A stretch of 38,162 nucleotides of DNA from Thermoanaerobaculia bacterium (lineage in GTDB: Bacteria; Acidobacteriota; Thermoanaerobaculia; Multivoradales; JAHEKO01): positions 1 through 38,162 of the forward strand of contig CALZKB010000009.1 in the NCBI GenBank assembly GCA_945787575.1, given 5' to 3'. The position numbers were made by a program, and so were the translations under genes. Shown here piece after piece: positions 1 to 38,162 of this stretch; position 1 is the stretch's first letter, and every line of letters starts with the position of its first letter. Under the pieces are notes generated by a model, which had not been told where the DNA came from, searched no databases, and saw nothing but the letters and a program-made list of their open reading frames with translations.

Positions 1-1799
1 CCCACCTTGCCGAACACGGTCTCGACCTCCGGAAAGGAGCGGATGATCTTGTCGGTCTGCTGAACGATCTCCCGCGCCTTGGTGATCGAGATGCCGGGAA
101 AAGTCGTCGGCATGTAGAGCAGGTCCCCCTCCCAGAGAGGAGGCATGAACTCCGAGCCGATGTGTTGCAGCGGAATTACCGTCAGCGCTAGAACGATCAG
201 CATCAGGACGATGACCTGCCAGCGCCACCGCAACGCCCAGTTCAGGACCGGAGTGTAGAGAAATCGCAGAACGCGGGAGACCGGATGGCGCTTTTCGCTC
301 AAGATCTTGCCCCTGACGAACCAGAACATCAGAACGGGGACGACGGTCACGGCGAGCACCGCCGAGATCGCCATGGCGTACGTCTTGGTGAACGCCAGCG
401 GCTTGAACAGACGCCCCTCCTGGGCCTCCAGGGTGAAGATCGGCATGAAAGAGACGGTGATCACGAGGAGGGTGAAGAACAGGGTCGGCCCGACCTCCTG
501 GGCCGAACGCATGATGATCTCCAGGTGGGAACGCTTCCCTCGCCATTCTTCGTAGTGCTTGTGGGCGTTCTCGACCATGATCACCGCCGCATCCACCAAC
601 ACGCCGATGGAGATGGCGATGCCACCCAACGACATGATGTTGGCCCCCAGGCCCTGGAGCTTCATGATCACCAGGGCGAGCAGAATCGAGACTGGAATCG
701 AAACGATGGCGACGAAAGCCGAGCGGAAGTGGAAGAGGAACACCAGGCAGACGAGCGCCACGACGATCGATTCCTCGATCAGGGTGTGGACCAGAGTTTC
801 GACCGAGCGCTCGATGAGACCGGTGCGGTCGTAGGCCACCGAGATCTCGACGTCGTCCGGCAGCCCGGCCTCGAGCTCTTCCAAACGCTCTTTGACCCGG
901 GCGATCGTCGACAGCGTGTCGGCGCCCCAGCGCACCACGACCACACCACCGACCGTTTCGCCCTCGCCGTTCCAGTCGGCCAATCCCCGCCGGATCTCGG
1001 GCCCGATCGTCACATTGGCGACGTCCTTGAGGACGATCGGCACCCCGCCGGGGCCGCTTCCCAGGACCGCCAACTCGAGATCCCGGATGTCCTTGACGTA
1101 GCCGCGCCCCCTCACCATGAACTCTCGTTCCGACATCTCGACGAGGCGTCCGCCGACCTCGATGTTCGAGCGTTTGATCGCGTGGATGACGGCCTGGAGC
1201 GGCAGCTGGTAGGCGCGCAGCCGGACCGGATCGACCTCGACCTGGTACTGGCGCACGAAGCCGCCGATCGACGCGACCTCGGCAACCCCTTCCACCGAGG
1301 AGAGGCCGTACTTGAGGTACCAGTCCTGATAGCTCCTCAAGTCGGCAAGCGACTGCTGGTCGGAGTTGAGGGTGTACATGAAAGCCCAGCCCACCCCCGT
1401 CGCGTCGGGTCCCAGCTGCGGTGAGACGCCCTGAGGCAGGTCCCTGGTGAGGCCGGACAGGTACTCCAAGACCCGGGAGCGAGCCCAGTAGAGGTCCGTT
1501 CCGTCTTCGAAGATGATGTAGACGAACGAGAACCCGAAGAAGGAATAGCCGCGCACCACCTTGGCGTAGGGCACCGCCAGCATCTTGGTGGTGATCGGGT
1601 AGGTGACTTGATCCTCGATGACCTGCGGCGCCTGGCCGGGGAACTCCGTGAAAATGATCACCTGGACGTCGGAGAGATCCGGGATCGCGTCGATCCGCGT
1701 CTCCTTGACCGCCCACACCCCCGCGAGGATGGCGAGGACGAGACCGACCGTGACCAGGAGCTGGTTCTTGAGCGACCACTCGATCAGCTTAGTGAGCAT
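1..1799 (-). CDS. cusA: CusA-type Cu(I)/Ag(I) RND efflux pump, N-terminal part
   Basis: This is the inner-membrane pump of a heavy-metal RND tripartite system, which drives metal from periplasm or cytoplasm through CusC using the proton gradient. About 599 residues are visible; the family is about 1,040 long, so the C-terminal 40% lies beyond the left edge. Translation starts MLTKLIEWSLKNQLL, with a first membrane helix at about residues 14-30. The TM4 motif reads GGIAIAIGVLVDAAVIMVEN, close to the Cu/Ag (HME4) subgroup motif (GAMVDAA-type) and unlike the Zn/Co/Ni subgroups. The porter-domain sequence (DPVRLRAYQLPLQAV, VVVRWGADTL) also fits CusA/SilA. The ATG lies 11 bases inside the end of the adaptor gene and has a GAGGAG ribosome site, so the two are translationally coupled. 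Family assignment is firm; Cu/Ag specificity is inferred from the motif. Confidence 0.95.
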   Translation of the reverse strand, partial: MLTKLIEWSLKNQLLVTVGLVLAILAGVWAVKETRIDAIPDLSDVQVIIFTEFPGQAPQVIEDQVTYPITTKMLAVPYAKVVRGYSFFGFSFVYIIFEDGTDLYWARSRVLEYLSGLTRDLPQGVSPQLGPDATGVGWAFMYTLNSDQQSLADLRSYQDWYLKYGLSSVEGVAEVASIGGFVRQYQVEVDPVRLRAYQLPLQAVIHAIKRSNIEVGGRLVEMSEREFMVRGRGYVKDIRDLELAVLGSGPGGVPIVLKDVANVTIGPEIRRGLADWNGEGETVGGVVVVRWGADTLSTIARVKERLEELEAGLPDDVEISVAYDRTGLIERSVETLVHTLIEESIVVALVCLVFLFHFRSAFVAIVSIPVSILLALVIMKLQGLGANIMSLGGIAISIGVLVDAAVIMVENAHKHYEEWRGKRSHLEIIMRSAQEVGPTLFFTLLVITVSFMPIFTLEAQEGRLFKPLAFTKTYAMAISAVLAVTVVPVLMFWFVRGKILSEKRHPVSRVLRFLYTPVLNWALRWRWQVIVLMLIVLALTVIPLQHIGSEFMPPLWEGDLLYMPTTFPGISITKAREIVQQTDKIIRSFPEVETVFGKV

Positions 1800-3294
1800 G
1801 TCCGCTCTCCTCGCGATCGGCCATCGCCGTCCGGCGCTGAGCGATCATCTTTTGAATCGCCTCCTGCAAGTTCGCCTCGGAGTCGATCAGGAACTGAGCG
1901 GAGGTGACCACCCGCTCTCCCTCTTCGAGCCCCTCCAGAACCTCGACGTACTCTGCCCCTTGGTGGCCGAGCGAAACCGCTCGCGGGGCGAAGCGGCCTT
2001 CGCCCAGATCCACGACGACGACGTTGCGCTGCCCGGTGCGCAGAACCGCCAGTGACGGCACGGTGAGCGCTTCCTCGGCGGCGACGGGCTGGAAGATGAC
2101 GGTGGCAAACATGCCGGCCCGAAGCCGCCTGCCCGGGTTGGGCATCTCGAGCTTGACCCGGAGTGTCCGCGTCTTCTCCGAGAATTCGGGCTCGATGAAC
2201 CGAACCGTGCCGCGGAAGGTCTCACCCGGGAAATAGGTGAAGGTCACCTCGGCCGGAGTTCGCTCGCGAATCCACGCCACCTGATCTTCGAAGATCTCGA
2301 CCGAGAGCCAGAGCGAGGAGAGGTTGGCGATGTGGTAGGTCTCCATGCCCGGCCGGACGGCCATCCCCTCCAACCCCGGCATCCGCTTCATCACCAGGCC
2401 GCTCGACGGCGCGACGACCTTGAGAGTACGGAAGATCTCGCCGGTCTCCTCGAGGCGAGCGATCTGGTCGGCTCCGATGTCCCAGAACGTGAGCCGGGTC
2501 CGGGCTGCATCCACCAGCGCCTCGGCCCGACGACCGGCGTCGCCGGCCAAGCTGTCGAACTTCTTCGCGTACTCCATGGCCGACAGCAGCTCCTGCTCGG
2601 TCTGCACAAGCTCCGGTGAGTAGATCTCGAAGAGTGGCTGGCCCTTCCTCACGGGCTCACCGACGTAGTTGACGTAGACCTTCTCTACCCAGCCGGTGTA
2701 CTTCGTCGTCACCGTGACCATGCGCTCCTGGTCGTATTCCAAGTACCCCACGGTGCGAACCTGATGGGTGAGATCGCGCCGCTCGACGAGGGCGCTTTGG
2801 ACGTTCATATTCTGGACGACGGCGGGGTCGATCGATACGATCGTGCCCGCGCCTATCGCCCGCTCCGCCTCGTCGGCGTAGACGGGGATGTAGTCCATAC
2901 CCATCTCGTCTTGCGCCGGCACCGGCGAGGTGATCGTCGCGTCCATCGGATTGCGGTAGAAGAGGATCTCGCGCTCGCCACCGGCGGCGGGGCCGGCTTC
3001 GTCGGCGTAGACGGGGATGTAGTCCATGCCCATCTCGTCCTGTGCCGGCACCGGCGAGGTGATCGTCGCGTCCATCGGGTTGCGATAGAAGAGAATCTCG
3101 CGCTCGCCGTTGCCCTCCGGCGTCATGGACTCCGATCGGTGGCCGCGGTGGGCCTGTAACCAGGAGTCCAACGGATGGATGTTCAGCGGATCGAAGAACA
3201 GGGTGTAGAAGAGCAGGAAGCTACCCGCGACCCACAGTATCGGTGGGAGCCACCGTCGTGCTCCGCCACTTGTTCGGTTGCTTTCGTTGGTCAT
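1789..3294 (-). CDS. cusB: CusB-like periplasmic adaptor with a duplicated metal-binding domain
   Basis: This 501-residue membrane-fusion protein links the RND pump to the outer-membrane channel. An N-terminal membrane anchor or signal lies at about 14-33. It is followed by two tandem copies of a CusB-type heavy-metal-binding domain (about 63-98 and 106-141). Each copy carries YRNPMDATITSPVPAQ and then GMDYIPVY: the methionine-rich form without the cysteines of the CPMHP-type version. The adaptor core follows, with a barrel-sandwich half reading YTGWVEKVYVNYVGEPVRKG, a helical hairpin around 215-270, a beta-barrel (VEIFEDQVAWIRE), and a C-terminal domain (GQRNVVVVDLGEGRF). Most relatives have one metal-binding copy, so the duplication is unusual. 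The ATG overlaps the cusC stop by four bases (ATGA) and has a GGAG ribosome site. Confidence 0.93.
   Translation of the reverse strand: MTNESNRTSGGARRWLPPILWVAGSFLLFYTLFFDPLNIHPLDSWLQAHRGHRSESMTPEGNGEREILFYRNPMDATITSPVPAQDEMGMDYIPVYADEAGPAAGGEREILFYRNPMDATITSPVPAQDEMGMDYIPVYADEAERAIGAGTIVSIDPAVVQNMNVQSALVERRDLTHQVRTVGYLEYDQERMVTVTTKYTGWVEKVYVNYVGEPVRKGQPLFEIYSPELVQTEQELLSAMEYAKKFDSLAGDAGRRAEALVDAARTRLTFWDIGADQIARLEETGEIFRTLKVVAPSSGLVMKRMPGLEGMAVRPGMETYHIANLSSLWLSVEIFEDQVAWIRERTPAEVTFTYFPGETFRGTVRFIEPEFSEKTRTLRVKLEMPNPGRRLRAGMFATVIFQPVAAEEALTVPSLAVLRTGQRNVVVVDLGEGRFAPRAVSLGHQGAEYVEVLEGLEEGERVVTSAQFLIDSEANLQEAIQKMIAQRRTAMADREESGHAH
2871..3108 (-). repeat. Intragenic tandem duplication encoding two identical metal-binding domains
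   Basis: Two 109-base copies (2871-2979 and 3000-3108, period 129) lie within cusB. They differ at six positions by eye, all silent third-codon changes, so the 36-37 encoded residues are identical. The 20-base linker encodes a Gly/Ala/Pro-rich spacer. Confidence 0.92.
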
Positions 3295-4691
3295 GACTCC
3301 AATCGCTCCGTCGTCGTGGTATCAGCCTGAAGAGAGTCGCCGAGAGCACCCTCGAGCTTCGCGAGGCCAATCAGATAGTCGGTCTTGGCTCGTGCAACTG
3401 CGGTCTGGGCTTCGAACAGCACGTGCTCGGCGTCCAACAGGTCGAGGGCATTCAAGGTGCCCGAGACATAGCCCGCCTGGGCCGACTCGAGGGCCTCCTC
3501 GGCCTGGACGATCAGGAGGTCTTCGACCAGGCGCAGCTGCCTCCAACTGAGAGGCACCTGTTGGGTCAGGTCGCCGATCGTCGCCTGAATACTCGCGACG
3601 AGGTCTCGTTTGGCCTCTTCGGTGGCGGTTTGGAGCTCGATCGCCTCTTCGACGCCGGCCGCCAGCTTCTTTCGCCGGACCGGCAGGGTGATCCCGCCCT
3701 GGATTCCCAGGATGTCGTCGCCGTTGTCCTCCGGTGGCTGCAGCCGACCGGGCGTGTCATTGCGCGAGTCGACCAGTGTGTAGGTGAGGCCGACCTTGAA
3801 GTCCGGCCGGTAACCCTTCTCGGCCAGTTGGGCAAGGGTCTCCGCGCGAGAGATCATGGCGTCCGCCGCGTCGAGCTCGGGCCGAGAGCGAAGAGCGGTC
3901 ACCACAAGCTGCTCGAGATTCAGCGGAACCTCCGCCGCTTCGGGTGGCAACTTCGGCTGCAGCCGCGGAAGTGAAGCCAGGGTCGAGCGGTCGCGTAGGG
4001 TATTGATCTGCGCCGCGACCGCCACTCGTCTCGCTTCGATATCCAGCAGCTTCTTCTCGACCCGCGTGATCTCGGCTTGCAGTTTCACTACACCCAGGCC
4101 GGAACCAACACCCGTCGAATAGCGGCCCCTCGCAATCTCTTCGTGCTGCAACAGGTGGATCCGAAACTCCCCGGTGATCTCCTGATAGCGGTCGAGGAAG
4201 GCGATCTCGTAGTAGAGACGTCGGGATTCGGTCACGAGCGTCAATCGTTTGGCGTCGACCTCCGCCTCCAGCGCGGTGGCCGCATAGAGAGCTGCCTGCT
4301 CCTTGAGAGCGAGCTTCCCGAACCAGGGTAGTCCCTGGGAGACGCTAGCCGAAAGACGCTGCGGTCCGGTGCGGGTCTCCGGGGTTTCCAAGAACGCGGT
4401 CAGACTGGCCACGGGATCCGGGAACGCCTTGACTTGGGGTGCCCGGAGCGCTGCCGCTCGGGCTCGTGCCTCGGCGGCTGCCACTCCGGGGTTGCGCTGC
4501 AGGATTTCCTCCACCAGCTCCCGCAGGCCGAGATCTTCGATGTTCTCCTGAATCCGCTTCGGGCCGGAGACTCCAGGCAGGGCCATCGAGCCCGCCCGGT
4601 GACCGGCCGGCTCTCGAGGCGGTTCGGCCCCTGCTGCCGGCCAAGCCGCCAGCAGTGCGATTACCGCAATACAGTGTTTCCCAAAACGCAT
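3291..4691 (-). CDS. cusC: CusC/TolC-like outer-membrane efflux channel
   Basis: This 466-residue outer-membrane factor completes the tripartite metal pump. The start chosen is MRFGKHCIAVIALLAAWPAAGA, a clean signal peptide with a GGAGGAG ribosome site seven bases upstream; the longer frame from 4751 only adds a basic tail. Two TolC repeats are visible. One covers about residues 55-235 (LVEEILQRNPGVAAAEARARAAALR, then PDPVASLTAFLETPETRTGPQRL). The second covers about 255-455 (LVVTALRSRPELDAADAMISRAETLAQLAEKG). SVSQGLPWFGKLALK and GGITLPVRRKKLAAGVEEA are typical of CusC/CzcC-type proteins. It is the first structural pump gene in the order C-B-A. An 80-base gap separates it from the small exported protein upstream, and both are probably on one transcript. 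Confidence 0.93.
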   Translation of the reverse strand: MRFGKHCIAVIALLAAWPAAGAEPPREPAGHRAGSMALPGVSGPKRIQENIEDLGLRELVEEILQRNPGVAAAEARARAAALRAPQVKAFPDPVASLTAFLETPETRTGPQRLSASVSQGLPWFGKLALKEQAALYAATALEAEVDAKRLTLVTESRRLYYEIAFLDRYQEITGEFRIHLLQHEEIARGRYSTGVGSGLGVVKLQAEITRVEKKLLDIEARRVAVAAQINTLRDRSTLASLPRLQPKLPPEAAEVPLNLEQLVVTALRSRPELDAADAMISRAETLAQLAEKGYRPDFKVGLTYTLVDSRNDTPGRLQPPEDNGDDILGIQGGITLPVRRKKLAAGVEEAIELQTATEEAKRDLVASIQATIGDLTQQVPLSWRQLRLVEDLLIVQAEEALESAQAGYVSGTLNALDLLDAEHVLFEAQTAVARAKTDYLIGLAKLEGALGDSLQADTTTTERLES

Positions 4692-4771
4692 GAGACTCCT
4701 CCAAGAGAGAATCCGTGGTCGTCCGGACCGCTCCACGGAGCGACCCGACACAGCTCTCTTCTAGAGGGGAA

Positions 4772-5161
4772 TCAGAGGAGAAACGACGAGAACAGGGTGT
4801 AACGCCCGAGATCGTGCAAGAGGAACGCATCGGCCGGCGCGGAGTGCGGCGGCAGTGCCGACGGCGGTGTCACCACCCGGAGATCCGTGACCTCGAGAGC
4901 CTCGGGAAGCTGGGAGGTCTCCAAGGCCAACGCCGGCATCGGCTCCGGGGCTGACCTGACGGCACAGCAGTCCATGGACGTCTCGTCGCTGTCGTGGCAC
5001 ATCGAGGGACCCATGGAGCCTGTCCTCTCGGTCTCAGGGGCCATCTCGGGCATGGCGCAGTGCGACGTCATCGGACCGAGCTCACCACAGGCCCACACGG
5101 CGGGCGCCGCCAGGAGTAGAACGCCAACGCAGGCGGTGGTGAAAAGGCTCCGACGTCTCAT
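4772..5161 (-). CDS. Small exported Met/Cys/His-rich protein leading the cus operon
   Basis: This predicted 129-residue protein begins MRRRSLFTTACVGVLLLAAPAVWA, a signal peptide. The mature N-terminal part (CGELGPMTSHCAMPEMAPE, then SMGPSMCHDSDETSMDCCAV) is dense in Met, Cys and His, which suits soft-metal binding. The C-terminal half is Pro/Ala/Leu-rich and ends RYTLFSSFLL. The frame could start earlier, at 5212, but that would bury the signal peptide behind a basic extension. No strong ribosome site precedes 5161; a TATGAT box ends nine bases upstream, so the message may be nearly leaderless. Position directly before cusCBA suggests a periplasmic copper/silver carrier or sensor accessory. 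I do not recognise a named family; periplasmic metal binding is inferred from composition and context only. Confidence 0.72.
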   Translation of the reverse strand: MRRRSLFTTACVGVLLLAAPAVWACGELGPMTSHCAMPEMAPETERTGSMGPSMCHDSDETSMDCCAVRSAPEPMPALALETSQLPEALEVTDLRVVTPPSALPPHSAPADAFLLHDLGRYTLFSSFLL

Positions 5162-5170
5162 GGGTAGGGG

Positions 5171-5199
5171 ATCATACACCTTGCAAGCTCTCTTACGAA
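5171..5199 (-). promoter_or_regulatory. Candidate promoter of the cus operon
   Basis: On the minus strand TATGAT (5176-5171) resembles a -10 box. A weak TTCGTA (5199-5194) sits 17 bases upstream. The box ends nine bases before the chosen ATG at 5161. Only the -10 matches well. Confidence 0.35.
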
Positions 5200-5229
5200 G
5201 CGGAGCCGTCATACGGATTCAAACGATTC

Positions 5230-5273
5230 GAGTCGCCACCCTTCCGAGCTGGTGGTAGAGTCGCCACCTTCCG
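5230..5273. repeat. Direct repeats upstream of the cus promoter, possible operator
   Basis: GAGTCGCCACC plus TTCCG occurs twice: 5230-5246 (with one extra C) and 5258-5273, offset 28 bases. The spacer contains GGTGG, which can pair with CCACC of either copy. The repeats lie about 30-75 bases upstream of the candidate -35 region. That would suit a metal-responsive activator such as a CusR-like response regulator, but no regulator gene is in the window. Confidence 0.5.
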
Positions 5274-5312
5274 TCGCTCGGGCGCCGGTGTCGAGGGCCT
5301 CGAGAGCGATCC

Positions 5313-6206
5313 TCACTCGATTTCAGTCCCTGGCTCCCGTGGAATCTCGGCCTCGGGGAACGCCTCGAGCATCGTTCGAGTCAGCTGTTCGTAGCTCTCC
5401 CACCGCGCGAAATAGCTCACCGGAGCGTCGGGATTTGGCACGTGAGCGGCGACGACCCGGCCGGGACGAATCCGCTCGCGAACCATCGCGGCTCGCCATT
5501 CGCTCGACAGGAACCAGAACGGCAGGAGCGCCACGTCGGGGTCGGCGAGCAGCTCGAGATACGGCTCGAAGTCCTCGATGTTGGCCTCGGTGTCTCCGAA
5601 GTGCAGAAAGCGCTGGCTACCGAGAGTGACGACGAAACCGAGATTCTCTACCGGCGGATCGCGGCGGCCGTGGTGGAGGTTGAGGATCTCGAGTCCGATG
5701 CCCGCGACCTCCAGTCGCACGACCTCGCCCTCGGCCGGCAGCACTCCTTGCGCGCGGTCGAGGATCGAGCGGTCGGCGGTGAGCTCGCTGAGCCGGGCGA
5801 CCGCCTGGCGGGTGGAGACGAACCGGGCGGCCGGGTTCGCCGCTAGGAAGCGCACGACGGCGGCCGGGTCGAAATGGTCGCCGTGGAAGTGGGAAGCGAG
5901 CGCCAGATTGATCCCGGACCAGTCGCCGGTTCCCCGCTCGATCTGCCCGCGCAGGGTGTCGGGCACCGCCGGGTAGCCGGCGATGCCGCTCCCGAAGAGG
6001 GCGTCGATCAACACGCGATGGCCGGAGCCCTCCACCAGAAAGCCCTCGTTGGCCAGGTAGGTTACGGCCAGAACGTCGGCCGGTGCCAGGGTTGCCGGGG
6101 CGGTCGCGACCGGCGGTGGTGGGGTGGGGTCGAGGACGCGGTCGGCGCGGGGAGCGCAGGCGACGGCGAGCAGGGTCGCCAGGGCGGCGAGAGATCGTGT
6201 TCGCAT
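5313..6206 (-). CDS. Exported metallo-beta-lactamase-fold hydrolase, probable lipoprotein
   Basis: The 297-residue protein starts MRTRSLAALATLLAVAC, a lipoprotein-like signal with an imperfect lipobox (AVAC). A proline-rich linker follows. The MBL fold is shown by SHFHGDHFDP (HxHxDH metal motif at about 105-112), LHHGRRDPP (third ligand region) and FLHFGDTEANIEDF (bridging Asp region). It resembles the UlaG/RomA-like branch that acts on phosphoesters, lactones or lipids; the substrate cannot be told. The start at 6206 places it 14 bases after the alcohol dehydrogenase stop, so the pair is probably co-transcribed. A longer frame from 6248 would overlap that gene and hide the signal peptide. 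Family confidence is high, function low. Confidence 0.88.
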   Translation of the reverse strand: MRTRSLAALATLLAVACAPRADRVLDPTPPPPVATAPATLAPADVLAVTYLANEGFLVEGSGHRVLIDALFGSGIAGYPAVPDTLRGQIERGTGDWSGINLALASHFHGDHFDPAAVVRFLAANPAARFVSTRQAVARLSELTADRSILDRAQGVLPAEGEVVRLEVAGIGLEILNLHHGRRDPPVENLGFVVTLGSQRFLHFGDTEANIEDFEPYLELLADPDVALLPFWFLSSEWRAAMVRERIRPGRVVAAHVPNPDAPVSYFARWESYEQLTRTMLEAFPEAEIPREPGTEIE

Positions 6207-6220
6207 GGCGATTCGGATCG

Positions 6221-7267
6221 TCAGGGGTTCAAGAGAACCTTGGTGCACCCCTCGCGGCGCTCGGCGAACATCGTATAGGCCTCGGCGCCGGCGTCGAGGG
6301 ACAGCCGATGGGAGATGAGCGCGTCGAGATCGTAGCGGCCTTGGGCCACTACCGCGAGCGCCCGGTCGAGGTACCGGCGTGCCGAACAGCGGCCGGCGGT
6401 GTAGGTGAGGTTCTTGTCATAGGCCTCGCCGGGGGGGAAGGCGAAGCGTTCCTCGGTGTGCACGCCGACGGCCGCGATCGTGCCCCCCGAGCGGACCAGA
6501 TCGATCGCCAGCCTCGTCGCCTGCGGGCTTCCCACTGCTTCGACCACGGCGTCGGCCCCGCGGCCGTCGGTCGCGGCGGCCACGACCTCGACCGGGTCCT
6601 CGACCGTGGAGTCGAGGGCGTCAGCACCGTAGCCTCCGGCGAGGTGTAGGCGCGCCGCCAAGCGGTCGACCGCGAACACCCGCTCGGCGCCCAGCATCGA
6701 AGCGGCGACCACCGCCATCAGCCCTACCGGCCCGCAGCCGACGACGCAGACGGTGCTCCCCGGTCCGGCGCCGGCGCTCTCGGCGCCGAAGAAGCCGGTC
6801 GCCAGTACGTCGCCGGCCAGGAGCGCCAGCTCGAGCCGCGTCTCGTCTGGGACGCGGACGAGCGAGGTCGTGGCGAGCGGGATGCGCACGTACTCGGCCT
6901 GGCAGCCGTGGAGTCCGACCCCGTCTTCGACCCAACCGAGCAGCTGGCCGTGGTCGCATCGGGCGGTCAGTCCTTCGTCACAATAGAAGCAGCTGCCGCA
7001 GCTCGTCGTGAACGGACTCACCACTCGGTCTCCGACGGCCAGCCCGGAGACCTCGGAGCCGAGGTCGACGATCTCGCCCGCCAGCTCGTGCCCCATCACG
7101 GTGCCGACGTCGAGGCCGCGCTCGCGTCCATGGTAGACGTGCAGATCCGAACCACAGATTCCCGCCACGCCGACTCGGACGATCGCGTCACCCGGGAGCT
7201 CGATCTCGGGTGGATCGAGCGTTTCGACCCTCAGTTTCTCCACGCCTTGAAAGGTAAGGGCTCGCAT
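6221..7267 (-). CDS. Zinc-dependent alcohol dehydrogenase, MDR family
   Basis: This 348-residue cytosolic oxidoreductase probably interconverts an alcohol or polyol and a carbonyl using NAD(P). GICGSDLHVYHG gives the catalytic-zinc Cys, and GHELAGEIVDLGSEV the His/Glu pair. CGSCFYCDEGLTARC is the four-cysteine structural zinc site. The Rossmann part shows VCVVGCGPVGLMAV followed by the acidic-then-basic VDR, and DAVVEAVGSP is typical of the sorbitol/threonine dehydrogenase and formaldehyde dehydrogenase-like branches. The start is set at MRALTFQGVEKLRVE because that is where similarity to the family begins; the upstream extension to 7357 is basic and unlike the family. It is divergent from the PLP enzyme gene. 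The substrate is not predictable from the sequence. Confidence 0.92.
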   Translation of the reverse strand: MRALTFQGVEKLRVETLDPPEIELPGDAIVRVGVAGICGSDLHVYHGRERGLDVGTVMGHELAGEIVDLGSEVSGLAVGDRVVSPFTTSCGSCFYCDEGLTARCDHGQLLGWVEDGVGLHGCQAEYVRIPLATTSLVRVPDETRLELALLAGDVLATGFFGAESAGAGPGSTVCVVGCGPVGLMAVVAASMLGAERVFAVDRLAARLHLAGGYGADALDSTVEDPVEVVAAATDGRGADAVVEAVGSPQATRLAIDLVRSGGTIAAVGVHTEERFAFPPGEAYDKNLTYTAGRCSARRYLDRALAVVAQGRYDLDALISHRLSLDAGAEAYTMFAERREGCTKVLLNP

Positions 7268-7336
7268 CGGGTTCTTGTCGTCAGCTCGAGTAGAGGAGGG
7301 GGAATCTCGGTCACGTAGATCTCGAACCCGGCCCGC

Positions 7337-7416
7337 GGCGCGGTTTCGAGACGGCAAGGAAGTCTAGCGGACGTTGCCAGGCTCTCTTCGGCAACCGCGC
7401 CGAAGTTGCCGGCGCG
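7337..7416. promoter_or_regulatory. Overlapping inverted repeats in the divergent intergenic region
   Basis: In the 199-base divergent spacer, GGCGCGGTT (7337-7345) is complementary to AACCGCGCC (7393-7401). The latter overlaps a compact hairpin CGCGCCG-7-CGGCGCG (7396-7416). The two foldings exclude each other. No known riboswitch class was recognised. Confidence 0.35.
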
Positions 7417-7466
7417 CGGGCCGGCTTGTAGGGTGACTGCGAATCGCCCAGGAGGAAGCCAGTCCC

Positions 7467-8816
7467 ATGCGAGCTCTTCTCGAGTCGACCGCCGAGCGCG
7501 CCATCCGTTACCTGGAGGACCTCGAAGATCGGGGCGTCGCTCCGACCTCCGAGGCGGTTGCTGCGCTCGAACGGTTCGCCGAGCCGCTTCCCGAGGCACC
7601 CACCGACCCGAGTGAGGTCGTCCGGTTGCTCGACGAGATCGGCTCCCCCGCCACCATGGCGATGGCGGGCTCGCGCTTCTTCGGCTTCGTGATCGGCGGG
7701 TCGCTCCCGGCACCCCTCGCCGCCAACTGGTTGGCGACCGCCTGGGACCAGAACACCGGGCTGTTCGACATCACGCCGGCGACGGCGACGCTCGAAGTCG
7801 TCGCCCTCGAGTGGATGGTCGATCTGCTCGGGCTGCCGGCGGGGACCGGAGGCGGTTTCGTCACCGGGGCGACGGTAGCCAACTTCAGCGCGCTCGCCGC
7901 GGCGCGCCACGCGGTGCTCGAACGAGCGGGCTGGAACGTCGAGGCGGACGGGCTGTTCGGTGCGCCGGCGATCACCGTGATCGTCAGCGAGGAGTCCCAC
8001 CCCACGCTCTTCAAGTCGTTGGGGATGCTCGGCTTGGGGCGCAACCGCGTCGAGCGGGTTTCGGTCGACGACCAGGGTCGGATGCGCGCCTCGGCGCTGC
8101 CGCCGATCGAAGGGCCGACGATCGTCTGCACCCAGGCGGGCAATGTCAACACCGGCGCGTTCGATCCGATCGGCGAGATCTGTGATTCTTGCCGTGAGAC
8201 CGGTGCTTGGGTTCACGTCGACGGCGCCTTCGGTCTGTGGGCGGCGGCCTCTCCGCGGTTCGCTCACCTCAGTGCCGGCCTCGAGAAGGCGGACTCTTGG
8301 GCGACCGACGCCCACAAGACGCTCAACGTCCCCTACGACAGCGGCCTCGCTTTCGTTCGTGCCCCGGAGACTCTCCGGGCGGCGATGGCGATCACGGCCG
8401 AGTACCTGCCGCCGGCGGAGGGGAATCGCCATCCGTCGGATTACACTCCCGAGCTTTCGCGCCGGGCGCGGGGCGTCGATGCGTGGGCGGCGCTGCGCCA
8501 GCTCGGAAGGGTGGGCGTCGGCGAGCTGGTCGAGCGCCTTCACGCGCGGGCGGCGCAGTTCGCGGCCGGACTCGTGGCTGCCGGTTTCGAGATCCTGAAC
8601 GCCGTGGAGTTCAACCAGGTGCTGGTGTCGTTCGGCGACGCCGAGCGGACCGCGCGGACGATCGCCGCGATCCAAGCCGAGGGCGTCTCCTGGTGCGGAC
8701 CGACCCGGTGGCAGGGGCGGACGGCGATGCGGATCAGCGTGTCGTCCTGGGCCACGACCGAGGCCGACGTCGAGCGCTGCGTGGCGGCGATGGTACGTGT
8801 CGCCGGAGAGGTCTAG
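7467..8816 (+). CDS. PLP-dependent group II decarboxylase-like enzyme
   Basis: This 449-residue fold-type I PLP enzyme belongs to the family of aromatic amino acid, glutamate and diaminobutyrate decarboxylases. The PLP pocket is visible as FVTGATVANFSALAAARHA (phosphate-binding region), ESHPTLFKSLGMLGLG, the cofactor Asp in VHVDGAFGLW, and the Schiff-base lysine in TDAHKTLNVPYDSG (K284). The C-terminal domain ends with RISVSSWATTEADVE, typical of the family. The ATG is preceded by a good AGGAGGAAG ribosome site. It stands alone, divergent from the dehydrogenase. Sequence suggests the general aspartate/tyrosine decarboxylase-like group, but substrate choice depends on loop residues I cannot assign. 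Decarboxylation itself is therefore likely rather than certain; aldolase-type or deaminating activities occur in relatives. Confidence 0.9.
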   Translation: MRALLESTAERAIRYLEDLEDRGVAPTSEAVAALERFAEPLPEAPTDPSEVVRLLDEIGSPATMAMAGSRFFGFVIGGSLPAPLAANWLATAWDQNTGLFDITPATATLEVVALEWMVDLLGLPAGTGGGFVTGATVANFSALAAARHAVLERAGWNVEADGLFGAPAITVIVSEESHPTLFKSLGMLGLGRNRVERVSVDDQGRMRASALPPIEGPTIVCTQAGNVNTGAFDPIGEICDSCRETGAWVHVDGAFGLWAAASPRFAHLSAGLEKADSWATDAHKTLNVPYDSGLAFVRAPETLRAAMAITAEYLPPAEGNRHPSDYTPELSRRARGVDAWAALRQLGRVGVGELVERLHARAAQFAAGLVAAGFEILNAVEFNQVLVSFGDAERTARTIAAIQAEGVSWCGPTRWQGRTAMRISVSSWATTEADVERCVAAMVRVAGEV

Positions 8817-8846
8817 TCGCCTCACCTTCATGGTTCGTGCGTCTTG

Positions 8847-8852
8847 TATGAT
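8847..8852 (+). promoter_or_regulatory. Possible -10 box upstream of the amidohydrolase pair
   Basis: TATGAT at 8847-8852 lies in the 123-base gap before the gene at 8940. No convincing -35 box is present at 16-18 bases upstream, so the call is weak. Confidence 0.25.
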
Positions 8853-8939
8853 GCCCGCCTTCGAGACCTACCTCGGGACGAGCCTTCTGCCCGGCTGCGA
8901 TCGCGGCCTACCGCACCTTCCAGCCAACTGGAGCCAGAC

Positions 8940-11900
8940 ATGAGCCGACGAATGACGAGTGCTTTCTTCAATCGTGCCGGCAGAGTCGGGGTCGCGCTGA
9001 TCGCTGCCCTGGCCGCCGGGCCGGCGCTCGCGGAGCCTCCCGCCCCGCCGCCGTATTACGCCATCGAGAAGGTTCGGGTAGTGACCGGTGCGGGTGAGAC
9101 GCTCGAAGCGGCCACCGTGCTGCTCGCCGACGGGCTGATCGAGGCAGTCGGCCGGAGCGTCGAGATTCCCGGCGACGCCTGGCGGATCGACGGCTCGGAG
9201 TTGACCCTCTACCCGGGCCTGATCGACGGTTTGACGACCCTTGGCCAGGTTGCCGATGACGAAGAGTCGAACGACGGACCGCCGGGCCGCAGGGGCGGCG
9301 GTGACGAGCCCCCGATCCGGGGACCGGAGGATCGCCCGCAGACCACTCCGTGGATCGCCGCCGCCGACCAGCTCGGTGAGGACGGCAAGATCGAGAAGTG
9401 GCGCGACGCCGGGTTTGCTGCGGCGATCTCGGCGCCGGACAAGGGTCTCTTCACCGGCCAGGCGGCGTTGGTCCACCTTGGTGACAGCGAACCGCGCGAA
9501 CGGGTTCTCGCTACCCCGGTGGGGCAGAAGGTGACTCTCGAGACCGGGGGCTTCCGCAACTACCCGGGCTCGCTCATGGGAGTGATCGCTTACGTCAAAC
9601 AGGTGCTTTCCGACGCCGACCACTACTCCCGAGCAATGGCTCGCTACGAGGCGGCGCCGGCGGGTCACAAGCGGCCGGAGTACGACCGGACGCTCGACCC
9701 GCTAGCTGCATCGAAGGCGGACTCGCTGCCGTTCCTGCTGCCGGCTGATCTCGGCCGTGAGATCGACCGCGCGATCGCCATCGGCTCCGAATACGGTCTT
9801 TCGACCGTGATCTACGGGGGACGCGGCGCCTATGCCCGAGCCGACGCGCTGGCGGCGAAAGACCTGCCGGTGCTCGTGAGTCTCGACTGGCCGGAGGAGG
9901 AGAAGGACCGCGATCCCGATGCCGACACCGCCTTCCGGGACCTCTATCACCGGCGGATGGCGGTGACGACACCCAAGGCGCTGGCCGACGCCGGCGTCCG
10001 ATTCGCCTTTTACTCCGACGGCTTGGCGAGCCCTTTGACGATCTTCGAAAACGTGCGGCAGGCGATCGACGCCGGGCTTACGAGTGAGCAGGCTCTCGCC
10101 GCGCTCACCTCCGATGCCGCCCGCATCTTCGGGGTCGAGGATCGGGTGGGGACGATCGAGGAGGGCAAGATCGCGAATCTCGTTCTCGCCACGGGTGAGC
10201 CGTGGGCCGAGGATACGGAGATCCGTGCCGTCTTCGTCGACGGCCGCAAGTACGAGGAGCGCGAGAGCGAGGAGCCGAGCGAGGCTCCGGAAGGAGACGT
10301 CTCGGGAACCTGGGAGCTGTCGCTCGAGACCCCGAGCGGTGCCCGCGAGATGACCGCCGAGCTCGAGATGAGCGAGGACGGAGAGGTGACCGGGGAGCTC
10401 GAGAGTGAGCGCGGCTCGGGTCCGATCGAAGACGGCCGGCTCAGCGGCAAGCTCCTGCGGTTCAAAGTGACCCGAGAGATGGGCGGGCGCAGCATGCAGG
10501 CCTCCTACTCGCTCGAGCTCGAGGGCGATCGGCTCGCCGGCACCATGAGCGCCGGGCCGATGACGATGGACATCACCGGCGAGCGCACCGCCGCTGCCGA
10601 CGTCGAAGACGACGACGAGACCGCAGACGAAGAGCCGGCCGTCAGCCTCGAGGAGCTGCGCGGAGCGATGGCCGTCTATCAAGGGCCGGTCCGCGAGCCG
10701 GGCCGCTTTGCCATCACCAATGCGACCGTCTACACGGTGAGTGGTGAGACGATCGAGAACGGTACGGTGTTGGTGAGCAGCGGCAAGATCCGCGCGGTAG
10801 GCGCGCAGGTGGCGGTGCCGGCAGGCTTCGAGGTGTTCGACGCGGGTGGCGGCTCACTGATTCCGGGGGTGATCGACGCCCACTCCCACATCGCGGTCGA
10901 CGGCAGCGTCAACGAGGGATCGCTCGCCGTGACGGCGATGGTCGGTATCGGTGATGTCCTCGACCCGGACGACATCGGCATCTACCGGGCGCTCGGCGGC
11001 GGCGTGACGACGATCAATATCCTGCACGGCAGCGCCAACCCGATCGGCGGGCGCAACCAGGTGATCAAGCTGCGCTGGGGCGCCGACGCCGAAGGGATGA
11101 AGTTCGAAGGGGCGCCGGCGGGCATCAAGTTCGCGCTCGGCGAGAACCCCAAGCGCTCCAATTTCAGGTCGCCATCGATTCCGCAGCGCTATCCGCAGAC
11201 TCGAATGGGAGTCATGGACGTCATCCGCGACGCTTTCACCGAGGCCAAGCAATACCAGGCCGATTGGGCCGCTTGGCGAGCCCAGCCGGAACGCCAACGG
11301 GGGCTTGCTCCGCGGCGCGACTTCAAGCTCGACGCTCTCGTCGAGATTCTCGAGGGTAAGCGCCTCGTGCATTCGCACTGTTACCGGGCCGACGAGATTC
11401 TGCAGCTTCTCCGCCTCGCGGAGGAGTTCGGGTTCAAGATCACGACCCTGCAGCACGTCCTGGAGGGCTACAAGGTGGCCGACGAGATCGCCGCCCATGG
11501 CGCCGGCGCTTCGACCTTCTCCGACTGGTGGGGCTACAAGGTCGAGGCCTACGACGCGATCCCTCACAATGCGGCGCTCATGACCGAGCGCGGGGTCGTC
11601 GCTTCGATCAACTCGGACAGCGGCGAAGAGATGCGGCACCTCAACCAAGAGGCGGCGAAGGCGATGAAGTGGGGCGGGCTCGACGAGCTCCAAGCGCTGG
11701 CGCTCGTCACCCTCAATCCCGCCAAGCAATTGGGAATCGACGATCGGGTGGGGTCGATCGAGGTCGGCAAGGACGCGGACCTGGTGCTCTACGACGGCCA
11801 GCCGCTGAGCCTGCGCTCGGTGGTACGGAAGACGTTCGTCGACGGCGTCCTCTACTTCGACATCGCGGCCGATCGCGAGCGTCAGGCGTTGATCGAGGAG

Positions 11901-12041
11901 CTGGAGGTGCGGATGACCGGTGCCGGCGACGAGGATGACGAGGCCGAGAATGCCGAGGACGATGCGGCCGCTGAACCCGAACCTGAAGCAGACCCCGAAC
12001 CCAGCGCTCGCCGCGCGATTCGCGAGCAGGAGGCAGGCTGA
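8940..12041 (+). CDS. Exported double amidohydrolase, degenerate N-terminal half and active C-terminal half
   Basis: This 1,033-residue exported protein has signal peptide MSRRMTSAFFNRAGRVGVAL...ALA (TGGAG ribosome site). Three parts follow. Residues about 38-440 form an amidohydrolase-superfamily unit whose metal motif is replaced (LYPGLIDGLTTLGQ instead of DAHSH; LLPADLGREID; VIYGGRGAY). Residues about 452-552 form an all-beta insert (GDVSGTWELSLETPSG to GPMTMDITGE) that resembles a small barrel. Residues about 585-1000 form a second amidohydrolase with ligands intact: PGVIDAHSHIAVDG (H648, H650), VHSHCYRADE, TLQHVLEGYK and INSDSGEE, ending VGSIEVGKDADLVL. The acidic, Glu/Asp-rich tail has no clear fold. 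Peptidase or cyclic-amide hydrolase roles are typical of the imidazolonepropionase-like branch; the substrate is unknown. The stop overlaps the next start (TGATG). Confidence 0.9.
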   Translation: MSRRMTSAFFNRAGRVGVALIAALAAGPALAEPPAPPPYYAIEKVRVVTGAGETLEAATVLLADGLIEAVGRSVEIPGDAWRIDGSELTLYPGLIDGLTTLGQVADDEESNDGPPGRRGGGDEPPIRGPEDRPQTTPWIAAADQLGEDGKIEKWRDAGFAAAISAPDKGLFTGQAALVHLGDSEPRERVLATPVGQKVTLETGGFRNYPGSLMGVIAYVKQVLSDADHYSRAMARYEAAPAGHKRPEYDRTLDPLAASKADSLPFLLPADLGREIDRAIAIGSEYGLSTVIYGGRGAYARADALAAKDLPVLVSLDWPEEEKDRDPDADTAFRDLYHRRMAVTTPKALADAGVRFAFYSDGLASPLTIFENVRQAIDAGLTSEQALAALTSDAARIFGVEDRVGTIEEGKIANLVLATGEPWAEDTEIRAVFVDGRKYEERESEEPSEAPEGDVSGTWELSLETPSGAREMTAELEMSEDGEVTGELESERGSGPIEDGRLSGKLLRFKVTREMGGRSMQASYSLELEGDRLAGTMSAGPMTMDITGERTAAADVEDDDETADEEPAVSLEELRGAMAVYQGPVREPGRFAITNATVYTVSGETIENGTVLVSSGKIRAVGAQVAVPAGFEVFDAGGGSLIPGVIDAHSHIAVDGSVNEGSLAVTAMVGIGDVLDPDDIGIYRALGGGVTTINILHGSANPIGGRNQVIKLRWGADAEGMKFEGAPAGIKFALGENPKRSNFRSPSIPQRYPQTRMGVMDVIRDAFTEAKQYQADWAAWRAQPERQRGLAPRRDFKLDALVEILEGKRLVHSHCYRADEILQLLRLAEEFGFKITTLQHVLEGYKVADEIAAHGAGASTFSDWWGYKVEAYDAIPHNAALMTERGVVASINSDSGEEMRHLNQEAAKAMKWGGLDELQALALVTLNPAKQLGIDDRVGSIEVGKDADLVLYDGQPLSLRSVVRKTFVDGVLYFDIAADRERQALIEELEVRMTGAGDEDDEAENAEDDAAAEPEPEADPEPSARRAIREQEAG

Positions 12042-13348
12042 TGCGCAACCACGAGAAGACGATTCTTTGGATCGCGGGGCTGGTCTTCGCGGCGAGCCTC
12101 GCCGGTGCCGAGACGCTGGTGATCACCGGCGCCACCGTGCATCCAGTGACGGCCGAGCCCTTCGTCGGGTCGGTGGTGGTCGAGGACGGTTTGATTACCG
12201 CTCTCGGTCCGGGCGCGACCGCCGGCGGGCCGGCGACGATCCTCGACGCCGCCGGTCTCCATCTCTATCCCGGCATGTTCGACGCCTTCAGCCAGCTGGG
12301 CCTGCTCGAGGTCGGCGCGGTGGCGGCGACCGACGATCAGGCGGAGATGGGGATGTACAACCCGCACCTGCGGGCGGCGACCGCCATCCATCCGGCCAGT
12401 GAAGTGATCCCGGTGACTCGGGCCAACGGCGTGACCCACTCGGTGGTCGGTCCGACCGTCGACGATGACGGCGTGATCGCCGGCCAGGCGGCCCTCGTCC
12501 ATCTCGACGGTTGGACGGTCGAGGAGATGGCGCTCGAGGCCTCGATCGCGATGGTGGTCTACTGGCCCGAGATCCAGACCCGGAGCTTCGATTTCTCCAC
12601 CTTCAGCATTCGTGAAACTCCCTTCAACGAGGCGAAGGAGAAGGCCGAGGAGCAGCAGAACGAGCTGCGGGACTGGCTCGCCGCGGCGCGCCACTACAAG
12701 GCGGCGGTGGCGAGCCCCGGCAGCCGTGCCCAACGCGACCTCAAGCTCGAAGCGCTCGCCGGCGTGCTCGATGGCGATCAGCCGGTCCTGATCATGGCCG
12801 ACGCCAAGCGTGACATCGAGGCGGCGGTGGCTTTCGCCGAGGACGAGGGGCTGCAGATGATCCTGGGTGGTGGCCGCGACGCCTGGCAGGTCAAGGACCT
12901 GCTGGCCGAAAAGGGCATTGGCGTGGTGCTCGGTCTGGCCCAGAGCCTGCCGCGCTACGAAGACGACCCCTACGATCGCCCCTACCGCAATGCCGGTGAG
13001 CTGGCGGCTGCGGGGGTGAAGATCGCCTTCACCTCGGGTGCCGGCGGCGGCTTCGGCCCGGGCGGTCCTCACCAGTCCCGGACGACGGCCTACGAGGCCG
13101 GAATGGCGACGGCTTACGGTCTCGACGAGGGCGACGCGCTCAAGGCGATGACGCTCTACCCGGCCGAGATCTTCGGGGTAGGCGACCAACTCGGCTCGAT
13201 CGAGGTCGGAAAGGTCGCCAATCTCATCGTCACCGACGGAGATCCGCTCGAGATCACGACCGGCGTGCACCACGTGATCATCAAGGGGCAGGAGGTCTCG
13301 ACCGACAACCACCATCGACGGCTCTACGAGAAGTATCGAACCAGGTAG
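12041..13348 (+). CDS. Exported amidohydrolase-like protein lacking all metal ligands
   Basis: This 435-residue protein has a signal peptide (about residues 5-23) and the amidohydrolase composite fold: an N-terminal beta domain (VITGATVHPVTAEPFVGS), a barrel, and the returning beta domain (GSIEVGKVANLIVTDGDPLE). Every expected ligand position is altered: LYPGMFDAFSQLGLL replaces the HxH motif, LIMADAKRDIE replaces the HxHR-type site, ILGGGRDAW the next His, and FTSGAGGGF the catalytic Asp. It is therefore probably not a metal hydrolase. It shares the degenerate pattern with the N-terminal half of the preceding gene, and their TGATG overlap implies coupled expression. A structural or regulatory partner role is inference; a separate activity without metals cannot be excluded. 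Confidence 0.9.
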   Translation: MRNHEKTILWIAGLVFAASLAGAETLVITGATVHPVTAEPFVGSVVVEDGLITALGPGATAGGPATILDAAGLHLYPGMFDAFSQLGLLEVGAVAATDDQAEMGMYNPHLRAATAIHPASEVIPVTRANGVTHSVVGPTVDDDGVIAGQAALVHLDGWTVEEMALEASIAMVVYWPEIQTRSFDFSTFSIRETPFNEAKEKAEEQQNELRDWLAAARHYKAAVASPGSRAQRDLKLEALAGVLDGDQPVLIMADAKRDIEAAVAFAEDEGLQMILGGGRDAWQVKDLLAEKGIGVVLGLAQSLPRYEDDPYDRPYRNAGELAAAGVKIAFTSGAGGGFGPGGPHQSRTTAYEAGMATAYGLDEGDALKAMTLYPAEIFGVGDQLGSIEVGKVANLIVTDGDPLEITTGVHHVIIKGQEVSTDNHHRRLYEKYRTR

Positions 13349-13367
13349 CCGAGCTACCAGGTTTCGA
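13336..13367 (+). terminator. Hairpin at the end of the amidohydrolase pair
   Basis: TCGAACCAGGTAGC (13336-13349) pairs with GCTACCAGGTTTCGA (13353-13367) around a three-base loop, with one mismatch and one bulged base. It includes the stop codon. No T-run follows, so it may be a Rho-assisted terminator or an mRNA-end stabiliser. Confidence 0.5.
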
Positions 13368-13574
13368 CTTCATGCAATCGCGAGTCGGCCTGATCTCCGA
13401 GGCAAGCCATGCGTGTGCGACTGGACTCTGCTCCTCGATCCAGTTCCACACCACCCCAGGAGTGGGACCATGCCGGTGAGCACGGAACTCTCAGGAGTGG
13501 ACGGAGATGAGTGACAATATGCTTGCGGTATTGGAGCCGGAGCTTCAGCACGCGCAAGCACAAGGAGATTGCGG

Positions 13575-14057
13575 ATGGAGAAAGAGCGCCACACAGATGA
13601 CTTCCCGTACCGCGGGACCTTGCTGCTGGCGGCGGTCGCCACGGTGATCTTGGTCGCCCTACCGGTCCCTCTGGCAGCCCAGGAAGAGAGCGAGGACAAC
13701 GTCGGCTTCGCGGTGGCCTCGGGCCGGATCACGTTCCAGCGCTACTGCGCCAGCTGCCACGGACGAGAGGGCCGCGGCGACGGCAGCGTTGGGCAGTACC
13801 TCACAGTGCGGCCGACCGACCTCACGGGGCTGAGGACAAAGTACGACGGCGAGTTCCCGTTGGAGCGCGTCAGCGCCTCGGTAGACGGGAGGGAAACCGT
13901 TCGCGGCCACGGCACCAGCGAGATGCCCGTCTGGGGCGAGGTGTTCCAGAGTTCGCTGGCCGAGCCGCAGCCGCTCGGTGAAGAAGGCGAGGAGCGGGCC
14001 GGCAGGATAATTCGCCAGCTGGTTCTGTATCTCCGATCGATCCAGGCGGAGGATTGA
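13575..14057 (+). CDS. Small exported monohaem cytochrome c
   Basis: This 160-residue periplasmic or membrane-anchored electron carrier starts at the ATG with an AAGGAG site eight bases upstream. An in-frame TTG two codons earlier is unlikely. A hydrophobic segment at about 16-36 ends LPVPLAAQ, a plausible signal cleavage region. Haem attachment is CASCHGREGRGDG (C58, C61, H62), and the likely axial Met is in GTSEMPVWGEVF (M117). The GRIxFQRYCASCHG pattern and the downstream MPVWG loop are typical of class I cytochromes of the cbb3 CcoP/TorC-like or dehydrogenase-subunit type. It stands alone, with 226 bases before it and 204 after it, so its redox partner is unknown. Confidence 0.92.
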   Translation: MEKERHTDDFPYRGTLLLAAVATVILVALPVPLAAQEESEDNVGFAVASGRITFQRYCASCHGREGRGDGSVGQYLTVRPTDLTGLRTKYDGEFPLERVSASVDGRETVRGHGTSEMPVWGEVFQSSLAEPQPLGEEGEERAGRIIRQLVLYLRSIQAED

Positions 14058-14143
14058 CTCGCACGCGTCAGGGTTGAGCACCTCCCCGGTGTCGAAGTTC
14101 ATCCGGCTGACGAAGCCGACCTCCTAGGCCTTTTCGCACCGAC

Positions 14144-14164
14144 CCGAGGGCACGGGTCCCTCGG
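14144..14164. terminator. Hairpin downstream of the cytochrome gene
   Basis: CCGAGGG-CACGGGT-CCCTCGG forms a perfect seven-base stem. The same bases can instead pair as GACCCG with CGGGTC. No T-run follows. The rest of the 204-base gap (14058-14261) shows no supported gene. Confidence 0.35.
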
Positions 14165-14261
14165 CTACCGACGGGTTGGGGGTAGGGCCGGCACCTGTGG
14201 CCGGCGCTTTGTCTCCCGATTCGCTCGAGGCGGCGTGCGACATGCAGGCTAGGATCGGGAG

Positions 14262-15668
14262 ATGATCCGCGGCATCAGGCTGATCGGGCTGGGGCTGCTC
14301 GCCGGCTGCGCTCTCGCGGAGCCGCCGGCGGCCGAGGATCGACCTCCACTCGGCAGCGGGACCCGACGACCGGTCGTTCTCGTTCCGGGCGTCACCGGCT
14401 CGATGCTCCGGACGCCGGGCGGCGAGGTCGCGTTCGGTGGGACCCGGCAGTTCTTTCTGCCCCGCGACGGCGGGCACCGACTGACGCGACCGCTCGATTC
14501 GAGCCTGGCTGCGCCGTTCGTCGCCTTCGACCTCATCCGTGAGATCCGCATCCCGTTGCTGCTCCGGAAACCGATCTATCAACCGATCGTCGATCTGCTC
14601 GTCGACGCCGGCTATCGGCAGGGGAACATCGCCCACCCGAGCGCGGATGCCTCGCTCTATCTCTTCGCCTACGACTGGCGACAGGACAATGTGGAGAGCG
14701 CGGCTCTCCTGAGCGCATCTCTCGCGGCGATCCGGGCGGCGACCCGGAACTCGCGCGTCGATCTCGTCTGCCAGAGCAACGGCGCCCACGTTTGCCGTTG
14801 GGCGGCGCGTTTCGGGGCGCTCGACCTCGCCGCCGCCGAGCAGGGGGCGCAGACGCCGGGAGCCGGCATCGGGCGGCTGATCCTGGTCGGGGCGTCGAAC
14901 GGCGGCAGCCTGAGGATCCTCCGTGAGATGAATCGCGGCCGGCGCTATGTCCCGCTCATCGGTCGGCGCTTCCAGCCGGAGATCTTCTTCACCTTCCCGT
15001 CGCTGTTCGCCGATCTACCGTCGTCGTCGTCGGCTGACGGGCTGTTCTTGGACGTCGAAGGCAAGGTCCTCGATGTCGCTCTCTACGATCCGGAGAGCTG
15101 GCAGCGCTTCGGTTGGTCGATCTTCGCGCGACCGGCCGCGTCACGGGCGGATCGCGCGCGGCCTCTATTCGGCACCTTCGACGCTCGCCGAAGGTTTCTC
15201 GCGACCCAGCTCGAGCGGGCGACACGCTTCCAGGCACTACTCGCCGGGGAGTCCGGGGATCCCGACGTCGTCGCTTACCATCTCGTGGAAAACGACGGCG
15301 AGCCGACGCCGCGGCGGGCCGTGCTGGTGCCGGACGGCCGCGGCTGGAAGACGATCTTCACCGGCGACCGCTGGCTCGCTTCGAGGCCACGGCTAGCCGA
15401 GAGAACGTCTTCGCCGGGCGACGGCCACTCGGTTCTGGGGAGTCAACGGCACCTCTCCGCGGTGGAGACACCGCGCCTCGCGCCGCCGCGCCGGGTGACG
15501 GGCGGCCACTTCGAGATGCTGCTCGAACCCGAGACCCAGGAGTATCTGAGGGAAGTGCTGATTGCTCCGCTCTACCCTCGGTTGGAGTCGAAGGCGAAGA
15601 GCCCGCCGTCGAGAAAGCGCAACATCAGCACCGACAGCGCTTCGGGGCTCTCCTCCATCGGGAGATGA
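14262..15668 (+). CDS. LCAT-like lipoprotein acylhydrolase/acyltransferase
   Basis: This 468-residue alpha/beta hydrolase is probably a lipoprotein: the signal peptide ends GLGLLAGC, a good lipobox. Family signs are VVLVPGVTGSMLRTPGG (the oxyanion region of LCAT/PDAT-type enzymes), LFAYDWRQDN, and the nucleophile elbow DLVCQSNGAHVCRW with Ser172. The likely Asp is in the VAYHLVENDGEPTPRRA region and the His in GGHFEMLLEP (H416). Such enzymes hydrolyse or transfer acyl chains from phospholipids or sterol/glyceryl esters. The last 30 or so residues are basic and unlike the family; they lie antisense to the convergent hydrolase gene, overlapping it by 97 bases. The elbow lacks the common GHSMGG form, but Ser is present, so catalysis is likely. 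The natural acyl donor is not predictable. Confidence 0.85.
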   Translation: MIRGIRLIGLGLLAGCALAEPPAAEDRPPLGSGTRRPVVLVPGVTGSMLRTPGGEVAFGGTRQFFLPRDGGHRLTRPLDSSLAAPFVAFDLIREIRIPLLLRKPIYQPIVDLLVDAGYRQGNIAHPSADASLYLFAYDWRQDNVESAALLSASLAAIRAATRNSRVDLVCQSNGAHVCRWAARFGALDLAAAEQGAQTPGAGIGRLILVGASNGGSLRILREMNRGRRYVPLIGRRFQPEIFFTFPSLFADLPSSSSADGLFLDVEGKVLDVALYDPESWQRFGWSIFARPAASRADRARPLFGTFDARRRFLATQLERATRFQALLAGESGDPDVVAYHLVENDGEPTPRRAVLVPDGRGWKTIFTGDRWLASRPRLAERTSSPGDGHSVLGSQRHLSAVETPRLAPPRRVTGGHFEMLLEPETQEYLREVLIAPLYPRLESKAKSPPSRKRNISTDSASGLSSIGR

Positions 15669-16522
15669 CCGATGCCTTCGAGGGTCACGAAGCGGCTGTC
15701 CGGGACCTCGGCGGCGGCACGGCGGGCCCCTTCGACCGCGATCAGCCGGTCTTCGACTCCCCAGATCACGAGGGTCGGCATTTCGATCTCCGAGAGCTCG
15801 ATCTCACCCTGGCGGTCGGCCATGGGTGCGGTCAAACCCCAGAACGCCCGCGGGGCGCCTTCGATCGCCAGCCGTCGGTAGTACCCGTCGACGAGCTCGG
15901 GGGTGACGATGGAATCGTCGGCCGCCGATCGCCGCAAGCTCCGGCGGATCCGATTGGGCGTGAGGCGCAAGCGCACGAAAAGAGCGGTCACCGGTCTCGC
16001 GGCGGCGGCGATGGTTCGCCTCCGCTGCGGGTAGTCCGGGGCGGCGGAGCCGATCAGCATCAAGGACTCGAAGCGCTCCGACGCGCGAGCCGCGAGGGCC
16101 ATGGAGACGGCGCCGCCGTAGGAGTGGCCGACAAGGTGGGCGCGCTCGATGTCGAGCTCGTCGAGCAGATCGAGGATGAGCTGGCCTTGGTGGAAGCGGG
16201 AATAGGGAAGCTTGGTCTGAGGCCGGGCGCTCAGTCCGAAACCGTAGAGGTCGACGGCGAGTGTGCGGTAGCCGGCGGCCACGAGCCCTTCGGTTACGTG
16301 CCGCCACGAGAAGCTCGAGGCGCCGAATCCGTGAACGAGGACGACCGCCTCCCCCTCGCCGCGGTCCTCCACGTAGACGGCGCCACGCTCGAGACCGAGG
16401 AAGCGGCCGGTTCCCAGCTCGCTTCGGGCCTGCTCGTAGGGGGTGAGCGTCGCACAGCCGCTCGCTCCGATGGCGAGGAACAGCATCGCCCATCGCGGTC
16501 GGCTGATTCTCGAGAGGGTCAT
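15572..16522 (-). CDS. Alpha/beta-hydrolase lipoprotein
   Basis: This 316-residue protein starts MTLSRISRPRWAMLFLAIGASGC, a lipoprotein-type signal. VVLVHGFGASSFSWRHVTEGL gives the oxyanion region, and LVGHSYGGAVSMALA the nucleophile elbow (Ser134). The Asp is in IWGVEDRLIAVEG and the His in GIGHLPMEESPE. These match the epoxide hydrolase/esterase/haloperoxidase-like branch. A cap domain lies between about 165 and 230 (RRRTIAAAARPVTALFVRLRL). It begins 19 bases after the deaminase stop, so it is probably the last gene of that minus-strand operon. Together with the convergent LCAT-like enzyme and the upstream patatin, it makes a third lipid- or ester-active hydrolase in 7 kb. Substrate unknown. 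Confidence 0.9.
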   Translation of the reverse strand: MTLSRISRPRWAMLFLAIGASGCATLTPYEQARSELGTGRFLGLERGAVYVEDRGEGEAVVLVHGFGASSFSWRHVTEGLVAAGYRTLAVDLYGFGLSARPQTKLPYSRFHQGQLILDLLDELDIERAHLVGHSYGGAVSMALAARASERFESLMLIGSAAPDYPQRRRTIAAAARPVTALFVRLRLTPNRIRRSLRRSAADDSIVTPELVDGYYRRLAIEGAPRAFWGLTAPMADRQGEIELSEIEMPTLVIWGVEDRLIAVEGARRAAAEVPDSRFVTLEGIGHLPMEESPEALSVLMLRFLDGGLFAFDSNRG

Positions 16523-16541
16523 CGCGGCCGTGCTCTCGCGG

Positions 16542-17969
<1,428 letters not shown>

Positions 17970-18026
17970 GGTCGCGCGATCATTACACAGCCGGCAAGCG
18001 ATCCGCAGGACTTCCGCCACGCCCTG

Positions 18027-20804
18027 TCAAGGAGAACCGACCGCTGCGTCGAGAAGCACTCGTGGATCGCCGTGGCGGCCGGCCGCGACCCACTCCCAGA
18101 GGAGCTCGGCCGAGCGTTGGTCCGCGACCTCGAGGGTATTGCGCTCGGTCGGGTCGGCGAACAGAAGGTCCATCATCCGCTTGAGGAGCTCTTCGTCGAG
18201 CTCGATCGTCGGTGCTTTGTCGTCATACCAGAGTCGGGGGTCGGAGACCTCGATGCTGCGCGGCATCTGCCAGTGGGTTCCGAAATGGACACGCAGCATT
18301 TCGGGAAGGGGCAGGTAGACGAGCTCGAACGAAGCTCCGCCGAGCCGGCTCCACTGCACGCGAACGTCGCTGGCAAGCTCGGCGACGAGCTTGTTGGTGA
18401 TTCGGGCCGAGGCGGAGCCGACGGCACCGAGACCGCGATCTTCGCGGTAGCCGATCGAGAGCCCCGACGCGTCGGCTACGACGACACGAAGCGGCGGGAG
18501 TCCGAGCGCTGCGCCGGTTGCCGCGAGCTCGTCGAGCGCGGAGCGCAGCGCGAGAAGCAAGCTCACCAAGCCCCGGCTGTCGATCGCGCCGCCGTCGGTC
18601 ACCCAGTAGCTCGAGGTCTCGCCGTCGGTCACGTCGACCTTGGCGTTCGAGAAGACCGGAGAGAAGTTGGCGCTGAGCGACGCCGCCGTGGCGAGCGGCG
18701 TCTCCGGCGCTCGGACGACCGCATAATCGAGGTCGAGCGGCCAGCCGGAGAGCCGGCTCTCAGTGCTGCCCTCGGAGAGCGACGCGACGTTGGTGATCAC
18801 CAGACGGCTTCCGGCTCGGTCGAGCCGCGCGCATTCGCGGAGCTTGCGCCCTTCCTCGAGACACGGATCGCGATCGCCTTCCCGCTTCCAGAATCCGGTA
18901 ACCCCGGTGTTGAAGACGAGCCCGAGCGGGTGGCTGCTCTCGGTCACGCAGCCGAGGGTCCGGCAGCCTTCGCCGCCGGGATGGAAGGCGCGGCCGAAGC
19001 TCTCGGTCAGAAGTTGTCCGAGGCGGGTGCCGTTCATGAAGCGCCATTCGCCGAGCCCCGACAGGACATCCTGGATGTAAGGAGCCGCCATCGCTTCGCG
19101 AAACTCCTCCCAGCTGCCGTCGGCCATGGCCAGGGAGCGCGCGAGGCGATCGCGATGGGAGGCGAAGAAGGCCACGCCGGCGCTGCCCCCCGAAACGCTC
19201 GACATCAGCAAGACTCGATCGAGGGCGCCGCGATCGTGCATCCCGCGCATCACCGCATAGGAATAGAGGGCGGCGCGGGTCCCGCCTCCAGAGAAGGCGA
19301 GCGCATAGTAGGGGGAGTCGTCGCCAGCGGTCGAAGCGGCGCGCAGCGCCTCCCCAAGATCGAAGAGGGCTGCGTCGGATATCCCGCCGACCGCGAGGGC
19401 GGCCCGCTGCTCGACAGTGTAGAGGCGGTAGCCGAAGCCACTCAGGACGAGAATGAGGGCGAGCGCCGGCAGTGCTGCGTGGAGCCGCGTCTTCTCGACG
19501 AGGGCGTCGAGGAGGTGCCCCACGCGATCGAATTCCTCCCAAGTGATCGGTGCGCCTGCGCGGTCCTCCCCTCCGCGCTCGTCCTCAGCATCTCTTCTGC
19601 GCTCTCTCGAGCTCGCGCGCGCGCGGCATTCGAGCTGCTCGTGGATGCGGTGAAAGACGTCGATCGGCCGGTAAGACTCGAAGTTGGGCGTTTCGTCGTC
19701 GGCTCCGGACGTCGGATCGAGGGACCTCTCGGCGTCGCTGTCTCGAATGGCGATCAGCCGGCCGGCGCCGTGGATCTGAAGCCGCGCCTCGCCCATCCGC
19801 CCGCCGTGAAAGTGGACCCGCTGGGGATATCTCTCTTCGTCGGTCAGCAGGCCGAGGAGGACCTCGGCGGCGGCCCGCTGCACCCAATAGTCGTAGAGCC
19901 AGAAGATCAGATAGAAGATTCCCGCGAGGCTCAAGATCACCCGCAGGCTCGCCTGATCGAGCACCGTCGTGACGTAGTCGATGTTCAGGATCCGGGCAGC
20001 CGCGAGAACGATCACGAGCGCCGAGACGCCCGCCGGGGCGCCGACGAGGAACGCCTGCCGCACGAGAACCTGGAAGGACTGCAGGTGGCGGTCGTAATGC
20101 ACGGAGGCGAGCGCCACCCAGGTGAGGACGAGGGCGATCCAGAAGAACCACCCGACCAGCTCGCCCGGAGCCGCGACGACGGCGAACGAGGGAAACAGCG
20201 CCAGCATGGAAGGGGAGGTGATCGGCACCAGCGCGTAGGCACGCAAGATCCGCGCTGGGCTGGGTGGTCCGTCCTTCTTGGTTACGAAGAACTGGGTCGT
20301 TTGCAAGTGCGGCATGAACGCCTTGCGGAGACGGTCCCGATCGCTTCCGATCAGCGCCTCGGCCAGCCAGCGGCTGGCGGGCATGCCGCAGCTCAGGCCG
20401 ATGGTGCCGAGGATGGCGAAGACGTGGCGGTACGGTGCGTGGTCGATCTCGAGGGTCTCGCCATCGGCGGCGAAGAACACGGCGAGGGCGAAGAAGGCGT
20501 GCAAGAGCCACTGCAGGATCGGCAGCCCGCGGCCGAGCGCCCAGCGGGCGATCGCGAGGTGGAGGGCGAAGGCGACGACGCAACCGAGGGCGAGACCGAG
20601 GCCGCGCCAGCGAGGCATGCCGTAGGCGAGCGCCACGATCACGGGAATCGGCAGAAACATCGCGAGAGGCGAGTAGCCTTCGACGAATCCCGCCTTGTGC
20701 AGGAACGATCCCTCGGTGCGGTTGGTTCTGAGGTCGCGCCCGCGCAGCCAGGCGTCGAGCCGGCCGGGGAAGGCGAAGAACGCGCTTTCGAGTCTCCTCC
20801 ACAT
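18027..20804 (-). CDS. Membrane-bound patatin-like phospholipase
   Basis: This predicted 925-residue protein fuses a multi-helix membrane part to a patatin domain. Six to eight hydrophobic segments lie within about residues 45-345, plus one at about 435-455 (LHAALPALALILVLSGFGYRL). An acidic, Arg-rich cytosolic loop separates the groups. The patatin part shows the glycine-rich oxyanion loop FSGGGTRAALYSYAV (about 501), the nucleophile motif SSVSGGSAGVAFF (about 535), and the catalytic dyad Asp in YWVTDGGAIDSRG (about 735), so it should be an active acyl hydrolase. The ATG at 20804 is preferred to the in-frame TTG at 20828. It is one gene downstream of the SLC13 transporter (76 bases). The role could be membrane lipid turnover; the membrane extension is unusual among bacterial patatins. 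Confidence 0.88.
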   Translation of the reverse strand: MWRRLESAFFAFPGRLDAWLRGRDLRTNRTEGSFLHKAGFVEGYSPLAMFLPIPVIVALAYGMPRWRGLGLALGCVVAFALHLAIARWALGRGLPILQWLLHAFFALAVFFAADGETLEIDHAPYRHVFAILGTIGLSCGMPASRWLAEALIGSDRDRLRKAFMPHLQTTQFFVTKKDGPPSPARILRAYALVPITSPSMLALFPSFAVVAAPGELVGWFFWIALVLTWVALASVHYDRHLQSFQVLVRQAFLVGAPAGVSALVIVLAAARILNIDYVTTVLDQASLRVILSLAGIFYLIFWLYDYWVQRAAAEVLLGLLTDEERYPQRVHFHGGRMGEARLQIHGAGRLIAIRDSDAERSLDPTSGADDETPNFESYRPIDVFHRIHEQLECRARASSRERRRDAEDERGGEDRAGAPITWEEFDRVGHLLDALVEKTRLHAALPALALILVLSGFGYRLYTVEQRAALAVGGISDAALFDLGEALRAASTAGDDSPYYALAFSGGGTRAALYSYAVMRGMHDRGALDRVLLMSSVSGGSAGVAFFASHRDRLARSLAMADGSWEEFREAMAAPYIQDVLSGLGEWRFMNGTRLGQLLTESFGRAFHPGGEGCRTLGCVTESSHPLGLVFNTGVTGFWKREGDRDPCLEEGRKLRECARLDRAGSRLVITNVASLSEGSTESRLSGWPLDLDYAVVRAPETPLATAASLSANFSPVFSNAKVDVTDGETSSYWVTDGGAIDSRGLVSLLLALRSALDELAATGAALGLPPLRVVVADASGLSIGYREDRGLGAVGSASARITNKLVAELASDVRVQWSRLGGASFELVYLPLPEMLRVHFGTHWQMPRSIEVSDPRLWYDDKAPTIELDEELLKRMMDLLFADPTERNTLEVADQRSAELLWEWVAAGRHGDPRVLLDAAVGSP

Positions 20805-20880
20805 GGTGGGTCTCGTCTTCCTTGCCAACCACCCAGCTAGGTCGGTCGATCGGCTCGCTTCGCGACCAGGAGACGCCTCC

Positions 20881-23214
20881 TCAGAACGGGAAGAAGACCG
20901 GAACGAGAAACACCAACAGGACGAACAGCAGGAGGGTCAACGGAGTTCCGACCTTGAGATAGTCCGACGACCGATAGCCGCCGGCGCCCATGACCAGCAA
21001 GTTGGCCTTGTGGCTGAACGGCGTCATGAAAGCGGCCGAGGCAGCGAGGCTCACGCCCATCATCAACGGGTAGGGGCTGTAGTTGAGCTTGTCGGCCATC
21101 TCGAGGACGACGGGTGCCAGCAACACCACCGCGGGAGCGCCGTCGAGCCCTTGGCTCAGCAGGCTCGCCAGGACGATCAGCGCGGCGAGCACCGCGTGAG
21201 GTCCCAGGGGGCCCGCCAAGGCGGTGACGCTGTCGGCAAGGAAGTTGGCGGCTCCGGTGCGCTCCATGGCAAAGCCGACGGGCAGGACCGCGGCCACCAG
21301 AAAGATGGCTCGCCACTCGATCGTCTGGTAAGCCTCGCGCATCGTCAGTGCCCCGGCGAGGATGGCGAGCGAGGCCGCGGTGAAGGCCGCGACGTGGATC
21401 GGCTGAAAACCGGTCGCCACCAATACGATCATCAAGACGAGAGCGCCCAGCGCATACTTTGCCTTAGCTGGCCGGCGCGGTCCCTGATCGACCTCGGAAA
21501 GCACGACGAAGTCGGGTTCCGAGGCGAGCTTTTCGATCCGTTCCGGGGTGCCGAAGAGCAAGAGGGCGTCACCGGTGCGAAGCGGAATGTCGGCGAAGTC
21601 CGCATGGATGGGCCGTCCGTCGCGCCACAGCGCCAAGGCGATCATCCGGTACCGGTCACGGAAGTCCATGTCGGCCAGGGTCCGGCCGGCCGCCGCGGAG
21701 CGCGGCGCGACGCTCGCCTCGACCATCACCATCCTGTCGGTCTCGAGCGAGGTCTTCGCGGCCTTGGGCTTGAGCTCGACCTCTCCCATTTCGAGCAGCG
21801 CCGCGATGCTCGCGGGCCTGGAGGCGAGAAGCAACCGATCCCCGCTGTGAATCACCTCGTTCGGGGCGACAGCCAGGCGGGTGGAGTCGCCCCGTGCGAT
21901 GCCCGCGACCGTCAGATCCGCCAGCTCACCGAGCCGGCTCTCGGCGATCGAGACGCCGTCGAGGGCCGACCCGTCGGGAACGACGATCACGTAGATCCCG
22001 GTGCCGAGCTCCTCGACGGCGGCAAGCCCGACGTCCCCGATGTCGAAGTCGGCCTCATCCCCGAAGCGTTTCAAGGCGGCGTGCTCGCCCAGAGCGAGGA
22101 TCTCGTCGCCGGCGTCCAGGGGATAGTCGCCGAGCCGGTCGAGCCGCAGTGCGCCGTCCCGCCGAAGCCCGACGACGACGAGACCGAAACGGCTCCGGAA
22201 GTCGAGCTGGCGCAAGGTCTTGCCGACGACCGCCGTCTCCGGCTTGACGGTCGCGCGTACGCCGTCGACCCCGCCCATCAACCTGGGAAGCTCGTCCAGC
22301 CCGATCGCCTGAACCTCGACGTCCTGGAGCCTGAGGAGCTCGGTCAGGCGTTGCGCCTCGCCGTCGACGAAGAGCACGTCGCCGCCGCGCAGCTCGGCGC
22401 TCGCGCTTGCCTCGATACGCTTTTCCGCGCCGCGAAGAATCGACAGCACCTTGACTCCCAGGGTGTTGCCAATCCGGGTCTCGGCGAGGGTGCGGCCGTC
22501 GAGCGGCGAATCGTCGGCAAGTCGGATGAAGAACAGTCGCTCCTCGAGCTGGTAGAGCTGACTGAGGTCGGCACCGCCGGGTTGCGTGGCGCCGCGTTGC
22601 TCGCGAGAGGGAAGGAGCCTGCGCCCGAGGGTCAGCATGTAGACGACGCCGAGAGCGAGGATCGCCAACCCGAGCGGCGTGAAGTCGAAGAGCTGGAACG
22701 GCTCGAGACCGCGATCGGCGAGGATCTGAGCCGCCAGGATGTTGGGTGGCGTACCGACGAGGGTGGTCGTGCCCCCGAGGATGGCGCCGAAAGCGAGGGG
22801 CATGAAGAGGCGTGACGGAGCGAGACCCGCCCGCGGCCCGAGGGTCGCGACCGCCGGCATCAGGACGGCGACGGCGGCGATGTTGTTCATGAAGGCCGAC
22901 AGCACGCCGGCGACGACCATGAGCACGACGACCAGCCGGATCTCGCTGTCGCCGACCAACCGATGGATGTGCCTGCCGATGGTGTCGGCGACGCCGGTCG
23001 CGAGGAGAGCCGCACCGAGGATGAAGACCGCCAGCATGGTGATGACGGCGGGCGACGAGAATCCCTGGAACGCCTCGGCCGGCGTCACGTAACCGGCGAA
23101 AATCAACACCACGAGACCGAGAAACGCGGTGAGATCGACGGCCAGCTTCTCCGTCAGGAAAAGGTAGACCATGACGGCGAGTAGGGCGAAGAGAGCGCCG
23201 ATCTGAGGGGTCAC
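20881..23214 (-). CDS. SLC13/DASS-type transporter with four RCK_C domains
   Basis: This 777-residue inner-membrane anion or dicarboxylate transporter starts with GTG. An N-terminal half of about five or six helices (residues 1-200) contains FMNNIAAVAVLMPAV and GGTTTLVGTPPNILA, which match the clamshell motif of DASS transporters. A cytosolic insert follows, with four copies of the RCK/TrkA C-terminal type of domain at about 222-290, 318-385, 402-470 and 490-570 (GKTLRQLDFRSRFGLVVVGLRR; GRTLADMDFRDRYRMIALALWR). The second transporter half occupies 590-777 (LLSQGLDGAPAVVLLAPVVLE). Relatives such as YfbS usually have two RCK_C domains at a shorter length. The RCK domains should bind a ligand that gates transport; the ligand and the transported anion are unknown. 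It leads the minus-strand operon. Confidence 0.92.
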   Translation of the reverse strand: MTPQIGALFALLAVMVYLFLTEKLAVDLTAFLGLVVLIFAGYVTPAEAFQGFSSPAVITMLAVFILGAALLATGVADTIGRHIHRLVGDSEIRLVVVLMVVAGVLSAFMNNIAAVAVLMPAVATLGPRAGLAPSRLFMPLAFGAILGGTTTLVGTPPNILAAQILADRGLEPFQLFDFTPLGLAILALGVVYMLTLGRRLLPSREQRGATQPGGADLSQLYQLEERLFFIRLADDSPLDGRTLAETRIGNTLGVKVLSILRGAEKRIEASASAELRGGDVLFVDGEAQRLTELLRLQDVEVQAIGLDELPRLMGGVDGVRATVKPETAVVGKTLRQLDFRSRFGLVVVGLRRDGALRLDRLGDYPLDAGDEILALGEHAALKRFGDEADFDIGDVGLAAVEELGTGIYVIVVPDGSALDGVSIAESRLGELADLTVAGIARGDSTRLAVAPNEVIHSGDRLLLASRPASIAALLEMGEVELKPKAAKTSLETDRMVMVEASVAPRSAAAGRTLADMDFRDRYRMIALALWRDGRPIHADFADIPLRTGDALLLFGTPERIEKLASEPDFVVLSEVDQGPRRPAKAKYALGALVLMIVLVATGFQPIHVAAFTAASLAILAGALTMREAYQTIEWRAIFLVAAVLPVGFAMERTGAANFLADSVTALAGPLGPHAVLAALIVLASLLSQGLDGAPAVVLLAPVVLEMADKLNYSPYPLMMGVSLAASAAFMTPFSHKANLLVMGAGGYRSSDYLKVGTPLTLLLFVLLVFLVPVFFPF

Positions 23215-23292
23215 TTGTCGATTGTAGCCCGAGCCGCAGCAACGTCCGATCGCGCTCGGAGAGCCGGGCGGAGGGCGCGGATCGATAGTACG

Positions 23293-24927
23293 ATGGACCT
23301 CAATCGCCGCCTGCGAGCCACCAGCCCAGTGATGAGCTCACCTCTTCGAGTCGACTACGTCTCCCCGCTGCCGCCGGTGCGGTCGGGGATCGCGGACTAT
23401 AGCGCCGACCTGCTGCCGCGTCTTGCGCCGCTGTGTGACCTGCGGGTGGTACGCCTTCCGAATCAGCTGGTGACGGCCGAGCTCGAGCAGCGCTGGAGCC
23501 CGGTCCCGTCGAGCGTCCTCGGCGAAGAAGGCCGCCTGCCGCTCTACCAGATGGGCAACAACGAGCACCACGCCGAGGCCTGGAAGCTCGCTCACGAGAT
23601 TCCAGGGGTTCTCACCTTGCACGATCTGGTGCTGCATCACCTGCTGATCGAACTGACCCTCGGCGAGGGGGACTCGGAGGGCTACGCCGAGCGGCTGGAA
23701 GCGGATCACGGTTGGCTCGGAACGGACGTTGCGCGGGCGCGCGAGTGGACCGAGCTCGGTCAGTCCGCGGTCTTCGGTCTGCCCGCTCACCGCACCCTCC
23801 TGCGGCGCCAGCGGGGAGTGCTCGTTCACAGCCGGTGGGCGGCCGACACGCTGGCCGAGTCGGACGAGGAGCTCGCGGTGCGCGTCGTGCCGATGGGGGT
23901 GCCGCTCTCCGAGCCGGCGAGCGAGGCGGAGGCGGCAGGTTGGCGCGAGCGCGCCGGGGTGCCGAGCGGGGCGTCGTTGATCGGTTCCTTCGGCTTCCAG
24001 ACCCCGATCAAGCGGACCGACAGGGCGATCGAGGCACTCGCGAGCGAAGCGCTGGCCGGAGTCCATCTGCTGATCGGCGGAGAAGTGTCGGGCAACCTCG
24101 ATCTCGAGGGAGTCGTCCGTGAAGCCGGCGTCGGCGACCGCGTACATTTTCTCGGTTTCCTCGACTTCGACGAGTTCGAGACCGCAATCGCGGCCTGCGA
24201 CCTATGCCTCAACCTGCGCTACCCGACGGCCGGTGAAACCTCGGCGTCGCTCTTGCGGATGCTGGCGCTGGCGCGGCCGGCGATCGTCTCGGACTATGCG
24301 CAGTTCTCGGAGCTGCCGGACGACGTGGCGGTCAAGGTGCCGCTCGGAGAGGGTGAGGTCGAAGCGCTGGCGACGACCGTCGGTAGCCTGCTGGCCGATC
24401 GCCAGCGCCTGAGACGAATGTCGCGGGCGGCGCACGAGTACGTGGCGAGGGTGCACGATCCGAGGCGAGCCGCCGAGGCGGTCGTCGCGGCCTGCAGTGA
24501 GCTCGGCGTCCTCGAGCCGTTGGGCGATCGCGCCGCCGTCGTCCCGCCGCCCACGAGCTTCCTCTACCGCTCGCTGCCGGGGTCGCTCGAAGTCGCCGGC
24601 GCCGACAAGCCTTGGCCGGAAGGCGAGAGGCGCCGCCTCGGCGTGCACCTGCGCAACGAGGGGATCGCCCGCTGGCTTTCGGCCGAGCACGAGATCGGCG
24701 GGGTGATGATCGATGTCCACTGGCGTAAAGAGCACAAGGGCGAAGCGGGTGAGCAGCACTGGCTCGAGCTCCCTCGGGATCTCGATCCGGGCGACTCGAT
24801 CGATCTCGAGATCGCGATCCGGCGGCCACTCGTGGACGCCAACCTGCTCGTGATCGAGCCGCATCTACGCGAGATCACCGGGTTCAATGCCATCGACGGC
24901 CCGTCGTGGATTCGGGAGCTCGAATGA
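23293..24927 (+). CDS. GT4-type glycosyltransferase with a C-terminal beta-sandwich module
   Basis: This 544-residue cytosolic GT-B-fold glycosyltransferase probably adds a sugar to a lipid-linked or surface glycan. The N-terminal acceptor domain begins VDYVSPLPPVRSGIADYSADL. The donor domain has IGSFGFQTPIKRTDRAIEAL, HFLGFLDFDEFETAIAACD, and PTAGETSASLLRMLALARPAIVSD near 310, the region holding the GT4 glutamate. After about residue 440 comes a predicted all-beta module (RRRLGVHLRNEGIARWLSAE, then LPRDLDPGDSIDLEIAI) that resembles the end of the GT-C gene at 26267. ATG 23293 is used; ATG 23332 (MSSPLRVDY) is equally possible because neither has a strong ribosome site. Its stop overlaps the methyltransferase start by four bases. 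Sugar and acceptor cannot be told. Confidence 0.9.
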   Translation: MDLNRRLRATSPVMSSPLRVDYVSPLPPVRSGIADYSADLLPRLAPLCDLRVVRLPNQLVTAELEQRWSPVPSSVLGEEGRLPLYQMGNNEHHAEAWKLAHEIPGVLTLHDLVLHHLLIELTLGEGDSEGYAERLEADHGWLGTDVARAREWTELGQSAVFGLPAHRTLLRRQRGVLVHSRWAADTLAESDEELAVRVVPMGVPLSEPASEAEAAGWRERAGVPSGASLIGSFGFQTPIKRTDRAIEALASEALAGVHLLIGGEVSGNLDLEGVVREAGVGDRVHFLGFLDFDEFETAIAACDLCLNLRYPTAGETSASLLRMLALARPAIVSDYAQFSELPDDVAVKVPLGEGEVEALATTVGSLLADRQRLRRMSRAAHEYVARVHDPRRAAEAVVAACSELGVLEPLGDRAAVVPPPTSFLYRSLPGSLEVAGADKPWPEGERRRLGVHLRNEGIARWLSAEHEIGGVMIDVHWRKEHKGEAGEQHWLELPRDLDPGDSIDLEIAIRRPLVDANLLVIEPHLREITGFNAIDGPSWIRELE

Positions 24928-26255
24928 CCGACGGTCCGCTGCAGCGGGACGAAGTGGACCTGAGCCGGTGGCGGGCGCTGTGGGAGGAGGACGGTCGCTT
25001 CGAGGTGCCGCGTCGCCCCGGGCTCAAGGGGGCGCTGGTCGCGGCCGCTCGGCGGCTCTTGCGGCCGTTGTTGGCGGCACCTCTCGGCGAGCTCTGGGAA
25101 CGCCAGCGGGCCTACAACCTTCTCGTCCAGACGCAGCTCGAGCGCCGGGAAGCGGACGACGCGGCGATCCGTGAGCTGACGGAGGCGGTCGCTTCGCTGG
25201 GGCGCGATCTGCAATCGGTCCAGAGGGAGCTCGGACGCGACTTGAGCCATGCGGAGAAGCAGCTCGAAGCCGCCATCCGGATTGCGGTCAACGATGCGAA
25301 GAACGAGCGGGGCCAGCTTCTCTCCTACGTCGACGCGCACGAGAAGCAGATTCGCCGGATGGCCCTGCTCGAGAGCGAGGGGTTCGACGAGGTGAAGCGC
25401 CACCACGAAGCGGTCTTCTCCCTTCTCGAGCACAGACTCGAGCAGTACCGGCAATCCGCCGGCGAGCTTCGGGCACGGCTCGTGTCCCTTCTCAAGGTGG
25501 CGGAGTCGGGCGGGGCGCCGGCGCTCGAGGCGGCGGTCGGCGAGCAGGCGTATCTGGAGCTCGAACGGCGGCACCGCGGCACCGAAGAGGAGATCGCAGC
25601 TCGGATTGAGCCCTATCTCGGTTTCTTCAAGCCGCCGAGTCAGTTCCGAGGCAGCGGCGAGGTGCTCGATCTCGGCTGCGGTAGAGGGGAAGCGTTGGCC
25701 CTACTCGGAGCGCGAGGAATCCCGGCGCGCGGGGTCGACTCCAACGCCGAGATGGTCGCCCGGTGCGGCGAGAAGAAGCTCGCGGCCGAGGTCGGTGACC
25801 TGTTCGAGGTGCTGGCCGGCGCTACGGCGGAGAGCCTCGGTGGCGTCATCTCTTTCCACGTGATCGAGCACCTGCCGGCAGCGGCGCTCGAGCAATTGGT
25901 GCTGTTGAGCTGGAGGGCGCTCGAGCCGGGTGGCGTGCTGATCCTGGAGACGCCCAGCCCGCTCTCGCTGGTGGTCGGAGCTCGCAATTTCTGGCTCGAC
26001 CCGACCCACCAGCGGCCGGTGCACCCGGAGAGCCTCGAACTGTTGTTCGAGGAGGCGGGCTTCGAGGGAGTCGAGCGCATCGACCGCCAGCCGTTCGCGG
26101 ACTCCGAGCGACTCCCGGAGCTGCCGACCGCCGAGTTGACCGGCGACGTCCAACGCCTGGCGCACGAGATCAACCATCTGCGCGATCAGCTCGACAGCCT
26201 GCTCTATGGCTATCAGGTCTACGGCATGGTCGGGCACAAGCCGGAACGAGCCTGA
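24924..26255 (+). CDS. SAM-dependent methyltransferase with an N-terminal coiled coil
   Basis: This 443-residue protein starts with ATG overlapping the GT4 stop (ATGA), with GGGAG eight bases upstream. The earlier in-frame GTG at 24906 is unlikely. Residues about 60-200 are charged and helical and probably form a coiled coil (RDLQSVQRELGRDLSHAEKQ). The Rossmann methyltransferase begins EVLDLGCGRGEALALL (about 246), followed by GVDSN, VGDLFEVL and ISFHVIEHLPAAALEQLV. The segment NFWLDPTHQRPVHPESLELLF is typical of methyltransferases found in O-antigen and capsule clusters. By analogy with WbdD-type proteins it may cap or modify a growing glycan and the coiled coil may measure chain length, but no kinase domain is present. 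Genomic pairing with two glycosyltransferases supports a glycan role; the acceptor is unknown. Confidence 0.9.
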   Translation: MTDGPLQRDEVDLSRWRALWEEDGRFEVPRRPGLKGALVAAARRLLRPLLAAPLGELWERQRAYNLLVQTQLERREADDAAIRELTEAVASLGRDLQSVQRELGRDLSHAEKQLEAAIRIAVNDAKNERGQLLSYVDAHEKQIRRMALLESEGFDEVKRHHEAVFSLLEHRLEQYRQSAGELRARLVSLLKVAESGGAPALEAAVGEQAYLELERRHRGTEEEIAARIEPYLGFFKPPSQFRGSGEVLDLGCGRGEALALLGARGIPARGVDSNAEMVARCGEKKLAAEVGDLFEVLAGATAESLGGVISFHVIEHLPAAALEQLVLLSWRALEPGGVLILETPSPLSLVVGARNFWLDPTHQRPVHPESLELLFEEAGFEGVERIDRQPFADSERLPELPTAELTGDVQRLAHEINHLRDQLDSLLYGYQVYGMVGHKPERA

Positions 26256-26266
26256 ACCCGCTCTCG

Positions 26267-28393
26267 ATGCCTCGATCGCGCAGAGTCGCCCTCTTGCTCG
26301 CGACGTTGGCGGTGGTCGCCGGCTTCGTCACGCTCGCCCATCTGCGGGGTGCTCTCTCCAGGGTCGTCGGTGACGAGGGGACCTATCTCGCGATGATCGA
26401 GAGCGTCGCCTTCGACGGCGATCTCGAGTTCGGCGAAGCGGATCGCGAGCGGGTAAGTGCGACCGGGGAAGCCGGCCGCCAAGCTCTGATCCTGCAGCGC
26501 GCGGAAGGGGTGCTGAGCTACTCGAAACCGATGGTCTTCGCCGTGCTCGCCGCTCCCGCCTACCAGCTGCTGGGCGAGCGAGGTGTGATCGCCTTCAACG
26601 TCGGCGTGCTGCTCCTCGCCTGCTACCTCGCGGGGATCTTCCTCCGACGCCTGGGGGAGAGCGAGCGCGCCGGATGGACGCTTCTGACATTCGTGGGGGC
26701 CAGCGTCATCCTGCCGTACGTCGTCTACCGGATGAGTGACCTGATGCAGGTCGCTCTGGCGATCGCCGGTGGGGTGCTGGCGGTCGCCGGAGCGCGCGAG
26801 GTCGCGCCGTCGGCCGTCCACGGCCAGCGTCTGCTGTCGAGCGGCTGGGCACCGTACGCCGGTGGCGTGCTGTTCGGGCTCCTGGGAGTGGCCCGTTACC
26901 CGAATTTCCTCGTGCCGGCGGGCGTCGTGTTCGCGTTGGTGGTGGCCGGTCGTTGGCGACGGGCCGCGGCGGTCTTGGTGGCGACTGCCGCGGTGACCGG
27001 AGCGGCGTCGCTGGCGGCCGAGCTGGCGACCGGAGCGGTCACCCCCTATAAAGCGGAGCGAGCGACCTTCAACCGAGCGACCGGCTACCCGCAGGAGGTG
27101 AAGGACGGGATCGCGGAGACCGGCTTCGAAGTTCGGCGGGCAACCCAGCACCTCGGCGTCAAGCCGATCTTCCAGCCGGTCGTTTCCGCCTACGCCGCGG
27201 GCTATTTCACTTTGGGACGCCACACCGGAGCCCTGATCTACTTCCCCGCGTTGATCGCCCTCGTGATCACCGCTCTCCGCCGCCCCGACCGACTGGGACT
27301 CGCACTTCTGGCTACCGCCTTCGGGGGCTTCGTCTTCTACGTCGTCTGGATGCCCGGCAACTACTTTGGCGGGGCCACCTTCATCGGCAATCGATACTTC
27401 CTAACGGTCTACCCGCTCTGCCTGCTCGCGCTGCCGAGACTCCCGGGCAAGGGCGTGCTCGTCGCCAGCTGGGCCTTGGCTCTCGTCGTCTTCGGATCGG
27501 CGAGCGCCTCGGTGCTGCGGAGCGGCGAGGCAGCGCGACACAGCCAGAGCCACGCGTTCGCCGGGATCTTCCGAGCCCTGCCGTTCGAGTCGACGGCGAG
27601 AAACATGGACGGGCGTCGCGACCGCTTCTGGTCGGGAGACTTCCTGCGGTTCCAAGATCCTTATGCGCGGGTCGAGGAGGATGGTTGGCTGCTGACCTCG
27701 GGCCGGCCGGGCAGCGATGTCGAGATCGTCTCTCGACACCCGGGCGACCGGCTGGATTTCCTCGTGCGCTCGCCGAGCGAGGACGTCGAGCTCGTGGTCT
27801 CCGACTGGCGCTCGCGAGCGGTCTATCCGGTCCGCAAGACGGAGACCGGCCGAGGTCGGCTGGTCGCCGTCGAGACCTCTCCACCTTGGCGCCGACATCC
27901 GTTCTGGTGGGTCTGGTACGAGCCTTACGACGCCCGTCTCCTGCGGCTGTCAATCCGCGCGGCGACCCAGACCGAGGTCGAGCTGCGCTACCTCGGAACC
28001 ACCATGAGAGGAATGTTCGACGCCAAGGTCCACAAGGCCGACATCCCGCAGCAAGCGGCCGCCGGCGGCGAAGCGACGCTCCATTTGCGGGTGCGCAACA
28101 TGAGCCACTACCCGTGGTACCGCGATGGCGTGGTGCCGGTCGGCTTCGTCTACGGTTTGACGGCTCAGGGCGAAGCGGCGCCAGCCGTCGAGCCCTCGAG
28201 GATCCCGCTCCCGCACGACGTCGTTTCGGGCGACCCCGTCGACCTCGAGGCGCCGATCCGGTGGCCCGACCAGCCCGGCATCTACCAGTTCGTCTTCGAC
28301 CTCCAATACGGTGATCTCGCGAGCTTCGCGGAGAGGACCGGAAGCCCCCTGATTGCCGCGGAGGTCGTCGTCGAGCGACGTCCCTTAAACTAG
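26267..28393 (+). CDS. GT-C-fold membrane glycosyltransferase with a C-terminal beta module
   Basis: This 708-residue integral membrane protein has an N-terminal signal-anchor helix followed by the loop VVGDEGTYLAMIESV, an acidic GT-C active-site loop as in ArnT/PMT-like enzymes. About ten further helices run to about residue 430 (VIAFNVGVLLLACYLAGIFL, VLFGLLGVARYPNFLVPAGVV, YFPALIALVITALRR). The periplasmic part contains a jelly-roll-like stretch (about 460-575) and then a module at about 578-705 (GEATLHLRVRNMSHYPWYRDG, IPLPHDVVSGDPVDLEAPI) like the one ending the GT4 gene. It follows the methyltransferase by 11 bases. It probably transfers sugars from polyprenyl-phosphate donors on the periplasmic side. 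There is no clear ribosome site, so translation may rely on coupling. Substrate unknown. Confidence 0.85.
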   Translation: MPRSRRVALLLATLAVVAGFVTLAHLRGALSRVVGDEGTYLAMIESVAFDGDLEFGEADRERVSATGEAGRQALILQRAEGVLSYSKPMVFAVLAAPAYQLLGERGVIAFNVGVLLLACYLAGIFLRRLGESERAGWTLLTFVGASVILPYVVYRMSDLMQVALAIAGGVLAVAGAREVAPSAVHGQRLLSSGWAPYAGGVLFGLLGVARYPNFLVPAGVVFALVVAGRWRRAAAVLVATAAVTGAASLAAELATGAVTPYKAERATFNRATGYPQEVKDGIAETGFEVRRATQHLGVKPIFQPVVSAYAAGYFTLGRHTGALIYFPALIALVITALRRPDRLGLALLATAFGGFVFYVVWMPGNYFGGATFIGNRYFLTVYPLCLLALPRLPGKGVLVASWALALVVFGSASASVLRSGEAARHSQSHAFAGIFRALPFESTARNMDGRRDRFWSGDFLRFQDPYARVEEDGWLLTSGRPGSDVEIVSRHPGDRLDFLVRSPSEDVELVVSDWRSRAVYPVRKTETGRGRLVAVETSPPWRRHPFWWVWYEPYDARLLRLSIRAATQTEVELRYLGTTMRGMFDAKVHKADIPQQAAAGGEATLHLRVRNMSHYPWYRDGVVPVGFVYGLTAQGEAAPAVEPSRIPLPHDVVSGDPVDLEAPIRWPDQPGIYQFVFDLQYGDLASFAERTGSPLIAAEVVVERRPLN

Positions 28394-28424
28394 AGACTGC
28401 TGAACGAGAGACAGCGAGGACCCG

Positions 28425-28685
<261 letters not shown>

Positions 28686-28716
28686 GCCGGATGCAGTCGA
28701 ATCGGGGCATCGCTCG

Positions 28717-30195
28717 GTGAAGAGCGGGGCGCGCGCGACCGGTCGGCGGCTCGCTGGCCTGGCCGCCGTCGGCCTCGCTGCGTTCCAGGTCGCCGCCTGT
28801 GACGGGGCGATCGAGCCGTCGGACCTTGACTGGTTGGCGGAGTTCGATCCTTGGGTGATCGGCGTGATCGCGGCGGCGCTGGTGTTGGGCTCGATCCTGC
28901 TGTTCCGGCGCCGGCGCCCGCAACCCGGGGAGCCTGATCCCGCTTCGATGCCGGCGACCGCCATCCAGGAGTCGATCTCCCAGAGTCAGAGCAAGCGGAT
29001 GTCCCCCGGATGCATGGCGGGTATCTTCGGAGTGTTCCTGCTGTTCGGGGTCGGGTTTTCGCTGTTCTTCGTCGTTCCGGCTTTCCAGAACTTGCAGGCG
29101 CGGTCTTGGGCTCCGGTCGAATGCGAGATCCTCGAGAGCCGGGTCGAGAGCGGCTCGGGCGACGGCGATACCTACTCGGTCGAGGTGCGCTACCGATACC
29201 GCTGGGAAGGGGCAGAGTACGAGAGCGATCGCCACGACTTCCTGGGTGGTGCGTCGAGCGGAAGGTCCGCCAAACAAGAGGTCGTCGACGGTCTGCCGCA
29301 AGGCTCGACGACCACCTGTTGGGTCGACCCGGAAGAGCCGAGCGAAGCGGTGCTCTACCGAGGCTGGTCGTGGCCTTACCTGTTCGTGCTGCTGCCGCTC
29401 GTCTTCGTTTTGATCGGGATCAGTGGTGTCGTTTGGTCTTTGACGAGGGCGCGGGCGTTGAAGGCCGGCGCTTCGGGAACCGGACAGGCGCTCGCCACGC
29501 CCGAGGGGGGTGTCGGCTCCTTTCGTTCGATCGAGCTTCCGGTCATCCCCGAAGTCCAGGCCGGACCGGTGGAGCTCGAGGAAGCGCAAAGCCCTCTTGG
29601 CAAGCTGGGAGCCATTGTCTTCTTTGCGGTCTTCTGGAACGGAATCGTCGGGGTGTTCCTGTGGGTGGGCTATTCCGAGTGGAAGGAGACCGGCGAGTTC
29701 TCCGGCTGCCTCGCGCTCTTCCTCGTGCCGTTCGTCCTGGTCGGCATCCTGCTCCTCGTGAGCGTCCCCTACCAGATTCTGGCGCTCGCGAATCCACGCC
29801 CGAAGCTGATCGTCGGCGAAGGCGGAGTTCCACTCGGCGGATCGACTTCGCTGCAATGGAGCTTTCGAGGCGCGAGCTCACGGCTGAGGGATCTGAAGAT
29901 CTACCTCGAGGGGTCCGAGAGTGCCACCTACCGCCGGGGCACCGACACCCATACCGCCACCCGCGTCTTTGCCAGGGTCGACATCACGAGAATCGAAGGA
30001 GGCATGATGGTCAAGAGCGGTGGTGCGACGGTGCGGGTTCCTGCGGAGACCATGCATTCGTTCTCGGCGAAGAGGAACGAGGTCGAATGGAAGATCCACC
30101 TCGAAGCGTCGATCACGCACTGGCCGGACGTGATCACCGAGTTCCCGTTCGTGGTCTTGCCCCCGCAAGAGAGAGACGACAGATGGGAGAGCTGA
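28717..30195 (+). CDS. DUF3592-like membrane protein with an arrestin-like C-terminal domain
   Basis: This 492-residue protein has a GTG start (VKSGARATGRRL) and an N-terminal segment ending FQVAACDG that could be a lipobox. Hydrophobic helices follow at about 45-62 and 90-118 (CMAGIFGVFLLFGVGFSLFF). A DUF3592-type beta domain (WAPVECEILESRVESGSGDG, YRYRWEGAEYESDRHDF) leads to CWVDPEEPSEAVLYRG and another helix (LLPLVFVLIGISGVVW). Further helices at about 300-360 precede a soluble C-terminal beta-rich domain (PKLIVGEGGVPLGGSTSLQW, VPAETMHSFSAKR) that looks arrestin/Spo0M-like. It overlaps the next gene by 13 bases and leads a three-gene cassette. DUF3592 has no established function; the combination suggests a membrane platform for the ATPase. 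Confidence 0.85.
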   Translation: MKSGARATGRRLAGLAAVGLAAFQVAACDGAIEPSDLDWLAEFDPWVIGVIAAALVLGSILLFRRRRPQPGEPDPASMPATAIQESISQSQSKRMSPGCMAGIFGVFLLFGVGFSLFFVVPAFQNLQARSWAPVECEILESRVESGSGDGDTYSVEVRYRYRWEGAEYESDRHDFLGGASSGRSAKQEVVDGLPQGSTTTCWVDPEEPSEAVLYRGWSWPYLFVLLPLVFVLIGISGVVWSLTRARALKAGASGTGQALATPEGGVGSFRSIELPVIPEVQAGPVELEEAQSPLGKLGAIVFFAVFWNGIVGVFLWVGYSEWKETGEFSGCLALFLVPFVLVGILLLVSVPYQILALANPRPKLIVGEGGVPLGGSTSLQWSFRGASSRLRDLKIYLEGSESATYRRGTDTHTATRVFARVDITRIEGGMMVKSGGATVRVPAETMHSFSAKRNEVEWKIHLEASITHWPDVITEFPFVVLPPQERDDRWES

Positions 30196-30566
30196 GAGTC
30201 GACCTCGACGGTGAGCGGACCGTCTTTCGACCGGGCGAGCGGATTCGAGGCACCGCCTCCTGGCGGCTCGACGAGCCGCCGGAGGAGTTCGAGCTACGCC
30301 TCTTCTGGTTCACCGAAGGCAAGGGCGACCAGGATGTCGGCGTCGTCGAGACCCAGGCGCTCGGTGCCGCGGGAACGTTTGGCGAATTGGAGTTCGATTT
30401 CACCGCTCCCGAGGCTCCGCTCTCCTTCTCGGGCCAGCTCATCACCCTGATCTGGGCGGTCGAGCTGGTCGCCAATCCCGGCGGGTTGGCCGGTCGTCGC
30501 AACCTCGTCATCGCGTACGGCGATCGCGAGATCGACATCCGAGCCGACCCACCCGAGGTCCCCTGA
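30183..30566 (+). CDS. Small arrestin-like beta-sandwich protein
   Basis: This 127-residue, wholly beta-predicted protein (MGELRVDLDGERTVFRPGER, IRGTASWRLDEPPEEFELRL, FDFTAPEAPLSFSGQLITLI) has the look of a minimal arrestin-N or Spo0M-like sandwich: an initial strand, a PGE turn, and a basic final strand (NLVIAYGDREIDIRAD). There is no signal peptide or membrane helix, so it should be cytosolic. The ATG lies inside the end of the DUF3592 gene in another frame, and the ATPase starts three bases after its stop. It may bind the similar domain of the upstream protein; this is inference. No named family or activity is recognised beyond the fold-level likeness. Confidence 0.78.
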   Translation: MGELRVDLDGERTVFRPGERIRGTASWRLDEPPEEFELRLFWFTEGKGDQDVGVVETQALGAAGTFGELEFDFTAPEAPLSFSGQLITLIWAVELVANPGGLAGRRNLVIAYGDREIDIRADPPEVP

Positions 30567-30569
30567 ACG

Positions 30570-31166
30570 ATGCGCGCCGCCGACAACCCGTTTCGCGCGA
30601 CCCGCGTCGATGCCCTCGACTACCGGGCGCCGGGCTTCGAATGGAGGGCCCTGCTCGAGCGCCTCGACGGTCTCGGAGGCCGGGGCGTGGTGCTGGGTCC
30701 CCGAGGCTCGGGCAAGAGCACCCTGCTCCGCGGCTTGGAGGAGCGTCTTCGCGATCGCGGGCACGAAGTCCGCCGACTGCGCCCCGATCCGGATGATGCG
30801 TTGATTGCGCAGCGACAGCTCGATCGCTTCACGTCGGCTCTCTCGCCGACGACGGCTCTGCTGCTGGACGGCGCCGATCGAGTCGGGTGGCGGGAGTGGC
30901 GTCGCCTCTGCCTCGCGGCTCGCCCGCTCCCGGTGCTCGTCGTCACGACCCATCGCCGCGGCCGCCTGCCGACGCTGCATCGGTGCTCGACGAGCGCGGA
31001 GATCCTCACCGAGCTGCTCGCCGAGCTCGACGGCGGTCGACACGATCCGCTGGAGGTGCGAGCGCTATTCCGGCAGCACCGCGGCAATCTCCGGACCGCG
31101 CTACGACAGTTCTACGACCGCGCGGCGCGGGGAGTTCCGGCGGCCGACGGACGGGGCGGGGAATAG
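30570..31166 (+). CDS. Small P-loop AAA-like ATPase
   Basis: This 198-residue cytosolic protein starts three bases after the arrestin-like gene. Walker A is VVLGPRGSGKSTLLRGLEER (about 41-60). Walker B is TTALLLDGAD, and a sensor-like VLVVTTHRRG follows. The C-terminal helices (LTELLAELDGG, RQHRGNLRTALRQFYDRAA) resemble the lid of STAND/Orc-Cdc6-type ATPases, where the GNLR motif often contacts nucleotide. The N-terminus NPFRATRVDALDYRAPGFEW is like that of uncharacterised P-loop proteins I associate with Planctomycetes and Acidobacteria, from memory only. The Gly-rich tail is not conserved-looking. The coupling suggests a nucleotide switch for the DUF3592 membrane protein; the process is unknown. 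Confidence 0.85.
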   Translation: MRAADNPFRATRVDALDYRAPGFEWRALLERLDGLGGRGVVLGPRGSGKSTLLRGLEERLRDRGHEVRRLRPDPDDALIAQRQLDRFTSALSPTTALLLDGADRVGWREWRRLCLAARPLPVLVVTTHRRGRLPTLHRCSTSAEILTELLAELDGGRHDPLEVRALFRQHRGNLRTALRQFYDRAARGVPAADGRGGE

Positions 31167-31170
31167 GCGC

Positions 31171-31980
31171 GTGTTCAGCTCTCACGCGATCGAGCACGAG
31201 GGTCGCCGCATCGGCTTCGAAGAGGGTGGCCAAGGGGAGGCTCTGGTGATGACCCACAGCTTCCTCTGCTCGCGTCGGATGTGGGAGGCCCAGGCCGTCG
31301 AGCTCGCCCGCGACTATCGGGTGATCAACGTGGACGTGCGCGGCCACGGCGAGTCGGAGCTCGGTGGCGGCACCTTCACCATCGACGACCTCGCCGCCGA
31401 CGTCTTGGCGGTGCTCGACGCGGTCGGGATCGAGCGGGCGGCGTGGGTCGGCCTTTCGATCGGTGGCATGCTCTCCCTGCGCGCGGCGCTCCGGGCCCCC
31501 GAGCAGGTGGCCGGCCTCGTGCTCGCCGACAGTGGCGGAGACCGGGATCCGTGGGTCAAGCGGACCCGCTACCGCCTGATGGCGACCGGTGCGCGCTGGC
31601 TCGGCATCGGGCCGTTCTTGCCGGCGGTGACCAAACTGATGTTCGGGGCAACGGCGATTCTCGAGCAGCCGGCCCTCGTCGACTCCTGGACAGCGGAGTT
31701 CCGGAGCGTTCCGATGGCGACGATCCTGGCGGGCGTCGACACCCTGTGCCGAAGGCGATCGGTGCTTCATCGACTCGGCGAGGTCTCGGCACCCGCGCTG
31801 GTGCTCGTCGGTGCGGAAGACCTCGCCCAGCCGCCCGAGCGCTCGCGGATGCTGGCTGACGCACTCCCCAACGCGGTGCTCGAGGTGATCCCCGCGGCCG
31901 GGCATCTGAGCGCCGTCGAGCAGCCACTCGCCGTGACCGAGGCGATCCGCCGTTTTCTCGCTTCGCTCGGGGAGGGCTAG
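31171..31980 (+). CDS. Cytosolic alpha/beta hydrolase
   Basis: This 269-residue protein has a GTG start four bases after the ATPase stop and no signal peptide. The catalytic triad is Ser96 in WVGLSIGGMLSLRAAL, Asp in LVGAEDLAQPPER and His in PAAGHLSAVEQP. MTHSFLCSRRMWEAQ is an oxyanion-hole region resembling 3-oxoadipate enol-lactonase and related esterases, but with THS in place of the usual HG. VDVRGHGESEL matches the family's conserved loop, and a helical cap spans about 130-185. Its position suggests it ends the plus-strand run. Without aromatic-degradation genes nearby, a pcaD role is not supported. Substrate unknown. Confidence 0.9.
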   Translation: MFSSHAIEHEGRRIGFEEGGQGEALVMTHSFLCSRRMWEAQAVELARDYRVINVDVRGHGESELGGGTFTIDDLAADVLAVLDAVGIERAAWVGLSIGGMLSLRAALRAPEQVAGLVLADSGGDRDPWVKRTRYRLMATGARWLGIGPFLPAVTKLMFGATAILEQPALVDSWTAEFRSVPMATILAGVDTLCRRRSVLHRLGEVSAPALVLVGAEDLAQPPERSRMLADALPNAVLEVIPAAGHLSAVEQPLAVTEAIRRFLASLGEG

Positions 31981-31994
31981 CGTGTCGTGAGCAT

Positions 31995-32071
31995 GGCCGG
32001 TCTCGGCAATTGCGCCGGCCGAATCTCGTGAGGGCCGCCCGGGCCCTCAGCGACGGCGGCGTCAGCCGCCG
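31995..32071. terminator. Three hairpins between convergent genes
   Basis: In the convergent gap and over the next stop codon: GGCCGG-14-CCGGCC (31995-32020), TGAGGGCC-5-GGCCCTCA (32029-32049) and CGGCGGC-GTCA-GCCGCCG (32054-32071). None has a T-run. They could stop transcription from both sides with Rho, or protect mRNA ends. Confidence 0.5.
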
Positions 32072-32868
32072 CCCGAGCGTCGACTCGGGGCTCTCATCGC
32101 CGACGGTGACCCACCGACCACCACCGCCAGGTTGGCGGCGGCGATCGAGGCACGCTCGCTCATCGATCCCCACAAGCCACGCTGCTCGGAGATGGCCTGG
32201 TTCTCGAGGTCGCGGTAGTAGGCCGAATTGGCACAGGTTCCCGTTCGCAGGAGTCCCAACCCACTGGCGATGACCTTGGCGGTGTAGTCGCGACCGCTCG
32301 CCAAGGCGACGTGGACGATCCGGTGGTCCTCTCCGTCGCGCAGCGGCGGGTCGTGCTCGCTGACGCAGATCTCGTCGCCCGGTTTGACGTCGAGCTCGAT
32401 CGCGCTGATCGTGGCGCGCCCGAACCAACCGAGCTGCGGATAGCGGTGATGGGTCTCCGGCGCGTCGAGACAGGCCAGATGGACGGTCTCGCGCAGCTCT
32501 CCGGTGCGGATCTCCATCGTCTCGCTGCCGCTGAGACCGAGGAGGCGGGCCGGCGTGCAAGGTTGCGAGGAGCCAGGCTCTTGCACAGGCGCGTCGTCGA
32601 CGTCGGCCTGCGGGGGCGGCTTGCGGCGCCCGCCCAGCTGCCAGGTAATCATGGCGCTCGTCGCGAGATCGACTTCATCGTGGGGTACCGAAACGAGGGT
32701 CCCTCCGAGCTGGGTGAAGATCACCTGGCCGTGGCGCTCGCTCCAGCCGCCCTCGACCGCTTCGAGTCCGCCTCCGACGTAGACCAGCCACTCGTCGCTC
32801 CCGAGCAGCGGTATCGCGAGCAAAACGGCGAGGGTCCCGCACGCGAAGATGGGTAGCCGTCGCGCCAT
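32062..32868 (-). CDS. Exported SNase-like protein, possibly inactive
   Basis: This 268-residue protein has a signal peptide MARRLPIFACGTLAVLLAIPLLG. Residues about 25-80 are a small beta domain (YVGGGLEAVEGGWSERHGQV, LVSVPHDEVDL) of a kind common in proteins handling a surface label. The C-terminal part resembles a staphylococcal-nuclease OB fold: IRTGELRETVHLACLDAPET, VHVALASGRDYTAKVIASGLG, and the closing YYRDLENQAISEQRGLWGSM. The usual YGR.LAYV strand reads DHRIVHVAL, and the active-site arginines cannot be placed with confidence, so nuclease activity is doubtful. The ATG has an AGGGA site. It lies 29 bases after the propeller stop, so the two are probably co-expressed. A non-catalytic binding role is the alternative. 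Confidence 0.78.
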   Translation of the reverse strand: MARRLPIFACGTLAVLLAIPLLGSDEWLVYVGGGLEAVEGGWSERHGQVIFTQLGGTLVSVPHDEVDLATSAMITWQLGGRRKPPPQADVDDAPVQEPGSSQPCTPARLLGLSGSETMEIRTGELRETVHLACLDAPETHHRYPQLGWFGRATISAIELDVKPGDEICVSEHDPPLRDGEDHRIVHVALASGRDYTAKVIASGLGLLRTGTCANSAYYRDLENQAISEQRGLWGSMSERASIAAANLAVVVGGSPSAMRAPSRRSGGG

Positions 32869-32897
32869 CGCGTCCCTAGACTATCGTGCTGCCGATC

Positions 32898-34157
32898 TCA
32901 GCCGGGCGGCGCCGAGCCACCCAGGCAATAGAGATGATCGGCGGTCCGCAGGTAGATCCGGCCGTCGGCCACCGCCAGCGACGAGAGGGTGTACTCGTCG
33001 ATCGAGTTCTCGGCGAGCACGGCGAACTCCGCTCCGGCGGCCAGCACCGTCGTCGTGCCGCTCTCGCCGGTCGCGTAGAGCCGGCCGGCGGCGACCACGG
33101 GCGACGAGCTGTAGGTGTCGGGCTTGATGCGCTCGGGGCCCCACACCACGTCTCCGGTCCGGCGATCGAGACAGAAGACGATGCCACGATCTTTGACCAC
33201 GAAGACGTAATCGTCGGTCACTACCGGGGTCGGAACGTCAGGGCCGTCGTCGCTCGACCAGCGGACGGTGGGTGGTCCGGAGTCGGGGGCCTCGATCGCC
33301 AGCATCGGCTTGACTCGTGACGGTACGAGGATCAGGTCGCCGTCGACGATCGGCGAGGCGACGATCCGTTGCATCGGGTTGCGGGTGGGGTTGAGGCCGC
33401 CGAGGCGCCAGAGCTCCTCGCCGCCGCCGAGGTCGTGGCCGGTGACGTAGTCGCCGCCCGAAACGACTAGCTCGGTGCCGCCGGCGCGGTGGAGGAGCGC
33501 CGGTGTCGTATAGGCGTCGGGCGCCTCCCGCGGGGCATCGGTCGGCCGCTCGACGCGCCAGCGAGTCTCGCCGGTCGCCGCGTCGATCGCCATCACGTAG
33601 GAGGGATCGTCGGTATGGAAACCGTGGAGCACCTGAACGTAGAGCGTCCCTTCGTGCAGCAACGGCGACGACGAGTAGCCGTGGAGGATCCCGAACTTGC
33701 CGTAGTCGGCCTGGAGGTCGCGACGCCAGCGCCGGTTGCCGTCGAAGTCGAGGGCGGTGAGCACGCCGGTGCCGGTCATCACCCAGACCTGCTCACCGTC
33801 GGTCACCGGCGATGGGGAGGACATGTTGCCCTTGCGCTTCGCTTCGTCGCGATCGTCGAGCTCGCGTTTCCACAAGACCTCGCCGTCGGCGAGAGCCACG
33901 CTCCACAAGTAGAGCTTGCCGTTCTCCGCGACGTGGACGAACACCCGATCGCCGGCGAGGATCGGCGTCGCGCCGCTCAGACCCGGAAGGGGGAGCTTCC
34001 AGACGACGTTGGACGAAGCGTCCCAACGCAGAGGGACGGCCCCATCGAGACTGACGCCGTTGCGGTCGGGGCCTCGCCAGTGCGGCCAGTCGGCAGCGAT
34101 CGCGAAAGAGGCAGAGAACGAGAAGAGGAGAGCGAGAACCGCTGAGCGACGAGTCAT
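32898..34157 (-). CDS. Exported PQQ-type beta-propeller protein
   Basis: This 419-residue protein starts MTRRSAVLALLFSFSASFAIAA, a signal peptide, with GGAGG eight bases upstream. The mature start WPHWRGPDRNGVSLDGAVPL is a hallmark of many secreted propellers in Planctomycetes and Acidobacteria. Repeated blade motifs follow (LYLWSVALADGEVLWKRELD, VWVMTGTGVLTALDFDGNRR, YVMAIDAATGETRW, VFCLDRRTGDVVW). These are PQQ-like repeats; PQQ-binding dehydrogenase residues are not evident, so it is more likely a binding or assembly protein (BamB-like) than an enzyme. A longer frame from 34199 lacks a ribosome site. It is transcribed divergently from the related gene at 34221, with only 63 bases between. 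Confidence 0.9.
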   Translation of the reverse strand: MTRRSAVLALLFSFSASFAIAADWPHWRGPDRNGVSLDGAVPLRWDASSNVVWKLPLPGLSGATPILAGDRVFVHVAENGKLYLWSVALADGEVLWKRELDDRDEAKRKGNMSSPSPVTDGEQVWVMTGTGVLTALDFDGNRRWRRDLQADYGKFGILHGYSSSPLLHEGTLYVQVLHGFHTDDPSYVMAIDAATGETRWRVERPTDAPREAPDAYTTPALLHRAGGTELVVSGGDYVTGHDLGGGEELWRLGGLNPTRNPMQRIVASPIVDGDLILVPSRVKPMLAIEAPDSGPPTVRWSSDDGPDVPTPVVTDDYVFVVKDRGIVFCLDRRTGDVVWGPERIKPDTYSSSPVVAAGRLYATGESGTTTVLAAGAEFAVLAENSIDEYTLSSLAVADGRIYLRTADHLYCLGGSAPPG

Positions 34158-34208
34158 TGTGAGCCTCCGAGGACTAGTTGCCTTGAATCCGAGAGTCAAC
34201 CGTGCCGG

Positions 34209-34214
34209 TATTAT
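34209..34214 (+). promoter_or_regulatory. Possible -10 box just before the membrane propeller gene
   Basis: TATTAT at 34209-34214 ends six bases before the ATG at 34221, leaving no room for a ribosome site. TTGAAT at 34183-34188 is a weak -35 at a long 20-base spacing. A leaderless message is possible. Confidence 0.3.
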
Positions 34215-34220
34215 CGCCCC

Positions 34221-35750
34221 ATGAAGCGAAATTCCGTCCGCTGGTGGCCGCTGGTCGCGATCGCCATCCTCTGGTTGGGTGCGCTCGCCTGGATCTGGTC
34301 GAGCGCCGAGCTCACCGGTCAGGACCGGGTCACGCGAGCGCTCGGCACGGTCGTCCTGGCGGTGCTGCTCGGGCTCGTCTGGCTGCTCGCCTTGAGCCGG
34401 CTGCCGTGGCGGCGCCGGCTCCTCGGGTTCGGCGTCGTGTTGGCGGTCGGCGTGGCGCTCGGCTGGAGCGTGCGGATTCGCGGAGTGAGCGGCAATCTCG
34501 TGCCGATCTTCGAATGGCGCTGGTCGGGCGGTGGAGCGCAGGTGCGCGGTGGCGGTGGCTCAGAGACCGGATCGCTGATCGGCCCGCTCACGGACTATCC
34601 GCAGTTTCTTGGTCCCGACCGCGACGCGACCGTCGACGGACCGCTGTTGGCGCGCGGCTGGAACGAGCGGCCGCGCGAGGTCTGGCGGCAGCCGATCGGC
34701 GAAGGTTGGTCCGCGTTTGCCGTCGCCGGCACCCTCGCCGTGACCCAGGAGCAGCGTGGCGATCGCGAGGTGGTCTCGGCGTGGGATCTCGCCAGCGGCG
34801 TTCGCGTCTGGGAGCACGAGGACTCGGCACGCTACGAGACGACGATCGCGGGCGTCGGACCGCGGGCGACACCGACGATCGTCGACGGCACCGTCTTCAC
34901 CATGGGAGCGAAGGGTCGATTGAACGCGCTCGAGCTCGCCGGCGGTACGCTGCTGTGGACCCACGACCTCGTCGAGGAGTTCGGTGCAGCGACCCCGGAC
35001 TGGGGTCGCAGCGGCTCGCCGCTCGTCGTCGACGGCCTGGTCGTCACGGCCGTTGGGGGCGGACTCGGTGACGCTTCGTTGATGGCCTTTGAAGCGGCGT
35101 CTGGCGTGCCGGTCTGGCAGGCGGGACGCGACGGCATCAGCTACTCGTCACCGCAGGTAGCGACGCTCGCCGGTCGCCGGCAGATCGTGATCTTCAACCG
35201 CGGTTCGATCTCCGGTCACGACGTCGCGACCGGGCGTGAGCTATGGAGCTATCCCTGGTCGAGCGGTCAGCCCAACGTCGCCATGCCGCTGCCGCTCGGC
35301 GCCGCTCGACTGCTCGTCTCGAGCGGCTACGGCGCGGGCAGCAAGCTGCTCGAGTTGTCAGCCGCCGGGGAAGGCCTGGAGGTCCAACTGATCTGGGAGA
35401 GCACGCGGCTCAAAGCCAAGTTCACCAACGTCGTGGAACACGCGGGTTACGTCTACGGCCTCGACGACGGGGTGCTCGTCTGCCTCGACCCCGAGACCGG
35501 CGAGCGCTGCTGGAAGCGCGGACGTTACGGCCACGGCCAGGTGATCCTGGTGGGGGATCTGCTGCTTCTGACGACCGAGAAGGGCGACGTCGTGCTCGTC
35601 GAGCCGAACCCCGAGGAGCATCGCGAGCTCGCGCGCTTCACCGCCTTCGACGGCAAGAGCTGGAACCCGCCGGCGCTCGTGGGACGCTATCTGCTGCTGC
35701 GCAATCATCGCGAGGCGGCGCTCTACGAGCTACCGGTGATCGCCGGCTGA
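34221..35750 (+). CDS. Membrane-anchored PQQ-type beta-propeller
   Basis: This 509-residue protein has three N-terminal helices (about 7-26, 38-58 and 66-84). With basic loops MKRNSVR and RLPWRRR inside, the propeller would face the periplasm. From about residue 125 it repeats the label seen in the divergent neighbour (YPQFLGPDRDATVDGPLLA), followed by blades such as VVSAWDLASGVRVWEHED, LNALELAGGTLLWTHDL, ISGHDVATGRELWSYPW and LVCLDPETGERCWKRG. The shared layout suggests a duplicated gene pair. As with its neighbour, PQQ ligands are not obvious. Possible roles are envelope assembly or sensing; neither is proven. Start ATG MKRNSVRWW. Confidence 0.9.
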   Translation: MKRNSVRWWPLVAIAILWLGALAWIWSSAELTGQDRVTRALGTVVLAVLLGLVWLLALSRLPWRRRLLGFGVVLAVGVALGWSVRIRGVSGNLVPIFEWRWSGGGAQVRGGGGSETGSLIGPLTDYPQFLGPDRDATVDGPLLARGWNERPREVWRQPIGEGWSAFAVAGTLAVTQEQRGDREVVSAWDLASGVRVWEHEDSARYETTIAGVGPRATPTIVDGTVFTMGAKGRLNALELAGGTLLWTHDLVEEFGAATPDWGRSGSPLVVDGLVVTAVGGGLGDASLMAFEAASGVPVWQAGRDGISYSSPQVATLAGRRQIVIFNRGSISGHDVATGRELWSYPWSSGQPNVAMPLPLGAARLLVSSGYGAGSKLLELSAAGEGLEVQLIWESTRLKAKFTNVVEHAGYVYGLDDGVLVCLDPETGERCWKRGRYGHGQVILVGDLLLLTTEKGDVVLVEPNPEEHRELARFTAFDGKSWNPPALVGRYLLLRNHREAALYELPVIAG

Positions 35751-35794
35751 CCCATTGAGGCCAACCGTCGAGTGGAGCGACCTTTGCGCAGGCC

Positions 35795-35826
35795 GAGGCG
35801 GTTGATTCGATCAACGCTATCGCCTC
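35795..35826. terminator. Bulged hairpin between convergent genes
   Basis: GAGGCG-GTTGAT-TCG-ATCAAC-(GCTAT)-CGCCTC forms a 12-base-pair stem with a five-base bulge, lying between the propeller stop (35750) and the BNR gene stop (35888). No T-run follows, so it could act as a bidirectional Rho-assisted terminator. Confidence 0.4.
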
Positions 35827-35830
35827 TACT

Positions 35831-35870
35831 CTCCATCGAAGAGGATGGCTCTCCATCGAAGAGGGTGGCT
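35831..35870. repeat. 20-base tandem repeat, two copies
   Basis: CTCCATCGAAGAGGATGGCT (35831-35850) is followed directly by the same 20 bases with one change, A to G (35851-35870). The repeat ends 17 bases before the BNR gene stop. Confidence 0.9.
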
Positions 35871-35887
35871 CCTCAGAAGGGAACCTC

Positions 35888-38162
35888 CTACGGTACCGTG
35901 CTGGACCAGGCGCTGGTGTCTCCCGACTCGAAGCCGTCGGCGAAGATGAGCGTCGGGCACGACTGAACCTCCACGTCGTCCACGTACCATCCCTCCTTGC
36001 TCAGGGCCGTCTCGACGTCGGTGGCGAGGCGGAAGCGGAAGCGGACTGTCGCGCCGGCGAAGGCGTCGAGGTCGACAATCGAAGCGAGCCAGTCCTGCGG
36101 ATCGCCGCACCAGGCGTTGTCGCCACCAATGGGATTACCGCAGCAGTTAGTGACCTCTCCGTCGTACGGGTCGGTCAGCAGCTCGGTCTCGAGACGTGTC
36201 CAGTTGGCACCATCATCGGTCGAGATCTCGACCACGGCACCGTCGAAGCATTCGTCGATCAGGGACTCGATCTGCTGCCAATTCCAGAACTTCAAGGTCA
36301 GCGGTGCCTCGTCGAGTGGCAGGATCACGGCCGGCGAGACCAGGTACTGGTCGCTGATCGATGAGACGTCCTCGGCCCAGAACGCGTTCACCCCGCTGTG
36401 GGTGCGAGTGTTCGAGAGCTGCCAGGTGTCGCCGTTCCCCGAGTGGGTCCAGCCGAACCCTCCGCTCTCGAGGTCGTCGAAGAAGACCTCGTTGCGCGGC
36501 GATCCGAAGGCGCAGTCGCCGGGCGCCGACTCGGTGATGAAGTCGAAAGTCGCGGAGTCGGCGCCGACCCCGCAGGCGTTCTCGGCCCGCACTCGCCAGT
36601 AATAGCGGATGTTGGTGTCGAGATCGTCGTCCGGGACCCAGGTCGGTCGCTCGAGCCCTGAGGCGCTGGCCACGATGTTGGTGAAGGCGGCGTCGGTGGC
36701 GGTCTCGACGGTGTAGCTCGCAGCCTGGGCTACGGCGCTCCACTCGAAGGTGGGGCGCGTCGTCTGAGTGGTGGCACCATCGTGCGGCAGCAGCAAGTTG
36801 GGCACCCCCGGGAACTGATCGAACAGGTCGAGAGTCGACGTCACGCCGTGGGCGATGCCCGACGGCGAGGAGGTGCCGGTGACCAAGATGGGGTAGCTGC
36901 CCGCGGCGGCCGCCCCCGTATCGGAGATCGTGAGGGTGCTGGTCCCCGGCGGCGTCACCGGGTTGGTGCCGAACGCGGTGGAGGTACCGGCCGGGTTGCC
37001 GCTCGCCGCCAGGGTCACCGGTTCGCTAAAGCCCTGGAACTGCAGCACGTCGAGGTCGTAGGCGGCGTCGTCCGGCGCGCAGATCTCCCGCGTCGAAGGG
37101 GTCGCGAGGATCAGGAAGTCGTTGCTTACCGTCGTCAGCTCGAACCAGACGTCCGGGTCGTTGTGCCCGTTCTGTATGTTCCGGTCGTCGGACCATTGCA
37201 GCAGCCCGACGAAGCCGTCCTGCTGGGCGATCTGGTCGTAGTCGCCGTGGTAGCAGGTGGAGAGCTCGGGATCGAGGTAGATGGGGGTCGAGACGTCGCT
37301 TACCCGTTCGTTGGCCAGCCACGTCGCGCCGCCGTCGGGCGACACCGTCTTGAAAGTGTCCTGCAGCGAGTTGGCCGGGTCGAGCCGCCGGTCGTACCAG
37401 GTCGCTACCACGATGTTCTCCGGGCTGACGCTGAGTGTCGGGAAGTACTGGTCGGAGAGCGTGGCGTCGTCGTTGAGCCTGACCTCCGGGCCCCAGGTAG
37501 CGCCGTTGTCGACCGATTTGCGGTAGAAGACGTCCACTACGTCGCCGACGTCGAAGCCGTCGGGGTCGTAGCTGTAGACCACGTGCAGCGCACCGTCGGG
37601 GCCCACGTCGAGCTGGGGCGAGGGCAGGTAGCGGATGTCCTCGTTGAGCGCCGGCCGGAAGCAGTCGGCGGTGGCGGCGCTGTCGCGCGGGTTGACCTCG
37701 CCCGTCATCGGGTTGGTCACCCGGCTCCAGAACACGCCGCCGTTGGTGGAGCGCGCGATCTCGATGTCGATCGGACCGCTGGGGAAGGGGTTCCAGCGCA
37801 GCCAGCCGATGTAGACGTCGCCGTTGGGTGCCACCGTGGGCCACGCGCCCTGGACGTCGACGCCGAAGTCCGACAGCGGCACCTGCTCTGACCAGTTCAA
37901 CCCGCCGTCGGTCGAGTGCTTCTCGTAGATCCGGTCGAAGCTGCCGAAGTCGGTCAACGTCAAGTACATGCGGCCGAAGAAGGGACTCGCCGGGTTGTTG
38001 TCGACCGCCATCAGCTCCTTGTCGTCGTTGTCGAAACCGGTCTGGGTGACGAAGGTGAAGGTCAGGCAATCGTTGTTCGAGCGCCAGATACCCACGCCGC
38101 CGGAGCGCACGAGGGCGTAATAGAACTTGCCGTCGGCACGCCGCCAGACCATGCTCGGGTCG
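35888..38162 (-). CDS. Secreted BNR-repeat protein with Fn3 and immune-inhibitor-like domains, partial
   Basis: About 757 residues are open to the right edge, so the N-terminus with any signal peptide is missing; the Met at 38152 is probably internal. Residues about 1-350 carry sialidase-type Asp-box-like repeats (KHSTDGGLNWSEQV, RSTNGGVFWSRV, KSVDNGATWGPEV, VSPDGGATWLANE). An Ala/Thr-rich beta segment (about 355-450) is followed by an Fn3-like domain (PTFEWSAVAQAASYTVETA, YYWRVRAENACG). A module like the end of immune inhibitor A proteases comes next (DDLESGGFGWTHSGNGDTW, KEGWYVDDVEVQSC). The last 20 residues read LIFADGFESGDTSAWSSTVP, a tail I recall on other secreted proteins of Acidobacteriota. 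Glycan binding or cleavage is plausible; no sialidase Arg triad was found. Confidence 0.85.
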   Translation of the reverse strand, partial: DPSMVWRRADGKFYYALVRSGGVGIWRSNNDCLTFTFVTQTGFDNDDKELMAVDNNPASPFFGRMYLTLTDFGSFDRIYEKHSTDGGLNWSEQVPLSDFGVDVQGAWPTVAPNGDVYIGWLRWNPFPSGPIDIEIARSTNGGVFWSRVTNPMTGEVNPRDSAATADCFRPALNEDIRYLPSPQLDVGPDGALHVVYSYDPDGFDVGDVVDVFYRKSVDNGATWGPEVRLNDDATLSDQYFPTLSVSPENIVVATWYDRRLDPANSLQDTFKTVSPDGGATWLANERVSDVSTPIYLDPELSTCYHGDYDQIAQQDGFVGLLQWSDDRNIQNGHNDPDVWFELTTVSNDFLILATPSTREICAPDDAAYDLDVLQFQGFSEPVTLAASGNPAGTSTAFGTNPVTPPGTSTLTISDTGAAAAGSYPILVTGTSSPSGIAHGVTSTLDLFDQFPGVPNLLLPHDGATTQTTRPTFEWSAVAQAASYTVETATDAAFTNIVASASGLERPTWVPDDDLDTNIRYYWRVRAENACGVGADSATFDFITESAPGDCAFGSPRNEVFFDDLESGGFGWTHSGNGDTWQLSNTRTHSGVNAFWAEDVSSISDQYLVSPAVILPLDEAPLTLKFWNWQQIESLIDECFDGAVVEISTDDGANWTRLETELLTDPYDGEVTNCCGNPIGGDNAWCGDPQDWLASIVDLDAFAGATVRFRFRLATDVETALSKEGWYVDDVEVQSCPTLIFADGFESGDTSAWSSTVP

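Follow-up and report, generated by a model that had tools for sequence, protein, structure and literature searches.

The window, that is, the whole stretch of 38,162 nucleotides from a Thermoanaerobaculia bacterium that was analysed, carries a cassette of three adjoining genes, here called P1, P2 and P3, which encode a membrane protein, a small free protein and a small ATPase, respectively (Table 1). As the first-pass annotation had described, P1 and P2 overlap by 13 bases (30183-30195) and a gap of 3 bases (30567-30569) separates P2 from P3, with all coordinates and reading frames proving exact. Immediately upstream, a small SEC-C motif protein (28425-28685, forward strand; PF02810, E 1.4e-11) ends 31 bases before the start of P1, and immediately downstream, an alpha/beta hydrolase (31171-31980, forward strand; Abhydrolase_1, E 4e-27) starts 4 bases after P3; in relatives, no SEC-C motif gene was found beside the cassette and no alpha/beta hydrolase as its conserved neighbour. 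Farther away lie two adjacent, divergent genes for PQQ/BamB-like beta-propeller proteins (32898-34163, reverse strand, and 34221-35750, forward strand) and a gene for a citrate-transporter-type protein with four TrkA-C domains (20881-23214, reverse strand). A search for a second P3 in the bacterium's own genome, an assembly of 484 contigs, returned weak P-loop matches only.

Table 1. Genes and features of the three-gene cassette (positions in the window).
Feature	Position	Strand	Basis
P1, DUF3592 plus arrestin C-lobe, 492 aa	28717..30195	+	ORF, translation; PF12158; AF2 model
P1 TM1	29005..29106	+	hydropathy; AF2 model helix 20-53
P1 DUF3592 domain, TM1-TM2 interval, putatively extracytoplasmic	29116..29367	+	Pfam; model strands 55-126
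P1 TM2	29371..29469	+	AF2 model, hydropathy
P1 membrane hairpin TM3-TM4	29593..29787	+	model helices 216-248, 253-280
P1 predicted arrestin C-lobe sandwich, model residues 284-401	29797..30150	+	AF2 model, structural matches
P2, free arrestin N-lobe by profile, 127 aa, no membrane segment seen	30183..30566	+	profile match to fused relatives
P2 signature PxxPLSFSGxLxxLxWAxEL	30408..30467	+	alignments
P3, predicted minimal AAA+ ATPase, 198 aa	30570..31166	+	model; RFC matches
P3 Walker A GPRGSGKS	30696..30719	+	G43, G46, G48, K49 invariant in 17 homologues
P3 Walker B Asp-Gly (D100, G101)	30867..30872	+	motif scoring
P3 GNLR lid motif, residues 172-175	31083..31094	+	alignment, model

P1 contains a DUF3592 domain (PF12158, residues 134-217), which was matched with an E-value of 4.5e-16 and 59.7 bits against a Pfam cut-off of 25.3. 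Because the part of P1 that is conserved in relatives begins only near residue 85-98, the true start may be the ATG at 28948 instead of the GTG at 28717. The 77-residue N-terminal extension, consisting of a signal-like stretch that ends in VAAC and then one hydrophobic helix, is absent from the nearest relative. An AF2 model of P1, whose chain and residue numbering begin at the ATG 28948, reached a pLDDT of 83.3 and a pTM of 0.57, with pLDDT mostly above 90 in the C-lobe. The helices and the domain order would place DUF3592 outside and the C-lobe in the cytoplasm. In the structure comparison of this model, all 50 matches listed belong to the arrestin superfamily (Z 9.8-12.2), the best of them for the C-lobe being VPS26B (Z 12.2, 128 residues aligned, rmsd 2.4), and Foldseek agreed, with matches to the ARRDC3 N-lobe (E 2.1e-7) and Spo0M (E 3.6e-6). 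By its model, the C-terminal domain of P1 is an arrestin-type sandwich, the end that had been proposed for this protein at first reading; no Arrestin_C or Spo0M profile match was found in P1 with Pfam, Spo0M being checked at E 1. Moreover, the VPS26 alignments begin at model residue 200-206, upstream of the hairpin, and since the structural matches include the strand before it, the hairpin, which is hydrophobic, is predicted to interrupt the C-lobe after its first strand. In the P1 proteins of five other loci (L027, L044, L045, L049 and L076), an additional DUF3592-type unit precedes the first, as though the outer region had been doubled.

P2 alone matched no Pfam family, nor Spo0M at E 1. Its profile, in contrast, aligns to the N-lobe of single-chain (fused) relatives (hhalign E 8.7e-14), and such relatives match Arrestin_N (PF00339) with E-values of 6.8e-13, 5.5e-9 and 5e-6, all above the Pfam cut-off; Arrestin_C (PF02752) was seen in two of them below the cut-off (E 0.0019 and 0.0069). 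The P1 C-terminal domain aligns to the C-lobe of single-chain relatives (E 3.9e-15). In addition, alignments linked through the fused relatives relate the P2 signature to FeLPxxPxSfeG...v.Y.vkA of the ARRDC3 N-lobe. By profile, P2 is an arrestin N-lobe. The likeness between P2 and the P1 C-terminal domain is marginal (hhalign E 0.023), and the two are complementary halves of one split arrestin, not recent duplicates. The two sandwiches, earlier said to be of similar look, thus agree in fold, both being arrestin-type according to the P1 model and the P2 profile, but the similarity is that of an N-lobe to a C-lobe and not that of copies.

The model of P3 (pLDDT 91.6, pTM 0.84) consists of an AAA+ core and a three-helix lid and lies closest to RFC (Z 13.6, 185 residues aligned; Foldseek E 7.1e-7), with other clamp loaders and ORC also near; in Pfam, AAA matches were obtained below threshold. 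On this model, P3 is an AAA+ protein of clamp-loader/ORC shape, and the P-loop ATPase with a GNLR lid that had been read from the translation was recovered, with G172 and R175 of that motif invariant among 17 homologues. R175 would occupy the sensor-2 position.

The gene order recurs well outside the window. P2 was detected in 16 of 99 related genomes, in 13 of which P1, P2 and P3 follow one another in this order on one strand, all 13 being of the split type; the other three comprise two genomes with the fused version and one spurious match. A scan of named genomes yielded 18 loci, which belong to Acidobacteriota, Planctomycetota and Verrucomicrobiales, with P1, P2 and P3 sequence at 16; L059 has P1-P2 and L057 has P2 only, and P3-like sequence lies elsewhere in both genomes, for L059 in the form of two fragments at contig edges. 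The order P1-P2-P3 is shared by most loci of Planctomycetota and Verrucomicrobiota, so that a joint comparison of the three proteins, as the first-pass annotation had suggested, finds them neighbours across three phyla. The nearest named relative with the cassette is an Acidobacteriota bacterium, and other matches among the relatives are labelled Thermoanaerobaculia. No conserved neighbours beyond P1-P2-P3 were found, the flanks differing between families, and genes for the retromer partners VPS35 and VPS29 were not noticed nearby. The P2 matches at L040 and L041 fall inside unrelated genes and were discarded as spurious.

The two lobes also occur on a single chain. P1 and P2 form one frame at L035/L053, L124, L169 and L172, loci that span the three phyla. 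In a two-gene version without DUF3592 (L037-L039), the gene after an AAA gene encodes an N-lobe, a membrane hairpin and a C-lobe as a single protein; in the Planctomycetota sample, the two-gene AAA gene adjoins a single-chain arrestin at five of ten loci, and genome G082 holds both versions (L030 and L037). A mixed arrangement is seen at L171 (664-1893), where a divergent AAA gene of the two-gene type adjoins a split P1 C-lobe/P2 pair. Three two-gene single-chain arrestins (L136, 4311-5831; L138, 2457-4217; L140, 4213-5694) have an added C-terminal domain around the stretch DGRTVTGxLAGT. A broader family with the same hairpin and C-lobe-like sandwich (L081, 3107-4864; L078, 5865-7139; L079, 651-2309; L080, 6924-8090) carries the stretch TGSGxNR or VSGSG together with an extra C-terminal domain and lacks P2 and P3; DUF3592-type similarity to P1 is found in the L081 protein only.

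Co-occurrence of the genes extends beyond their adjacency. P3 was found in 54 of the 632 genomes, 53 of which also hold P2. Genomes with both, with P2 only and with P3 only number 13, 3 and 0 of 99 among the Acidobacteriota relatives (Fisher p 9e-14), 30, 12 and 1 of 292 in Planctomycetota (p 4e-30) and 10, 4 and 0 of 241 in Verrucomicrobiota (p 7e-15), all three p-values ignoring shared ancestry. In the sole P3-only case, G560, the end of the contig cuts P3 short, and the fused version accounts for nine of the 12 P2-only Planctomycetota. In G393, G492 and G537, P3 is present but unlinked from P1-P2, and in G780 it lies 7 kb from them; because P3 is retained even where it is unlinked, its co-occurrence with P2 is more than hitch-hiking. 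On the other hand, six genomes (G380, G441, G642, G746, G818 and G867) have P1-P2 with no detectable P3, and P3 may therefore be dispensable or replaceable.

The idea that the three proteins form one machine, raised at first reading, is strongly supported by the genomic evidence of co-occurrence and fusions, on which P1, P2 and P3 very probably constitute one undescribed molecular machine. A system in which a membrane-anchored split arrestin is run by a dedicated AAA+ protein, with P3 as a binding-driven switch, is given an even chance of being correct. In such a system, the P1 hairpin would keep the C-lobe on the cytoplasmic side of the membrane, and DUF3592 on the outer side, a probable sensor, would gate the split arrestin. 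P2, the free N-lobe, would dock on the C-lobe of P1 and complete a two-lobed arrestin-like scaffold, which would grip a client that is most likely a membrane protein as well. P3 would bind ATP, and its lack of the usual catalytic glutamate makes a slow or binding-driven switch its most likely role, by which the N-lobe would be loaded, locked or released. We infer every part of this mechanism, namely the physical complex, the topology, the direction of sensing, the client and the role of ATP.

The Walker B motif of P3 bears on the leading alternative, in which P3 does not switch by binding but hydrolyses ATP and, as a motor or chaperone, remodels or takes apart the membrane arrestin, in the way proposed for MoxR proteins and their vWA adaptors. 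At Walker B, Asp-Glu is the usual pair in AAA+ proteins. In three-gene P3 proteins, the residue after the Asp is Gly in 39, Ser in 4 and something else in a few, never Glu, although these residues were scored automatically and some of the few others are mis-picked motifs. The absence of the catalytic Glu from every three-gene P3 scored, mostly with Gly in its place, argues against a motor. An acidic residue (Asp or Glu) two positions past the missing Glu is nevertheless kept in many, indeed most, three-gene P3 proteins, which may therefore still hydrolyse ATP; the P3 fold, moreover, is that of working AAA+ ATPases. The Walker-B Glu is present in all seven scored AAA proteins of two-gene relatives, which suggests that hydrolysis is ancestral or useful there and keeps a motor or chaperone in contention, as a less likely competitor of the binding-driven switch.

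A patchily inherited system for defence or conflict, with DUF3592 or the lobes detecting an invader and the ATPase setting off an effector in the membrane, is an improbable reading of the cassette. The combination of an ATPase and a membrane part is a common layout among such systems, and the distribution is indeed patchy, the cassette being found in only 2 of 18 genomes of the window's own family. However, PADLOC gave no convincing match: for P3 it returned only weak P-loop hits of short extent (37 residues in the best, E 1.7e-4), for P1 a best E of 0.054 over 58 residues and for P2 nothing. No P2 relatives were found in phage or plasmid collections and no P1 relatives in plasmids; the neighbours are housekeeping-type genes; and no effector domain could be recognised. 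That the three genes are merely co-transcribed neighbours with separate functions is highly improbable, for although other window genes are packed as tightly without being conserved neighbours, such as the hydrolase just past P3, the association holds with unlinked genes, P1-P2 fusions occur in three phyla, and P3 lacks P2 only once, on the truncated contig.

Read as a split arrestin joined by a dedicated AAA+ protein, the cassette can be set against known systems. With the arrestin clan, including the alpha-arrestins ARRDC3 and TXNIP, the beta-arrestins and VPS26, it shares two arrestin-type sandwiches, the N-lobe signature and the C-lobe fold. It differs from the clan in having the lobes on two chains, a membrane hairpin in the C-lobe, an added DUF3592 and a dedicated AAA+ partner; the clan has both lobes on one soluble chain, the cassette divides them between P1 and P2, and some relatives of the cassette keep them on a single chain. 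P3 resembles the AAA+ clamp-loader/ORC-Cdc6 group (RFC, RarA/MgsA, RuvB, DnaA and MuB) in aligning over nearly its full length and in its Walker A and invariant lid arginine, but it has only 198 residues, no DNA-binding or collar domain, no Walker-B Glu, and arrestin lobes as partners. The L081 DUF3592-type membrane protein has a DUF3592-type region, a hairpin and a C-lobe-like sandwich with TGSGxNR, but, unlike P1, it has an extra C-terminal domain and no adjoining N-lobe or ATPase. FtsH is an AAA+ protease. In bacteria and archaea, the described branch of the arrestin clan is Spo0M (PMC2515105), and Spo0M of Bacillus subtilis has been reported to interact with FtsH (PMC5325327). Like the cassette, Spo0M is a bacterial arrestin-clan protein, and it is among the Foldseek matches to the P1 lobe; in contrast to the cassette, which has no Spo0M Pfam match, it is a single chain without DUF3592 or partners of the P1-P3 type.

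The open-access literature yielded no description of a system that combines these three parts and mentioned DUF3592 only in an unrelated study; NCBIfam and PADLOC gave no informative entry for the cassette. The first-pass remark that no described function was known for such a set thus holds for the libraries and open-access papers searched, while each single fold is known.

Among the papers found, the bacterial arrestin clan has been described through Spo0M only, and a conserved split arrestin, tethered to the membrane and paired with an AAA+ protein of its own, would be a bacterial arrestin machine of an undescribed kind. The parts are small enough for reconstitution, so that the question of whether they form one machine is directly testable. 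Such a system would also bear on the origin of eukaryotic arrestins and VPS26 and would open a way to study DUF3592, whose function is not known. Tentatively, and at somewhat less than even probability, the cassette can be regarded as an arrestin system, present in at least three phyla, in which a split arrestin is embedded in the membrane and coupled to a sensor, its lobes are joined and released by a dedicated clamp-loader-like AAA+ protein, and a membrane client is thereby controlled. If this is true, the client would be controlled as eukaryotic arrestins control receptors and transporters.
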